Positions 1 through 64,000 of a DNA stretch of 64,000 nt are shown piece by piece. Each line of letters begins with the position of its first letter. Positions within the stretch are counted from its first letter, which is position 1. The notes under the pieces are model-generated. The model was not told the DNA's origin and searched no databases. It saw nothing but the letters and a program-made list of their open reading frames with translations. The DNA is from a bacterium (lineage in GTDB: Bacteria > Bacillota > Bacilli > Lactobacillales > Streptococcaceae). The position numbers and the translations under genes are program-made. The stretch is from contig CAJNBT010000005.1 in NCBI GenBank assembly GCA_905221085.1, forward strand, positions 62,001 through 126,000. Direction: 5' to 3'.

Positions 1-119
1 ATATCACGAATTTTTGAATTAAAGATTAATACCAGTGACAAGAGGATTAAGAATCCTGCCAAGACATTGATTAGTAGATTTTTACGATTTGTTTTCTTTT
101 TGTTCTTTTTATGAGACAT
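1..119 (-). CDS. srtA: Sortase A, N-terminal part only (truncated by window edge)
   Basis: The first 39 codons of a gene running off the left edge. They encode a lysine/asparagine-rich cytoplasmic start ([13 protein letters not shown]) followed by one hydrophobic segment (about residues 14-34), as in class A sortases, which are anchored by an uncleaved N-terminal helix and attach LPXTG proteins to the cell wall. The catalytic domain lies outside the window. The ATG overlaps the gyrA stop by one base (TAATG), so it is probably translated from the gyrA mRNA. The identification rests on the N-terminus and on the known gyrA-srtA neighbourhood in streptococci. Confidence 0.85.
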   Translation of the reverse strand, partial: MSHKKNKKKTNRKNLLINVLAGFLILLSLVLIFNSKIRD

Positions 120-2587
120 TATGCTTCACCTTCTATTTCGTTTTCTGTCCCAACTTCTTCTTTTTCTGACGCTGCTACCGTTGTAAAGGTTACAATTTTG
201 GCATCTTGATCCAGGCGCATCACTTTAACTCCCATAGTTGAGCGCCCTGTTTGTGAAATATTGGCAACGTTGGTTCGAATCATGACACCTGTATCAGTGA
301 TAATCATCAAATCTTCATCACCTTTAACAGTCAAAAGACCTGATAGAGGACCATTTTTTTCAGCTACATTAGCCGTCTTCATCCCTTTACCACCACGACC
401 TTTTGTTGGATATTCAGTCGCAACTGTGCGCTTCCCATATCCTTTTTCTGTGATGATAAGAACCTCGTCCTGGTCTGTGATCACACTAGCACCAACAACT
501 GTATCCCCCTCACGAAGATTGACTCCTTTGACACCAGTAGCGATACGACTCATTCCCCTAACAGCTGATTGATTAAAGCGAACTGCATAACCAAACTTGG
601 TACCAATGATAATATCCGTATCTTCTTCCGTCAACAAGACATTAATCAACTCATCTTCATCCTTGAGGTTCAATGCTTTAAGTCCATTTTGACGAATATT
701 AGCAAACTCCTTAACGCTGGTTCTCTTCACAATACCATGACGAGTTGTGAAGAAGAGATAAGCGTCATCGCTACGTTCAGATTCAACATTGATGATGGTC
801 TGAATGCTCTCACCTTCATCCAATTTCAAAAGATTGACAATTGGCAATCCCTTGGCAGTACGGCCATACTCAGGAATTTCATATCCTTTCAGGCGATAGA
901 CACGACCTTTATTTGTGAAGAAGAGCAGGTGATCATGGGTGCTGGTTGAAACTAACTCTCGAACAAAATCGTCATCCTTAACGCCTGTTCCTTGAACACC
1001 ACGACCTCCACGTTTTTGAGCAGTAAATTCACCCTGATCTAGACGTTTAATGTATCCTTTGTTAGAAAGAGTGATCAAGACATCCGATTCTTCAATCAAG
1101 TCCTCATCTTCGAGGCTTAAGACTTCACCAACCATCAATTCAGTACGGCGTTGGTCGCCAAACTTACGCTTGACTTCGTCTAATTCATCTTTAATGATTT
1201 GAGAAACACGATCTGGTTTAGCAAGAACATCTGCTAAATCTGCAATCAGAGCCAAGAGGTCATCATACTCAGACTGAATCTTATCACGTTCCAAACCTGT
1301 CAAACGACGAAGACGCATATCAAGGATAGCTTGACTTTGACGTTCAGAAAGCTTAAACTTGCTCATCAACTCAGCTTGTGCTTCCGCATCCGTTTCACTA
1401 GCACGGATGATACGAATCACTTCATCGATATGGTCTAGTGCAATCAAGAGACCTTCTAAGATATGAGCACGCGCTTCTGCTTTTTCCTTATCAAAACGAG
1501 TACGACGAACAACCACTTCTTTTTGGTGCTCAATATAAGCATCCAAAATCTGACGAAGGGACAAAATCTTCGGTACCCCATTTTGGATTGCAAGCATATT
1601 GAAACCAAAGTTGGTTTGCATCTGGGTCATCTTGAAGAGGTTATTGAGGATAACATTGGCTGAGGCATCGCGCTTGACTTCAATAACAAATCGAACCCCT
1701 TCACGGTTTGATTCATCACGTACTGCTGTAATTCCCTCAATACGCTTTTCCTGAACCAAACGAACAATATGCTCATGCACCTTAGTTTTATTGACCATAT
1801 AAGGAAATTCTGTTACAACGATGCGCTCACGGCCTGTCTTAGTTTCTTCGATTTCAGTACGAGAACGAAGAACAATCGAACCTTTACCTGTTTCGTAAGC
1901 CTTATGGATACCTGATTTCCCCATAACAAGGGCACCAGTTGGAAAATCTGGCCCAGGCAAGACTTCCATCAAATCCTTAGTGGTCACTTCAGGATTATCC
2001 ATGACCAACTTCACTGCATCAATGGTTTCACCCAAATTGTGAGGTGGAATATTGGTAGCCATCCCAACAGCAATACCAGTTGCTCCATTAACCAAAAGGT
2101 TTGGAAAACGAGCTGGCAATACCACTGGTTCACGTTCATTGGCATCGTAGTTATCAACAAAATCAACCGTATTTTTATTGATATCACGAAGCATCTCCAG
2201 AGCAATCTTGCTCATACGTGCCTCAGTGTAACGCTGGGCGGCAGCACCATCACCATCCATGGAACCAAAGTTCCCATGGCCATCTACAAGCATGTAACGG
2301 TAGCTCCACCATTGAGCCATACGAACCATAGCTTCATAGATAGAGGAATCCCCGTGTGGGTGATATTTACCCATGACATCCCCAGTAATACGAGCAGATT
2401 TTTTATGGGGTTTGTCTGGGGTAACACCTAATTCATTCATTCCATAGAGAATCCGACGGTGAACAGGCTTCAAGCCATCTCGAACATCAGGAAGAGCCCG
2501 CGCTACGATAACACTCATGGCGTAATCGATAAAGCTTGTTTTCATCTCCTTTGTCAGATTGACATTCACTAAATTTCTATCCTGCAT
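119..2587 (-). CDS. gyrA: DNA gyrase subunit A
   Basis: GyrA cuts and rejoins DNA in the A2B2 gyrase to introduce negative supercoils. From the ATG at 2587 the protein is 822 residues, the usual streptococcal length. A further in-frame ATG at 2602 adds five residues (MRHLL), but only the 2587 start has a ribosome site (GAGG, 9 nt upstream) and a family-like N-terminus. The breakage domain carries the catalytic Tyr120 (AAAQRY). The quinolone-determining positions are the sensitive forms Ser81 and Glu85 ([10 protein letters not shown]). The C-terminal beta-pinwheel has the GyrA-box-like QKRGGRG. Residue 114 is Gly. The downstream gene srtA overlaps by one base. Confidence 0.97.
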
Positions 2588-2624
2588 TAATAAATGCCTC
2601 ATTTCACAATTAGTAACTAAATAT

Positions 2625-2630
2625 ATTATA
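2625..2630 (-). promoter_or_regulatory. gyrA promoter -10 (extended)
   Basis: On the minus strand the sequence reads TGGTATAAT, an extended -10 about 38 nt upstream of the gyrA start at 2587. No good -35 is visible 17 bp upstream, as is common for streptococcal TGn promoters. Predicted, not mapped. Confidence 0.6.
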
Positions 2631-2668
2631 CCACAATGTCTGCCATATTTCAGGTATCTAGAACCACT

Positions 2669-2681
2669 AAAACGTTTACAT
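2669..2681. promoter_or_regulatory. Possible CcpA (cre) site upstream of ldh
   Basis: The minus strand reads ATGTAAACGTTTT, matching the left half and core of the catabolite-responsive element consensus WTGNNARCGNWWWCAW but not its right end. It lies about 22 bp upstream of the ldh -35, a position compatible with CcpA control of lactate production. Only a consensus match by eye. Confidence 0.35.
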
Positions 2682-2702
2682 CAAGAACTGCAAGGCATAT
2701 CC

Positions 2703-2731
2703 GTGACAAAGCATTTTAAAAGTGATAAAAT
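2703..2731 (+). promoter_or_regulatory. ldh promoter
   Basis: GTGACA (2703-2708), 17 bp, then TAAAAT (2726-2731) preceded by TGA, forming an extended -10. It stands 50 bp upstream of the ldh start codon and is oriented towards ldh. Confidence 0.65.
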
Positions 2732-2739
2732 TAAAATAA

Positions 2740-3768
<1,029 letters not shown>

Positions 3769-3780
3769 TCTAGCTATAGA

Positions 3781-3812
3781 CAACTCCTTGAATCATCAGG
3801 GGGTTGTTTTTT
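3781..3812 (+). terminator. ldh terminator
   Basis: An 11-bp stem (3781-3791 with 3796-3806, including G-U pairs), a 4-nt loop ATCA and a run of six T. It lies 12 nt after the ldh stop codon. The following 160 bp up to the pyk terminator hold no ORF or recognisable element. Confidence 0.9.
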
Positions 3813-3976
3813 CTGTATTTAAACTTAGTATCTGTTTTACGTTCGTTTCTACAAGATAGCAGAGCTTATGTAAGCCATTGAATCGTTAGTAGTCTACACT
3901 CATATTACAAATGTCATGAAAGAATCAGTGATTGATTCACTTGATACTGTCTCATTAAAAAGTTTTCCCCCATAGA

Positions 3977-4025
3977 CAAAAAAATAGCCCATCATACAGG
4001 CTAGAAGCGTGATATGATAGACTAT
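3977..4025 (-). terminator. pyk terminator
   Basis: Arms 3984-3996 and 4013-4025 form a continuous 13-bp stem (some G-U). On the minus strand it is followed by a run of U. It closes the dnaE-pfkA-pyk unit 11 nt after the pyk stop. Confidence 0.88.
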
Positions 4026-4036
4026 TTATCTTTTAA

Positions 4037-5542
4037 TTAACGGACTGTACGGATACGCATTGTATTTGTACGAACAGCTTCTCCTACTGGTACACCAGCA
4101 ACGATAACGATATCATCACCTGATTCAACAAGACCTGCTTCTACTGCTTTACGTTCAGCAATTTCGAACATATCGTCAGTTGATGATGGAGCATCTGTCA
4201 ACATTGGGATAACACCCCAGTTCAACATCAAGCCACGTTCTGTAAATTCGTCGAATGTCAATGCCAAGATATCAGCATTTGGACGGTATTTAGAAATCAA
4301 ACGTGCAGTGTGACCTGTCTTAGTAAGAGTTACAACCAATTTAATATCCATTGAGTTAGTAGCATCTTTTACAGCTGAAGCCATTACTTCTGTCTTAGAG
4401 TTACGTTCAAATGAATCTGAGTTCAAACGTCCGTATTCGCTAAGAAGAGTTTGAGCATTCTTATCAATTGTAGCCATTGTAGTTACTGACTCAAGAGGGT
4501 ATTTACCATTTGCAGACTCACCTGAAAGCATTGTAGCGTCAGTTCCGTCGATAACAGCGTTAAATACGTCTGATACTTCTGAACGAGTTGCACGTGGTTT
4601 TTCAGTCATTGTTTCAAGCATGTTTGTTGCAGTGATAACAACCTTACCTGCAACATTAACTTTCTTGATGATCATTTTTTGGTAAACTGGAACCATTTCG
4701 AACGGTACTTCGATACCCATGTCACCACGAGCAATCATAATACCATCAGCAGCTTCGATGATTTCATCCAAGTTGTCGATACCTTGTTGGTTTTCGATTT
4801 TAGCGAACAATTGAACATGTCCATTTCCAGTTTCTTCACAGATTGCACGAACTTCGTTAACGTCTTTTGCAGTACGTACAAATGAAATCGCGATGAAGTT
4901 GATTCCTTGCTCAAGACCGAAACGAATATCATCGTTATCACGTTCAGCAAGTGCTGGGAAAGGAATTTTAGTGTTAGGGATGTTTACACCTTTTTGTTTA
5001 GCGATGATACCATCGTTTTCAACTTCTACGATAAATTCGCGAGCCGTATCGTCTTTTTCGATAACACGAAGACCAAGTTTACCATCGTCAACCAAAACTT
5101 GACGACCAACTTCAACATCATCATAGATATCAAGAGCACCAGCAACGTTCAATGCGATCACATCACGAGTTGATTTGATTCCTTGCTTAGTAGCAACACG
5201 AATTTTTTCACCAGTTGTGTAAGAGTACTCTTTTGCATCTCCTTCAAACAATTCAGTACGGATTTCTGGTCCTTTTGTATCAAGAAGGAAACCAACTTTT
5301 TTACCTGCAAGTTTTTCAGCAAGCTTAACAGTTGCCATACGGTCACCTTGTTCTTGGTGGTCACCGTGTGAGAAGTTGAAACGGAATGTATTAGCACCAG
5401 CTTCAATCAATTTAGCAATGTTTTTAGCTGAAGCTTCAACATCAAGTTTTTCACCCCAGTATCCGTCATCACCGAATTTTTTACCACCACGGATTTCTAC
5501 CGCAGGTCCCAAAGTTGCAACGATTTTTACACGTTTGTTCAT
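4037..5542 (-). CDS. pyk: Pyruvate kinase
   Basis: Catalyses phosphoenolpyruvate plus ADP to pyruvate plus ATP, the last ATP-yielding glycolytic step. At 501 residues it is the streptococcal length and is not extended by the phosphohistidine domain of Bacillus enzymes. Visible motifs: MNKRVKIVATLGPA at the N-terminus, LLDTKGPEIRTE, the Mg/PEP-binding stretch FAKIENQQG and GIMIARGDMG, then MLETM and ATRSEVSDV. The C-terminal allosteric domain ends RTNTMRIRTVR. A GGAG ribosome site lies 11 nt upstream of the ATG. It is 57 bp downstream of pfkA, in the same direction, so the two glycolytic control enzymes are probably co-transcribed. Confidence 0.98.
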   Translation of the reverse strand: MNKRVKIVATLGPAVEIRGGKKFGDDGYWGEKLDVEASAKNIAKLIEAGANTFRFNFSHGDHQEQGDRMATVKLAEKLAGKKVGFLLDTKGPEIRTELFEGDAKEYSYTTGEKIRVATKQGIKSTRDVIALNVAGALDIYDDVEVGRQVLVDDGKLGLRVIEKDDTAREFIVEVENDGIIAKQKGVNIPNTKIPFPALAERDNDDIRFGLEQGINFIAISFVRTAKDVNEVRAICEETGNGHVQLFAKIENQQGIDNLDEIIEAADGIMIARGDMGIEVPFEMVPVYQKMIIKKVNVAGKVVITATNMLETMTEKPRATRSEVSDVFNAVIDGTDATMLSGESANGKYPLESVTTMATIDKNAQTLLSEYGRLNSDSFERNSKTEVMASAVKDATNSMDIKLVVTLTKTGHTARLISKYRPNADILALTFDEFTERGLMLNWGVIPMLTDAPSSTDDMFEIAERKAVEAGLVESGDDIVIVAGVPVGEAVRTNTMRIRTVR

Positions 5543-5599
5543 GATTTTTGTGACTCCTTTATATATATGACCTTTTGGTCTTATTGACTAATTTTTTAA

Positions 5600-6673
<1,074 letters not shown>

Positions 6674-6688
6674 CTATTTTCCGTAATT

Positions 6689-9600
6689 TTAGCGATAAAT
6701 CGTTTTCATAACGATTCCATCTAATTTCGCTTCTAATTCATCAGATTTAGCCACAAAATGCTGAGGAGATATAATGGTTTTCCGTTCCTCTTCATACCTG
6801 ATGATGACTGGAATTGGGCCTTTATATTGCTCTAAAATACGTGAAATTTCTTGATCCGATTCATGATTTTTCACCTGAATCCAAAAGCGCTCAGCCACTG
6901 CTTCTCTTATTTCTTGTGCAATCATTTGCAGACGGCCATCACGTGACTGGATTTTCCCTTTGATATAGTAAAATGCTCCCTCTCTTACTTCCTGACCAAC
7001 CTGTCGATATAAGTCTGAAAAGAGAGTGACATCCAATTTTTTCTTACTGTCATCCACCTGTAAGAAAGCCATATTTTCACCCTTTTTGGTGCGAATTACT
7101 TTTATCTTCTGAACTTCAACCAATATAATAGCATAGCTATTTTCTGACAAATTACTAATAGGAGTAATCGGATAAATAGACTTGCTTAAAATAGCTTGTA
7201 GGGGATGTTTGCTGACACCTATCCCTAAAAGCTCCTGTTCCATATAAAATTTTTCTTGCTCTGTCCAATCTTCCGATTCCTGCCAACTATAAATTGTATC
7301 CCCGAACAAGCTACCTAACTCTTTCACAAATTCAAATAGATTAACTAAATTATTGAATACTTTTTGACGATTTTTTTCAAATGAATCAAAAAGGCCAACT
7401 TTTACCAAAGATTCTAGCAGAGGAAGTTTCAGATAATTCTCAGGTAATTTAGCTACAAAATCTTCAATGTTAGAATAGGGTCTATTTTCAATGATCCAAA
7501 GCGCCAAATCTTTGCTGACTCCCTTAATCGATTTTAATCCTAGATAGATGGACTTGTTGGCAATTTTATCATGATAAGGAATGGTGTTAATTGACAGAGG
7601 GACTACTTCAAATCCTGCTTCTAGGGCATCCATTAAGTAATCACTGTTTGCAGAATTCAACATGATCTGATAAAAAATCGCTGGATAATGTGTTTTGAAA
7701 TAGGCCAACTGGAAAGCCAAGGCTGAGTATGCATAGGCATGAGAACGGTTAAAACCATAACCTGCAAACTTCTCCATAACATCAAAGACCTGCTCTGCCT
7801 TTTCCGCAGTATGGCCAGCTCCTAATGCTCCTTGGATAAAGGATGCTCTCATCTCATGCATAGCAGAGGCATCCTTTTTCCCCATAGCCCGACGCAAAAT
7901 ATCGGCTTTCCCAAGACTAAATCCAGCAAAACGCTGGGCAACCTGCATAACCTGCTCCTGATAGAGCATGATGCCGTAGGTTGGAGCCAAAATATCCTCC
8001 AGCACTGGATCTAGAACAGTCACTTCTTCCTGCCCATGCTTTCTTGCCACAAAGTTATTGATATAGTCACTAGCACCTGGTCGATTTAGAGAAGTCGTTG
8101 CTACGACATCTTCAAAGCAGACTGGCTGCACACGCTTAAGCAGACGAATAGCACCAGGTTGCTCAAATTGAAAGATACCTTTTGTATTACCAGAGGCAAA
8201 TAAAGCTAACGTTTCTTTGTCTTCCAAATCAATCTCGTTGATAGCTATCTTAATCCCTTCTGTTTCAGCAAGCAATTCTTGCATTTTCTGAACAAAGGTC
8301 AAATTTCGCAGTCCCAAAAAATCCATCTTCAAAAGTCCACTAGCTTCAACTCCATGAGCATCATACTGAGTCAATGGAATTTCGTCACCATGCTTTAGAG
8401 GGATATAGTTGGTTAAATCTTGGTCACTAATGACAACACCAGCCGCATGGACAGAGGTTTGTCTGGGATAGCCCTCAATCTTGCAAGCAATTTCATAGGC
8501 TTTTTGATATTCTAACTTACTATTGATTTGCTGACGAAACTGGAGATTTCCCTCATAAGCCGACTTGAGATTATCACGAAAACTGATTTTCTTGGTAATT
8601 GCAGACAATTCATACTCTGGCACACCAAAACGCTTCAAAACATCACGTAAAGCTTGCTTGGCCCCAAAGGTAGAAAAAGTAACGATCTGAGCCGCATGCT
8701 TACTGCCGTATTTATTGCCAACATATCTGATAAAATCTGGACGATAAATATCTGGAATATCAATATCAATATCAGGCATAGTATAACGTTCACGATTAAG
8801 GAAACGTTCAAAAATGAGATTCTTCTCCACAGGATCAATCCCGGTGATGTCCAAGGCATAAGAAACCAAACTGCCTACTGCAGAACCCCGTCCCATCCCC
8901 ATATAGTAGCCATTCGAACGTCCAAAACGCAGCAAATCCCAAACAACCAAGAAATAATCATCAAAGCCCATATCATGAATAACAGCCAATTCTTGGTTTA
9001 GACGTTCTTGATATTCTTTACTAGACAACCCCTTCTGAGCAAGTCCCAATTCAGCACGTTCTCTCAATTCTTCTACTGCTGGCCTTGCTGGATTAAAACG
9101 AGGTAATTTTAAACTAGTATCCAAGTCATAAGAAATACCTGAAATCAGCTTTTCTAAATTGTCCAAGGCTTGAGGAAAACGTTCTAGGAATAATTTTTCT
9201 AAAGAACTTGCTGATATAAAGACATCTTGTCGCGAGCGCAAAGGGACTTCTCTAAGCGGTAGGTTTTCTTTGATTGCTGTTAAGACTTGCAGAACTTCTC
9301 TATCCCTGCTTTCAAAAGCATTGACCCGATAGAGGGGCAAGATTGGATGGTGAAATTCGCTGGCCAGTGTTTCTGGGTAAACCCCTATATAGTAATCACA
9401 GCCTAGATTTAACAACTCAAGTTCTTCAAAATAAGGCACAACTACCGCAATATCCTCTAGATACTGAGATAGAACTGACCAACTTTTCTCCCCTTGCATC
9501 TTGGCTGTTGAAAGTTTCATCAACTGCTGGTAGCCCACACTAGATAGAGCTAAAAAGCGCAGATTCACATCTTTATCATCTACAAGGACATTCATTTCAA

Positions 9601-9790
9601 GCCCTAACAAAGGATGAATTCCATATTTTTTTGTAACCTCTAGAAAGTCAAAAGCACCATAAAGATTATCAATATCCATCATGGCCAGATGAGTGTAGCC
9701 ATAGTCTTTAGCTGCTCTCACATACTTGTCGATTGAAATGACACTCTCCATAAAACTATAGACTGTTTTTGTATCTAGTTGTGCGATCAA
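6689..9790 (-). CDS. dnaE: DNA polymerase III alpha subunit DnaE
   Basis: The second replicative polymerase of low-GC Gram-positives, which extends primers before hand-over to PolC. The protein is 1033 residues. An N-terminal PHP domain is followed by the polymerase palm, where GRGSAVGSLVSY and the catalytic acid triad MPDIDIDIPD are visible; helix-hairpin-helix and OB-fold regions lie near the C-terminus (IILVEVQKIKV...LDVTLFSD). The start is taken as TTG at 9790, because GGAGAAG lies 7 nt upstream and the protein then begins at the family N-terminus IAQLDTKTVYS. The ATG at 9817 would add nine unconserved residues and has no ribosome site. First gene of dnaE-pfkA-pyk. Confidence 0.96.
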   Translation of the reverse strand: MIAQLDTKTVYSFMESVISIDKYVRAAKDYGYTHLAMMDIDNLYGAFDFLEVTKKYGIHPLLGLEMNVLVDDKDVNLRFLALSSVGYQQLMKLSTAKMQGEKSWSVLSQYLEDIAVVVPYFEELELLNLGCDYYIGVYPETLASEFHHPILPLYRVNAFESRDREVLQVLTAIKENLPLREVPLRSRQDVFISASSLEKLFLERFPQALDNLEKLISGISYDLDTSLKLPRFNPARPAVEELRERAELGLAQKGLSSKEYQERLNQELAVIHDMGFDDYFLVVWDLLRFGRSNGYYMGMGRGSAVGSLVSYALDITGIDPVEKNLIFERFLNRERYTMPDIDIDIPDIYRPDFIRYVGNKYGSKHAAQIVTFSTFGAKQALRDVLKRFGVPEYELSAITKKISFRDNLKSAYEGNLQFRQQINSKLEYQKAYEIACKIEGYPRQTSVHAAGVVISDQDLTNYIPLKHGDEIPLTQYDAHGVEASGLLKMDFLGLRNLTFVQKMQELLAETEGIKIAINEIDLEDKETLALFASGNTKGIFQFEQPGAIRLLKRVQPVCFEDVVATTSLNRPGASDYINNFVARKHGQEEVTVLDPVLEDILAPTYGIMLYQEQVMQVAQRFAGFSLGKADILRRAMGKKDASAMHEMRASFIQGALGAGHTAEKAEQVFDVMEKFAGYGFNRSHAYAYSALAFQLAYFKTHYPAIFYQIMLNSANSDYLMDALEAGFEVVPLSINTIPYHDKIANKSIYLGLKSIKGVSKDLALWIIENRPYSNIEDFVAKLPENYLKLPLLESLVKVGLFDSFEKNRQKVFNNLVNLFEFVKELGSLFGDTIYSWQESEDWTEQEKFYMEQELLGIGVSKHPLQAILSKSIYPITPISNLSENSYAIILVEVQKIKVIRTKKGENMAFLQVDDSKKKLDVTLFSDLYRQVGQEVREGAFYYIKGKIQSRDGRLQMIAQEIREAVAERFWIQVKNHESDQEISRILEQYKGPIPVIIRYEEERKTIISPQHFVAKSDELEAKLDGIVMKTIYR

Positions 9791-9820
9791 TTTACACTTC
9801 TCCTCTATCCTTCTCACTTT

Positions 9821-9826
9821 ATTATA
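9821..9826 (-). promoter_or_regulatory. dnaE promoter -10 (extended)
   Basis: The minus strand reads TGGTATAAT 31 nt upstream of the TTG start of dnaE. The -35 region is weak. The rest of the 353-bp dnaE-pepX gap is very AT-rich without an ORF. It contains an imperfect A/T-only inverted repeat (9903-9916 with about 9944-9959) whose role is unclear. Confidence 0.55.
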
Positions 9827-10133
9827 CCATTTTTCAAAAAGAGAAATACAAAAGCATTGACTCCTGTCTATATTTTATCCTTAAAGTAAAATTTTTTGAA
9901 CGAAAAAAGTAAAAATACATTTAAAGAATCAAATGATCCGGTAATTTTTTTACTTTTTTATCCCAAGAAGTGAATATATCTTTCAAAATAGAAAAACACA
10001 TTCAGTTAATCTATTTACTATGATAATTTGTTTTAAACTATAGAGTTGTACCTGTTTTACATATAAATAATATTCATCATTCTTTAATTAATTTCTTTCT
10101 CACTTAATGATTCCCTTTCTCCTATTTTTTTGA

Positions 10134-10139
10134 TATAAT
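10134..10139 (+). promoter_or_regulatory. pepX promoter -10 (extended)
   Basis: TGATATAAT on the plus strand, with its TATAAT at 10134-10139, about 31 nt upstream of the pepX ATG. AAGGAGG directly precedes that ATG. Confidence 0.6.
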
Positions 10140-10170
10140 AACCTTAATTATTATTTTACAAGGAGGTTTT

Positions 10171-12453
10171 ATGCGCTTTAATCAATTCAGCTATTTATCA
10201 CTTCCAAGAGATACTATTTTATATGAATTAAAAAAGTATGGATTTGATTTTCCATCTGAGTCAACAAATAAAAAGATATTGGAGTCTTTTCTAAGTCGTT
10301 TCTTTTTCACTTATCAAGACACCAACTACCCACTTTCCATCCTAGCAGCTGATAAAAAAACAGACCTGCTGACATTTTTTCAATCAGAAGATGAACTGAC
10401 AGCAGATATTTTTTATACTGTTGCTTTTCAACTTTTAGGCTTTTCTTATTTGGTTGACTTCGAAGATAGTGATGTTTTTCGTAAAGAAACTGGATTTCCC
10501 ATCGTATATGGTGACTTGATTGAAAATCTCTATCAGTTACTCAATACCCGCACCAAAAAGGGGAATACTCTTATCGACCAACTTGTTAGTGATTGTCTTA
10601 TTCCGGAGGATAATGACTACCACTACTTTAACGGCAAGAGTTTAGCAACTTTTTCCAGCCATGATGTCATTCGAGAGGTGGTTTATATTGAGTCTCGTGT
10701 GGATACTGACCAAAAAGGTCTGCCAGACCTAGTCAAGGTCAGCATTATTCGTCCTCGTTATGACGGTCAAATCCCTGCTATCATGACGGCCAGTCCCTAT
10801 CATCAGGGAACAAATGACAAGGCTAGTGACAAGGCTCTCTATAAGATGGAGGGCGAACTTGAAGTTAAACCTGCTCACAAGATCGAGCTAGAGAAACCTC
10901 AACTCAATCTCGTCCAATCTCAAGGTCAAGCTGAGCTAGTGTCAGAAGCTGAGGAAAAACTAACGCACATAAACGCTAGCTATAGTCTCAACGACTACTT
11001 CCTTCCACGAGGGTTTGCTAATCTCTATGTCTCAGGTGTTGGTACTAAAGACTCTACTGGTTTCATGACTAATGGGGACTACCAGCAAATTGAGGCTTAT
11101 AAAAATGTTATCGATTGGCTCAATGGTCGTTGCCGCGCCTTTACCGACCATACGCGCCAGCGTCAAGTCAAGGCTGACTGGTCAAATGGAAAAGTAGCCA
11201 CAACTGGACTTTCTTATCTAGGTACAATGTCCAATGGTCTGGCGACTACAGGCGTCGATGGTTTAGAAGTAATCATTGCCGAAGCTGGCATTTCTTCATG
11301 GTACAACTATTATCGTGAAAACGGTCTGGTAACTAGCCCAGGCGGTTATCCAGGTGAGGACTTTGACTCCCTTGCTGAACTAACCTATTCTCGTAATCTC
11401 TTGGCTGGCGATTATATCCGTGGCAATGAAGCTCACCAAGCTGACTTAGAAAAGGTAAAAGAACAACTGGATCGCAAGACTGGCGACTACAATCAGTTTT
11501 GGCATGACCGCAATTATCTGCTCAATGCCCATAAAGTAAAGGCTGAGGTTGTTTTTACTCATGGTTCTCAGGATTGGAATGTCAAACCACTTCATGTTTA
11601 CCAGATGTTCCATGCTCTACCTACTCATATAAATAAGCATCTCTTTTTCCATAATGGCGCACATGTTTACATGAACAACTGGCAGTCCATTGATTTCCGT
11701 GAGTCCATGAATGCCTTATTGACTAAGAAATTACTGGAACAAGATACAGATTTCCAACTTCCTATTATCACTTGGCAGGACAATACAGCTCCTCAGACTT
11801 GGTTATCACTTGATAAGTTCGGTGGGCAAGAAAACTTTGAAACCTTCTCACTTGGTCAAGAAGAGCAAGTTATTCAAAACCAGTACCCAGATAAGGATTT
11901 TGAGCGCTATGGTAAGACCTACCAGACCTTCAATACAGAACTCTATCAAGGGAAAGCCAATCAAATTACTATTGACCTTCCTGTGACCAAAGATCTCCAC
12001 CTGAACGGTCGCGCTCAGCTTAATCTTCGTATCAAATCCAGTACAAACAAGGGTTTATTATCAGCGCAACTGCTAGAATTTGGACAAAAAAAATACCTAC
12101 AACCTTATCCAGCTGTTTTAAGTGCTAGAACCATTGACAACGGTCGCTATCACATGCTGGAAAATCTCTGTGAATTGCCATTTAGTGTAACTACACAACG
12201 AGTCATTACAAAAGGCTACCTTAATTTACAAAATAGAAATGATTTACTGTTAGTAGAGGATATCAAGGCAGGTGAATGGATGGATATACAATACGAACTA
12301 CAACCAACTATTTACAAGCTAAAAGAAGGAGATACTCTACGTTTAGTCCTCTATACTACTGACTTTGAAATCACCATACGTGACAATACCGCTTACCACT
12401 TGACTGTCGATCTTGAACAGTCTACTCTTATCCTACCTTGTCAAAAGGTATAA
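10171..12453 (+). CDS. pepX: Xaa-Pro dipeptidyl-peptidase
   Basis: Cytoplasmic serine peptidase (family S15) that removes X-Pro dipeptides from the N-terminus of proline-rich peptides taken up for nutrition. The 760-residue protein has the full streptococcal/lactococcal architecture: a helical N-terminal domain, an alpha/beta-hydrolase core and a C-terminal jelly-roll. Ser348 lies in the nucleophile motif GLSYLG. The charge-relay Asp is probably in GSQDWNV and the His in [17 protein letters not shown] stands 5 nt before the ATG. It is divergent from dnaE. The region directly downstream is a decayed second copy of this gene's 3' end (separate entry). Confidence 0.97.
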
Positions 12454-12458
12454 GGAAC

Positions 12459-12973
12459 CAGACTTTCAATATGGAAGGATTCTAAGAAAAAGGTCAATCC
12501 AATACCCACTGACCTTCCTATAATCAGAGACACCCACTTGAACAGTCGAAAGAAACTACAACTTGGTATCAAATCCAGTTCAAATTAAGGCTATTATCAG
12601 CTCAACTACTGGAGCTTGAACAAAAGATACCAATAACCCTGATCAACATGTGTAACCCTCTAAACTACACGCTACCACACCACATGTTGGACAATCTCTG
12701 TGAATTGACATTTAGAATAAATTCACAAGAAGCCGTGACAAAATGCTACCATAATTAAATGATTCACTGTTAGTAGAGAACAGCCATGCAGATGAACGGA
12801 TAGATATCCAAGTCATCTGAACCCAACTAGTGACAAGTTAAAAGCAGGAGATTCTCTCCGTATCGTTCTAAATTACTACTGACTTTCAAATCATCATACG
12901 TGACAATACCGCTTACCACCCGACTGACGATTTCGATCAGTCCATGCTTACTGTACCTTGTACAAGGAGTAAC
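12459..12973 (+). pseudogene. Degenerate tandem copy of the pepX 3' end
   Basis: This 515-bp stretch between pepX and argR has no ORF but aligns by eye, collinearly, with the last roughly 530 bp of pepX (about 11922-12453). Landmarks shared in order include CACTTGAACAGTCG against CACCTGAACGGTCG, ATCAAATCCAGT, AATCTCTGTGAATTG, CTGTTAGTAGAG, and CATACGTGACAATACCGC followed by TTACCAC. Many substitutions and small indels break every frame. It encodes the jelly-roll C-terminus of PepX only, so it is a partial duplication, not a second enzyme. Its final bases (CCTTGTACAAGGAG) now supply the ribosome site of argR. Percent identity was not computed. Confidence 0.85.
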
Positions 12974-12978
12974 ATTTT

Positions 12979-13449
12979 ATGAATAAATCTGAACACCGAC
13001 ACCAACTCATACGAGCTCTTGTAACGAAAAATAAGATTCATACACAAGCTGAGTTACAATCTCTTCTTGCCGATAATGACATTCAAGTTACACAAGCAAC
13101 TCTTTCAAGAGATATTAAAAGTATGAATCTCTCAAAGGTGCGTGAGGAAGATAATTCCTACTACGTTCTCAATACTGGTTCCATCTCAAAATGGGAAAAA
13201 CGTCTTGAAATCTACATGGAAGATGCTCTTGTCTTGATGCGCCCTGTTCAACACCAAGTCCTATTAAAAACACTCCCTGGTCTGGCTCAATCCTTTGGTT
13301 CTATTATTGATGCTTTGAGTTTTCCTGACGCTATCGCTACGCTCTGCGGGGACGATGTCTGTCTGGTCATCTGTGAAGATGCAGAGGCTGCACAAAATTG
13401 CTTTGAAGAGTTGAAAAAATTCACACCACCATTCTTTTTTGGTGAATAA
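12979..13449 (+). CDS. argR: ArgR/AhrC-family transcriptional regulator
   Basis: A 156-residue member of the arginine repressor family. The N-terminal winged helix-turn-helix (residues about 5-65) includes the recognition segment [14 protein letters not shown]. The C-terminal oligomerisation domain carries [12 protein letters not shown] in place of the usual G-D-D-T arginine-binding signature. Family members bind ARG boxes and control arginine synthesis or the deiminase pathway, often as hetero-oligomers where several paralogues exist, as in pneumococci. Which paralogue this is cannot be decided here. AAGGAG lies 9 nt upstream of the ATG, inside the decayed pepX copy. No arginine genes are adjacent. 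Confidence 0.85.
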
Positions 13450-13452
13450 AAA

Positions 13453-13486
13453 ACTCCGTGTCTAATTAGGCACGGAATCTTTTTAT
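13453..13486. terminator. Bidirectional terminator, argR / small ORF
   Basis: Stem TCCGTGTC (13455-13462) with GGCACGGA (13469-13476), loop TAATTA. It is flanked by an A run on the left and CTTTTT on the right, so it can stop the plus-strand argR and the converging minus-strand small gene. Confidence 0.85.
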
Positions 13487-13491
13487 CTATT

Positions 13492-13650
13492 TTACTGAGA
13501 TGGATTTTCCTTTTTAGTTCGTGCCAACCTCAAGGCACGATTTGGATTGAGACGATTAAATAGTTCTTCCAATTTCTTTTCATTCCAAAGGTCTGCGGCG
13601 GAAACGAAATTGCCATCCGCATCTCGGAAAGATATCGGTTTATCTCCCAT
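13492..13650 (-). CDS. Conserved small hypothetical protein, 52 aa
   Basis: Starts MGDKPISFRDADGNF and ends TKKENPSQ. It is a hydrophilic, charged peptide with no signal or membrane segment. GGAGAC lies 5 nt upstream of the ATG and the gene begins only 9 nt after the obgE stop, so it is almost certainly co-translated with obgE. I recall a similar short ORF following obgE in other streptococci but know of no function. Confidence 0.75.
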   Translation of the reverse strand: MGDKPISFRDADGNFVSAADLWNEKKLEELFNRLNPNRALRLARTKKENPSQ

Positions 13651-13659
13651 ACCAGTCTC

Positions 13660-14970
13660 CTAGTCTACAAATTCAAACTCAAATTTACCAATGCGAACCA
13701 AGTCCCCATCCTTAGCACCACGCGCACGAAGGGCTTCATCAACCCCCATACCACGAAGCTGGCGAGCAAATTTCATGACTGATTCGTCACGATCAAAGTT
13801 GGTCATATTAAAGAGTTTCATTAGTTTTTCACCAGAAAGTACCCATGTCGCATCGTCATCACGGCTAATTTCAAAGGCTTTCTCTTCCTCGTCAAATCCG
13901 TAGTAAGCTTCTTCTTCCATATCTGACTCGTCATAGAGCAAGAATTCTGGTGTCTTGACTAACAATTCAGCTGTAGCATCCAATAGCGTTGCCAGACCTT
14001 GCTTAGTCAAACCAGAAATTGGGAAGATTGCTGGTAACTCTTCAAATTCATCATAGTTTGTAGCTAATTTCTTCTTGAATTCTACAAGATTTTCCTGACT
14101 CTCAGGCATATCCATCTTATTAGCTACAATAATCTGTGGACGCTCCATAAGACGAAGATTATATGACTCTAACTCCTTGTTAATGGCCAGATAATCCTCA
14201 TAAGGATCACGACCTTCGCTAGCTGACATATCAATGATGTGAAGGATGACACGTGTACGCTCAATATGACGGAGGAACTGGGTTCCCAAACCAACACCTT
14301 GACTAGCCCCTTCAATCAATCCTGGTAGATCAGCTACTGCAAAAGATTCACCCGATTGGGTACGAACCATTCCTAGATTTGGCACAATAGTTGTAAAGTG
14401 GTAGGCGCCGATTTTTGGTTTAGCAGATGTAATAACACTTAAAAGAGTTGATTTCCCTACAGATGGGAATCCAACTAAACCAACATCTGCCAAGATTTTT
14501 AGTTCCAATTGTAACTCACGTTCCTGACCTGGTTCTCCATTTTCAGAGATTTCAGGTGCAGGATTTTTTGGTGTCGCAAAGCGGATATTTCCACGTCCAC
14601 CACGTCCACCGTGAGCAACGATAAATTCTTGCCCGTGTTCTATCAAATCTGTCAAAACCTTGCCAGTCTCTGCATCACGCACAGTCGTACCTTGTGGTAC
14701 TCGAACTCTAAGGTCCTCAGCACCACGACCATGCATCCCTTTGGTCATTCCTTTTTCACCAGAATCAGCCTTAAAATGGCGATTATAGCGGAAATCCATC
14801 AAAGTCCGTAGTCCTTCGTCTACAACGAAGACGACATTGCCTCCACGACCACCATCACCGCCCCAAGGACCGCCATTAGGGACATATTTTTCACGGCGAA
14901 AGGCAACCATGCCATCGCCACCATTACCAGCCTTGACCTTGATCTTGGCTGTATCTAAAAACATACTCAT
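13660..14970 (-). CDS. obgE: Obg-family GTPase
   Basis: Essential GTPase associated with the large ribosomal subunit and the stress response. The 436-residue protein has three domains: the glycine-rich Obg fold ([20 protein letters not shown], residues about 1-158), the G domain with GFPSVGKST (P-loop), [16 protein letters not shown] (switch II) and NKMD (base specificity), and the C-terminal OCT domain (about 350-430). It is followed at 9 nt by the 52-aa gene. A terminator separates it from the upstream DUF4044 gene. Confidence 0.97.
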
Positions 14971-14988
14971 TTTTTCTTCTCACTTTAA

Positions 14989-15009
14989 AAAAGGGCTGGG
15001 AAATCCCAG
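14989..15009 (-). terminator. Terminator upstream of obgE
   Basis: The minus strand reads CTGGGATTTCCCAG followed by CCC and six U. It ends the transcript of the 44-aa DUF4044 gene at 15034-15168. Confidence 0.7.
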
Positions 15010-15033
15010 TCACAAAATTTTCTTAAATCTATT

Positions 15034-15168
15034 TTATAGATTACTGAGGGCACCAATTGCAGTTGCAAAAATTCCCAATAAACTTGCTACTAGCATGATA
15101 ATCACGATAAACAAGGTTATTTTCTCAAACATAGTTTTTTTACGATTTCCATTATCTCCAAATGCCAT
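15034..15168 (-). CDS. DUF4044 family small membrane protein, 44 aa
   Basis: Encodes MAFGDNGNRKKTMFEKIT, then a single hydrophobic helix (about residues 19-38), ending ALSNL. The pattern of a short basic N-terminus, an FEKIT motif and one transmembrane segment matches the DUF4044 family of streptococci, of unknown role. A GGAGA site precedes the ATG. Too short for usual ORF callers, but composition, ribosome site and a dedicated terminator support it. Confidence 0.75.
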   Translation of the reverse strand: MAFGDNGNRKKTMFEKITLFIVIIMLVASLLGIFATAIGALSNL

Positions 15169-15226
15169 TTTTCTCTCCTTCGTTACATTCTATTTTCTAT
15201 TATCTTAGCATGAATTGAGCTAGTTT

Positions 15227-15418
15227 TCAATAGTCACTTGCTACTGGCGCAATAATCCATAAAATGATATAGGCTACAATTCCAGCTCCGTAACAGAAAG
15301 CAAGCACACCCCATATTACGCGAACGATAGTAGGATCCGTATCAAGATAATGGGCCACTCCTGCACAAACACCTGCAATCTTTTTATCATGACCACTTCT
15401 CATTAATTGTTTTTTCAT
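15227..15418 (-). CDS. PspC-domain membrane protein
   Basis: A 63-residue protein that is essentially one PspC domain: a basic N-terminus (MKKQLMRSGHDKKIAGVCAGVAHYLD) followed by a hydrophobic region (about residues 30-58) that spans the membrane once or twice. In other bacteria PspC domains sense or answer envelope stress, but short stand-alone Firmicute versions are little studied. It lies 14 nt after the glycolipid synthase gene, so co-transcription with lipid glycosylation genes is likely. Confidence 0.85.
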   Translation of the reverse strand: MKKQLMRSGHDKKIAGVCAGVAHYLDTDPTIVRVIWGVLAFCYGAGIVAYIILWIIAPVASDY

Positions 15419-15432
15419 AGCTTGTCCTCTTT

Positions 15433-16758
15433 CTATTCTTCACGGTCTTTCCAATAATCTCTTATGCTGATTAACTGTGTTTTTGAAGCCTTCAGCATGC
15501 GTCTAGAGCCTTTTACAGGTACAGCAACCACCTGTTGTGGTAAATACAAAACTGTCTTAAAGATACGCTGGCTGACCGTATCATCTTTTGCTAAATCTTT
15601 CTCGAAATTATTTGAAATAATGGCATCCAGATAAAACTCATGCACTCGTTTCCCAAAGTTTTCAGCTGAAATCTCGTACAACTTCTCTGATAAAGTATGC
15701 TCATTCATGTCTGGTGTTGCAATCAGGGCTTCCAAAATAGCACCAGCTAAATCATGTTCTCCATAGTACAAGGTTCCAAACATTTTATCAGTGATCAAAT
15801 TATCCAGATAAGGATTTCCGTGAGCAATGACAGGTGTTCCACTGGCCAAGCTTTCCAAATATGTCAAACCCTGCGTTTCACTTGTCGATGCAGAGATGAA
15901 GAAATCTGCCGCCTTATAATAAAGAGCCGTCTCACTAGGAGCAATCATTCCTGTAAAGATGACGGAGTCTTGAATCTCTAGTTTCTGGGCTTGCTCTTTG
16001 AGGTCATCCAGATAAGGGCCATCCCCAGCAACAACCAGTTTGACCTTGTCTTCCTCTCTCAGAACTTCTGCAAAGGCTGCTAATACTGCTTGAATATTTT
16101 TCTCATAGGAAATTCTGGAAAGGCTAAGCAACATCTTTTCATTATCTTGAATCCCTAGTTTACTACGCAGTTCTTTTAAACTTTCTTGCTTGATTTCTGG
16201 ACGCTCAAACTTAGCTAATTCAATTCCAGTTGGAATGACCCGCTTTTCAACCTTGACCTTATAGTCAGATAGCAAGTCACGAACAATCTCACTAGGGCAA
16301 ACAACCCCATCCACATCGTGCAGGAAACCTCTGACCAGATACTTGACCATACTCGGACGAATCAGAAAACCCTTGGCAATATAATGGACATAGTCTTCAT
16401 ACTGGGTGTGATAGGTATGAATGACGGGAATTTCCAATTCACGCGCAATCCAAATCCCCAACAAGCCAAGAGAAAATTCTGTCTGAGTATGGATAACATC
16501 CAGTTGATACTGTTTAGCAATTTCAAGCGCCTTGCTGAAACCTCGATAGGCAAAACGACGGTCTTTAAAAGCAAAAAAAGGAACACTTGGAATGCGGATA
16601 ATTTGCCAATCTTCATAGCGATTGACATCCTTATCCGTCGTCGTAAAGATAAAAACAACATGCCCCTGCTTTTCAAGTTCTGTTTTCAGAGTTCGAATAC
16701 TGGTCGCAACACCAGAAACCTGAGGAAAATAGGTATCTGTAAATAAACCAATTCGCAT
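15433..16758 (-). CDS. 1,2-diacylglycerol 3-glucosyltransferase (monoglucosyl-DAG synthase)
   Basis: GT4-family, GT-B fold enzyme of 441 residues, predicted to move glucose from UDP-glucose to diacylglycerol, making the first membrane glycolipid and the lipoteichoic acid anchor precursor. Seen: N-terminal FTDTYFPQVSGVATS acceptor loop, GDGPY, and the E-x7-E motif (ETQGLTYLE) in the donor domain, with a basic C-terminal extension suited to membrane binding. It follows the CpoA galactosyltransferase gene by 15 nt. The assignment to glucosyl-DAG synthesis follows the characterised pneumococcal pair; the specificity itself cannot be read from sequence. Confidence 0.88.
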   Translation of the reverse strand: MRIGLFTDTYFPQVSGVATSIRTLKTELEKQGHVVFIFTTTDKDVNRYEDWQIIRIPSVPFFAFKDRRFAYRGFSKALEIAKQYQLDVIHTQTEFSLGLLGIWIARELEIPVIHTYHTQYEDYVHYIAKGFLIRPSMVKYLVRGFLHDVDGVVCPSEIVRDLLSDYKVKVEKRVIPTGIELAKFERPEIKQESLKELRSKLGIQDNEKMLLSLSRISYEKNIQAVLAAFAEVLREEDKVKLVVAGDGPYLDDLKEQAQKLEIQDSVIFTGMIAPSETALYYKAADFFISASTSETQGLTYLESLASGTPVIAHGNPYLDNLITDKMFGTLYYGEHDLAGAILEALIATPDMNEHTLSEKLYEISAENFGKRVHEFYLDAIISNNFEKDLAKDDTVSQRIFKTVLYLPQQVVAVPVKGSRRMLKASKTQLISIRDYWKDREE

Positions 16759-16773
16759 AGATTACCTCACTTT

Positions 16774-17817
16774 TTACTTTCTCCCTAAAGCGGCTTGTTT
16801 CTCATAAAAGTCCAACCAGATTTGCAACAGATGCTCTTCAGAATACTCTCTAGAAATATTCTTAGCTTTTTCTTTCAAATCTTTTAAGGCAGCAGGATTC
16901 GCTTGATATTCCAGAATAGCTTCTTTCATCTCTTCTCTATCTGCTGTCGCCCTATAATTTCCCTCTAAAATCACCGTATAGAGATCCAAATCACGCAACA
17001 TAATAGGAGCTTCACAACTGGCAGCTTCTAGGATAGTCATAGGAAAGAGCTCATTGTAACTAGGTAACAAGAAAAGATCCGCTAGGGCATACAATTCGCG
17101 CATACGCTCTGGCGATACAATACCTGGAAACATCAAATTTTTAGGGGGATTATCCATCATTTTCTTATAGCGTTCATAACCATCTGTCATACCACCAAAA
17201 GAGAAACCACCAGCCCAGATAAAGGTAATCTGAGGCAATTCCTCAGCCAAACGGATAAAATCATCAATTCCTTTGCGTTTCTGAACTTGACCAGCACCTA
17301 CTACGATAAACTGATTGTCACTAAGACCTAGCTCTGTTCGCAGTCTGACTATCTCTTCTTGTGATAGAGGATGCCATTTTTCCTTGTTGACAAAATTAGG
17401 AATATAGGTCACTTTTTCACGTGGAATACCAGCCGCCACCAAATCCTCAATAAACATAGGATTGACCACAACTAAGTGCTCCATCCGGTTGTAAAAAGAA
17501 AATACATAACGTTTGACAATTCCCTTTAAGAAAAATGGAATTTTCAAACTCCCCTCAAGTGTATCAGGTAAAAAATGCACATAGCCAATTTTTCTCCCTG
17601 AGCGTTTCTTTTGGAAGGTTGATAAATAATAAGGGAAATCAATCGTATGAAAGTGAGTCACATCTGCCTCTATTGGAAGATTTTCTGTAACAATCAATTG
17701 GTCCTTGGCATCACGGTGAAGAAGACGAACTAATTCACGGTAAGCACCTGAAACTCCTTGTCCTGCTACTTTCTCACTTGAACTCAACATATTGATGCGT
17801 AATTTCTTTTTTTCCAT
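16774..17817 (-). CDS. cpoA: Glycolipid galactosyltransferase CpoA
   Basis: GT4 glycosyltransferase of 347 residues that in pneumococci adds galactose to monoglucosyl-DAG to form galactosyl-glucosyl-DAG; laboratory mutants have altered beta-lactam response and membrane lipids. Seen: VVGAGQVQKRKG and the E-x7-E motif ELFPMTILE. I place the start at ATG 17817 (MEKKKLRINMLSSSEKVAGQG), which matches the family. An upstream in-frame start at 17907 would add 30 hydrophobic residues and lies upstream of a promoter. No Shine-Dalgarno precedes 17817, and the -10 ends only 7 nt before it, so the mRNA may be leaderless. Confidence 0.93.
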   Translation of the reverse strand: MEKKKLRINMLSSSEKVAGQGVSGAYRELVRLLHRDAKDQLIVTENLPIEADVTHFHTIDFPYYLSTFQKKRSGRKIGYVHFLPDTLEGSLKIPFFLKGIVKRYVFSFYNRMEHLVVVNPMFIEDLVAAGIPREKVTYIPNFVNKEKWHPLSQEEIVRLRTELGLSDNQFIVVGAGQVQKRKGIDDFIRLAEELPQITFIWAGGFSFGGMTDGYERYKKMMDNPPKNLMFPGIVSPERMRELYALADLFLLPSYNELFPMTILEAASCEAPIMLRDLDLYTVILEGNYRATADREEMKEAILEYQANPAALKDLKEKAKNISREYSEEHLLQIWLDFYEKQAALGRK

Positions 17818-17824
17818 AACTACT

Positions 17825-17853
17825 ATTATATCATTTTCTTTGAATAAAATCAG
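17825..17853 (-). promoter_or_regulatory. cpoA promoter
   Basis: The minus strand carries CTGATT, 17 bp, then TATAAT (17825-17830) preceded by TGA (extended -10). The predicted +1 falls at about 17818, one base before the cpoA ATG. Confidence 0.65.
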
Positions 17854-17932
17854 CAAAAGAAAGGAGAGACTAGAGGAAAAGAGGAGTAAATTTCCTCGCT
17901 TTTCCAACGGTCTCTCACATACTTTTATATGT

Positions 17933-18262
17933 TTACTTAATGCCTAGGGCAATGCGGGCATAGCGACTCATTTTTTCAACGGTCCAGGCTGGATACCAGA
18001 CTAATTTGACCTCAGTATCCGTTACTTCTGGCACCTCTGTCATGGCATCATAAATCTGGTCTGTCAAAAGGTCAGCTAGGGGACAACCCATAGTTGTCAA
18101 AGTCATATCAATCTCTGTTTGCCCTGTGTCACCGTCAAAACGAATCTCATAAATTAAACCAAGATTTACAATATCGATTCCCAACTCAGGGTCGATGACT
18201 TCTTCCAAGGCTGATAAAATTCGTGTTTTGATGTTTTCAATTTGCTCTTCTGTATAAGCCAT
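17933..18262 (-). CDS. DUF59/MIP18-family metal-sulfur cluster assembly protein
   Basis: A 109-residue single-domain protein of the family that includes SufT, thought to help deliver Fe-S clusters. Conserved features: VIDPELGIDIVNLGLIYEI and the cysteine motif TTMGCPLADLL. The start at 18262 (MAYTEEQ) is preferred over 18274, because GAGG lies 8 nt upstream and the first ATG would sit on that site. It begins 14 nt after rpoD, in the dnaG-rpoD operon. The function is inferred from the family only. Confidence 0.88.
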   Translation of the reverse strand: MAYTEEQIENIKTRILSALEEVIDPELGIDIVNLGLIYEIRFDGDTGQTEIDMTLTTMGCPLADLLTDQIYDAMTEVPEVTDTEVKLVWYPAWTVEKMSRYARIALGIK

Positions 18263-18276
18263 ATTCATCCTCACTT

Positions 18277-19386
18277 TTAGTCTTCAATAAAATCACGAAG
18301 CGGTTTGCTGCGACTTGGTTGACGTAGTTTTCTCAAAGCCTTGGCTTCAATCTGACGGATACGCTCGCGAGTCACGTTAAAGACTTTACCCACATCTTCA
18401 AGGGTACGCATTTTCCCATCATCTAGTCCAAAACGTAGACGTAGAACATTTTCTTCACGATCTGTAAGAGTATCCAAGACCTCATCCAACTGCTCACGCA
18501 AGACTATACGAGTTGTATAGTCCACTGGATTTTCAATCACTTCATCTTCAATAAAGTCTCCAAGGTGGCTATCATCTTCTTCACCGATAGGAGTTTCAAG
18601 AGATACTGGTTCTTGGGCAATCTTCAAGATTTCACGTACCTTGTCAGGAGTCATATCCATACGTTCAGCGATTTGCTCTGGTGTTGGGTCTTGACCTAAT
18701 TCTTGAAGGAGGTTACGCTGTTCACGAACCAATTTATTGATGGTTTCAACCATGTGAACTGGGATACGGATAGTACGAGCTTGATCCGCAATAGCACGAG
18801 TGATAGCCTGACGAATCCACCAAGTTGCATAAGTTGAGAACTTGAACCCTTTAGAATAGTCAAACTTGTCAACCGCCTTCATCAAGCCCATATTTCCTTC
18901 TTGAATCAAGTCAAGAAACTGCATACCACGACCGACATAGCGTTTGGCTATAGAAACAACCAAACGAAGGTTGGCTTCAGCAAGACGTTGTTTGGCTTCG
19001 ATATCGCCAGCTTCAACTGCTAGTGCTAATTCTTTTTCCTCTTCATTGGTCAAAAGAGGAACGACACCAATCTCTTTCAAGTACATACGGACAGGGTCAT
19101 TGACCTTAGCAGAAGTTGAACCAATCAAATCCTCATCGCTAAGTTCTGGTTCTTCTTCAGTGCTAAGAACACGTGCACTTGGGTTTCCTTCATTATCTGT
19201 TATCGAAATTCCTGCATCTTGAATCCGTTGCAAGAGATCTTCAATCCCATCAGCATCCAAGGTAAAAGGAATAACCAGACTAGCATTGATTTCATCATCT
19301 GTTGCTGTCCCTTTTTGCTTATGATTACGGATAAATTCTGCTACTTGCACGTCAAATGTTGTTACTTCTTTTTGTTTTGTTGCCAT
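18277..19386 (-). CDS. rpoD: RNA polymerase primary sigma factor
   Basis: Housekeeping sigma-70, 369 residues, the usual compact streptococcal form with a short region 1.1. Seen: region 1.2/2 ([21 protein letters not shown]), region 2.3-2.4 ([25 protein letters not shown] as separate recognisable blocks), region 3 ([20 protein letters not shown]) and region 4.2 ([16 protein letters not shown]). It starts 2 nt after the dnaG stop, so the pair is translationally linked. The many TGnTATAAT promoters in the window are its expected targets. Confidence 0.98.
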
Positions 19387-19388
19387 TG

Positions 19389-21149
19389 TTACTCCATTCT
19401 TCTCTTTTGTGAAATTAAACGTTCCAATTCTTCTAAGGCTGTGTCGGTATCTCCTACATGGCTAGCTTCCTGCACCTTCTTTTTGATTCTCATATTGTCC
19501 TGATTCAAGAGAGCCTTGTTTCGAGTCATTTCTACTTCACTAAGTTCCTGCGGTGACATCTCAGCAGGCAAATCCTGAGCTAAGACTTGGTACCAAGCTC
19601 TTTCAACTTCCTCTGTCTGTTCTGCTAAAACTTCTGGAGGAAGATTGCCATACTGACCAAGCAAGTCATATAAGATCTGAAATTCAGGTGTATCAAATGC
19701 AAAATCTTCTCGCAAACGGTAATCGTTCAAAACAAGAGGAGATTCCATCATTCGATAAAGTAGATGGGCTTCTGCCCTCATAATAGCCGATAACTGCTTG
19801 GTAACAGGCATAGTGATTTGCGTCGGTCTGGAAATTCCTTCCATGCGATTCTGTCTTTGTGCCTGTCGACTCTCATTAACAATCTGCTCAATCTGGGCAT
19901 AATCAAAGGACGCCAGACCGTCAGCTAAAATATGAATATAGCTGTTTTGAGCAGTGATGGACTTTTCTTGAACAATCAAGGGAGCTATTTTTTCAATAAA
20001 CTCAATCTGAGCCTGCAGATTTTCACTATTTTCAGGCTTATACTGGTGAATGTAGAACTCAATCGGACTAATACGAGTTTTTGTTAATAGATAGGCCAAG
20101 TCTTCTGGGCCATTTTTTTGTAGATACTCATCTGGGTCCAAGTTATCAGGCATGCTAACGATTTGCACAGGCACATCATCAATTTCATCCAGTGCTTTCA
20201 ATGTCGCAGCTTGCCCAGCCTTATCGCCATCGTAAACAAGAACCAACTTCTTGGTTAACCTTTTCAGATGCTCAACATGCTCACGACTCAAGGCCGTCCC
20301 CATAGACGCCACAGCATTTTCGATTCCAGCCCGATAGGCTGCAATAACATCCATGAATCCTTCCATCAGGTAAATCTCACTTGCTTTGCCAGAAGATTTT
20401 TTTGCCCTATCCATATGATATAATTCGTAACTTTTGTTAAAAATTGCAGTCGATCTGCTATTTTTATACTTAGAAGTTTGTGAATCCGTTTTCTGCCAGA
20501 TACGACCTGAGAAGGCAATGACCTTTCCTTGGTCATTTGTCAGGGGAAACATAATGCGATTGTGAAAGGTGTCTACAAATTGATTAGCATCTGAGAGGTA
20601 AAATAGCCCTGAATCTAGGAAATCCTCTTCACGATACTGACCAGACAAACGCTGGTAGAGATAGTTTCGTTCTGGGGGTGCTAAACCGATCCGAAAATGC
20701 TTGAGCACTTCATCTGTCAAACCACGCTGATAAAGGTAGTTTCTGGCCTCCTCCCCCATGGTCGTTGTCATGAGAATAGCATGATAAAATTTGGCAGCAT
20801 CTTCGTGCATATCATAAAGAGCTTGATGAGGCGAGGCTGGTCTCTGCTCACTATAAAGCGGTTTTTCAACCTCAATTCCAACACGCTGACCTAATATTTG
20901 GACAGACTCCATAAAGGGAACCCCTTGGTACTCCTCAATGAACTTAAAGACATCACCTGAGCGACCACAACCGAAACAGTGATAAAACTGCTTGTCCTCT
21001 ACAACGTTGAAAGAAGGTGTTTTTTCACCATGAAAAGGACAGAGCCCTAGATAGTTCCGTCCTGCCTTTTGTAAAGAAATCACATCTCCTATGACTTCCA
21101 CAATGTTGGCATTGTTTTTGATTTCTTCAATGACTTGTTTGTCAACCAT
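19389..21149 (-). CDS. dnaG: DNA primase
   Basis: Synthesises RNA primers for replication. The 586-residue protein shows the N-terminal zinc finger ([12 protein letters not shown]...HCFGCG, residues about 38-62), the catalytic TOPRIM region ([26 protein letters not shown]) and a C-terminal helicase-binding region rich in helices. The ATG at 21149 is chosen because GGAGG lies 8 nt upstream; the in-frame ATG at 21164 overlaps that ribosome site. First gene of the dnaG-rpoD-DUF59-cpoA-glucosyltransferase series. Confidence 0.97.
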
Positions 21150-21173
21150 ACACAATACCTCCATGTTATCATA

Positions 21174-21216
21174 GTTTACTTTATATAGTATACTTTATTT
21201 CAGAAAAAAAGTAAAC
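21174..21216. promoter_or_regulatory. dnaG promoter inside a 9-bp inverted repeat
   Basis: On the minus strand TTTACT (21210-21215), 17 bp, TATACT (21187-21192). The arms GTTTACTTT (21174-21182) and AAAGTAAAC (21208-21216) form a perfect 9-bp inverted repeat. The upstream arm covers the -35 and the downstream arm lies near +1. This geometry suits a repressor or activator operator, but no cognate regulator is evident. Confidence 0.55.
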
Positions 21217-21238
21217 CATTTCACTCATTTTCCCAACT

Positions 21239-21997
21239 TTATTCAAAGAGTTGATAATAATCAGAGATTTTCATTTTTGCTTTTTCTTCTTGGTTCAAAT
21301 CTTGGATAATTCGTCCTTCTTTCATGACAATTAAGCGATTGCCATATTTGAGAGCATCTTCCATATGATGAGTAATCATAAGGGCTGTCAACTGATCTTT
21401 CTTGACAAATTCATCTGTCAATTCCATGAGGGCCACACTGGTCTTTGGATCAAGGGCTGCAGTATGCTCGTCTAACAAGAGTAATTCAGGACGCTTCAAG
21501 GTTGCCATCAAGAGACTCAAAGCCTGTCTTTGTCCACCTGATAAGAACTCGATCGGTGTATTCAAATGTTTCTCAAGACCATTCCCTATTTTTTCAATGG
21601 TTGCCTGAAACTCATCCTTATAGCTAGTCAAGCGTCGTGGTAACAATCCGCGCTTCTCACCACGAAACTTGGCGATTAAAAGATTTTCAGCGACCGTCAT
21701 ACGTGGAGCTGTCCCCATCTTTGGATCTTGGAAGACACGAGACAGATACTTGGCTCTCTTCTCTGGTGAAAACTTAGTAACATCTTCACCCAAGATACGA
21801 ATAGTTCCACTGGTTAATGACAAGGTTCCTGCAATAGTGTTAAAGAGGGTTGATTTCCCAGCACCATTTCCACCTAAAATCGTGATAAAATCCTGTTCAA
21901 AAATTTCTAAGGAAACATCATTTAAAATAATCTTTTCTTCATCAAAGCCATTTTTAACAACTTTGGTTGCATTTTTTAATTCTACAATTGCTGTCAT
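21239..21997 (-). CDS. trpZ: ABC transporter ATP-binding protein (trpZ-like)
   Basis: A 252-residue cytoplasmic ATPase with Walker A GGNGAGKST, signature LSGGQRQALS, Walker B LLLLDEHTAALDP and the switch His in MMITHHMEDALK-like context (LMITHHMED). Its ATG overlaps the permease stop by 4 nt (ATGA). It powers the importer formed with the two upstream genes. The tryptophan assignment rests on the T-box in front of the operon and on comparative-genomics predictions for streptococcal trpXYZ. Confidence 0.85.
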   Translation of the reverse strand: MTAIVELKNATKVVKNGFDEEKIILNDVSLEIFEQDFITILGGNGAGKSTLFNTIAGTLSLTSGTIRILGEDVTKFSPEKRAKYLSRVFQDPKMGTAPRMTVAENLLIAKFRGEKRGLLPRRLTSYKDEFQATIEKIGNGLEKHLNTPIEFLSGGQRQALSLLMATLKRPELLLLDEHTAALDPKTSVALMELTDEFVKKDQLTALMITHHMEDALKYGNRLIVMKEGRIIQDLNQEEKAKMKISDYYQLFE

Positions 21998-22860
21998 TTG
22001 CTTAACTTGGCTCCTTTCAAGATTGTTTGCTTAAATGTTGGAATCATGAGGCAGACTGCCAAAATCAAGGCACTGTATAAACGAAGGTAACTTGTATTAA
22101 AGCCAAGCGCGATAACGGCCCATACTAAGAATTGATAAGCGATAGAACCCACAACGATGGCTACAAGACGCTCTGCCAAGCTCAAACTCTTGAAGATAAC
22201 TTCTCCAATAATCAAACTTGCAAGACCTACAACGATAACCCCGATTCCTCGAGATACATCAGCATAACCTTCTTGCTGGGCAATGAGAGCACCTGCAAGA
22301 GCAATCACACCATTTGATAAAACCAAGCCCATAAGCTCCATGCGTCCAGTATGAATACCGAAACTTCTAGCCATATCAGGATTGTCACCTGTAGCAATAT
22401 AGGCTTGTCCGAGTTTGGTATCCAAGAAAAAGAGCGTGAGAGTAATAACAATACTGACAAAGATAAGACCTGTCAAGAGTTGGTTCAAATCTGAATCAAA
22501 AGGCAAGACATCCTGAATTTGCTTGGTTCCAAGCAATCCTAAATTGGCACGTCCCATAATCAAGAGCATGATAGAGTGACAGGAAGTCATCACCAAAATC
22601 CCTGAGAGCAAGGTTGGGATCTTCCCTTTTGTATAAAGAAGTCCTGATACCATACCAGCCAAACAACCTGCTCCAACAGCAATAAGAGTTGCTAAAAAAG
22701 GATTCACACCTTTCGTTATCAAAGTGACAGCAACAGCTCCCCCAAGAGGAAAGGAACCTTCTGTCGTCATATCTGGAAAGTTCAAAATCCTAAATGTCAT
22801 AAAGATTCCCAGACCTAGAATAGCCCAGATAAATCCTTGAGAAATAATAGATAATATCAT
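21994..22860 (-). CDS. trpY: ABC transporter permease (trpY-like)
   Basis: Membrane permease of 288 residues from the ATG at 22860 (MILSIISQGFIWAILG), with about eight hydrophobic segments and the branched-chain amino acid/sugar-permease style sequence FRILNFPDMTTEGSF. An in-frame ATG at 22929 would add 23 residues, but the sequence there is an intrinsic terminator hairpin rather than plausible coding DNA. The ribosome site for 22860 is weak (AAAGG, 11 nt upstream). It translocates the substrate delivered by the upstream binding protein. Confidence 0.85.
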   Translation of the reverse strand: MILSIISQGFIWAILGLGIFMTFRILNFPDMTTEGSFPLGGAVAVTLITKGVNPFLATLIAVGAGCLAGMVSGLLYTKGKIPTLLSGILVMTSCHSIMLLIMGRANLGLLGTKQIQDVLPFDSDLNQLLTGLIFVSIVITLTLFFLDTKLGQAYIATGDNPDMARSFGIHTGRMELMGLVLSNGVIALAGALIAQQEGYADVSRGIGVIVVGLASLIIGEVIFKSLSLAERLVAIVVGSIAYQFLVWAVIALGFNTSYLRLYSALILAVCLMIPTFKQTILKGAKLSK

Positions 22861-22894
22861 CTGTTTCTTAACCTTTTCTATATGCTTTCTATTG

Positions 22895-22928
22895 TAAAAA
22901 ATTGGAGGAGATGTCCCCAACTCCTCCA
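22895..22928 (-). terminator. Intercistronic terminator between trpX and trpY
   Basis: On the minus strand TGGAGGAG (22921-22928), a 10-nt loop, CTCCTCCA (22903-22910), then AATTTTTT. It starts 8 nt after the trpX stop. It probably lowers transporter mRNA relative to the binding protein, a common arrangement for importers. Confidence 0.75.
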
Positions 22929-22935
22929 TTGTAGA

Positions 22936-23931
22936 TTATTCAATCACTTGTCCTGCTTCTTTTAGAACAGATTCAGGAATCGTAATACCTAGCTCTTGTG
23001 CCAATTTTTTATTGATAACTGATTTACCAGTTGAAAAGACATTGACTGGAGTATCAGCTGGTTTTGCACCTTTCAAGACTTGCGCAATCATTTTACCAGT
23101 TGCCACACCAAGGTCATGTTGGTCAACTACAACTGATGCCAAACCACCTATTTCTACCATGGCAGTAGCACTTGGATAAATTGGCTTCTTAGAACTTTGA
23201 TTACTAGAGACAACCGTTGGAAATCCCGATGCAATGGTGTTATCAATTGGAACCCAGATAGCATCGACCTTGCTAGTCATAACGTTAACTGTTGAAGCAA
23301 TTTCATTTGTTGAAGGAACTGCAAATGTTTCTACTGTCAAACCTGCTTTTTCAGCATAAGCCTTAAATTCTTCTACCTGTGTTTTTGAATTGTCTTCGCT
23401 ACTTGAGTAAAGGGCTCCGATTGTTTTCACATTTGGTGTTAGAGCCTTGATGAGTTCAACTTGTTGTTGAGCTGGATTGTGGTCAGATACCCCTGTGATG
23501 TTGCCACCTGGTTTTTTCAAATCTTTAACCAAGTTAGCACCGATTGGGTCTGTAATCGCGGCCATGATAACAGGTAAGTCTTTTGTGGCACTAGCCAATC
23601 CTTGAGCAGCTGGTGTTGCAATACCAACCACAAGGTCATTCCCATTTGCGACCAATTGTTTACTCATTGTCGCAACCTTACTTTGGTCACCTTCTGAGTT
23701 CATAAAATCGATTTTAACTTGATCATCTTTATAGCCTTCTTCTGCAAGTCCATCTCGGATCCCTTTATAAATCAAGTCAAGAGACGGATGGCTCACAAAT
23801 TGAAGGACACCAACTTTGGCAACTTTCTTTTCATTCTTAGCTTCTGGTTTATTCATTGAAGAGTAAATCAAGCTTCCTGCTACTAAGACTGCTAATGCAG
23901 CGATAATTCCAATTAAACTTTTATTTTTCAT
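22936..23931 (-). CDS. trpX: ABC transporter substrate-binding protein (trpX-like)
   Basis: A 331-residue binding protein of the ABC_sub_bind (DUF534) type: VAKVGVLQFVSHPSLD, VGIATPAAQGLA and ITDPIGANLVKDL are typical. The N-terminus has a hydrophobic helix (residues about 5-24) but no cysteine anywhere, so it cannot be lipid-anchored and is probably held by an uncleaved signal anchor. The start at 23931 (MKNKS) has GGGG 7 nt upstream; the ATG at 23961 adds ten hydrophilic residues. A T-box leader and a RUP element lie upstream. Family members bind amino acids; tryptophan is inferred from the leader. Confidence 0.85.
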   Translation of the reverse strand: MKNKSLIGIIAALAVLVAGSLIYSSMNKPEAKNEKKVAKVGVLQFVSHPSLDLIYKGIRDGLAEEGYKDDQVKIDFMNSEGDQSKVATMSKQLVANGNDLVVGIATPAAQGLASATKDLPVIMAAITDPIGANLVKDLKKPGGNITGVSDHNPAQQQVELIKALTPNVKTIGALYSSSEDNSKTQVEEFKAYAEKAGLTVETFAVPSTNEIASTVNVMTSKVDAIWVPIDNTIASGFPTVVSSNQSSKKPIYPSATAMVEIGGLASVVVDQHDLGVATGKMIAQVLKGAKPADTPVNVFSTGKSVINKKLAQELGITIPESVLKEAGQVIE

Positions 23932-23975
23932 TCTATTTCCCCTTTTTATTTCCTTTAACATACTTCACTTATCTA

Positions 23976-24079
23976 ATACTCTTCGAAAATCTCTTCAAAC
24001 CACGTCAGCTTCACCTTGCCGTACTCAAGTACAGCCTGCGGCTAGCTTCCTAGTTTGTACTTTGATTTTCATTGAGTAT
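23976..24079. repeat. RUP element (copy 1)
   Basis: A 104-bp element bounded by ATACTCTTCGAAAATC and GATTTTCATTGAGTAT, imperfect terminal inverted repeats flanked by TA. The interior (CTTCACCTTGCCGTACTCAAG) is shared, inverted, with the second copy at 63289-63380. These ends match the pneumococcal RUP, a non-autonomous element thought to be mobilised by an IS630-type transposase. It sits in the trp leader between the T-box terminator and trpX. Confidence 0.85.
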
Positions 24080-24109
24080 AAACAAGCAACGCCATCGTTT
24101 TCTTTCCAT
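24050..24109 (-). other. Short ORF with strong ribosome site, ending in the RUP
   Basis: GGAGG lies 5 nt upstream of an ATG at 24109, directly after the T-box terminator. The frame reads MERKRWRCLFILNENQSTN and stops inside the RUP. It may be the 5' stub of a coding sequence interrupted by the RUP, or a leader peptide. A real product is unproven. Confidence 0.35.
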
Positions 24110-24122
24110 ATAAACCTCCAAT

Positions 24123-24366
24123 AAAAAAGTCCTCACACAAAAAACTTGTGTGAGGACGTCGATGCGCGGTACCACCTCAATTATAGGGAATTTCCCTATC
24201 GCTCTGTCTCGCAATCACGAGATGCACTGTAAGGTGTGCTCACCGAATTTTTATGATTTCAAATTCTAAATAACATCCAGCCCAATTTTCATCATCACCA
24301 CTTATCTGTTTTCAGCTACCACAGACTCTCTAAAAAGTTTGTATGATTACTTTTCCGAATGTTTAA
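24123..24366 (-). promoter_or_regulatory. T-box riboswitch (trpXYZ leader)
   Basis: The minus strand holds the T-box sequence GAGGTGGTACCGCG (24165-24178). Its GAGG can pair with CCTC at 24151-24154, forming the antiterminator. That CCTC also lies in the 5' arm of a perfect 12-bp terminator stem (24146-24157 with 24129-24140) followed by six U. The two folds exclude each other, as in T-boxes that read uncharged tRNA. The stem I region occupies about 24250-24340. I could not assign the specifier codon; several UGG triplets occur. Tryptophan is expected from known streptococcal trpXYZ leaders. Confidence 0.88.
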
Positions 24367-24394
24367 ATTATATCATTTTTCAATTACTTGTCAA
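24367..24394 (-). promoter_or_regulatory. Promoter of the T-box/trpXYZ transcript
   Basis: Perfect TTGACA (24389-24394), 16 bp, perfect TATAAT (24367-24372) with TGA in front. One of the strongest promoters in the window, in keeping with control by transcript attenuation instead of weak initiation. Confidence 0.8.
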
Positions 24395-24423
24395 GACTCT
24401 TTGAGTATTTTTTTGAAATATTC

Positions 24424-24454
24424 AAAAACTTCCCCTATAGAAATGAGGAAGTTT
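24424..24454 (-). terminator. ppc terminator
   Basis: The minus strand reads AAACTTCCTC, a loop of about 9 nt, GGGGAAGTTT, then further T. It lies 9 nt after the ppc stop and insulates ppc from the trp promoter. Confidence 0.75.
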
Positions 24455-24462
24455 GATAGGTA

Positions 24463-27159
24463 TCAGCCTGAATTACGCAATCCTGTTGCAATTCCGTTGA
24501 TGGTTGTATGGATTAATTTTTCTTGATCGCTTGATAATTCTCCTCGGCGTTGACGTTTAATCAACTCCAACTGGATATAGTTGAGGATATTAAAGTAAGG
24601 CATACGGTAATCCAAACTTGCTTTTAGATATGGATTTTCAGCCAAGAGTTCATCGTAACCTTCGATAGCCAAGATAACTTCCTTGGTGACTTGCCATTCA
24701 TTTAGAATAGTCTCATAGATTGCTTTTACTTGATCATCTTCACAAAGTTTGGCATATTCAAAAGCAATATTCATATTTGATTTTGACAAGACCATATCAA
24801 CATTTGAAAGAAGTGATTGGAAGAAAGGCCAATTTTGGTACATATCTCGTAGAATAGCGATATTTTCTGGATTCTTATCGATAAATTCTTTGAAGCTTGA
24901 ACCAACTCCATACCAGCCAGGGAACATCACACGACTTTGCGACCATGAGAAGACCCATGGAATGGCACGCAAACCACCGATTTCTGTAATGGTCTTACGA
25001 GCGGCTGGACGTGAACCGATATTAAAGCTTGAAATAGCCTTAATTGGACTTGACTCAAAGAAATAATCATAGAAATGGTCATTACCAAAAACCAAATCAC
25101 GGTAGATATCATAACTACGGTCCACTACTTGGTCCATAATGGCTTCATAACGATTTGATGTATTGGTATCGCTCTTCTTCTGCGTAATCATACGGTTAAT
25201 GGCTGCAGATACTAACATTTCAAGGTTATAGTAGGCTGCGTCTTTGTTACCGTATTTATTCCCAATTACTTCACCCTGCTCCGTCAAACGGATACGATCC
25301 TTGATAGACTTGAGCGGTTGAGATGTGATGGCTTCATAGGTTGGTCCACCACCACGACCGACAGTCCCACCACGGCCATGGAAGAAGGTAACCTTAACGC
25401 CAAATTCATCTCCAATAGCAGTCAATTGTTGTTGAGCCTTGTAGAGGGTCCAACATGATGATAGGTAGCCACCATCTTTATTACTATCAGAGTAACCAAG
25501 CATGATTTCTTGGTAGTTATTACGTGAAGCAATCCATTTCTTAGCAAGAGGAAGAGAAAGGTATTCTCTCATAGTTTCTTCTGAGTGGTCCAAGTCCTCA
25601 ATTGTTTCAAAGAGAGGAACGATTTGGACACGAGCTCTTTCTTTATCAACTAACCCTACTTCTTTTAGCAAGATAGCCAATTCCAGCATGTCTGATACGC
25701 TGGTTGCATGTGAAATAATGGTTTGACGAATAACATCATCACCCAACTTATCTTTCAACTTACGAGCAGCTTTAAAGATGGTCAATTCTTTTTCAAGTAA
25801 CTCTGATTTTTCAACATGAGTGGCAGAAAGAATACGTGGATCTTCTTCTAATTCTTTCAAAAGAAGCTGGCATTTTTCTTCTTCACTTAGTTCACTGTAA
25901 TGAGAATGAATTCCTGCTGATTTTAAGAGTTCTGCTACACAGGCCTCATGAACACTAGAATCTTGACGCATGTCAATAGATGCCAAATAGAAACCAAAAA
26001 TTTCAACTGCCTGAATCAACTCAACAAAATCACCAGAAATCAGTGCTTCACCCTTATTTTCCAAGAGGGAATCACGAATAGTAATTAAATCCTTATAAAA
26101 ATCATTAGCTGTTTCATAGCGAGCTCCAACTTCCTTATCCTCAATCAGATAGTTTTTTGTTGCTTGGATTTTTGATTGAATATCAAACAAGGCACGGCGG
26201 TAAAGCTCTTTTTCACGATAAATCGAGTTATCCTTGGATTGGCGAGCCATTTCTCTGACTTGCTTACTCACATTGACAATACTGGTTGAGAGGGAGAATT
26301 CACGATAGAGCTGGTAAATCTTTTCATCATAGTAGTTCATGATGACTTCACACTGAGTCATAGCAGATTGTTTCAAGGTATCTGCTGTAACAAAAGGATT
26401 CCCATCACGGTCTCCACCAATCCACATGCCCATGGTAATTGGTTTAGGATGTTTCAACTCCAAGCCATGTTTTTTAGCCAGGCGCTTGTACTCAGCAGTC
26501 AAATGAGGAACAGCTTTCAGGAATGAACTATTGTAGTATTCCATAACATTCGTGATTTCATTAGTAACTTTCAATTTCTTTTCACGAATCATATCTGTTT
26601 GCATGATAATCTCGATGTAACGACGGAGATCATTATGCCATTTTTCCTTATTAATCAAGCCTAGCTTCACATCACGATACTTACGCAAGAGGGTATGGAT
26701 ATGATTTGTCAAATCCAACATACTCTTACGTTGTACTTGTGTTGGATGGGCAGTCAAAACTGGAACAACATTCAAATGTTCTAAAATTTCAACCGCATTT
26801 TCTTTTTCTGCAACCATTTTAATCGTTGCTGACAATTTACCAAGATAATCTTGATCGATATTATTTTGGTGGTTGATTTCATAAGCTAAATCCACATCTT
26901 CTGAAATATTAATCAAGAGGGGCAAGATAGAGAAATAGCGTGAAATATAAGCCATTTCATCATTTGTCAGGCTAGTAACCAATTGGTTCAAGCCTTGATA
27001 ATCTTCTTGAGTTGATAATTCCTTCAACTGCATGATTTTTTCAAAAGTTTCTGGAGCAAGCATATTTTTAGTGATATCTTCTAACAATTCTGTTAAAATC
27101 AATACTTCTTCTTGCACGACAGCTTTATTACTATAGTTTTCTAATTTTTGAAGAGACAT
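24463..27159 (-). CDS. ppc: Phosphoenolpyruvate carboxylase
   Basis: Carboxylates phosphoenolpyruvate to oxaloacetate, feeding aspartate and glutamate synthesis in organisms without a full TCA cycle. The 898-residue protein has the catalytic His in [13 protein letters not shown], the glycine-rich [26 protein letters not shown], and the invariant C-terminal ending TGLRNSG, so it is complete. The start at 27159 ([10 protein letters not shown]) has AAAGGA 6 nt upstream; an ATG two codons earlier lacks spacing. It begins 25 nt after ftsW and is probably in its transcript. Confidence 0.97.
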
Positions 27160-27183
27160 AGGCAATCCTTTCTACTCTCAGCT

Positions 27184-28407
27184 CTACATATAGTTTGATG
27201 AGTGAGCTTCTAACTCCTCATACAATTTGGCACGTTTTTCACTTGCATCAATATTTAAGACAAAGGCGATGGCTACAGATAAGACTAGGAGACTGTTTCC
27301 TCCTTGCGATAAGAAGGGGAAGGTAACTCCTGTTGAAGGAATAATACCAGAAATTCCACCGATATTAACAAAGACCTGTACCAACATCATCCCCCCAACT
27401 CCAATCGCCATCATGGAATTAAAGGGATTCTTAGCACGAATTCCTACTAGGATAATTCGCAAAATGAGGAAAAAGACAAGTGCTAAAATCAAGCTGGCAC
27501 CCACAAATCCAAACTCTTCAATGACAATTGAAAATACAAAGTCTGTATGGGCTTCTGGTAAATAGCCACGTTTTTCAATTGAATTTCCTAAACCTAGACC
27601 AAACCATCCACCATTGACCATGGCAAAGTAGGAATTTGCAAGTTGGTGGCCTGCTCCTGCCAAATCAGCAAAGGGATTAAAGTAGGCACTGAAACGCTTG
27701 GCCACATATCCAAATACTGGAACTTTTAAAAACTTATCAACCCCTATCATATCAATAGCTGTTAAGGAAAGGGCAGAAACTCCAAACAAAAGACCAATAA
27801 AGGCTACAAACCAGCGATGAGCAATCCCACTAACTGTGTACATAATCAAGGCAACCAAAGCTAGGATAGTAGCATTCCCCAAATCTGGGAAAATAGCCAA
27901 ACTTCCTATCATAATCAAGAGGACAAAACGCCAATCATTAAAAGCACGAGGAAGCCATTGATTTTGAGTTAAAACTTGGAAATCATAAACAGCGATTTCA
28001 TCCTGTTGTTTTGAAAAACGTTGGGCCAAGTACCAGACGATAATAATCTTCAAATACTCAGCTGGCTGAATGGTCAAAGGTCCTACTGATATCCAACCAT
28101 AGGCTCCATTGACCGGCGTACCAATTAAGCGAGCCAGAGCCAATAGAATTAGCTCAACAAACATAACAATAAATAAAAGTCGTTCTTTTCTTAAAAAATT
28201 CAGTTTTAGCTTATATATCAAGGCAATCAATATTAAACTAAAGCCCCAAAACATTCCCTGACTTCGAACTAATTGCAGGGCACTTTTACCTTCTTCGATA
28301 AGAATGGCACTGGTTGTAGAATAGACAACAATTAAGCCCAAAATAGATAAAAGCAAATAAGGAACTAAGATAGAATAGTTTAATAGGTGCCTCTTACTAA
28401 TCTTCAT
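27184..28407 (-). CDS. ftsW: Septal peptidoglycan polymerase FtsW
   Basis: SEDS-family integral membrane glycosyltransferase that builds septal peptidoglycan with its partner class B PBP. The 407-residue protein has about ten hydrophobic segments and the signature [11 protein letters not shown] near the C-terminus, with the periplasmic-loop region [25 protein letters not shown] visible in parts. A GGTGAT site precedes the ATG. It is upstream of ppc and is expressed from its own extended -10 promoter. Confidence 0.95.
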   Translation of the reverse strand: [407 protein letters not shown]

Positions 28408-28477
28408 AGTATCACCAATCTAATGAGAACAAAAGAAATTATTCCCAAATTCCGTTTATTTTCTAGTTTTGATTGCT

Positions 28478-28483
28478 ATTATA
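28478..28483 (-). promoter_or_regulatory. ftsW promoter -10 (extended)
   Basis: The minus strand reads TGGTATAAT, about 70 nt upstream of the ftsW start. No clear -35. Confidence 0.55.
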
Positions 28484-28537
28484 CCATTTTTTCCGAAAGA
28501 AAAAAACTCTTACCCTTAAGATAGAAGATTTTCTCAT

Positions 28538-28562
28538 AAGAAAAAGAGCACTTGGCCCTTTT
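28538..28562 (-). terminator. prsA terminator
   Basis: The minus strand reads AAAAGGGC, loop CAAGT, GCTCTTTT followed by more T. It begins about 6 nt after the prsA stop codon. Confidence 0.78.
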
Positions 28563-28567
28563 CTGTT

Positions 28568-29506
28568 TTATTCTTTTGAAGAACTGCTTGAGCTTGAATC
28601 TCCACCACCGATATATTGAGTGAAAATATTTTGGAAGGCTTGATCTTTAACCTTGATGTTGGCTGCCTGCAATTCTTTTCCGATAATACTTTGAACAAAT
28701 GATGCATCATTTTGTTTTTGAGTTAAGATAACAGTTTTTAATTTTTCTTTGTAGTCATCAATATTAGATGATTTTTCTGTTTTCTTAGTGAGTTTTACAA
28801 TGTAATATTGGCTGCTGTATGCTTGTGTTCCAGTAACACTAATCACATCAGAAATACCGTTTACATCTAAAGCGAAAGCTGCTTTTTTAACTTGTTCTGG
28901 TACTTCTGTTGAAGCAGAATCAAAGGTGATTTCTCCACCATTCGCTTTAGTTTTCTCATCAGTTGAGTTATCTTTAGCTAATTGAGCAAAGTCTGCATCA
29001 CTAGCTTTTGCTTTTTCAAGAATTTCTTTGGCCTTGTCTTCATTGTCCAAACGGATAATTTGAGCCGTTACATCTGGAGTGTATTCATCAAAGGCTTTCT
29101 TATAAGCATCATCTGTCAATTCAGCTTCTGCTGCCTTCTTAACTGCCAACTCAACTAATTTACTTGTACGAATTTGAGCTTTACGTGTTTCAAGGGTCAT
29201 TCCTGCTTGCGACAAGACACGTTGATAGTTGTCACCATATTGTTTCTCTTCTTCGGCAATAGTGTCATTGACTTCTTTGTCATCCACTTCTGAGCCATAT
29301 TGTTTCTCAAATACTTTTTGGATAGTCAAGTTCAACAACACTTGTTGAGCTGAAGGATTGCTCTTCACTTGCTCATAAAACTGATGTTCAGTGATAACAT
29401 CTCCTTTCATGCTGATAAGGTCTGCCCCTTCTGAACCTTTCGAACAAGCTGCTAAAGTTGCTACTGATAATAGTGTAATGGCACCTGCCAATAGTTTTTT
29501 CTTCAT
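28568..29506 (-). CDS. prsA: Foldase lipoprotein PrsA (parvulin-type PPIase)
   Basis: Extracytoplasmic chaperone that helps exported proteins fold. The signal peptide MKKKLLAGAITLLSVATLAAC ends in a lipobox (LAAC), so Cys21 is the predicted lipidated residue. Residues about 145-240 form a parvulin-like rotamase domain (TAQIIRLDNEDKAKEILEKAK, GGEITFDS); helical chaperone regions flank it. The tail is a serine run (GGGDSSSSSSSKE). It follows the O-methyltransferase gene by 66 bp and ends at its own terminator. Confidence 0.95.
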   Translation of the reverse strand: MKKKLLAGAITLLSVATLAACSKGSEGADLISMKGDVITEHQFYEQVKSNPSAQQVLLNLTIQKVFEKQYGSEVDDKEVNDTIAEEEKQYGDNYQRVLSQAGMTLETRKAQIRTSKLVELAVKKAAEAELTDDAYKKAFDEYTPDVTAQIIRLDNEDKAKEILEKAKASDADFAQLAKDNSTDEKTKANGGEITFDSASTEVPEQVKKAAFALDVNGISDVISVTGTQAYSSQYYIVKLTKKTEKSSNIDDYKEKLKTVILTQKQNDASFVQSIIGKELQAANIKVKDQAFQNIFTQYIGGGDSSSSSSSKE

Positions 29507-29572
29507 GTCTACTCCTTTGAGATAAGTGTTACCCTATCTATTTTACTATATTTTCTTAAATTTTTCTGAAAA

Positions 29573-30286
29573 TCATTCGCTTTCAGGCAGTTGAACATCT
29601 GCTACATTTTTACGAAGCATGAGAATACCGTCCCCCAGAGGTACTAATGTTGCTGTGAGTCCTGGATTATCTAAGGTTGCATCAAATAGTCTTTGAAGTC
29701 CTCTGTAAATGGTTCGCTGGCCTCGACGGACTTCCATAATATCCTTGGCAACATCACCACCTTGGAAAATATCATCCAAGACAACCACACCTCCAACTTC
29801 CAAGTGTTTGAGGATTTCTGGCAGAAAGACAATGTATTTAGACTTGGCAGAATCCATAAAGACAAAATCATAAGACTCTGTCAAGGTAGATAAGACATCT
29901 ACCGCATCTCCCTCTAGGAGTGTGATTTGCTTGCGACTGTCAAACTGGGCAAAATTTTCCTTAGCAAAACCAATCATTTCTGGATTGCGGTCAATGGTTG
30001 TAATTTTGGCATCTGGCGCATGTTCTGCCATCAAGAGAGCTGAAAAACCGATAGCCGTCCCAATTTCCAGAATGTTTTTAGGCTGAATAGTTTCCATGAG
30101 AAAACGGAAATAAGCAACCGTTTCATGGGGAATAATGGGAATATTTTCCTTGCGAGCAAAGTCTTCCAATTCTTTCAAAGAACCTGTGACTTGCTTTTGG
30201 CGCTGGCGCATCAAGTTCACAATTTCTTCTTTGACAACAGGACGACGCATGTTATGGTTGGCATTCTTACTATACGATTCAACCAT
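29573..30286 (-). CDS. O-methyltransferase, SAM-dependent
   Basis: A 237-residue class I methyltransferase of the catechol/caffeoyl-CoA O-methyltransferase type: SAM motif ILEIGTAIGFSALLMA, acidic loop TIDRNPEM, FVFMDSAKSKY and VVLDDIFQGG (metal-binding aspartates). Some bacterial relatives (TrmR/YrrM) methylate the wobble base of tRNA, which is a reasonable candidate function here. The start at 30286 (MVESYSK) lies 1 nt after the pepF stop; the ORF extends further upstream inside pepF, but the family N-terminus matches 30286. Confidence 0.85.
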   Translation of the reverse strand: MVESYSKNANHNMRRPVVKEEIVNLMRQRQKQVTGSLKELEDFARKENIPIIPHETVAYFRFLMETIQPKNILEIGTAIGFSALLMAEHAPDAKITTIDRNPEMIGFAKENFAQFDSRKQITLLEGDAVDVLSTLTESYDFVFMDSAKSKYIVFLPEILKHLEVGGVVVLDDIFQGGDVAKDIMEVRRGQRTIYRGLQRLFDATLDNPGLTATLVPLGDGILMLRKNVADVQLPESE

Positions 30287-30287
30287 C

Positions 30288-32090
30288 TTATGCCAATCCC
30301 AATTTTTCAACAAGGGCTTCAAACTCATTCAAACGACGTTCAAAGACTGCAAAGGCATCGTTGAGATAGTCTTCCTTCTCCATATCAACACCAGCTTTTC
30401 TCATGACATTAAGTGGATAGTCAGATTTACCTGCCTTGAGGTAGTCGATATAGCGGTCACGGTCTTCTTGACTACCATGGACAATTTTTTCAGCCAGGGC
30501 TGAAGCTGCTGCAAAGCCTGTTGAATATTGATATACATAGTAGTTATAGTAGAAGTGTGGAATGCGAGCCCACTCGTATTGGATTTCAGGATTGTCTTCC
30601 TTACTCAAACCATAATACTCTTGGTTCAAGTCTGCGTAGAGTTTATTTAGGAAATCGCTTGTCAAGACTTCACCATTTTGATCCGCTTGGTGAATAGCGT
30701 GTTCAAACTCAGCAAATTGAGTTTGGCGGAAAACTGTTCCACGGAAACCGTCTAGGAAGTTATTGAGAATAGCAAAGCGCGTTGCATCATCTTCCACTTC
30801 TTCCAATAATTTCTCCGTCAAGATATTTTCATTGGTAGTTGATGCAATCTCAGCTAAGAAGATAGAATAATCTCCGTAAACATAAGGCTGAGTTTCACGA
30901 GTATAGCTTGAATGCATACTGTGACCTGTTTCATGAACAAGAGTAAAGAGATTGTCTAGATTGTCCTGCCAGTTAAGAAGCATAAAGGCATTTGTATCGT
31001 AAGAACCACCAGAGTAAGCCCCTGAACGCTTGCCTTGATTTTCATAAACATCAATCCAACGCTCACTGAAGGCACGTTTAACACGGCTCAAGTAATCCTC
31101 ACCCAAGACTGACAAGGCTTCTTCTGCCTTTTTCAAGGCTTCTTGGTAGGTAAAACTGTATTCAACAGATGAAAGTGGTGTATAGACATCGTACATTTTG
31201 AGGTCTGAAATTCCCAAGATTTTTGAACGAAGTTCAAGGTAACGATGCAAGAGTGGCAAATGCTTGCGAACTGCTGCTACCAAATTGTCATAAACACTCT
31301 CTGGAACAAAATTGGCTGCTAGGGCTGCATGACGAGCGCTCTTGTAGTTGCGAACTTTGGCACGGTAGTTTTGCACCTTAACATTGGTTTGCAAGGTTTT
31401 GGCATAGGTGTGTTGGAATTGTTCATAAGTCGCATAAAGTGCTTGATAAGCACCACGACGCACCTCACGATTTTTAGACTCCATCAAACGTGTGTAAGTC
31501 CCATGAGAGAGCTGAACTTCCTTACCATCATCGTCGAGGACATAAGGGAACACAATATCCGCATTGTCCAAGATAGCGAAAGTTTCACTTGCCGAACCAA
31601 AGATTTCTCCAGCGCCAGCCAATAATTCTTCTTCGCGTTGTGAAAGAACGTGTTCCTTGCCTTGCAAAAGCTTGTCAAAATAGTGTTGATAAACCTGCAA
31701 TTTTGGCTGAGCTTCTAAAAAGTCAGCATACTGCTTTTCACTGATTTCCATAAATTCAGGTTCATAGAATGAAAAGGCTTGGTCTAGCTGGCTATAGAGA
31801 GTCATAGCCTTGGCATAGTACTCTTGGTACTTGGCTTTACGTGTGTCCTGGTCATTTTTCATATGAGCATAAACGTAAAGCTTCTCCATCTGGCGTTCCA
31901 TTTCAAGAGAAAATTCAGTGATTTCGAGTAGGCTATCCGCACTATCTAGGAGATGGCCTTCATACTGGGCTACTGTCTCCAATTGTTCTGTTAAATCTTT
32001 TAAGGCTTCTTCCCAAGCCTGGTCAGTTGGGTAGATCGTTGATAGATCCCATGTATCTTTTTCATTTATTTCATTTCTTTGTAATACCAT
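30288..32090 (-). CDS. pepF: Oligoendopeptidase F
   Basis: Cytoplasmic zinc metallopeptidase of family M3 that cleaves peptides of about 7-17 residues. The 600-residue protein carries the active-site HETGHSMHS, with a third ligand expected downstream near EIAST. It lies 19 nt after coiA and directly before the O-methyltransferase and prsA, the same coiA-pepF-omt-prsA order I recall in pneumococci. Because coiA has a SigX promoter, some pepF transcription may rise during competence. Confidence 0.96.
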
Positions 32091-32108
32091 TAGATTCCTC
32101 CATCCTTT

Positions 32109-33062
32109 CTATTCTACCATATTTTTCAAGAAATATTGCTGATAAAAGGCTGGTGGATAGAGCTTTTGCCAATCATTTTGAGGATTTTCTTGATAATAGG
32201 TGTAAAAGTGCTGATAATAGCTATTCAAGTCTTGTTCAATCTGGAAAAATTTGCCCACTAGTGGTCTAATTTGGGGATACCATGCTTTTAGCTCATAAGT
32301 CAGGATATTCTCTCCCTTTTGATAGGCTTCTGCTTGTTCTTTCATCCAAAAAGGATTTTGATAATACAATTGTTGCCGGATATAGCGACAGATGTCCTTA
32401 TCTTGAGAAACTGTAAAATGAGATATTTTTTGTTTCTTATAGGGAAGACGCAATATTTCCAATAAACTACCTTGACCATAGGAAAATTCCTTGATTTGAT
32501 AATGGAGTTTACCGCGTAGATCCTGATAAATCAGGTATTTGATCCTTAAAAGCTGTTTTTCCTTGTCTACTTCCCAAACATAAAAGCCCATATTTTGACT
32601 GAAATAAAGAAAACCTTGTTGCAGACGAGTCAAACGCTCCTTGAGCCAAAGTTTTTGACCCAGCAACCACAGTACTTGGTAACCTTGACTACGGTAACCC
32701 TCACTACGCTCCTTAAGAATTTTTTGAGGCAAGGGACTACACTGAACTTCTAAAGCTAGACTACCATTTACAAACACATCCGCAATCTGTTTAAGTTCTG
32801 GAAACGGGTATTCTAATTGTACCTCTGCCTCTTTTTTCAACCAGTGATAGAGGAATTCCTTATTGGACAGGTGTTCTGGGCTTTCATTTTCAGAGGAATA
32901 ATCACAGTCTTTTAAGGATTTATGGGCAAAATGGGTTCGTACACTTGAACCTTGACGCAAACGGAGCTGACCTCCACAAGCTGGGCAGGTGTATGCTTGC
33001 TTCTCAAGCTTGTCTTCTAACACATTTACTAACTCTCCCCTAGCATCTCTCGCAACAAACAT
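32109..33062 (-). CDS. coiA: Competence protein CoiA
   Basis: Late competence protein required for processing of incoming DNA in transformation, acting with RecA/DprA-dependent steps; the family resembles nucleases. The 317-residue protein has an N-terminal CPACGGQLRLRQG zinc-like motif and a restriction-endonuclease-like core with DVFVNGSLALEVQCS (candidate D...E-x-Q active site). A cin-box sits 22 nt upstream of the ATG. The upstream neighbour is now hicAB, inserted between coiA and the tehB-like gene. Confidence 0.96.
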   Translation of the reverse strand: MFVARDARGELVNVLEDKLEKQAYTCPACGGQLRLRQGSSVRTHFAHKSLKDCDYSSENESPEHLSNKEFLYHWLKKEAEVQLEYPFPELKQIADVFVNGSLALEVQCSPLPQKILKERSEGYRSQGYQVLWLLGQKLWLKERLTRLQQGFLYFSQNMGFYVWEVDKEKQLLRIKYLIYQDLRGKLHYQIKEFSYGQGSLLEILRLPYKKQKISHFTVSQDKDICRYIRQQLYYQNPFWMKEQAEAYQKGENILTYELKAWYPQIRPLVGKFFQIEQDLNSYYQHFYTYYQENPQNDWQKLYPPAFYQQYFLKNMVE

Positions 33063-33083
33063 GATTTCCCTCCTTTTCTATAT

Positions 33084-33127
33084 TATTCGTAAAAAAGAAA
33101 AAGATCAGGAAATTTCCTAATCTTCAT
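33084..33127 (-). repeat. Terminator plus cin-box repeat, copy 1 (coiA promoter)
   Basis: Minus strand, in order: hairpin GATTAGGAAA / TTTCCTGATC, a U-rich tract, then TACGAATA (33084-33091), the SigX cin-box that drives coiA. It also terminates hicAB, which stops at 33140. The 44-bp unit recurs at 33801-33845 with a single-base length difference. Confidence 0.9.
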
Positions 33128-33139
33128 CACTCTATAATT

Positions 33140-33517
33140 TTAGAGTTGCAAGCGACTTTCAAGAGCTTGTGTCAACACTTCAGAATAGTTCACTTTCTCA
33201 CGATCTGCAAGTCTGACTAGCCACTCTGGAACCGTAACATTTTTTCGAATCGCTTTATTATTCTTTACGAAAGGCAAGGGATTCACCTGAATCAAAGTCA
33301 CAAATCCATCAGGAGCTTTCAACTCAGCAATGTCACTAGGAGTAGGCAAAGCCAGTCCTTCATCAATATAAGAAGCTAAAACACTCTCAAGCATTTCCCG
33401 AGCATTTTTCATTGCAAGTTCAATCGTTGCTCCTTCAGTCCCGCCTCCAAATTCAGGAAATTCAACCCAGTATCCAGTGCCTTCTCTATGAAAAATAGCA
33501 GGATAAGATTTTAGCAT
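33140..33517 (-). CDS. hicB: HicB-family antitoxin
   Basis: A 125-residue antitoxin. The N-terminal half (YPAIFHREGTGYWVEFPEFGG...ATIELAMKNAREML) is the partial RNase-H-like HicB fold that blocks HicA. The C-terminal part (RKNVTVPEWLVRLADREKVNYS) looks like a ribbon-helix-helix DNA-binding region for autorepression. The start at 33517 has GGAGG 7 nt upstream; the frame is open to 33544, but without a ribosome site. It is second in the operon, after the toxin, as is typical for hicAB. Confidence 0.9.
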   Translation of the reverse strand: MLKSYPAIFHREGTGYWVEFPEFGGGTEGATIELAMKNAREMLESVLASYIDEGLALPTPSDIAELKAPDGFVTLIQVNPLPFVKNNKAIRKNVTVPEWLVRLADREKVNYSEVLTQALESRLQL

Positions 33518-33544
33518 AATACACCTCCACAATTTCCAAATCAA

Positions 33545-33733
33545 CTATAATCCCAAATCTTTTAATATTTTTCTCTCTAAACCTTTTCCTAGATCCTCAT
33601 TACCGTGAACTGGAATAGTGACAAGATAGGGAACCCCTTCTTTCTTAAAATGATGATGACTTCCTCTCTTACGAACTTCAATCCATCCATTTGCAAAAGC
33701 TAATTTTACCATTTCCTTACCTGTGATTGGCAT
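33545..33733 (-). CDS. hicA: HicA-family toxin (mRNA interferase)
   Basis: A 62-residue toxin with a double-stranded-RNA-binding fold that cleaves mRNA during translation. Seen: MPITGKEMVKLAFANGW and the catalytic-histidine stretch RKRGSHHHFKKEG, followed by VTIPVHGNEDLGKGLERKILKDLGL, all characteristic of HicA. AAAGGTGA precedes the ATG. Full length, no disruption visible. It is the first gene of a two-gene cassette bounded by direct repeats. Confidence 0.92.
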   Translation of the reverse strand: MPITGKEMVKLAFANGWIEVRKRGSHHHFKKEGVPYLVTIPVHGNEDLGKGLERKILKDLGL

Positions 33734-33756
33734 TTATCGTCACCTTTCTATCTAAA

Positions 33757-33785
33757 ATTATACTTATAATGCGTATTTTTGTCAA
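33757..33785 (-). promoter_or_regulatory. hicAB promoter with palindromic operator
   Basis: Perfect TTGACA (33780-33785), 17 bp, perfect TATAAT (33757-33762). The -10 is one arm of a perfect palindrome ATTATACTTATAAT (33757-33770), a likely binding site for the HicB ribbon-helix-helix domain. Confidence 0.8.
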
Positions 33786-33800
33786 TTCTTCTATCTTATC

Positions 33801-33845
33801 TATTCGTAAAAAAGAAAAAAGATCAGGAAATTTCCTAATCTTCAT
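33801..33845 (-). repeat. Terminator plus cin-box repeat, copy 2 (upstream of hicA)
   Basis: 45 bp nearly identical to 33084-33127: a terminator hairpin, U-rich tract, then TACGAATA (33801-33808) oriented towards hicA, 68 nt from its start. The hairpin terminates the tehB-like gene (stop at 33852). Both copies are in direct orientation, 673 bp apart. Confidence 0.9.
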
Positions 33846-33851
33846 TCATCC

Positions 33852-34712
33852 TTATTTGATTTTTTTAGCTAGCATGGTCGCAAAGCGTAGTTGAATACGA
33901 TTGCCATTCTCATCGCGACGGTGAAGATGGCCTGTATTTTCATTGTACTTGATCAATTCCCAGTCCTTGTAATAGTCTGCCAATTCCCCTTCTTTAAAGG
34001 TAAATGGGAAGTTCACTGAGCAAGGGTAATCTTCCGTGTCCATGGCACAGACGATAAGATTATAGCCACCAACAGTGGTATGCTCCTGCATATTTTTGAT
34101 AATTTCAGGAATGCGGTCTGCTTGCAAAAACATCAAAACAACTGTCGATATGATGAAATCATAGGCTTGGCTAATACTGGCTGAATTGATATCGTAAAGA
34201 CCGACTGGCATGTCCAGGTCTTCTTGCTCCACAATGCTTTGCAAGATTTCAAGAGCCAGTTCATTTTGATCTACAGCTGTCACATCAAAACCTTGCTGGG
34301 TTAGAAAGAGTGCATTACGACCTTGACCACAGCCCAAATCTAAAGCTTTCCCTAGTTTTACTGTCTGCATAGCCTCTAGTACCTCTGAATGAACAGGATT
34401 GGTATTGTATTTCTTAGGAAAATAATCCTCAGGTTTACAATAAAACTCCAAATACCATTCCACATCATCTGTGGCTGCATCCACTCGGTGCCAGGCTTGT
34501 GGTTGTGCCATGGGATTGTCGGCTCCTGCTTCAAAGAGGTGCTCAGCTAGAACCTCACCATCTTCTGTCAATTCAATAAACTTGAGAGCTCCCTTCAAGA
34601 CAGAAATTTTCCCCCAAGTCCCAACCTTGGTATTGTGTTTCTGCTGAACAGCCTCTGGCATGGTTTCTTTAGTCCACAAGGGCATGCGTTTATAGGCAAC
34701 TAGTTTTTCCAT
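33852..34712 (-). CDS. tehB: TehB-like SAM-dependent methyltransferase with cupin N-terminus
   Basis: A 286-residue two-domain protein. The N-terminal DUF1971/TehB-type beta-barrel (KRMPLWTKETMPEAVQQKHNTK...) is followed by a class I methyltransferase with LDLGCGQGRNALFL (SAM motif I) and VTAVDQNE. Relatives are linked to tellurite or oxyanion tolerance, but the natural substrate is unknown. The start at 34712 (MEKLVAYK) has GAGG 7 nt upstream; the ATG two codons before is too close. It ends just before repeat copy 2. Confidence 0.88.
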   Translation of the reverse strand: MEKLVAYKRMPLWTKETMPEAVQQKHNTKVGTWGKISVLKGALKFIELTEDGEVLAEHLFEAGADNPMAQPQAWHRVDAATDDVEWYLEFYCKPEDYFPKKYNTNPVHSEVLEAMQTVKLGKALDLGCGQGRNALFLTQQGFDVTAVDQNELALEILQSIVEQEDLDMPVGLYDINSASISQAYDFIISTVVLMFLQADRIPEIIKNMQEHTTVGGYNLIVCAMDTEDYPCSVNFPFTFKEGELADYYKDWELIKYNENTGHLHRRDENGNRIQLRFATMLAKKIK

Positions 34713-34726
34713 CTTCATTCCTCTTT

Positions 34727-35194
34727 TTATCGCTGGTTGACTGCTTTCATCACACGCGCAATATCACGATTCTGCTCACGTCGCTTGATTGACTCCCGTT
34801 TATCATAGTCATGCTTCCCTTTAGCTAAACCTAAAAGGAGCTTGGCATAGCCATCTTTGATATAGACTTTTAGGGGAACCAGGGTCATACCTGTCCCTTT
34901 AGTCTCTTGTTCTAATTTTTGGATTTGTTTCTTATGGAGCAGGAGTTTGCGACGACGTTCTGGTTCCTGGTTCCAGATATTGCCCTCTTCGTAAGGAGCG
35001 ATATGAACATTGCTCAACCAAACTTCTCCATTTTTTACTTGGGCAAAGCCATCCTTGAGATTGATTCGAGCAGCTCGTACACTCTTGATTTCAGTTCCAG
35101 TCAGGACCATCCCTGCCTCTAGCGTATCTACGATTGTATAGTCATGACGCGCCTTTTTATTTTGTGCGACGACCTTTCCCTCGCCCTTTGCCAT
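34727..35194 (-). CDS. smpB: SsrA-binding protein SmpB
   Basis: Partner of tmRNA in trans-translation, placing SsrA in the A site of stalled ribosomes. The 155-residue protein begins [19 protein letters not shown] and shows [19 protein letters not shown] and the basic C-terminal tail [16 protein letters not shown]. Its start lies 38 nt inside the 3' end of rnr, in another frame, so SmpB translation is probably coupled to RNase R, which acts with SmpB and tmRNA on non-stop mRNA. Confidence 0.97.
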
Positions 35195-37511
35195 GTTTGG
35201 CTCCTTTCTTAGCTACTTCCTTATAAAAAGGTTTCTTTCCTTTTTTCTTCTTGTCTTTTTGTGAATGCTTGCGCTTATCATTTGAGCGTCCTGATTTTCT
35301 CTTGTCTTCTTTCTTATCTGAACGACTATTTGAACCACGCCCTCTGTCGCTACGATTAGACTGTTTCAAGCCTTTTTCAATCACATCAAACTCACTTGGG
35401 ATATAAGAGAAGTCAATTTCACCTGTCATCTTATCCGCTCTTTCAACCCGAATGCGAATCTGCTGACCTACACGAAAGGTTGTTCCTGATTTCTCTCCAC
35501 GAAGGGTCAAATCACGTTCGTTGAAATGGTAGAACTCAGGCAAATTGGTGATGTGAATCAAGCCTTCAACCGTATTTGGCAATTCGACAAAGAGACCGAA
35601 CTTGACAATACTTGATACAACTGCATCATACTCTTCGCCCACGTATTCTTCCATGTACTCAGCCTTTTTCATGGCTTCGACTTCACGCTCAGCCTCAATG
35701 GCACGACGTTCACGGTTGGAAGACTGGGTCGCAATCTCTGGAATCACTTGCTCAAAATGCTCTGCTATTTCCTTAGAACGGCCGTAGTCACGAATCATAC
35801 GGTGAACAAGAAGGTCTGGATAACGACGAATCGGACTGGTAAAGTGAGTATAATAGTCAGCAGCTAGTCCATAGTGGCCATGATTGTGCTCCGAATAACG
35901 AGCCTGCTGCATGGAGCGAAGAAGCATCATGGACAATACATCTGCATAAGGTTCTCCCTCAACAGTACGCATGATGTCTTGGAGGGCCTCCTGGCTAATC
36001 TCACTGGCAGTCCCATAAATGCGCAAGCCAAAACTCGAAGCATAATCAATAAACTTCTGAACTTTTTCAGCCTTAGGCTCCTCGTGAATTCGATAGATAA
36101 AAGGCAAATCCAGCTTGCTAAAATGCTCAGCAACTGTTTCATTGGCCATCAGCATAAAGGACTCAATCATGCGCTCGGCAACACCACGCTGACGAAGAAC
36201 GATATCAACAGGCTTACCTTGTTTATCCACTAAAATCTTGGCTTCATTGGTATCGAAATTGAGAGCTCCACGTTTCACACGCATGTTTTCTAGAGTTTCA
36301 TGGAGCTTAGCCATAAGTTCAATACTTGGAACAATTTTCTGATATTCTTGTCTCTTTTCCTCGTCGCCAGCTAGGATATCATTGACATCACTATAGGTCA
36401 GACGGAAGCTTGTCTTGATAACCGTTTGTGTGATGGTGTAGTTGACTACACGACCATGTTTATCAATCTCCATAATGGCAGACTGGGTCAGACGGTCAAC
36501 TTGGGGATTGAGAGAGCAGATGCCATTTGACAAACGCTCTGGAAGCATTGGAACCACACGGTCTGTTACATAGACTGAAGTAGCGCGATTAAGGGCTTCC
36601 TTGTCCAGGGCAGAACCTTCTGTCACATAATAGGAAACATCTGCTATGTGAATACCAAGCTCCAGATTTCCATTTTTCAAGGCCTTGATATGCACCGCAT
36701 CGTCCAAGTCCTTGGCATCCGCGCCATCAATGGTGAAGGTAATCTCATCTCTCAAATCCAGACGACCTTCCATATCCTTTTGAGACGGAGCATCAGGCAC
36801 ACTTTCCGCTTCCTTGACAACGGCTTCTGGAAACTCGGATACAATGTCCATAGACTCCAAAATCTCAAGAACATCGATTCCGACATCCGTTGAATGTCCC
36901 ACCACATCGAGGACACTCGCGACAAAGAAATCATGTTTCTTGCTTGGGTATTTGTCAATAAAGACCTTGAGAACTTCTGTTCCCTCCAGTTTAAGGGCTG
37001 GTTTCTTAACATAGATCGGTTGGCTGATTTTCTGGTTTTTCGAACGGATGTAGCCAGCATACTTAGGCTTTTCCTGATCTAGAACGATTTGGCCGACAAC
37101 TGTTGTCAGGCTGTGTTCTAAGATATCAATAATTTTGGCTTCGGCAGCTGTTCCCTTGTTGCGGTCAGCGACTTTCTTGATGACGACCTCAACGGTATCA
37201 CCATCAATAGCATAGTTGACATCATTTTTCCCTACAAAAAGGTCGTCCTCTTCGCCTTCCAGGCTGACAAAGCCAAAGCCATTTTTATGGGCATGAAAAA
37301 TCCCCTTGAGGGTAATCTCATGTTTTTTCTTGGCTTCCAAAGCCAGACTTCCATCTTCTTCAAAGCGAATCTGGTGCTTTCTTTCCATTAAGGACAAGGT
37401 TTTAATCAACTCACGAAAATCCTTGGAACCGTCTTTTCCCAAAGCCTGAGCCAAGTCATTGACAGTCACCTTTCCCTTGTCTTGCAAATATTCTTTTATT
37501 CTATCTTTCAT
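35157..37511 (-). CDS. rnr: Ribonuclease R
   Basis: Processive 3'-5' exoribonuclease of 784 residues that degrades structured RNA and non-stop mRNA. N-terminal winged-helix and cold-shock domains, then the RNB catalytic core with the Mg-binding acid cluster in [21 protein letters not shown], an S1 domain ([21 protein letters not shown]) and a long lysine/arginine/serine-rich tail from about residue 690. It ends inside smpB and starts about 100 bp downstream of secG. Confidence 0.97.
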
Positions 37512-37570
37512 ATTTTCTTTCTAGATTTTTTCTTTTCTTTTACTGTAAAACCTTCTCAAACATCCTTTAA

Positions 37571-37602
37571 AAATAAAAAGAGGCAAAGACCTAGTCCTGC
37601 CC
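37571..37602 (-). terminator. Possible terminator/attenuator between secG and rnr
   Basis: The minus strand reads GGCAGGAC, a short loop, GTCTTTGCC (a stem with an internal asymmetry), then CTCTTTTTATTTTT. It would partly separate secG from rnr-smpB. The stem is imperfect, so partial readthrough is likely. Confidence 0.55.
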
Positions 37603-37611
37603 ATTATTTTC

Positions 37612-37845
37612 TTATCTACTTGATAATACCGTCAATGCTAAGGCAATGGCTAGCCAGAAAAAGACTAAAATCCCTGTCAAACGCTGCATTACAGCTTCAA
37701 AACCGCGAGCTTTACTGCGTTCAAACAAATCACCTGAGCTGGCATCAAATACATTGCTGGATTGGTTTTTGGTTGGTTGCATGAAAATCGCAATCACAAT
37801 CACAACAGATAATACTAATAAAATGGTTAATAATAGGTTATACAT
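37612..37845 (-). CDS. secG: Preprotein translocase subunit SecG
   Basis: A 77-residue component of the SecYEG channel with two hydrophobic segments (about residues 3-22 and 55-74) separated by the conserved polar loop (QPTKNQSSNVFDASSGDLFERSKARGFE). AAGGAG precedes the ATG. A promoter for it lies in the end of rpmG. The secG-rnr-smpB order is usual in Firmicutes. Confidence 0.95.
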   Translation of the reverse strand: MYNLLLTILLVLSVVIVIAIFMQPTKNQSSNVFDASSGDLFERSKARGFEAVMQRLTGILVFFWLAIALALTVLSSR

Positions 37846-37869
37846 ATCAAACTCCTTAAAATCCCTATT

Positions 37870-37898
37870 ATTTTACCATAAAATCTACTTAGATTCAA
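37870..37898 (-). promoter_or_regulatory. secG promoter within the rpmG 3' end
   Basis: The minus strand has TTGAAT (37893-37898), 17 bp, TAAAAT (37870-37875) with TGG in front. The -35 lies in the last codons of rpmG. Confidence 0.55.
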
Positions 37899-38034
37899 GA
37901 TGTAGGGTTACTTTTCTTTCCTTGGGACAATACTTTAAAACCTCAATCTTGTCTGGATGAGTTTTTGAATTTTTACTGGTTAGGTAATTGATACTGCCAC
38001 AAGAGGAGCATTTTAGATTAATTTTTACTCGCAC
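37885..38034 (-). CDS. rpmG: Ribosomal protein bL33
   Basis: A 49-residue protein from a GTG start: [17 protein letters not shown], then [27 protein letters not shown]. The CSSC pair plus YC resembles the zinc-containing bL33 type with the fourth ligand lost. AAAGGA lies 6 nt before the GTG. That GTG overlaps the pmrA stop by one base (TAGTG), implying translational coupling. Too short for many ORF lists. Confidence 0.88.
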
Positions 38035-39233
38035 TAGATTTCCTTTACTTTTAATAATGTTCGAAATTGAAGCAGGTTAAAGAGGCAACTAAAGGCAACA
38101 CAAAGGCTTGTCGCATAGAAGACAGCATGGTAGCCAAATTGACCTGCTACTGCAGAACCTGCCATGGGCCCAACGACACCTCCCAGATAAAAGAATACCT
38201 GATTGAAGGCAAAGACCCTCGAAATGCCGACTTTGGGAGTCATCTTGCTGAGAAGGGCATTGACCCCAGGTATCAGCGCACCGGTTCCCAAGCCAAAGAG
38301 GAAACGATAGAGTCCTAGTTGAAGCGGGTTAGAGGCATTGGCACAGAGGAGATAGATGATAACTGAATAAAACTGGGCTACAACTAAGAGGCGATGGTTG
38401 CCCACCTTGTCACCTAGCTTTCCCATGACTCCTGCACTCATCATACTGGAAAAACCCATACTGGATACAATCAAACCAGATACAAAAAGAAGATTCTCTG
38501 TCTGGCCTAAGTCGCGTACATACAGAGCTAAGATAGGGCCGATTGATTGGGCTGAAAATTGGATGACAAAACTGGTCAGAAAGAGGTTAACCAAAAGATA
38601 GGGATATTTAACTGATGTAAATAATTCCTTTGTTGAGATGGCCTTTTCCTTGGCTACTGGTTGAAAATCTTCCTTGATAAAGCAAATAGTCAAAATAGCA
38701 GCTAAAAATAGAAAACTACCAACCAGTAAGAAAACAGTACGAATGCCAAATAATTCTGCGATAAAGCCACCAATAAAAGGACCAGTTAGAGTACCTGCAA
38801 CTACGCCTGTAGACAAAGTACCTAAGGCAGAGCCTGATTTCTCCTTGGGAACCTGACTGGCTATCAGGGCTGTGGCATTAGGAACAAAACCCGCAAATAC
38901 ACCGTTTAATAACCGAAGAAAGATTAACCAATAAATATTTGGTACAAATGCTAATCCTCCCATAGTGATAGTCATGGCTAGACCAGCTCGAATCATCATG
39001 GGTTTTCGACCGTATTTGTCAGCAAGAATACCCCAGATAGGAGAAAAGAGCGCCGCGGAAATAGCAGAGATAGAAATTGCTAAGCCTGCATAAAAAGCGA
39101 CTTGCTCACTCCCTACACCCAGACTTTCCACAAAGATGGGCATAAAAGGCACAACTAAGGAAATACTGGCTCCTGTCAGAAAATTAACAAACCAGGCAAT
39201 GCGCAGATTATCCTTCCAGTTAATCTCTGTCAT
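38034..39233 (-). CDS. pmrA: MFS multidrug efflux transporter PmrA
   Basis: A 399-residue, roughly 12-helix major facilitator protein, homologous to the pneumococcal fluoroquinolone/dye exporter PmrA. Motif A is visible in [17 protein letters not shown], and the second half has the related [14 protein letters not shown]. The start at 39233 (MTEINWKDN) is preceded by GGAGG at 7-8 nt and lies 1 nt after the coaE stop. A longer in-frame ORF to 39293 overlaps coaE and has no support. Confidence 0.93.
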
Positions 39234-39234
39234 C

Positions 39235-39825
39235 TTAGCTACCTCCCTCAAGAAGGATACGCACTTGAGTAAGAAGCTGGTTCTGATTGCCATTGTTGTC
39301 TAGAACATGGCTGGCCAAATCTTTCTTTTTTTCTAAAGTCCACTGGGCTGCCAGACGAGACTCAGCTTCATCCTTGGATAGCTGATCCCTTTTCATTAAA
39401 CGTTCCACTTGGACATCTCGGTCCACATAGACCAACCAAGTCTCATCAAACCAAGAGACGTAGTCCTGCTCAAAAAGTAGGGGAATATCCATGAAGAAAA
39501 TCTCTTCTGTCTGAGCCAATTGGTCTCTTAATGTAGCTAGTTCCTCACGGATAATCTCTCCTTGAGTTATCCTAGACCATTCCCGTTCCTCAGGATTTGA
39601 AAAGATAAGACTAGCTAGGAGAGGGCGATTGAGTTCTCCATTTTCTAAGATAATTTTTTGACCAAAGTGCTGGACTAGAGCCTGAAACAGACGACCACCA
39701 GGTTTCTGTAGTTGGTGGACGACTGCGTCGGCATCCACTACTTGAAAGCCTTGCTTTCTTAGAAAATTTGTCACAGTTGACTTACCAGAGGCAATTCCCC
39801 CAGTGATTCCAATGATTTTTCCCAT
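39235..39825 (-). CDS. coaE: Dephospho-CoA kinase
   Basis: Last step of coenzyme A synthesis. The 196-residue protein has the P-loop GITGGIASGKST at residues 6-17 and the DADAVVHQLQKPG substrate loop. The ATG at 39825 overlaps the mutM TGA by one base, so the genes are coupled; an upstream ATG at 39852 lies within mutM and lacks family similarity. Confidence 0.95.
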   Translation of the reverse strand: MGKIIGITGGIASGKSTVTNFLRKQGFQVVDADAVVHQLQKPGGRLFQALVQHFGQKIILENGELNRPLLASLIFSNPEEREWSRITQGEIIREELATLRDQLAQTEEIFFMDIPLLFEQDYVSWFDETWLVYVDRDVQVERLMKRDQLSKDEAESRLAAQWTLEKKKDLASHVLDNNGNQNQLLTQVRILLEGGS

Positions 39826-40649
39826 CAGCCCCTCCTTTGGCACTGAGGACAAAAATGAGTTCCTCGTCCGCCTAGTTGGATTTTCTCAATCACAGTGCCA
39901 CAACGTGAACATTCTTGACCAGCCTTGTCATAGACTTGATGAAAATCCTGCATGGTTCCATCTTCCCCAAAGGCATTGGTATATGTTCGAATGGTGGAAC
40001 CACCTTTTTCAACAGCCTGTCCCAAAACAGCAATGGTCTGGTCATGAATAGCTATCTCTTCCTCTATTGTCAAAGTCTGGGAAGGTCTGGCTGGATGAAC
40101 CTGAGCTCGCCAGAGAACCTCATCCACATAGATATTGCCAAGTCCAGCTACCAAAGTCTGGTCTAGGAGATGGGATTTGATAGGCTTTTTGGACTTGGCT
40201 AGGGCAGCTTGAAAGACCTGCAAATCAAAGTCTTGCTCCCTTGGCTCCGGACCTAGTTTCTTAGAAATAAAGTAGGCTTCCAACAGGTCTGGCGCAAACA
40301 GTTCCATAGTACCAAACTTGCGTACATCCTCATAAACAAGCGTACCACCATCTTCAAACTGAAAGAAAACATGGGCATGCTTGCGTTCAGGTACTTGGTC
40401 TGGATAGTAAAAATACTTTCCCTCCATCCGCAAATGGGAAATCAAGACCTTGTCTGTCAGGTAGAAAAGTAAATATTTTCCACGACGTCCCATTGACTCA
40501 ACAACTTGACCAGGCACTTCCTTTTGAAACTCGTCCAAATCTGTCTTAATCATCTTGGGATAGCGAATTTCTACACTCGAAATCTTCTTTCCCAAAATCA
40601 ATTTTTCTAAGCCACGACGAACGGTTTCAACCTCAGGTAATTCAGGCAT
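39825..40649 (-). CDS. mutM: Formamidopyrimidine-DNA glycosylase (Fpg/MutM)
   Basis: Base-excision repair enzyme removing 8-oxoguanine. The 274-residue protein must start at 40649, because Pro2 of [13 protein letters not shown] is the catalytic nucleophile once Met is removed. It has the C-terminal zinc finger [24 protein letters not shown]. Hydrogen peroxide production by mitis-group streptococci makes this repair path pertinent. It lies between era and coaE. Confidence 0.97.
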
Positions 40650-40697
40650 AAATCCTCCTTCTGTAAAAACAAGAAGCAGGCATGAGCCCACCTCTAC

Positions 40698-41597
40698 TTA
40701 ATATTCCTTTTCATTATAGCCAAAGTCAGCCAAATCTAGCTTCTTATCTCGCCAGTTTTTCTTAACCTTGACCCAAGTTTCTAGGAAAACCTTGTCCCCT
40801 AGCATAAGTTCAATATCACGACGGGCCATAGTCCCAATTTTCTTGAGCATGGCACCACCTTTACCAATGACAATCCCTTTTTGGCTATCACGTTCGACCA
40901 TGATGGTTGCACGGATATGAACCTTGTCTGTCTCTTCATCTCGTTTCATAGAATCAACCACTACAGCAACTGAGTGCGGAATTTCTTCACGAGTTAGGTG
41001 CAAGACTTTCTCACGAACCATTTCTGAAACCAAGAAGCGCTCTGGATGGTCTGTGATTTGATCAGCTGGGAAATATTGGAAACCTTCGTCCAGATTTTCA
41101 CTCAAAATATCCACTAGACGAGAGACGTTATTCCCTTGAAGAGCTGAGATTGGAACGATTTCCTTAAAGTCCATTTGATTACGAAAATCATCAATCTGAG
41201 ACAAAAGCTGGTCTGGGTGAACCTTATCGATCTTGTTCACAACCAAAATCACAGGAACCTTGGCAGCCTTGAGACGCTCGATAATCATATCGTCCCCTTT
41301 GCCACGCGCTTCATCAGCAGGCACCATAAAAAGAACGGTATCCACTTCGCGAAGGGTACTGTAGGCAGACTCAACCATGAAATCTCCAAGGGCCGTTTTA
41401 GGCTTGTGAATCCCTGGTGTGTCGATAAAGACGATTTGTTCCTTATCAGTTGTGTAAATTCCCATGATTTTGTTGCGCGTTGTCTGCGCCTTGTCACTCA
41501 TAATGGCAATCTTTTGCCCCATGACGTGATTTAAAAAGGTTGACTTCCCAACGTTGGGACGTCCTAAAATGGCTACAAAGCCTGATTTAAAAGTCAT
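40698..41597 (-). CDS. era: GTPase Era
   Basis: Essential GTPase that binds 16S rRNA near its 3' end and assists 30S maturation. The 299-residue protein has GRPNVGKST (P-loop), DTPGIHKPK (switch II), NKID (base specificity) and a C-terminal KH domain with [14 protein letters not shown]. It is part of the ybeY-dgkA-era-mutM-coaE series, a typical Gram-positive cluster. Confidence 0.98.
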
Positions 41598-41613
41598 AAT
41601 TTCCTCTTACTGT

Positions 41614-42009
41614 TTAAAATAATAAATCCCAGATTCGTGGGAGAAAAATTAATGCGCCTGTTAAGGCTGCGAAAAAAGAGACCACCAATACCGCGCCAGC
41701 CGCCATATCCTTGGCATTTTTAGCCAGCATGGAAAAGTGATAGTGACTAGCCAAATCCACCACATTTTCGATAGCAGAATTGATAATTTCAAAGGCTACT
41801 ACCAAGAAAATGCTCAATAGGAGAAAGAGCCATTCGATTCGTGACACCCGAAAAACAAAACCTGCAAGGATGACCACTAGAGCCGTCACTGCATGTTTTC
41901 GCATATTGCGTTCTTCCTTGATAGCAGTAAAAATCCCTATGATGGCAAATTCTAAACTGGCTACCAGGTCACGATTTTTCCATTTTCGTTTATTGTCTTG
42001 TGAGTCCAT
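41614..42009 (-). CDS. dgkA: Diacylglycerol/undecaprenol kinase family protein
   Basis: A 131-residue membrane protein with three hydrophobic helices and the family motif [16 protein letters not shown]. Gram-positive members phosphorylate undecaprenol instead of diacylglycerol, recycling the lipid carrier; acid tolerance is a known phenotype in S. mutans. The start ([11 protein letters not shown]) overlaps the end of ybeY by 20 nt. Confidence 0.93.
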
Positions 42010-42487
42010 AGGCTGTCAAAATTTCTTCTTGTAAACCGAACATCTCCGCTTCTTCTTCCGGAGTGTAGTGATCATAGCCATTGATATGTAAAAAGCCGTG
42101 TACTGCCAAGAAGCCCATCTCACGCTCAAAGCTGTGACCGTATTCCTCGGCCTGCTCATGAGCCTTATCGATAGAGATGAAAAGTTCCCCAATATAGGCA
42201 TCAAACTCAGACATCATCTCTGCCAATTCAGGATTTTCAAGCAAATCCTCTTCGTCAAAGGCAATTTCCAACTCTGGTTTATATTCAAGACTGATAACAT
42301 CTGTCGGGCGGTCCGTGTCACGGTACTCCAGATTGAGTTCATGACTACGCTCATTGGTCACAAAAGTGACTGCCATCTCCTTGTATTCTTTGCCTAATTT
42401 TTGGGCTGCAAATTCCAAAATTTCTTGGGTTTGTTGCAACATTTCTTTTGAAACTTGACCAGTTTCATCTACCATTTCAATATACAT
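41990..42487 (-). CDS. ybeY: Endoribonuclease YbeY
   Basis: rRNA maturation nuclease of 165 residues with the metal-binding H-x3-H-x5-H motif [11 protein letters not shown] near the C-terminus. First gene of the cluster with dgkA and era; the three act in ribosome assembly and envelope maintenance. An extended -10 lies 30 nt upstream. Confidence 0.96.
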
Positions 42488-42516
42488 GTGCTTCTCGTTT
42501 CTCTTTACTTGGCTTT

Positions 42517-42522
42517 ATTATA
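42517..42522 (-). promoter_or_regulatory. ybeY promoter -10 (extended)
   Basis: The minus strand reads TGGTATAAT 30 nt upstream of ybeY. It faces away from the pavA promoter in the same 104-bp gap. Confidence 0.6.
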
Positions 42523-42555
42523 CCACATTTCCATGATTTTATTCTACCTTTTTGA

Positions 42556-42561
42556 TATAAT
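42556..42561 (+). promoter_or_regulatory. pavA promoter -10 (extended)
   Basis: TGATATAAT on plus (TATAAT at 42556-42561), about 30 nt upstream of the pavA ATG at 42592. Confidence 0.6.
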
Positions 42562-42591
42562 ACTATGGAATACAATCACAAGGAGAGAACG

Positions 42592-44247
42592 ATGTCATTT
42601 GACGGATTTTTTTTACACCACATGGTTGAGGAATTGCGAAGAGAGTTAGTGAATGGTCGCATCCAGAAAATCAATCAGCCTTTTGAACAAGAGTTGGTCT
42701 TGCAAATCCGCAACAATCGCCAAAGCCATCGCCTGCTCCTTTCTGCCCATCCTGTTTTTGGACGCATTCAGCTGACCCAAACGACTTTTGAAAATCCAGC
42801 CCAACCTTCTACCTTTATCATGGTTTTGAGAAAGTATTTGCAGGGTGCCCTGATTGAGTCGATTGAGCAAGTGGAAAATGACCGTATTGTGGAAATTACG
42901 GTTTCCAATAAAAACGAAATTGGAGACCATATCCAGGCTACCTTGATTATCGAAATTATGGGTAAACACAGTAATATTCTACTGGTTGATAAAAGCAGTC
43001 ATAAAATCCTCGAAGTTATCAAACACGTCGGTTTTTCACAAAATAGCTACCGTACCTTGCTTCCTGGGTCGACCTACATCGCTCCGCCAAGTACGGAATC
43101 TCTCAATCCTTTTACTATCAAGGATGAAAAGCTCTTTGAAATCCTTCAAACACAGGAAACGACAGCTAAAAACCTTCAAAGCCTCTTTCAAGGTCTGGGA
43201 CGTGATACGGCAAATGAATTGGAAAACATTCTGGTTAGTGATAAACTATCTACTTTCCGTAACTTTTTCAATCAAGAAACCAAGCCATGCTTGACTGAGA
43301 CTTCCTTCAGTCCAGTTCCTTTTGCAAATCAGGTGGGAGAACCTTTTACCAGTCTTTCTGATTTGTTGGACACCTACTATAAGGACAAGGCTGAGCGCGA
43401 CCGCGTCAAACAGCAAGCCAGTGAACTGATTCGTCGTGTTGAAAATGAACTTCAGAAAAACCGCCACAAGCTGAAAAAACAAGAAAAAGAGTTACTAGCG
43501 ACAGACAATGCTGAAGAATTTCGCCAAAAAGGAGAATTGCTAACAACCTTCCTCCACCAAGTGCCTAACGACCAAGACCAGGTTATCCTAGACAACTACT
43601 ACACCAACCAACCTATCACGATTGCGCTTGATAAGGCATTGACTCCCAACCAGAATGCCCAACGCTACTTTAAACGTTATCAGAAATTAAAAGAAGCTGT
43701 CAAATACTTGACTGATTTAATTGAAGAAACCAAGGCCACTATTCTCTATCTAGAAAGTGTAGAAACCGTCCTCAACCAAGCTGGGCTGGAAGAAATCACT
43801 GAAATCCGTGAAGAATTGATTCAAACTGGTTTTATCCGCAGAAGACAACGGGAAAAAATCCAGAAACGTAAAAAACCAGAACAATATCTAGCAAGCGATG
43901 GCAAAACCATCATCTATGTCGGCCGAAATAACCTACAAAACGAGGAGTTAACCTTTAAAATGGCACGCAAGGAGGAACTTTGGTTCCATGCCAAAGACAT
44001 CCCTGGAAGCCATGTTGTCATCTCAGGCAACCTTGACCCATCTGATGAAGTCAAGACAGACGCAGCAGAGTTGGCCGCCTACTTCTCTCAAGGTCGCCTG
44101 TCAAATCTGGTTCAGGTAGATATGATTGAAGTCAAGAAACTCAATAAACCAACTGGTGGAAAACCAGGATTTGTCACTTACACAGGACAAAAGACCCTCC
44201 GTGTTACACCAGACCCAGAAAAAATCGCATCCATGAAAAAATCCTGA
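42592..44247 (+). CDS. pavA: PavA / RqcH-family ribosome quality-control protein
   Basis: Described in pneumococci as the fibronectin-binding virulence protein PavA; it is also the orthologue of RqcH, which adds C-terminal alanine tails to stalled nascent chains. The 551-residue protein has an NFACT-N domain, a central coiled coil (about 270-340) and the NFACT-R domain (YVGRNNLQNEELTFKMARKEE with ELWFHAKDIPGSHVVI). Asp97-Arg98, the pair needed for tailing in RqcH, is present (ENDRIVEI). No signal peptide is visible. The start has AAGGAG 8 nt upstream. Confidence 0.94.
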   Translation: MSFDGFFLHHMVEELRRELVNGRIQKINQPFEQELVLQIRNNRQSHRLLLSAHPVFGRIQLTQTTFENPAQPSTFIMVLRKYLQGALIESIEQVENDRIVEITVSNKNEIGDHIQATLIIEIMGKHSNILLVDKSSHKILEVIKHVGFSQNSYRTLLPGSTYIAPPSTESLNPFTIKDEKLFEILQTQETTAKNLQSLFQGLGRDTANELENILVSDKLSTFRNFFNQETKPCLTETSFSPVPFANQVGEPFTSLSDLLDTYYKDKAERDRVKQQASELIRRVENELQKNRHKLKKQEKELLATDNAEEFRQKGELLTTFLHQVPNDQDQVILDNYYTNQPITIALDKALTPNQNAQRYFKRYQKLKEAVKYLTDLIEETKATILYLESVETVLNQAGLEEITEIREELIQTGFIRRRQREKIQKRKKPEQYLASDGKTIIYVGRNNLQNEELTFKMARKEELWFHAKDIPGSHVVISGNLDPSDEVKTDAAELAAYFSQGRLSNLVQVDMIEVKKLNKPTGGKPGFVTYTGQKTLRVTPDPEKIASMKKS

Positions 44248-44270
44248 TTTTACTTGAAATCAGGATTTTT
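44237..44270. terminator. pavA terminator, stop codon within the stem
   Basis: A perfect 14-bp inverted repeat, 44237-44250 with 44257-44270, loop TACTTG, ending in T5. The pavA TGA (44245-44247) lies inside the left arm. Symmetrical A/T ends allow action in both directions. Confidence 0.85.
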
Positions 44271-44301
44271 AACTTGTTTACTTACTAATCATTAAAAATT
44301 C

Positions 44302-44408
44302 TATAGTGAAATGAAATAAAATATGAACAAATAGATTGAGAAAATCAAATTAGTTTCTAACAATATTTTCGAAACAATAATACACTATTCCAGCTTCACT
44401 TTCCTATA
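44302..44408. repeat. Candidate small mobile repeat (MITE-like), 107 bp
   Basis: An AT-rich segment bounded by TATAGTGAAATGAA and, inverted, TATAGGAAAGTGAAG, giving imperfect terminal repeats. No coding potential. It fills the pavA-pyrDb gap, where pneumococci carry lytB. I have an impression of similar sequence in other pneumococcal intergenic regions, but this is from memory. Confidence 0.4.
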
Positions 44409-44426
44409 AAACAGATTAATTGCAGT

Positions 44427-46176
<1,750 letters not shown>

Positions 46177-46209
46177 GACTTTTCCTCCTTAAATTTTAAG
46201 GGGACCAGA

Positions 46210-46355
46210 CAAAGAAAAGACCTTGCTAGTGCAAGGCCTCAGTTAAAATCGTACAAGACAAGAGAGTACACTCAAAAAGTCTCCTCTAGAAAATTGTACT
46301 ATTCTTTTATCTGACACCTTGTGAGTCTCTCTGGACTCCCCTTAAAGGTTAAATT
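46210..46355 (-). promoter_or_regulatory. PyrR-dependent attenuator of pyrK-pyrDb
   Basis: On the minus strand, AGTCCAGAGAGACT (46324-46337) matches the PyrR-binding loop consensus. About 90 nt further comes a terminator hairpin GGCCTTGC / GCAAGGTC followed by TTTTC (46210-46238). This is the anti-antiterminator plus terminator layout by which UMP-bound PyrR stops pyr transcription. pyrR itself is not in the window. Confidence 0.85.
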
Positions 46356-46361
46356 TTTACT

Positions 46362-46390
46362 AGTATACTCTTTCAGCTAAAAAAAGTCAA
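46362..46390 (-). promoter_or_regulatory. pyrK promoter
   Basis: TTGACT (46385-46390), 17 bp, TATACT (46362-46367) on the minus strand. The -35 is formed by the 3' arm of the lguL terminator, so the two signals overlap. Confidence 0.75.
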
Positions 46391-46415
46391 GTAGAAAACG
46401 AACATTCTACTTGAC
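46379..46415 (-). terminator. lguL terminator
   Basis: Perfect 11-bp stem GTCAAGTAGAA / TTCTACTTGAC (46405-46415 with 46386-46396), then seven T on the minus strand. It lies 10 nt after the lguL stop. Confidence 0.88.
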
Positions 46416-46424
46416 CTCACGTGA

Positions 46425-46805
46425 TTATTTTTCACGAATGACTTCGACCTTGTATCCATCAGGGTCTTTGACAAAGTAATAGTTAGGTGCAGTTCCTGGT
46501 AGGCCATTTGGCTCAGTAACTTCATAGCCTTTGGCACTGTGCTCTTGATGAAGCGCCTCAAGATCAGGTGTACTGAGGGCGATATGGGCAAACCCATCTC
46601 CAACCACATAAGGACCATGATCGTAGTTATAAGTCAACTCCAACTCATAGTCGTCACCCTCAAGTCCTAGATAGACAATTGTGAAGGCATGGTCTGGAAA
46701 ATCTCTGCGACGCAATTCTTTAAAACCAAAAGCATCTTGATAAAATGCGATTGATTTTTCAAGATTTTCTACTCGCAAGCAAGTGTGTAGCATTTTTGAA
46801 GCCAT
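46425..46805 (-). CDS. lguL: Lactoylglutathione lyase (glyoxalase I)
   Basis: A 126-residue single-domain glyoxalase I for methylglyoxal detoxification. Metal-ligand positions are recognisable at His7 (MLHTCLRVENLEKS), a mid-protein Glu/His (GDGFAHIALST) and the Glu of DPDGYKVEVI near the C-terminus. It follows the rplT terminator by about 20 nt and ends at a strong terminator. Confidence 0.93.
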   Translation of the reverse strand: MASKMLHTCLRVENLEKSIAFYQDAFGFKELRRRDFPDHAFTIVYLGLEGDDYELELTYNYDHGPYVVGDGFAHIALSTPDLEALHQEHSAKGYEVTEPNGLPGTAPNYYFVKDPDGYKVEVIREK

Positions 46806-46824
46806 TTTTTTCTCCTTTATTTTT

Positions 46825-46855
46825 AAAAAGACTGGGACAATCCTGTTCCAGTCTT
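46825..46855 (-). terminator. infC-rpmI-rplT operon terminator
   Basis: A 12-bp stem with one mismatch (46844-46855 with 46828-46839) followed by TTTTT on the minus strand, 9 nt after rplT. Confidence 0.82.
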
Positions 46856-46863
46856 ATCTGTTA

Positions 46864-47223
46864 TTATTTACCAAGTTTTGCTTTAGCTGCATCTGCAAGA
46901 GCTGTGAAAGCTGCTGCATCGTTAACAGCCAAGTCAGCAAGCATTTTACGGTTAACTTCGATTTCAGCCAATTTCAAACCATGCATCAATTGTGAGTATG
47001 AAAGTCCGTTCATACGAGCTGCCGCGTTGATACGAGTGATCCACAATTTGCGGAAGTCACGTTTTTTCTGACGACGGTCACGGTATGCATAGTAGTAAGA
47101 GTTCATTACTTGTTCTTTTGCAGTACGGAACAAGATGTGTTTAGCTCCATAGTAACCTTTTGCTAATTTAAGAATACGTTTACGACGTTTGCGTGATACA
47201 ACGCCACCTTTAACACGTGCCAT
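46864..47223 (-). CDS. rplT: Ribosomal protein bL20
   Basis: A 119-residue 50S assembly protein, very basic at the N-terminus ([24 protein letters not shown]). In Firmicutes bL20 represses its own operon by binding the infC leader. Last gene of infC-rpmI-rplT. Confidence 0.98.
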
Positions 47224-47274
47224 GTTTTATTTCCTCCAAATATTTCCTAGAATTGTTTACTTACTGTTAGGCTA

Positions 47275-47475
47275 TTATTTCAAGCGAGTAAGCATTGCTT
47301 TGATACGTTTGTAATCTCCTGAATGCACCATAGATGCTTTACGAAGATGACGACGTTGTTTCTTAGTTTTTCCGTGGAAACGGTGAGAAGTGTAAGCACG
47401 GAAACGTTTAAGTCCACCAGAACCTGTACGTTTGAAACGTTTAGCTGATGCGCGGTGTGTTTTTTGTTTTGGCAT
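47275..47475 (-). CDS. rpmI: Ribosomal protein bL35
   Basis: A 66-residue basic protein starting [24 protein letters not shown], a family signature. It lies between infC and rplT on one transcript. AAAGGAG precedes the ATG. Confidence 0.98.
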
Positions 47476-47507
47476 GATTTTTTCTCCTTTATTTAACTTT
47501 CTGACAA

Positions 47508-48038
47508 TTATTTTTTGTCAGTCGCTGGCGCCAATTGCATGAACATTTGACGTCCATCCATTTTAGCACGTTGTTCGATGATGGCAATATCTTGAGTTGC
47601 TTCAGCAAACTCGGCTAAAACTTTTGCACCAATCTCTTTATGGGTAATCATACGACCCTTAAAGCGAATAGATACCTTAACTTTATTTCCTTTTTCAAGG
47701 AATTTGCGTGCATTGCGAAGTTTTGTATCAAAGTCACCCTTGTCAATAGTTGGACTTAGACGAACTTCTTTCACAGTAACAACACTTTGTTTTTTACGTT
47801 GTTCTTTTTGCTTCTTCTGGTACTCAAATTTGAACTTACCGTAGTCCATAATTTTTGCAACAGGCGGTTTGGCTTGGGGTTGAATCAATACTAGGTCAAC
47901 ATTAGCGTTATCAGCCAAAGCTTGCGCTTCACTGAGTGGCTTGATGCCTAGCTGTTCTCCTTCAAGACCAATCAAGCGAACTTCACGTACACGAATCTCA
48001 TCATTGATGAATAAGTCTTGCTTTGCTATGGTTTTCAC
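47508..48038 (-). CDS. infC: Translation initiation factor IF-3
   Basis: Keeps ribosomal subunits apart and proofreads start codons. N-domain ([19 protein letters not shown]), a lysine-rich linker ([16 protein letters not shown]) and C-domain ([23 protein letters not shown]) give about 173-176 residues. The start is uncertain: a GTG at 48038 is shown here, but it overlaps the only Shine-Dalgarno (AGAGGTG), which instead points to an ATA codon at 48029, 6 nt downstream. Rare start codons are a known autoregulatory feature of infC. The frame is also open upstream to 48095 with no further ribosome site. Confidence 0.92.
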
Positions 48039-48053
48039 CTCTTTTGTTTTATT

Positions 48054-48193
48054 AGAGAAAAACAATAGCGGACTCGTAAATATACAAGCCCGCACGTTAT
48101 GATAGCGTTTCTTAGAAACTTTTCATCCGTAGGGCCAGGCAACTTAATGTCACAAGGCGAGAAGCTCTCACTTCTGCTTTTCTCAACTTTTAT
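48054..48193 (-). promoter_or_regulatory. infC (L20-type) leader with terminator
   Basis: About 150 nt of untranslated leader. It ends in an 11-bp hairpin GCGGGCTTGTA / TACGAGTCCGC (48083-48093 with 48068-48078) followed by TATTGTTTTTC, just before infC. Upstream lie further pairing segments (GAGAGCTTCTCGC; TTAAGTTGCCTGGCCCTACGG). The position and premature terminator fit the Firmicute L20 leader; the class assignment is from context, not from a covariance search. Confidence 0.7.
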
Positions 48194-48222
48194 ATGATAC
48201 CAAGTTTTCTAGCTCTTGTCAA
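48194..48222 (-). promoter_or_regulatory. infC-rpmI-rplT promoter
   Basis: Perfect TTGACA (48217-48222), 17 bp, TATCAT (48194-48199) with TGG in front, on the minus strand. Confidence 0.78.
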
Positions 48223-48280
48223 GATAAAAAGTTATTTTTTTGAAAAGTTTGTGTTTGTATTTTGGATGGGTCTTTACATC

Positions 48281-48312
48281 AAAAAGAGAGAATCAAGTTG
48301 ATTCCCTCTCTA
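48281..48312 (-). terminator. Terminator after the ABC exporter operon
   Basis: The minus strand reads GAGAGGGAATCA, loop ACT, TGATTCTCTC (one bulged G), then TTTTT, about 35 nt after the permease stop. Confidence 0.78.
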
Positions 48313-48345
48313 TGTTAGTTTTTACTTATTTTCCCTATAGGAAAG

Positions 48346-49530
48346 CTAGAATCTATTAAAAACTTCCTTTTTCCGTAAACTTCCCCATCTTTCGATAAAT
48401 AGAATCCCCACTAACAAAAGGATAATCAGGCAAGGAAGTAAAACTAGCCCCATGTCCCAATTCAGATTGACATTATCAATTTGCTTAGGTAATCCTCCAG
48501 ATAAAATCTCCACTGAACGTAAGTAAGTAAAGGGAATCAGATGTGCAATCTTTTGAAGAGGCTGAATTGTTTGAATGCCAAACAATAAGCCAACAATCCC
48601 AATAAGTGAAAGAAAGAGGACAGGCATTTTTTGCTTGAAAAAGTAAGCAATCAAGTAGACGACTTCCACAATGACGATAAAGGCTAAGAAAGTTAAGAGC
48701 AAGCTAGGAAATAACACATCTTGTATCTTTCCAATAGTTACCTCTTGATTCACTAAGCTATAAATCGGGTAGGGATAATCTAACTGTCCAAAACCACTTA
48801 TCAGACTTCCCACTAGAAAAGAAAATCCGCTGATTCCGATAAACAGCACAGTTACATAGCCCACCCCAACTCCAAGAGAAGACATTGCAAATGTCACTTT
48901 TGAAAAAGGATATAACTGAGCTGTATCCAGATGATTTTGATATCTTTCTGCGAACAGTTGCGTTAGCATAAAAATAATAGCAACTACAAACAAGGTTGGG
49001 ATGATAGCCTCTAAAATCCAGACAATCTGATCAATCCCGTGGGTCGGAAACTCCAAAGTATGTGCTTTTATGTTCAAGGGATACAGGGCTTGGTAAATCT
49101 TTCGTTGGCGGTCAACCGCCATTTTTAAGTCAGAACTAGCAGTCGGTTCCTTTGATAAAATTTCATAACTCTTCTCTACATCTTGCCACTGCAAATAGTA
49201 GGCTTCTTTCCAGCGCCCTTCTTTTAATAAAGTCAGAATTTCTGTCTTTTGAGTCAAATGATTTTTTTGCGAGTCTAAATTTTCTTTAGCAAACTGGTAT
49301 TCCTCCGAGCTGGTATCAGATATTTGGGAGAGTTTCTCTTCATATTCATTGATGATTCTCTCATCTTTTACAAGACTGGTTTCCAACTCGCTCTCCAAGC
49401 TGTGTGAGTTTGCAGTCCGACTATTTAAATAAAAGGTAACACCGAGTCCAGATACAAATAAAGCTAAGATAATCCAGTTTAAGCGACTTTTGAAAACTTT
49501 TTTCAATAAAAATAGACTAACATCTTTCAT
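48346..49530 (-). CDS. ABC-2 type transporter permease
   Basis: A 394-residue membrane protein. One N-terminal helix (about 17-32) is followed by a large extracytoplasmic helical region (about 33-165, charged, with coiled-coil-like EYEEKLSQISDTSSEEY) and then five or six transmembrane helices. This layout resembles exporters or immunity transporters for peptides. It begins 3 nt after the ATPase stop, so the two form one transporter. The substrate is unknown; the small tyrosine-rich peptide ORF directly upstream is the obvious candidate by position only. Confidence 0.8.
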   Translation of the reverse strand: MKDVSLFLLKKVFKSRLNWIILALFVSGLGVTFYLNSRTANSHSLESELETSLVKDERIINEYEEKLSQISDTSSEEYQFAKENLDSQKNHLTQKTEILTLLKEGRWKEAYYLQWQDVEKSYEILSKEPTASSDLKMAVDRQRKIYQALYPLNIKAHTLEFPTHGIDQIVWILEAIIPTLFVVAIIFMLTQLFAERYQNHLDTAQLYPFSKVTFAMSSLGVGVGYVTVLFIGISGFSFLVGSLISGFGQLDYPYPIYSLVNQEVTIGKIQDVLFPSLLLTFLAFIVIVEVVYLIAYFFKQKMPVLFLSLIGIVGLLFGIQTIQPLQKIAHLIPFTYLRSVEILSGGLPKQIDNVNLNWDMGLVLLPCLIILLLVGILFIERWGSLRKKEVFNRF

Positions 49531-49533
49531 AAA

Positions 49534-50121
49534 CTAAACCTCTTCTATTTGCCCCTGATGAATGGTTACTACTCTATCGCAGACATCAAGCAACTCTTCC
49601 TTATAGTGGGAACTTAAAAGAACCAGCTGTTCTTGTCTATCGATTTGTGCCAGCCTATCAAAAAACTTCTGTCGATAATACTCATCTAAGCCATTTGTAA
49701 TCTCATCCATAAGCCAGCATTTCGCCTGACTGAGGAAATACATGGCAATCACCAAGCGTTGCTTCATACCTAAGGAATACTTGCGAATGGGAAGTCTGAC
49801 ATAGTCCGACATTTCCCAGTAATCAATTTCATCCCCCAAGTTCAGCCCTGACTTCCAGATGTTTTTGATAAGACGAAGGTAATCCATCCCACTTAAGTTT
49901 TCATCCAGCCATTCAATACTCTCATAATAAAACAAAGAAGGAGGGGCTACGATATTTCCACTAGTTATAGGAATTAAATTGCTAATGGCGCGGAACAGTG
50001 TCGTCTTTCCAGAGCCATTGATAGCAAGAATACCATAAATCCTACCCTTTTCAAATGTAAAATCAACATCTTGTAAGATGACTTGTCGCGTTTTTAAGGT
50101 CACATGAGTAAGTTGCAACAT
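49534..50121 (-). CDS. ABC transporter ATP-binding protein
   Basis: A short, 195-residue ATPase: Walker A GINGSGKTT-like (LAINGSGKTTLF), signature region KYSLGMKQRLVIAMYF and Walker B CWLMDEITNGLDEYY, all intact, with the switch His in LLSSHYKEEL. AAGGAGG lies about 7 nt upstream. It pairs with the downstream permease. Confidence 0.88.
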   Translation of the reverse strand: MLQLTHVTLKTRQVILQDVDFTFEKGRIYGILAINGSGKTTLFRAISNLIPITSGNIVAPPSLFYYESIEWLDENLSGMDYLRLIKNIWKSGLNLGDEIDYWEMSDYVRLPIRKYSLGMKQRLVIAMYFLSQAKCWLMDEITNGLDEYYRQKFFDRLAQIDRQEQLVLLSSHYKEELLDVCDRVVTIHQGQIEEV

Positions 50122-50153
50122 ACCTAGCCCTCCTTTTTATCACTCTTTAGGGA

Positions 50154-50375
50154 TTAATAGCCTCCACTGGAGTAGTTTAGTACCTCATAACGATTGTACT
50201 TCCAGCCTCCGCCAACTTTATACTCAGAATAGCTGTCATAACGATACCATAACAGGGGATTAATATAGTTATATCTCTGGCAATTCATACTAGACTTATT
50301 GTAGGTATTCCAATCATACCTATAACTTTTAGTCACTGTCACAGCAGATACACTGGACTGAAAAAGACCAATAGA
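50154..50375 (-). pseudogene. Tyrosine-rich secreted peptide gene with damaged signal region
   Basis: The frame is open from 50375 to the TAA at 50154. It has no ATG; the first plausible start is a GTG at 50342 without a ribosome site. The residues before it, SIGLFQSSVSA, look like the end of a signal peptide with an AxA-like cleavage site. The product after that point (VTVTKSYRYDWNTYNK..., 62 residues) has about 14 Tyr and three Trp, is hydrophilic and ends SSGGY. Upstream, fragments that would encode a lysine-rich start and hydrophobic core appear in shifted frames, suggesting small deletions. No family match is recognised; a bacteriocin-like peptide is possible. Confidence 0.5.
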
Positions 50376-50448
50376 TCATAAACTAACTAATTAAACGGTT
50401 TTTGCTAATTTTTAATGGTTTTATATCATCAATATTGAAGACGCTTTC

Positions 50449-50477
50449 ATTATATCGTTTTTATCATTATTATGCAA
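50449..50477 (-). promoter_or_regulatory. Promoter for the peptide/ABC exporter operon
   Basis: TTGCAT (50472-50477), 17 bp, TATAAT (50449-50454) on the minus strand. It lies about 70 nt upstream of the open peptide frame. Confidence 0.65.
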
Positions 50478-50520
50478 CAGATTTTTAGTTTATTTTACCA
50501 ATATATAATATTTGTCCTTC

Positions 50521-52761
50521 CTATCGAACACTTTCGATTTTCCAACTATTCCATCCCTTAAAACGTATAGCTCCTTGCTGGTCAGTTCGGTAAACTTTGC
50601 TATTGATACCTTCCAGTCGGGTCAAGGTTTCCTGATGGGGGAGTTTGGTTCGATTGTTCTTTCCAACTGAGATGAGAGTCATCTCTGGTTTGAGCTGTTC
50701 TAAAAAGACTGAACTTGATGATTGTTTAGAGCCATGTTGGCCAGCTTTCAAAACATCCACCTCTAGGTCAGGATAATACTTCAGCATGTCCTTCTCTCCT
50801 TTTTCCACCAAATTTCCTGTGAAAAGAAAGTGCTTATCCAAGAGTTTCCCATACAGAACTATGGAATCTTCATGACCTCCATCTCCAATTTTCCTTGGAT
50901 ATAGGACTTCTAACTGATTACCAAAAATTGGCAAATTCTCTCCCATTGTCACACTGCGTACTTTGGTTTGAGTCGCCTGTAGTTCTGCCACAAATTCCTT
51001 CTGTTTCAGACTGCCTTTTGACACTAAAATCTCCCCTACATGGAAAGCCTTGGTCACCTCCAGCAAATCACCAACATGTTCCTTGTCCGTATTTGTCAAA
51101 ATCAGCTGGTCAATCTTGGCCACTCCTCGACTTTTGAGATAGGGAATCAAGGTTCGCTGGGCATTGCTGGTCGTCGCCTTTTCTTGCCATTTTTCGATTT
51201 TCTTATCAGATTCTACCTTGCCACCTACATCTATGAGAATGGTTTTCCCAGTTACATCCCGTAGGAAAATGCTTTCCCCTTGCCCAACATCCAGCATGGT
51301 AATTTCATTTTCCAGTGGATGCTTGGTAAGGAAAAAGAGACCTGTAATCAATAAACTCAATACTATTAGCCTTTTAATGTTTTTCCTCAAATCATAGACT
51401 AAAGCCAAAGAAATTAATAGTAGTATCAACAGCCATGCATTGGGTTGTCCAAAGACCAGAGGTCTACTTGCCACCTGTGATACCAAGCGAATCATTCCCT
51501 CCAACCATTCAAAGATAAAATTCAGCTGAATGACTGGATAGAGAAAGGAAAGGACAAATAAGATAGACAAGAGCGGTAAGAAGACCAAGTCAAATAGAAA
51601 GGAAAAGACAAAGGTCAAAAGGATGGACCAAGGTTGAAATTCCGCAAAATAGAAGGATAGAATGGGTAATATTCCCAAAGAAATAACCAGACTTTCTCTA
51701 GCAACAGCCTTTAACCCCTCCCCTTCTTTGCTGGTCATGGTCAAGATAAAAGCATAAGCGCAGGACAAGACTCCTCCTGCTGTCAAGAAAAAGTTGGGCA
51801 TGACAATAAAGAGGACAAGCACCGTCAAGGCAAAATTATCTAATCCCTTATAGCCGTGTTGAGCCAATAATTTTTGCAAAAGACTGCGAATAACCGAAGC
51901 TGAAAATCCAGTTAGCCCCGCATAGATAAGGGAAAAGGGATAAGTCAGCCATTTTAACTTTTCTTGGGTCAATCCCAATCGCAAGAGAAGTTTCTTAAAT
52001 CCGTCCATGAAAAAACCTACCTGCATGCCCGACAAGGCAAAAAGATGGATAATTCCTAGACTGGAATAAAGCTCATTCATCTCCTCAAAATCCGTGTCCA
52101 GATGTCCTAATAGAAGCCCCGTCATGTAGTTGCGCATAGGGTCTGGAAAGTGCGTCTTGATCCAAACCACAGCCTTTCGACGTAAACTGGATAGATTTTC
52201 TCCTATATCCCAACTGCCAACTTTTTGAAGCGACTGGATTCTTTTGATATTGAGAGTCTGGTAAATCCCCTGAGTCTTCAGATAATCTTGGTAGTCAAAG
52301 CCACCAAAATTTCTCTGCCCTTCTGGCTCCGAAAGCTTCCCTTCTAGTCCTATCTCATGAAGGTCGGTTAAAGCTTGAAATTGTTCTTTCTCCTCCTCGG
52401 ACTGGAGTTTATAATAGACTTGAAAAATTCGTCCATCAGACTTTCCACGAAAGGACAGACTATCACCATTGACCTTAATAGTGTCTGGTAAAATCCGTAC
52501 CCTTTCAACAGAATCCGCCAAATTTTGACTCGCTTGACTCTGTTGCCAATTTTGAAATAGAAACCAGAAACCAAAGATTCCACAAATCACTAGAACTTTA
52601 CCAGCAGATTTCCAAGGAAATTGGATAAAGAGACAGACTAACAGAAAAACAAAACCCAACAAAGCAAGATAGGATGCTGAGAAAATGGCGTAGTAAAGCC
52701 AAAGTAACAGAAAACTCAGATAGATTAGGGGAATAGGGAAATTCTTAATCCACTGTAACAT
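50521..52761 (-). CDS. comEC: Competence DNA-uptake channel ComEC
   Basis: Membrane channel that brings single-stranded DNA into the cell. The 746-residue protein has N-terminal helices, a DUF4131/OB-like region (about 60-200), the competence domain with multiple helices (ALSGMQVGFF, GFSASVIRSLLQKLL) and a C-terminal metallo-beta-lactamase-like domain (MLDVGQGESIFLRD). In the latter, the usual H-x-H-x-D-H is replaced by TNTDKEHVGD. It overlaps comEA by 17 nt and belongs to its SigX-driven operon. Confidence 0.96.
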   Translation of the reverse strand: MLQWIKNFPIPLIYLSFLLLWLYYAIFSASYLALLGFVFLLVCLFIQFPWKSAGKVLVICGIFGFWFLFQNWQQSQASQNLADSVERVRILPDTIKVNGDSLSFRGKSDGRIFQVYYKLQSEEEKEQFQALTDLHEIGLEGKLSEPEGQRNFGGFDYQDYLKTQGIYQTLNIKRIQSLQKVGSWDIGENLSSLRRKAVVWIKTHFPDPMRNYMTGLLLGHLDTDFEEMNELYSSLGIIHLFALSGMQVGFFMDGFKKLLLRLGLTQEKLKWLTYPFSLIYAGLTGFSASVIRSLLQKLLAQHGYKGLDNFALTVLVLFIVMPNFFLTAGGVLSCAYAFILTMTSKEGEGLKAVARESLVISLGILPILSFYFAEFQPWSILLTFVFSFLFDLVFLPLLSILFVLSFLYPVIQLNFIFEWLEGMIRLVSQVASRPLVFGQPNAWLLILLLISLALVYDLRKNIKRLIVLSLLITGLFFLTKHPLENEITMLDVGQGESIFLRDVTGKTILIDVGGKVESDKKIEKWQEKATTSNAQRTLIPYLKSRGVAKIDQLILTNTDKEHVGDLLEVTKAFHVGEILVSKGSLKQKEFVAELQATQTKVRSVTMGENLPIFGNQLEVLYPRKIGDGGHEDSIVLYGKLLDKHFLFTGNLVEKGEKDMLKYYPDLEVDVLKAGQHGSKQSSSSVFLEQLKPEMTLISVGKNNRTKLPHQETLTRLEGINSKVYRTDQQGAIRFKGWNSWKIESVR

Positions 52762-53395
52762 AGTCTTTTAGCTTTTCTATCGTTTTAGCACCAATGCCAG
52801 AGACCTTCTTAAGTTCATCAACCGACTTGAATTTGCCATTCGTCTCACGATGATCGATAATGTCCTGAGCTCGTTTGCCACCTAATCCTTTGACCTGTTT
52901 AAGCTCTTCCAGACTGGCCTTGTTGAGATTGACCTTCTTTTCCTTGCTTGTTGAAGAAGCTGTCCCCGAAGTAGTCTGTTGACTAGCCGCTTCTTCGCCC
53001 TTAGTGGGAACGTAAACCAGAGCTTCATCACTAACTTTCTGAGCTAGATTGAGCGACTTGCTATCTGCTTGCTCTGTCAATCCACCCGCCTTTTGAACAG
53101 CATCATTGACCCGACTACCTACTGGCAAATCATAAATCCCTGGTGATTTGACAGCGCCCTTCACATCTACTGTGATTAGATCTTGTTCAACCGATTCGTC
53201 CTTCTCTTCCTTGGTCACTTCCTTTTCGGTCGATGAATCCTTGGAAACAGCTGCAACTTCTGCCTGTAAATTCGTTTCCTTGACAGGTGTTTGGGGAGTT
53301 GGCTTTAGCAGGAAAAATCCTCCTACAAGCAAGCCCAGACCAGTACAGATAACAATGATTTTATACTCTTTAATTTTCTCGATAATTGCTTCCAT
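52745..53395 (-). CDS. comEA: Competence DNA receptor ComEA
   Basis: A membrane-anchored receptor for double-stranded DNA during transformation. The 216-residue protein has one N-terminal transmembrane helix (about 12-30), a low-complexity Glu/Lys/Thr linker, a SLBB-like domain (DLITVDVKGAVKSPGIYDL...) and a C-terminal helix-hairpin-helix pair (LNKASLEELKQVKGLGGKRA; SGIGAKTIEKLKDYV). A cin-box lies 20 nt upstream of the start. Confidence 0.96.
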   Translation of the reverse strand: MEAIIEKIKEYKIIVICTGLGLLVGGFFLLKPTPQTPVKETNLQAEVAAVSKDSSTEKEVTKEEKDESVEQDLITVDVKGAVKSPGIYDLPVGSRVNDAVQKAGGLTEQADSKSLNLAQKVSDEALVYVPTKGEEAASQQTTSGTASSTSKEKKVNLNKASLEELKQVKGLGGKRAQDIIDHRETNGKFKSVDELKKVSGIGAKTIEKLKDYVTVD

Positions 53396-53414
53396 ATTTT
53401 CTCCTCTCTTAGAT

Positions 53415-53422
53415 TATTCGTA
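53415..53422 (-). promoter_or_regulatory. SigX cin-box for comEA-comEC
   Basis: Minus-strand TACGAATA, the exact late-competence consensus, 20 nt upstream of comEA. The preceding terminator's T-rich tail occupies the usual T-rich position of such promoters. Confidence 0.92.
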
Positions 53423-53430
53423 AGAGGAAG

Positions 53431-53460
53431 AAAAAACAGTTGAAAATTTCTTTTCAACTG
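53431..53460 (-). terminator. Acetyltransferase terminator abutting the comEA promoter
   Basis: Perfect 10-bp stem CAGTTGAAAA / TTTTCAACTG (53451-53460 with 53437-53446), loop GAAA, followed by TTTTTT. It begins 1-2 nt after the acetyltransferase stop and ends 9 nt before the cin-box. Confidence 0.88.
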
Positions 53461-53461
53461 C

Positions 53462-54031
53462 TTATTTATTTGCAAAATAGTCTTCCTTGGTCAAGACATA
53501 ATGAACTCTTGTCACGATTCGGCCTTCTTCATGCTGGTCCATACAAGCATATGGTTCTGCATGGGAAAAACGCATGCCTGATTTCTCCATGACCTTTCCT
53601 GACGCGGGATTGTCCTTATCGTGAAGAGCGGTCAACTTGTTCATTCCAATCTTCTCAAAAGCCAGCTTAATCACTGCACGATTGGCTTCTGTCGTCAATC
53701 CTTGATTCCAATACTTTTTATTGATAATGTAGCCAATAGCCGCCTTCTTAAGAGCAGGATCAATCTTGTGCAAGTCAATGGTTCCGATAAATTTGCCATT
53801 GCTTTTTAGTTCTATTCCCCAACGCCCCAAGGGATTGGCCAAATAGAACTGACCAATGTTATTCTTGGTTTCTTCCAAGCTTTGATTGGTTGGAAAAGTG
53901 TAACGTGTATTTTCTCTGTCCGAGGCATAGGCAAACATTGCTTCCGCATCATCCAAAGTTACAGGTCTAAGCAATAAACGCTCAGTCTCCATTATTGGAT
54001 ACTGGGATAGTTTTAAAAAGATTGATTCCAT
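53462..54031 (-). CDS. GNAT acetyltransferase (RimJ/RimL type)
   Basis: A 189-residue N-acetyltransferase. METERLLLRPVTLDDAEAMFAYASD is the RimJ/RimL N-terminal signature, and NQGLTTEANRAVIKLAFEKIG the acetyl-CoA-binding helix. The substrate is unknown (protein N-termini or small amines). The start at 54031 (MESIFLKLS) has GGAGGAG 4 nt upstream; the ORF is open to 54091 without support. Confidence 0.85.
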   Translation of the reverse strand: MESIFLKLSQYPIMETERLLLRPVTLDDAEAMFAYASDRENTRYTFPTNQSLEETKNNIGQFYLANPLGRWGIELKSNGKFIGTIDLHKIDPALKKAAIGYIINKKYWNQGLTTEANRAVIKLAFEKIGMNKLTALHDKDNPASGKVMEKSGMRFSHAEPYACMDQHEEGRIVTRVHYVLTKEDYFANK

Positions 54032-54201
54032 ACTTCTCCTCCATTTAAAAATATTTTCTACCAGTCTAGCATAAAAAATAAATTCCAACAAATTTTTCTT
54101 GCTTTTTAAAGCGGTTTCATATAGAATAAAATCATCACCTTATTTTATAGATAATGTGATAAATCATTTATAACCCGTCAATAGAAAGGGAGTTTTTCTC
54201 T

Positions 54202-55314
54202 ATGTTAATCGGAATTCCAAAAGAAATTAAGAATAATGAAAACCGTGTTGCCCTAACACCTGCTGGTGTCCACAGCTTAGTCGGCCGTGGTCATCGCGTC
54301 CTTATCGAAACAAATGCTGGTCTCGGTTCTGGCTTTACTGATGCTGACTATCAAAAGCAAGGAGCTGAAATTGTTGCTACTGCTGGTGAAGCCTGGGCTG
54401 CAGAGTTAGTCGTGAAAGTAAAAGAACCACTAGCTTCTGAATATGGTTACTTACGTGACGACCTGCTTCTCTTTACCTACTTGCACATGGCCGCTGCTCC
54501 AGAATTAGCAGATGCTATGTTGGAAGCAAAAACAACTGGGATTGCCTATGAAACTGTCCGTGATTCCCAAGGTCAATTACCACTCCTCGTACCTATGAGT
54601 GAGGTTGCAGGCCGTATGGCAGTCCAAATCGGTGCTCATTTCCTAACTAAGCAAGCAGGAGGTTCTGGTGTCTTACTGGGTGGTGTGCCGGGTGTACCTA
54701 AAGGGAAAGTAACCATCATCGGTGGCGGTGTCGTAGGGACCCATGCTGCTCGAATTGCTCTTGGTCTTGGTGCACAAGTAACCATCCTTGATATCAGTGC
54801 TAAACGTCTCTCCGTTTTAGAGGAGGTCTTTGGTCACCAAATTCAAACCCTTATGTCCAATTCATTTAACATCGAAGCCAGTGTGAGAGATGCGGATGTG
54901 GTGATTGGAGCGGTTCTCATCCCAGGTGCCAAGGCACCAAAACTGGTCACAGATGATATGGTCAAGCAAATGCGTCCAGGATCAGTCATCGTTGACGTTG
55001 CTGTTGACCAAGGTGGTGTTATCGAGACAGCTGACCGTGTGACAACGCACGATGAGCCTGTCTATGAAAAACACGGTGTGCTCCACTATGCCGTTGCCAA
55101 TATCCCTGGTGCGGTTGCTCGTACTTCAACTATTGCCCTAACCAATGTCACTCTTCCTTATATCGAAGCTTTGGCTGGTAAAGGATTTCCACAAGCAATC
55201 TCTGAAGATGAGGGCTTACGCCAAGGTGTTACTACTTATCAAGGTTACTTAACCAGTATTCCAGTAGCCCAAGGTCTCGATAAAAAACATACTCCAATTG
55301 ATGAACTAATCTAA
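54202..55314 (+). CDS. ald: Alanine dehydrogenase
   Basis: NAD-dependent interconversion of L-alanine and pyruvate plus ammonia. The 370-residue protein is full length and intact: [20 protein letters not shown] at the start, VKVKEPL (substrate lysine region), TYLHMAA (catalytic His) and the Rossmann motif [21 protein letters not shown] lies 9 nt upstream. It is a plus-strand monocistronic gene between minus-strand blocks. I recall the pneumococcal counterpart as frameshifted, so the intact gene may distinguish this strain. Confidence 0.95.
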
Positions 55315-55337
55315 AAAATCTAATTATCAGATAAAAG

Positions 55338-55369
55338 AAAGAGCAATTCCACCTGAACTGCTCTTTTTT
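55338..55369. terminator. Bidirectional terminator, ald / phoH
   Basis: AAAGAGCA-A-TTC, loop, GAA-C-TGCTCTTTTTT: a stem of about 11 bp with one A-C mismatch. It lies between the converging ald and phoH genes, with A and T runs on either side. Confidence 0.8.
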
Positions 55370-55370
55370 G

Positions 55371-56366
55371 CTAGTCTGTTTCTTCTTGGACTTCTTCACG
55401 CTCTTCATTGTTAACTGGAGCTGGTTCATAAGCTCGGATAATCTGAGCGACAACTGGATGGCGAACCACATCCTTGGCTGAAAAATGAACAAAGTCAATC
55501 TGGTGAATGTTCTTGAGTTTTTCTTGGGCATCAATCAAACCTGACTTGACATTACGTGGCAGGTCAATCTGGCTGATATCTCCATTGACAATCATCTTAG
55601 AATTAAAGCCTAAACGCGTCAAGAACATCTTCATCTGCATGATGGTCGTATTTTGCGCCTCATCCAAGATGACGAAAGCATCGTCCAAGGTCCGTCCACG
55701 CATATAGGCAAGGGGCGCAATCTCGATAATTTCACGCTCCATGAGACGAGTTGTTTGGTCTTTCCCCAGAATCTGATACAAGGCATCATAAACAGGTCTA
55801 AGGTAAGGATCTACCTTCTCCTTAAGATCACCCGGAAGAAAACCTAGACTCTCTCCAGCTTCCACTGCCGGGCGTGTTAGGATAATCCGCTTAACCTGAC
55901 CACGTTTAAGAGCTGTCACAGCCAAGGTCACTGCAAGGAAGGTCTTCCCTGTCCCTGCAGGTCCGATTCCAAAGGTCACATCATGCTGTTTGACACTATC
56001 CACATAAAGTTTTTGACCTAGGGTTTTGACACGGATAGGCTTCCCTGTATTGTCCTTGATGATTTCTTCTTCGTAAAGGGCGACAAACTTATCAATTTCA
56101 TCGTTTTTGACCATGCTAATTGCAGTCACCACATCTGGCGTACCAACGGTCATCCCACGGTTCACCAAGACCATCAAAGCTTGGATAACCTGACGAGCTT
56201 CCTCGCAAGCAGACTCTTCTCCCAAAACCTGGACAATCTCCGTACGAGCATGAATCACCACATCAAGCTCTTCTTCCATCAAACGGAGATGGCGTTCATT
56301 GGAACCAAAAAGATGAAACAAGTCATCTGGATGACTCAGTTGAATGTCTATTGAATGTTCCTTCAA
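55371..56366 (-). CDS. phoH: PhoH family ATPase
   Basis: A 331-residue P-loop ATPase with Walker A GIGPAGTGKT and Walker B VILDEAQN; an N-terminal KH-like region precedes the nucleotide-binding core. The family often neighbours ybeY and is linked to RNA metabolism, though its task is not settled. The upstream YozE-like and CvfB genes are on the same strand 85 bp away. Confidence 0.93.
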   Translation of the reverse strand: MKEHSIDIQLSHPDDLFHLFGSNERHLRLMEEELDVVIHARTEIVQVLGEESACEEARQVIQALMVLVNRGMTVGTPDVVTAISMVKNDEIDKFVALYEEEIIKDNTGKPIRVKTLGQKLYVDSVKQHDVTFGIGPAGTGKTFLAVTLAVTALKRGQVKRIILTRPAVEAGESLGFLPGDLKEKVDPYLRPVYDALYQILGKDQTTRLMEREIIEIAPLAYMRGRTLDDAFVILDEAQNTTIMQMKMFLTRLGFNSKMIVNGDISQIDLPRNVKSGLIDAQEKLKNIHQIDFVHFSAKDVVRHPVVAQIIRAYEPAPVNNEEREEVQEETD

Positions 56367-56450
56367 ATAAAGAACCTCTCTAATTCTTTTATTTCTTTTT
56401 ATTATAGCAGAGGGATGGAGAAATTACTAGCCCAAACCCAGTGAATCATG

Positions 56451-56666
56451 CTAGTGTTCTAAGTATTCTTGCCAGATAGCGTCAAAGTCTCCTAGGTTAA
56501 AAGAGAAACTGGCATGTTCTTCCAAAAAGCGACTCATCTCATCAAAATCATCGGTGTGTTTTGGGAAGGAAGACTCTTCAAAAGCTAGGTCTGCCAAGAT
56601 AGCTTTGGGACTGTTACTTTTGGGATTGCGCTCGGTCATGAGCCAAGTGTAAAATGATTTTCTCAT
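56451..56666 (-). CDS. YozE/UPF0346 family protein
   Basis: A 71-residue acidic protein ([31 protein letters not shown] as segments) of the YozE SAM-like fold family, of unknown function. It lies 8 nt after cvfB and is probably co-transcribed. A GGAGACAT site overlaps the intergenic gap. Confidence 0.88.
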
Positions 56667-56674
56667 ATGTCTCC

Positions 56675-57529
56675 TTAAATCAACTCTGTCCCAAACTGGT
56701 CTTGCTTGATTTTACCAGCCTTCATAAGACCACCTAAAGCTTTCTTGAACTGACCTTTAGAAATGCCAAAGGTTGCCTTGATGTCGTCTGGAGATGACTT
56801 ATCATTCAAGGTCATAAAACCGCCATTGCTTTCCAAATAGGTCAAAATCATCTGGGCATCATTTTCCAACATCTCAAAAGAACGTGGTTTAAGGGAAAGG
56901 TTCAAGGTACGGTCCACTTCACGGAAACCAATAACACGCGCATCTAATACTTGCCCCAAACGTGGCTCTGCGTAGCGCTCGCTAGGATGGATAAAGCCAA
57001 GCATGTTATTCTCTGGCAGGTAAACAAAAGTTCCTGACAGTTTGAGACGGTAAACAATGGCTGGCCAGTTTTGGTTCTGCATGTTGTTGTAGGCAGGACG
57101 AGCCAGACGTTGGAAGTCTTCTTGATAAGCCAAGAGGCCCCAGATTCGGTCTTTCTTATCCACCTCAAGACGGATGTAGAGTTGGTCACCCTTCTTAGGC
57201 CAGAGTTCCTTGAGCTCAGGGAGGATATCGAGTGACACAACGATTTCCTTGTCAGGCAGGCCCGTATCCACAAAGACACCTAAGTCTTTACGAACTTCCG
57301 TTACAGTTCCCCAACCAAATTGGTCCTGAGTGGCAGTCACTTCTATGGTTGTCAGACGGAGTTTTTGCTTCATATCCGTGTAGGCAAAACCTTTAACCGT
57401 ATCCCCTACTGTATGTTGACCTTCTTCCTTAACAAGAGCATAGGTTTGACCATCCTTTTGCACAAAGTAAAAACGGTCGTTTTCATCGATGATGAGTCCA
57501 ACGATAAAACTTGCAAGATTTGTATTCAT
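56675..57529 (-). CDS. cvfB: S1-like RNA-binding regulator CvfB
   Basis: A 284-residue protein with several S1/OB-type RNA-binding repeats ([50 protein letters not shown]) and a C-terminal winged helix ([30 protein letters not shown]). The S. aureus homologue affects virulence gene expression. The start at 57529 (MNTNLASF) has AAGGAAAT upstream; the ORF continues to 57568 without similarity. Confidence 0.9.
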
Positions 57530-57546
57530 ATTTCCTTCTTTCGAAT

Positions 57547-57577
57547 AAAACTCAGCCAGCAATGCCAACTGAGTTTT
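57547..57577 (-). terminator. Terminator between frr and cvfB
   Basis: AAAACTCAG (minus strand 57569-57577) pairs with CTGAGTTTT (57547-57555) around a 13-nt loop that can form extra pairs, with T ends. It lies 11 nt after the frr stop. Confidence 0.75.
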
Positions 57578-57588
57578 TCTGTTTATTT

Positions 57589-58146
57589 TTAGACTTCCAA
57601 AAGTTCTTTCTCTTTGTTGGCAGTCATGTCGTCGATGTGTTTAACAGCATCGTCTGTTACTTTTTGAATATCTTTTTCAAGAGTCTTCAATTCGTCTTCA
57701 GTGATTTCTTTTGCTTTTTCTTGTTTCTTAGCTTCGTCTATAGCATCACGACGGATATTGCGGACAGCCACTTTAGCATTTTCGCCGACCTTCTTCACTT
57801 CTTTAGCAAGGTCACGACGAGTTTCTTCTGTAAGAGCTGGGATAACCAAGCGAATCACAGAACCGTCATTAGCTGGTGTGATACCAAGATCAGAAGCGTT
57901 CAAGGCACGTTCGATGTCTTTCAATGAAGACTTGTCAAATGGTGTTACCAACAAAACACGCGCTTCTGGAATCGTAATGGAAGCAATTTGGTTAAGAGGA
58001 GTTTCTACTCCATAGTATTCTACATGTACACGATCCAGCAAACTTGCATTGGCACGGCCTGCACGGATACCACCAAATTCACGAGCAAGTGATTGGTGAG
58101 ACTGGGTCATTCTCTCTTTAGCTTTTTCAATAATTGCGTTAGCCAT
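57589..58146 (-). CDS. frr: Ribosome recycling factor
   Basis: A 185-residue protein that splits post-termination ribosomes with EF-G. Typical motifs: [37 protein letters not shown] and the conserved RRD ([14 protein letters not shown]). It lies 20 nt after pyrH on the same strand, the usual pyrH-frr pair. Confidence 0.98.
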
Positions 58147-58166
58147 AATCTTTCTTATTCCTTTTC

Positions 58167-58892
58167 TTAAATATTATTTGAAACAGTTGTTCCGATATTT
58201 TCACCAAATACGACACGTTTGATGTTGCCTGGTTGGTTCATGTTGAAGACAACCAAGTCAATGTCATTATCCATTGAGAGGGTTGAAGCTGTTGAGTCCA
58301 TGATACGAAGACCTTTGTTAATAACATCACGGTGGGTCAATTCTTCAAACTTAACAGCTGTCTTGTCCTTCTTAGGATCGGCATTGTAAACACCATCTAC
58401 ACCATTTTTAGCCATCAGGATGGCATCTGCTTCGATTTCAGCCGCACGAAGGGCCGCTGTTGTATCTGTTGAGAAGTAAGGTGAACCAATTCCGGCACCA
58501 AAGATAACGATACGGCCTTTTTCAAGGTGACGAAGGGCACGTCCACGGACATAAGGCTCTGCCACTTGTTGCATAGCAATAGCTGTTTGCACACGTGTAT
58601 CAACCCCAACTTGTTGTAATGAATCTGCCATCACAAGAGCATTCATAACAGTCCCAAGCATTCCTGTGTAATCTGCCTGAACGCGGTCCATACCCGCTTC
58701 AGCAGCAGGTTCTCCACGCCAGAGATTTCCTCCACCAATAACAAGGGCAATTTCGATACCTAAGCTATGAACTTCTTGAATCTCTTTTGCGATTGTTTGA
58801 ACTGTTTGGATATCAATCCCTACGCCTCGTTCACCGGCAAGGGCTTCACCTGATAACTTGATTAAAATACGTTTATACTTGGGATTCGCCAT
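58167..58892 (-). CDS. pyrH: UMP kinase
   Basis: Phosphorylates UMP to UDP; amino acid kinase fold. The protein is 241 residues from the ATG at 58892 ([18 protein letters not shown]), with GGAG 7 nt upstream; the ATG two codons before is less well spaced. [22 protein letters not shown] and [20 protein letters not shown] are family blocks. Confidence 0.97.
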
Positions 58893-58975
58893 TTTCACTC
58901 TCCTTTTTTTATCCTACCTATTTTATCACAATTTCTAAGATTTTTATAGTATCATGAGCAATTCTTTCAAAAAAA

Positions 58976-60310
58976 TTAGACAGTTAAAAATTCCTCTAAG
59001 TCGCTAAGAGCACGCTCTGCAATTTTTTCATAACGAGCCTTCTTATCACGGATACGCTCGCCTTCCAGCTCCTTGATGATTCCAAAATTGACATTCATTG
59101 GTTGGAAGTGTTTGCTGTCGGCATGGGTGATATAATGAGCCAGACTACCAATCGCTGTTGTCTCTGGGAAAATAGCCTCGCTTTCTCCCTTGAAAAGACG
59201 AGCCGCGTTAATTCCCGCAACCAAGCCCGAAGCCGCTGACTCAACATAGCCTTCCACACCCGTCATTTGACCAGCAAAGAAGAGGTTTGGCTGTTTCTTG
59301 GAACGATAGGTTTGCTCAAGAAGATTTGGTGAATCCATATAAGAATTGCGGTGCATAACACCATAACGAACAAACTCCGCATTTTCAAGACCTGGAATCA
59401 TTTGGAAGACACGCTTTTGCTCTCCCCATTTGAGGTGGGTCTGGAAACCAACAATATTGTATAGGCTACCAGCTGCATTATCCTGACGAAGTTGAACAAC
59501 CGCGTACGGTGTTTTAAATTCTCCATCACGAGGTCCTGTGTAGTCGTCTGGATACTCAAGTCCAACTGGCTTCATAGGGCCATAGAGCATGGTTTTAATA
59601 CCTCGTTTGGCCATAACTTCGATAGGCATACAACCTTCAAAGTACTTTTCTTTTTCGAAAGAATTCAGCGATGCTTCCTCCGCATTAACCAAGGCTTCAT
59701 GGAAATCCATAAACTCCTGCTTGGTCATGGGAGCGTTGAGATAGGCCGCTTCTCCCTTATCATAACGAGACTTGAGATAGACCTTGCTCATATCGATGGT
59801 GTTGACGTCGATAATAGGCGCTGCCGCATCGTAGAAATAGAAACCATCGCCATCATTAAGGGCATGAATCTTCTCAGCTAGGGCATCGCTTGTCAAAGGA
59901 CCAGTAGCGACAACCGTAATAACATCCGTCGGCAATTCTGTAATTTCATCACGAACCACTTCAATCAAGGGGTGGTTGGCAACTTTTTCAGTCACCATCT
60001 GTGAGAAACCATCTCGGTCCACCGCAAGAGCACCACCTGCAGGAACACGTGTAGCCTCAGCAGATTCCAAAATAACAGAACCCAAGCGACGCATTTCTTC
60101 CTTGAGAAGCCCGACAGCATTTGTCAAAGCATCCCCACGGAGAGAATTGGAACAAACCAACTCAGCAAAATTGTCTGTTTTGTGCTGGGGTGTTGACTTG
60201 ACACCACGCATTTCATAAAGTTTAACTGGAATACCACGCTCTGCGATTTGGTAGGCTGCTTCAGAACCTGCCAAACCAGCACCGATAACATTGATATAAG
60301 ATTGAGACAC
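58976..60310 (-). CDS. trmFO: tRNA (uracil-54-C5)-methyltransferase TrmFO
   Basis: Folate- and FAD-dependent enzyme making ribothymidine 54 in tRNA. The 444-residue protein starts at GTG 60310 ([22 protein letters not shown]), with AGAGGT 9 nt upstream. The FAD motif [10 protein letters not shown] is immediate, and the active-site cysteine region [13 protein letters not shown] and [18 protein letters not shown] are clear. The frame is open to 60382, but the added 24 residues are not family-like. Confidence 0.95.
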
Positions 60311-60413
60311 GACACTAATACCTCTTTGGGTGGGACGTAAGTCCATATCAAAACACACCACTGGACTGTTTGACACCCACAAATCTTTCTATTTTTTTCT
60401 TCTACTAGTATAA

Positions 60414-60442
60414 CAAAAAAAGGGAAGAAGGCAAACTTCCCT
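60414..60442 (-). terminator. rsmI operon terminator
   Basis: The minus strand reads AGGGAAG, loop TTTGCCTT, CTTCCCT followed by seven T. It lies 2 nt after the rsmI stop and just upstream of a TATACT -10 that may serve trmFO. Confidence 0.82.
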
Positions 60443-60444
60443 GT

Positions 60445-61323
60445 TTAGTCATTTTCATGGTTTTCTTCCCAGTCGTGGTAGGCTGCGTAGAGCTGGCTCT
60501 TATTCCATTGGTAAATCTTAGCGACTTCCTTGATAGCTTGGTTTTTCTTCATTCCTTGTTGGATGCGAGATTGGATTTCTAAGAACAAATCTTCCTCGTC
60601 CTTTTCCTCCACATCCTGACTGACACCTTCCACGATGAGAAGGCATTCGCCCTTGAGTGGCGTTTCAGCGATACTTTCCAGCAATTCAGAGATTTTTCCT
60701 CGTTGGTATTCTTCGTAAATCTTTGTCAATTCTCTAACCAAGACGACCGAGCGATCACCGTAGACTTCTAGCATATTTTCTAACGTATCTGCCACACGAT
60801 GAGGGGATTCATAGAAAATTTGAGTTTCAGGATAGTCTTTTTTCAAGTCGAAAAATTGCTTTTGCTGGCCTGATTTTCTGGGTAAAAAGCCGTAAAAAAT
60901 ATGTGGCTGTGGCGCTAAACCGCTAGCAATCAAGGCAGAAATTCCTGCAGAGGCACCTGGAACAGTGACAACTGCAATTTCTTCTTCAATAGCTGCTTTA
61001 ACCAAATCATGCCCAGGGTCTGAAATGCTAGGCAGACCTGCATCTGATACCTGAGCAATACTTTGCCCTGCTTTCAGGAAATCAATCAAATCAGGAATCT
61101 TTTCCTTGGCATTGTGCTCATGAAAACTAATCTGCTTGGTAGAAATGTCAAAATGCTTGAGCAGAAGACCTGTATTGCGCGTGTCCTCAGCAGCAATCCA
61201 GTCCACTTCTTTCAAGGTCTGAATAGCTCGAAAGGTCATATCATCTAGATTGCCAATCGGCGTTGCCACTAGATACAGCTTGCCATAGGGAGACTGCCCC
61301 TTAAAACTTTTTTGAATCTGCAT
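60445..61323 (-). CDS. rsmI: 16S rRNA (cytidine-1402-2'-O)-methyltransferase
   Basis: A 292-residue tetrapyrrole-methylase-fold enzyme that 2'-O-methylates C1402 in the decoding centre. GKLYLVATPIGNLDDMTFRAI, AAEDTRNTGLLL, VSDAGLPSISDPG and VPGASAGISALIASGL are all signature blocks. It starts 2 nt after yabA, in the tmk-holB-yabA-rsmI operon. Confidence 0.96.
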   Translation of the reverse strand: MQIQKSFKGQSPYGKLYLVATPIGNLDDMTFRAIQTLKEVDWIAAEDTRNTGLLLKHFDISTKQISFHEHNAKEKIPDLIDFLKAGQSIAQVSDAGLPSISDPGHDLVKAAIEEEIAVVTVPGASAGISALIASGLAPQPHIFYGFLPRKSGQQKQFFDLKKDYPETQIFYESPHRVADTLENMLEVYGDRSVVLVRELTKIYEEYQRGKISELLESIAETPLKGECLLIVEGVSQDVEEKDEEDLFLEIQSRIQQGMKKNQAIKEVAKIYQWNKSQLYAAYHDWEENHEND

Positions 61324-61325
61324 GC

Positions 61326-61643
61326 TTACTCCCTGTATAACAACTCATCACAGAACATACATTCTTCGTCCTGTTCTCGACGTTGTCCATAAAAATCATT
61401 ACAAACGTGAAATCCATCACGGTAAATGCGACGGACACTTTCTCGAACATGCTTGGCCTTGACGGGAGCATCTGCTTCCACCTCACCCAAGCGTTCGCGC
61501 AACTTAGAATTTTCCAAGCGAAGAGCTGTATTTTCCTCCACTAGGCTCTTGAGATTTTTCTTGATGGCTTCAACATCGGCCAAGGTTACCAATAACTGTT
61601 GGGAAAAATCATCCAGCGCGTCAAATAATTCTTTTTTGTCCAT
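61326..61643 (-). CDS. yabA: Replication initiation control protein YabA
   Basis: A 105-residue regulator that binds DnaA and the sliding clamp to restrain over-initiation. An N-terminal leucine-zipper-like coiled coil (about 10-60) and a C-terminal zinc site HVCNDFYGQ...CMFCDELL are visible. It lies between holB and rsmI, the usual Firmicute order. Confidence 0.94.
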
Positions 61644-61682
61644 AAAACAGCCCTTTCCTTTCTTTATCGTTCATTTTTGAGT

Positions 61683-62573
61683 TTACATTTCTTTCAAGAC
61701 CAGATATTCCATGGCATTTTGAAAGCTGACATTAGCTTGCCACATTTTTCTAGCTTCTAGCAAATCTTGTAAAATCACTCTTACTCTTGCTTGTAGGATA
61801 TCTTGTCCACAGAGAACTTCAAGAATCCGTAAAACCTGATCTTGTTTTTCCTTGTCATCTGCCAAGCTAGCTAATTTAGCAACTTGCAAATAACTTTCTT
61901 TTTTCTTAGCTACTAACCAAGTCAGCAGGCGTTCACTTTCATCGACTAAAGTCCAAAAACTTGCCTGATTTGCCAACTTTTCTCCTTCAGCTCGCGATTG
62001 AGCAAACTGGGCTAAAAGAGTCGCTTTTTTCTTAACCAATCCCATTTGTTCTAAGAGCAAAATAAGCTTTTCTTCCTGCTTTTTAAAGTGGAAAATCTGG
62101 GTCCGACTTCGGATTGTCGGCAACATCTTCTCCTCATCGCTAGTCAAGAAGAAAATATAAACCTCACTCTGGGGTTCTTCGATAACCTTGAGCAGAGAAT
62201 TAGCTGCGTTGGGATGCATTTTCTCAGCTTGCTCGATAATAAAGACCTGTTGTTGGCTTTCAATCCCTGCTTGGGAAAACTGACCCACCAATTCTCGAAT
62301 GCGTTCTGTCTTGATGACCTGATTGACTGGCTTAATCAAGGTAACATCGGGAAACTCTTCCTGTTCAATCAGCTTGCAGTTTCGGCATTTCTCACATGGT
62401 AAAACGCCTACTTTATCCGTACAAAAGAGGCTCTTAGCCAAAAACTGCGCCATTTCCAAGCTTCCAAAGTAGCCTGAAAATAGATAGGCATGATTGAGCT
62501 GGTCTTGTTCTAGGATACGAACAAAGCGGTCAAACTGGGCTGGTTGCCAAGCCTTTAGTTGATCTTGTTTCAT
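61683..62573 (-). CDS. holB: DNA polymerase III delta' subunit
   Basis: A clamp-loader subunit of 296 residues. It has the zinc module [18 protein letters not shown] and a sensor-like [24 protein letters not shown] block. Its ATG overlaps the tmk stop by 4 nt (ATGA). Confidence 0.95.
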
Positions 62574-63208
62574 TTAGCTAATCCCATTCTATCAAACAAG
62601 ACAGCCTTGGTAGTTTCCACAACTTGCTCCAAAGGAAAACTAGCATCAATCTTAACAATACGACTTCCTTCTTTGTCCAGAAGAGAAAGATAACCTTGAC
62701 GGACTTTTTTATGCAAGTCCAACCCTTCCAAATCCAAACGATTGACCTCGCGATTGCTATTAGCAGCAATACGAGCCAGTCCTTCTTCCACCTCTATGTC
62801 AAAATAGAGTGTCAAATCGGGTTTAAAGCCATCTGTAGCAAACTGATTGAGCCAATCAATGGCGTCAATATCCAAGCCACGACCAAATCCCTGATAGGCA
62901 ACAGAACTATCAATAAAACGATCCATAATGACCAACTTACCAGCTTCAAGGGCAGGGAGAACTTTTTCCACCAAGTGCTGTCTACGACTGGCGATATAGA
63001 GCAAAAGCTCTGTCTTCGCATCCATCTGAGTATGACTTGGATCCAAAATTACTTCCCGAATCTTCTCCCCAATCAAGACTCCCCCAGGTTCACGGGTCGT
63101 CAGCACCTCTACCCCTTTTTCCTCTAAAATTGGTAACAGTGCCTCTAAAACACTGGTCTTTCCTGCTCCCTCTGGTCCCTCAAGAGAGACTAAAAATCCT
63201 TTTGACAT
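62570..63208 (-). CDS. tmk: Thymidylate kinase
   Basis: Makes dTDP from dTMP. The 212-residue protein has P-loop [14 protein letters not shown], the DR motif in [13 protein letters not shown] and a LID region. First gene of tmk-holB-yabA-rsmI. Confidence 0.97.
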
Positions 63209-63288
63209 GTCTAACTCATTTCTTTTTTACTACTTCTATTCTATCAAAAAAATAGGGGTTTGTGACAATCTTTTTGTCTTCTCATTTC

Positions 63289-63380
63289 ATACTCAATGAA
63301 AATCAAAGAGCAAACTAGGAAGCTTACTTGAGTACGGCAAGGTGAAGCTGACGCAGTTTGAAGAGATTTTCGAAGAGTAT
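63289..63380. repeat. RUP element (copy 2)
   Basis: 92 bp bounded by ATACTCAATGAAAATC and GATTTTCGAAGAGTAT, matching the ends of the copy at 23976-24079 in opposite orientation. It is shorter inside. It lies between the proC terminator and the tmk upstream region and disrupts no gene. Confidence 0.85.
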
Positions 63381-63390
63381 CAACCACCAT

Positions 63391-63416
63391 AAAAGAGGCA
63401 GACAAAGCCACCTCTT
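63391..63416 (-). terminator. proC terminator
   Basis: The minus strand has AAGAGGTGGC, loop, GCCTCTTTT, beginning at the proC stop codon itself. The T tract is short. Confidence 0.6.
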
Positions 63417-63999
63417 ATTTACCAAGTTTTTTAGTTCGTTTGTAGGCTTTAGTGACTGCATCCATGACCGTCCCTCGAAAAGCATGCGCTTCTAGGCTTG
63501 CTACACCAGCGATAGTCGAACCTCCTGGGCTGCAAACTTGGTCTTTCAAAACACCTGGATGCTCTTGGCTTTCAAGGACCAATTTCCCAGCTCCTACCAC
63601 AGTTTGTGCTGCCATTTTCAGTGATATTTCTCGTGGCAATCCTGTCTGAACACCTGCATCTGCCAAGGCTTCGATAAAGAGATAGACAAAGGCCGGTCCA
63701 CAGCCTGCAAGACCTGTCGCTGCATCTATTAAGCTTTCCCCAAGCTCAACCAAGAAACCTGCCTTGGCTAAAAGCTGACAAAACAGTTCACTGTCCTCAG
63801 CACGACAGTTTGCTGATATGGCATAACTAATCACTCCTTGACCGATAGAAGCAGGGGTATTTGGCATCATACGAATAATTCGGTGTTGACTTGGGATAAG
63901 ACTTGCCAGTTTTTCCAAGGTCAATCCAGCTGCCATAGAAATCAAAAGAAGACTTTCTCTTTTTTCAAGGATGGTTTGATATTGAGAAAGCAAGTCTGA
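63415..63999 (-). CDS. proC: Pyrroline-5-carboxylate reductase, C-terminal part (truncated by window edge)
   Basis: The last 194 codons of proC, open to the window edge. It catalyses the final NAD(P)H-dependent step of proline synthesis. Seen: LLLISMAAGLTLEKL, RIIRMMPNTPASIGQG and the dimer-domain signature AGCGPAFVYLFIEALADAGVQTGL, then PGGSTIAGVASLE. The N-terminal Rossmann segment lies beyond the window. A TTG at 63993 is in frame but is internal, not the start. Confidence 0.95.
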   Translation of the reverse strand, partial: SDLLSQYQTILEKRESLLLISMAAGLTLEKLASLIPSQHRIIRMMPNTPASIGQGVISYAISANCRAEDSELFCQLLAKAGFLVELGESLIDAATGLAGCGPAFVYLFIEALADAGVQTGLPREISLKMAAQTVVGAGKLVLESQEHPGVLKDQVCSPGGSTIAGVASLEAHAFRGTVMDAVTKAYKRTKKLGK

Positions 64000-64000
64000 G

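Follow-up and report, generated by a model that had tools for sequence, protein, structure and literature searches.

Organization of the locus

How does a toxin-antitoxin pair come to stand directly upstream of a late competence gene, enclosed by two copies of a terminator and competence promoter, and what would this position mean for its expression? In the window, by which we mean the whole stretch of 64,000 nucleotides that was analysed, the order on the minus strand is a tehB-like methyltransferase gene (33852..34718; Pfam TehB, E 6e-94), a short unit, hicA, hicB, a second unit and the late competence gene coiA (32109..33062; Pfam CoiA_nuc, E 3.1e-26). The unit 5' of hicA (33801..33845) consists of the tehB-side terminator hairpin (33843-33818), a T-tract and the SigX box TACGAATA (33801-33808), and the unit 5' of coiA (33084..33127) of the hicB-side terminator hairpin (33125-33100), a T-tract and again TACGAATA (33084-33091), so that coiA retains its SigX box, as had been proposed. 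Sequence inspection and a repeat search bear out the original prediction of two copies in the same orientation differing by a single base in a homopolymer, and open reading frames and promoter match agree with it that only hicA, hicB and their own promoter lie between them (33128-33800, 673 bp). The repeat search returned an ungapped core with 95% identity (33091-33127 and 33809-33845), which by eye extends to a shared stretch of 44/45 bp (33084-33127 and 33801-33845). With up to three mismatches allowed, the 20-bp hairpin is found in the 64-kb window at the two units only, compared with 0.02 expected matches (listed on both strands because the hairpin is near-palindromic), and TTTTTACGAATA without mismatch is likewise restricted to them; the pair of units is thus not due to chance. 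Each hairpin folds with 11 pairs and -12.8 kcal/mol (z -4.17 and -3.27), and both score as terminators. TACGAATA occurs at four further places in the window (5743, 21796, 53415 and 63870), six in total compared with 0.96 expected; none of these four has TTTT(T) directly 5' of it, with up to one mismatch allowed.

The two enclosed genes are adjacent, toxin first, and both carry domains of HicAB type II toxin-antitoxin systems. HicA (33545..33733, minus strand, 62 aa) matches Pfam PF07927 HicA_toxin (E 1.1e-19, 70.7 bits) and HicB (33140..33517, minus strand, 125 aa) matches PF15919 HicB_lk_antitox (E 2.2e-10, 41.2 bits), with cut-offs of 27 bits each; NCBIfam profiles gave no match for either protein of the window. 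Relatives in PDB are 6g26, 4c26 and 5yrz for HicA, and 9svk and 5yrz for HicB. The S. pneumoniae HicBA structure 5yrz is of the HicAB family and from a closely related organism, but represents another subfamily (HicB scores 47.4 bits across 70 residues, HicA 31.5 bits). The histidine of the GSH motif is present in HicA, whose GSHHHF aligns with gsAhhf of 6g26, which we take to be an H24A form. For HicA of B. pseudomallei, toxicity was reported to require His24 and Gly22 (PMC3969222).

Occupied and empty sites

CoiA was found in all of the 284 Streptococcus genomes, and a scan of genome contigs for CoiA gave 43 loci. We classed 45 loci, namely the window, 31 of these 43 (three of them, L001, L005 and L025, represented by the longer stretches L086-L088) and 13 further genomes; the remaining 12 of the 43 (L031-L041, L043) stand outside this table, and L044-L073 represent shorter stretches, either from these genomes or from ones fetched separately. 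TehB is in view in 39 of the 45 loci, and the genomes mostly represent one per species cluster rather than a population sample.

Twenty-one sites are empty, 15 contain hicAB, and nine have other contents. All 21 empty sites possess exactly one unit, with 65-75 bp from the tehB stop to the coiA start (two of the 21, L082 and L083, have identical coiA genes and are thus near-copies there). All 15 hicAB sites possess two units, in 14 cases within one stretch; the fifteenth (L024) is cut by a contig end, and its left unit, tehB and hicA are found on L131, matched to the same genome (G103) by coordinates. Compared with an empty site, the surplus of a hicAB locus is one unit plus hicAB. This agrees with the proposed insertion 5' of coiA with duplication of the unit, and strains lacking hicAB and having two units, which would have contradicted the proposal, were not seen among the 21 empty sites. 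Also as proposed, recombination between the two units would yield the structure of an empty site. Since one unit is present in 21/21 empty sites, two are present in 15/15 hicAB sites, and no empty site has two, hicAB is, judged by these alignments, a presence/absence cassette that arrived together with an additional copy of the unit carrying the coiA promoter. The coiA-side unit of the window (33084..33127) corresponds to the single unit of empty sites.

The nine other sites comprise large inserts (L075, L076, L086, L087, L088), contig ends (L008, L010, L028) and a RUP-like repeat (L017); the tehB-coiA interval is a recurrent landing place. The five large inserts measure 4.3-13.8 kb. In L075, L086 and L087 the insert splits the unit such that the hairpin stays with tehB and the T-rich tract with TACGAATA or TTCGAATA stays with coiA. 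A second box-like site in L086, 7.4 kb away inside the large insert, is taken as chance. The start of a large open reading frame in L076 resembles a YSIRK-type surface-protein signal, and an open reading frame in L005 shares, by eye, the sequence after it. In L042 and L043 coiA matches as two pieces in different frames, which resembles a frameshift.

Two predicted promoters in front of hicA

The box ahead of hicA reads TACGAATA in 14 of the 15 hicAB loci and TGCGAATA in one. Two of these loci are informative: L042 (recorded as S. pseudopneumoniae 843_SPSE; coiA 62-65%) and L097 (genome G173; coiA 64%). In both, the DNA upstream of the box bears no relation to the tehB side, yet the T-rich tract, the box and the next ~20 nt (GATGATATAGAAGGATTGACA) are kept, the tract being poorer in L042 (7 T of 14). 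In L097 the box is preceded by CCTAACC-T6, apparently what remains of the 3' arm of a truncated unit resembling that of S. peroris (L030). The SigX box thus appears to belong to the hicAB cassette. Because ATATAGAA, which follows the hicA-side box, also stands 3' of the coiA box (ATATAGAAAAGGA), the duplication seems to have extended ~15 nt into the coiA leader. A base other than A at position 2 is seen in 1/14 left boxes versus 7/15 coiA-side boxes (Fisher P 0.035, a weak difference among related rows, calculated before L131 was added), and the conservation of the left box could reflect recent ancestry among close alleles.

Compared with Table 4 of PMC6001120, which describes the SigX regulon of S. 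mitis, the hicA upstream region has TACGAATA with a T-rich tract 5' of it at a permitted distance. According to the text available of that study, coiA of the S. mitis type strain and of SK321 is preceded by TTTTT-0-TACGAATA-22/21-ATG and induced 58.6- and 139.6-fold in RNA-seq, induced genes include such with the boxes TgCGAATA, TcCGAATA and TtCGAATA, distances from box to start codon reach 147-229 nt (the box at 147 nt confirmed by RT-PCR), and sigX dependence of an operon with TTCGAATA was confirmed using a strain without both sigX copies (PMC6001120). An upstream box had been predicted 68 nt from hicA; the box is there, and the spacing is corrected to 67 nt between 33801 and the hicA ATG at 33733, within the range of induced S. 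mitis genes. Because the hicA box matches better than several boxes of induced S. mitis genes, SigX control of hicAB is likely. The available text on the S. mitis SigX regulon contains no word beginning with hic, toxin or antitoxin (PMC6001120).

A second promoter, P2 (33757..33785, minus strand), is a sigma-70 promoter with the sequence TTGACA-17-TATAAT and a 12/12 consensus match; 23 nt separate its -10 box from the hicA ATG, and this spacer contains a likely ribosome-binding site. Repression of the own promoter by HicB is usual for the HicAB family. A degenerate palindrome over the -10 box (33760..33776, minus strand) is a putative HicB operator, and because ATACGCATAATGCGTAT-type palindromes of homologues lie over the same -10 region, P2 is probably HicB-repressed. 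HicB bound at P2 could also block the transcript starting at the SigX box. A 12-bp inverted repeat with one arm in the -10 region and the other 3' of hicB was dropped as a candidate, being absent in L042 and L097.

Divergence and probable exchange of the cassette

Presence and absence of hicAB are scattered over the trees of the flanking genes. The smpB-tehB tree (32 rows, 12 with hicAB) requires 10 state changes versus 9.89 (sd 1.25) with shuffled labels, and the pepF tree (33 rows, 13 with hicAB) 11 versus 10.56 (sd 1.34), L030, L042 and L097 being excluded from the shuffles. The cassette thus appears not to be tied to its flanks, a reading limited by the weak branch support of these trees (6/35 and 7/41 branches starred), and recombination within the flanking genes accounts for part of the random scatter. 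Among 12 mitis-type hicAB genomes (means calculated without L024, L042 and L097), mean dS is 0.105 for hicA and 0.095 for hicB, compared with 0.403 for tehB, 0.371 for smpB, 0.313 for coiA and 0.242 for pepF, so that hicAB dS amounts to about a quarter to two fifths of flank dS. Because of the scattered presence and of hicAB dS far below that of the flanks, the cassette probably entered late, after the flank lineages had diverged, and is exchanged between lineages. In comparisons with L042 and L097, hicB dS is 0.71 and 0.45, and pepF dS is 1.67 and 2.14; since the former values are lower, the cassette appears to have crossed between species groups as well. The dN/dS values of 0.135 for hicA (calculated over codons 11-62 and with the broken alleles) and 0.162 for hicB indicate that both genes have evolved under apparent purifying selection. 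The left and right units of one genome are no more alike than units of different genomes (12 genomes, P 0.36); on this comparison nothing points to a recent per-strain duplication of the unit, and within-genome gene conversion of one unit by the other is likewise unsupported.

In four of the 15 hicAB loci (L002, L016, L022, L023) hicA is interrupted after codon 10-11 by a 106-bp insert, presumably a RUP-like repeat, which ends the frame after 28 residues; hicB is full length in all four, and hicA is whole in the other 11 loci. The insert is 93.5% like positions 23974-24080 and 82.9% like positions 63289-63380 of the window, and 91.7% like the repeat in L017. Because both flank trees require three changes to account for the four broken alleles, the broken allele seems to have been passed around between lineages; alternatively, the repeat could in principle have struck the same hicA site more than once.

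Relatives of hicAB

HicB matches with E <=1e-10 were found in 74 of the 284 Streptococcus genomes. For each of the 13 matches with 95-100% identity, the stretch also contains coiA. The next relatives are five loci at 81% identity, three of which have a tRNA-Arg gene upstream in the stretch, followed by 12 satellite-phage rows (S. anginosus and others) at 76-78% and by loci of other streptococci flanked by csn2 and a CRISPR array at 74-76%; plasmid matches were all below 60%. A satellite-phage-like source of hicAB is plausible. The HicAB proteins of Streptococcus satellite phages (Javan63 and relatives) are the nearest relatives in annotated phage records, but differ in their satellite-phage context, and the related viral contigs L149 and L150 are without a box before hicA.

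Searching the 284 genomes with the hairpin pattern (up to three mismatches) yielded 40 matches in 32 genomes, of which 37 are located at tehB/coiA; these 37 were assigned by comparing coordinates by eye, and L119-L148 were checked for both genes, with tehB seen in 28/30. The other three matches (G208, G258, G259; two to three mismatches, far species) form no pairs; none of these genes was nearby at the G208 and G258 loci, and G259 had no locus. The original prediction had raised the possibility of other cassettes bounded by the same unit, and none was found with the hairpin pattern in the 284 genomes, a search that would miss a divergent unit. A scan of 11 complete genomes for TTTNCGAATA, which carries little weight, was no richer than the reversed control among the matches listed.

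Proposed origin and maintenance of the cassette

We favour the reading, with a probability of about 0.77, that hicAB was captured between tehB and coiA with a duplicated terminator-SigX unit, thereby has two promoters, and is now a presence/absence locus exchanged between lineages. The hicAB operon would have entered the tehB-coiA intergenic region of mitis-group streptococci in an event which left a second coiA terminator and SigX promoter in front of hicA. This promoter, P1, should fire in competent cells along with coiA, and the strong P2 just 3' of it would most likely be held repressed by HicB during growth. Each unit is predicted to terminate the preceding gene, first tehB and then hicB. 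When CSP raises SigX, polymerase would start at both units, the P1 transcript of hicAB would stop at the second hairpin, and coiA would be read from its own box, the outcome being a short burst of both proteins, HicA and HicB, during competence. Such a pulse might dampen translation in competence, protect the cassette against the empty allele, or do nothing much. Exchange between lineages would proceed by homologous recombination, most likely through transformation, and recombination between the units or with an empty-site donor would excise the cassette and leave the coiA promoter intact.

Alternatively, capture might have occurred by chance recombination; the left SigX box would then be a passive remnant of target duplication, and hicAB would effectively be run by its own HicB-repressed promoter. 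That P2 is a perfect consensus promoter, that the relatives at 74-81% identity elsewhere (17 genome loci) have P2-like promoters without T-tract and box, and that the interval accepts other inserts (9/45 rows classed as other) all fit this alternative; the box and leader, however, are kept in L042 and L097 despite unrelated upstream DNA, the box is present in 15/15 loci, and we consider a passive relic unlikely. It is much harder to believe that hicAB is ancestral and that all empty sites are deletions between the units. The empty structure would indeed be the expected recombination product, but S. peroris (L030) lacks hicAB and carries a single unit, 12 oralis/infantis-type loci (L031-L041, L043) show TTCGAATA immediately ahead of coiA without any hicAB match in the available stretch (their intervals otherwise differ), and with its lower dS hicAB coalesces later than its flanks here. 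Least credible of all is a mobile element that brought its own ends, the unit serving as transposon end or att site. Flanking direct repeats, closest non-coiA relatives in satellite phages and the position of three of the five 81% loci beside tRNA-Arg would be in line with it, but there is no recombinase among the open reading frames of the 673 bp, the hairpin is found in the 284 genomes almost exclusively at tehB/coiA with the three exceptions being weak, and the unit is already present in empty sites as the terminator-promoter of coiA itself; the marks of a transposable element (own recombinase, copies at several sites) were thus not seen for the cassette in these searches.

If SigX does switch hicAB on in competent cells, one function is conceivable, although we regard it as rather doubtful: hicAB might act as a competence-timed addiction module, where a swap to the empty allele would leave HicA without fresh HicB, so that the cassette resists curing. 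The loci in which hicA is disrupted but hicB is whole would then stem from cells that escaped the toxin. The idea arises because transformation tends to purge inserts: in a published model, transformation biased to shorter alleles removes them and mobile elements respond by blocking it (PMC4774983); the available text of this work does not mention toxin-antitoxin systems or addiction.

Comparison with known systems

The arrangement had been thought to be undescribed, which holds for SigX and for streptococci among the literature matches listed but not for competence control as such, as competence-controlled toxin-antitoxin operons are known. The hicAB operon of E. coli has a promoter P1, which carries a CRP-S site and is activated by the competence regulator Sxy, and a HicB-repressed P2 (PMC11594946, PMC6957337). 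It shares with the streptococcal cassette the toxin-first order and an upstream competence-regulator promoter combined with a downstream HicB-controlled one (both recognized here by sequence, with HicB control putative), but its P1 is CRP-S/Sxy-dependent, in contrast to the coiA-like SigX promoter, and its P2 makes the antitoxin only, whereas P2 here may make both. In H. influenzae, the competence-regulated toxTA is complete in 17 of 181 strains, and parts of the toxin gene are deleted in 142 (PMC6957337); a patchy operon with an often broken toxin and a kept antitoxin thus resembles our locus, for which SigX control is predicted. ToxTA is, however, not HicAB (HigBA-like according to the modelling in that paper), is under CRP-S control, and has no duplicated competence promoter reported around it in the available text (PMC6957337). 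Strain-specific SigX operons of S. mitis, such as those for Cib-like bacteriocins or a lipoprotein, are likewise accessory and SigX-controlled in some strains, but in the part of the study available no toxin-antitoxin pair is among them (PMC6001120). The reverse direction has been described for the toxin RipA of a S. pneumoniae toxin-antitoxin system, which was reported to induce competence (PMC12795458). Among the literature matches listed, mostly open-access papers, no paper described hicAB next to coiA or placed HicAB under SigX control.

With another regulator and a coiA-like box, the streptococcal arrangement looks convergent with E. coli hicAB and toxTA. Toxin-antitoxin operons would then be under competence control, as read from sequence, by two unrelated regulators, CRP-S/Sxy and SigX, and this recurrence argues that the link between competence and toxin-antitoxin systems is selected. 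The empty, intact and toxin-broken alleles at one site provide natural matched variants in transformable commensals, which makes both the competence-toxin link and the resistance of toxin-antitoxin systems to removal by transformation directly testable.

HicAB relatives next to csn2

Seven of the loci with hicAB relatives (L107, L110, L112, L113, L115, L117, L118; HicB 74-76% identical, hicB at 1501-1875 after orientation) follow csn2 and thus represent a toxin-antitoxin pair inside a CRISPR locus; no title on such a pair was among the matches listed in a literature search for csn2 and HicAB. TACGAATA stands after the csn2 stop in 7/7 of these loci (7/17 non-coiA loci), there without a T-tract and followed by a hairpin, and was rejected as a SigX promoter. 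Csn2 is a full open reading frame in six loci and a remnant in L115 (Pfam Cas_Csn2, 7.7e-72, for L107 only), and type II-A CRISPR repeats follow hicAB in six of the seven, L115 being the exception.
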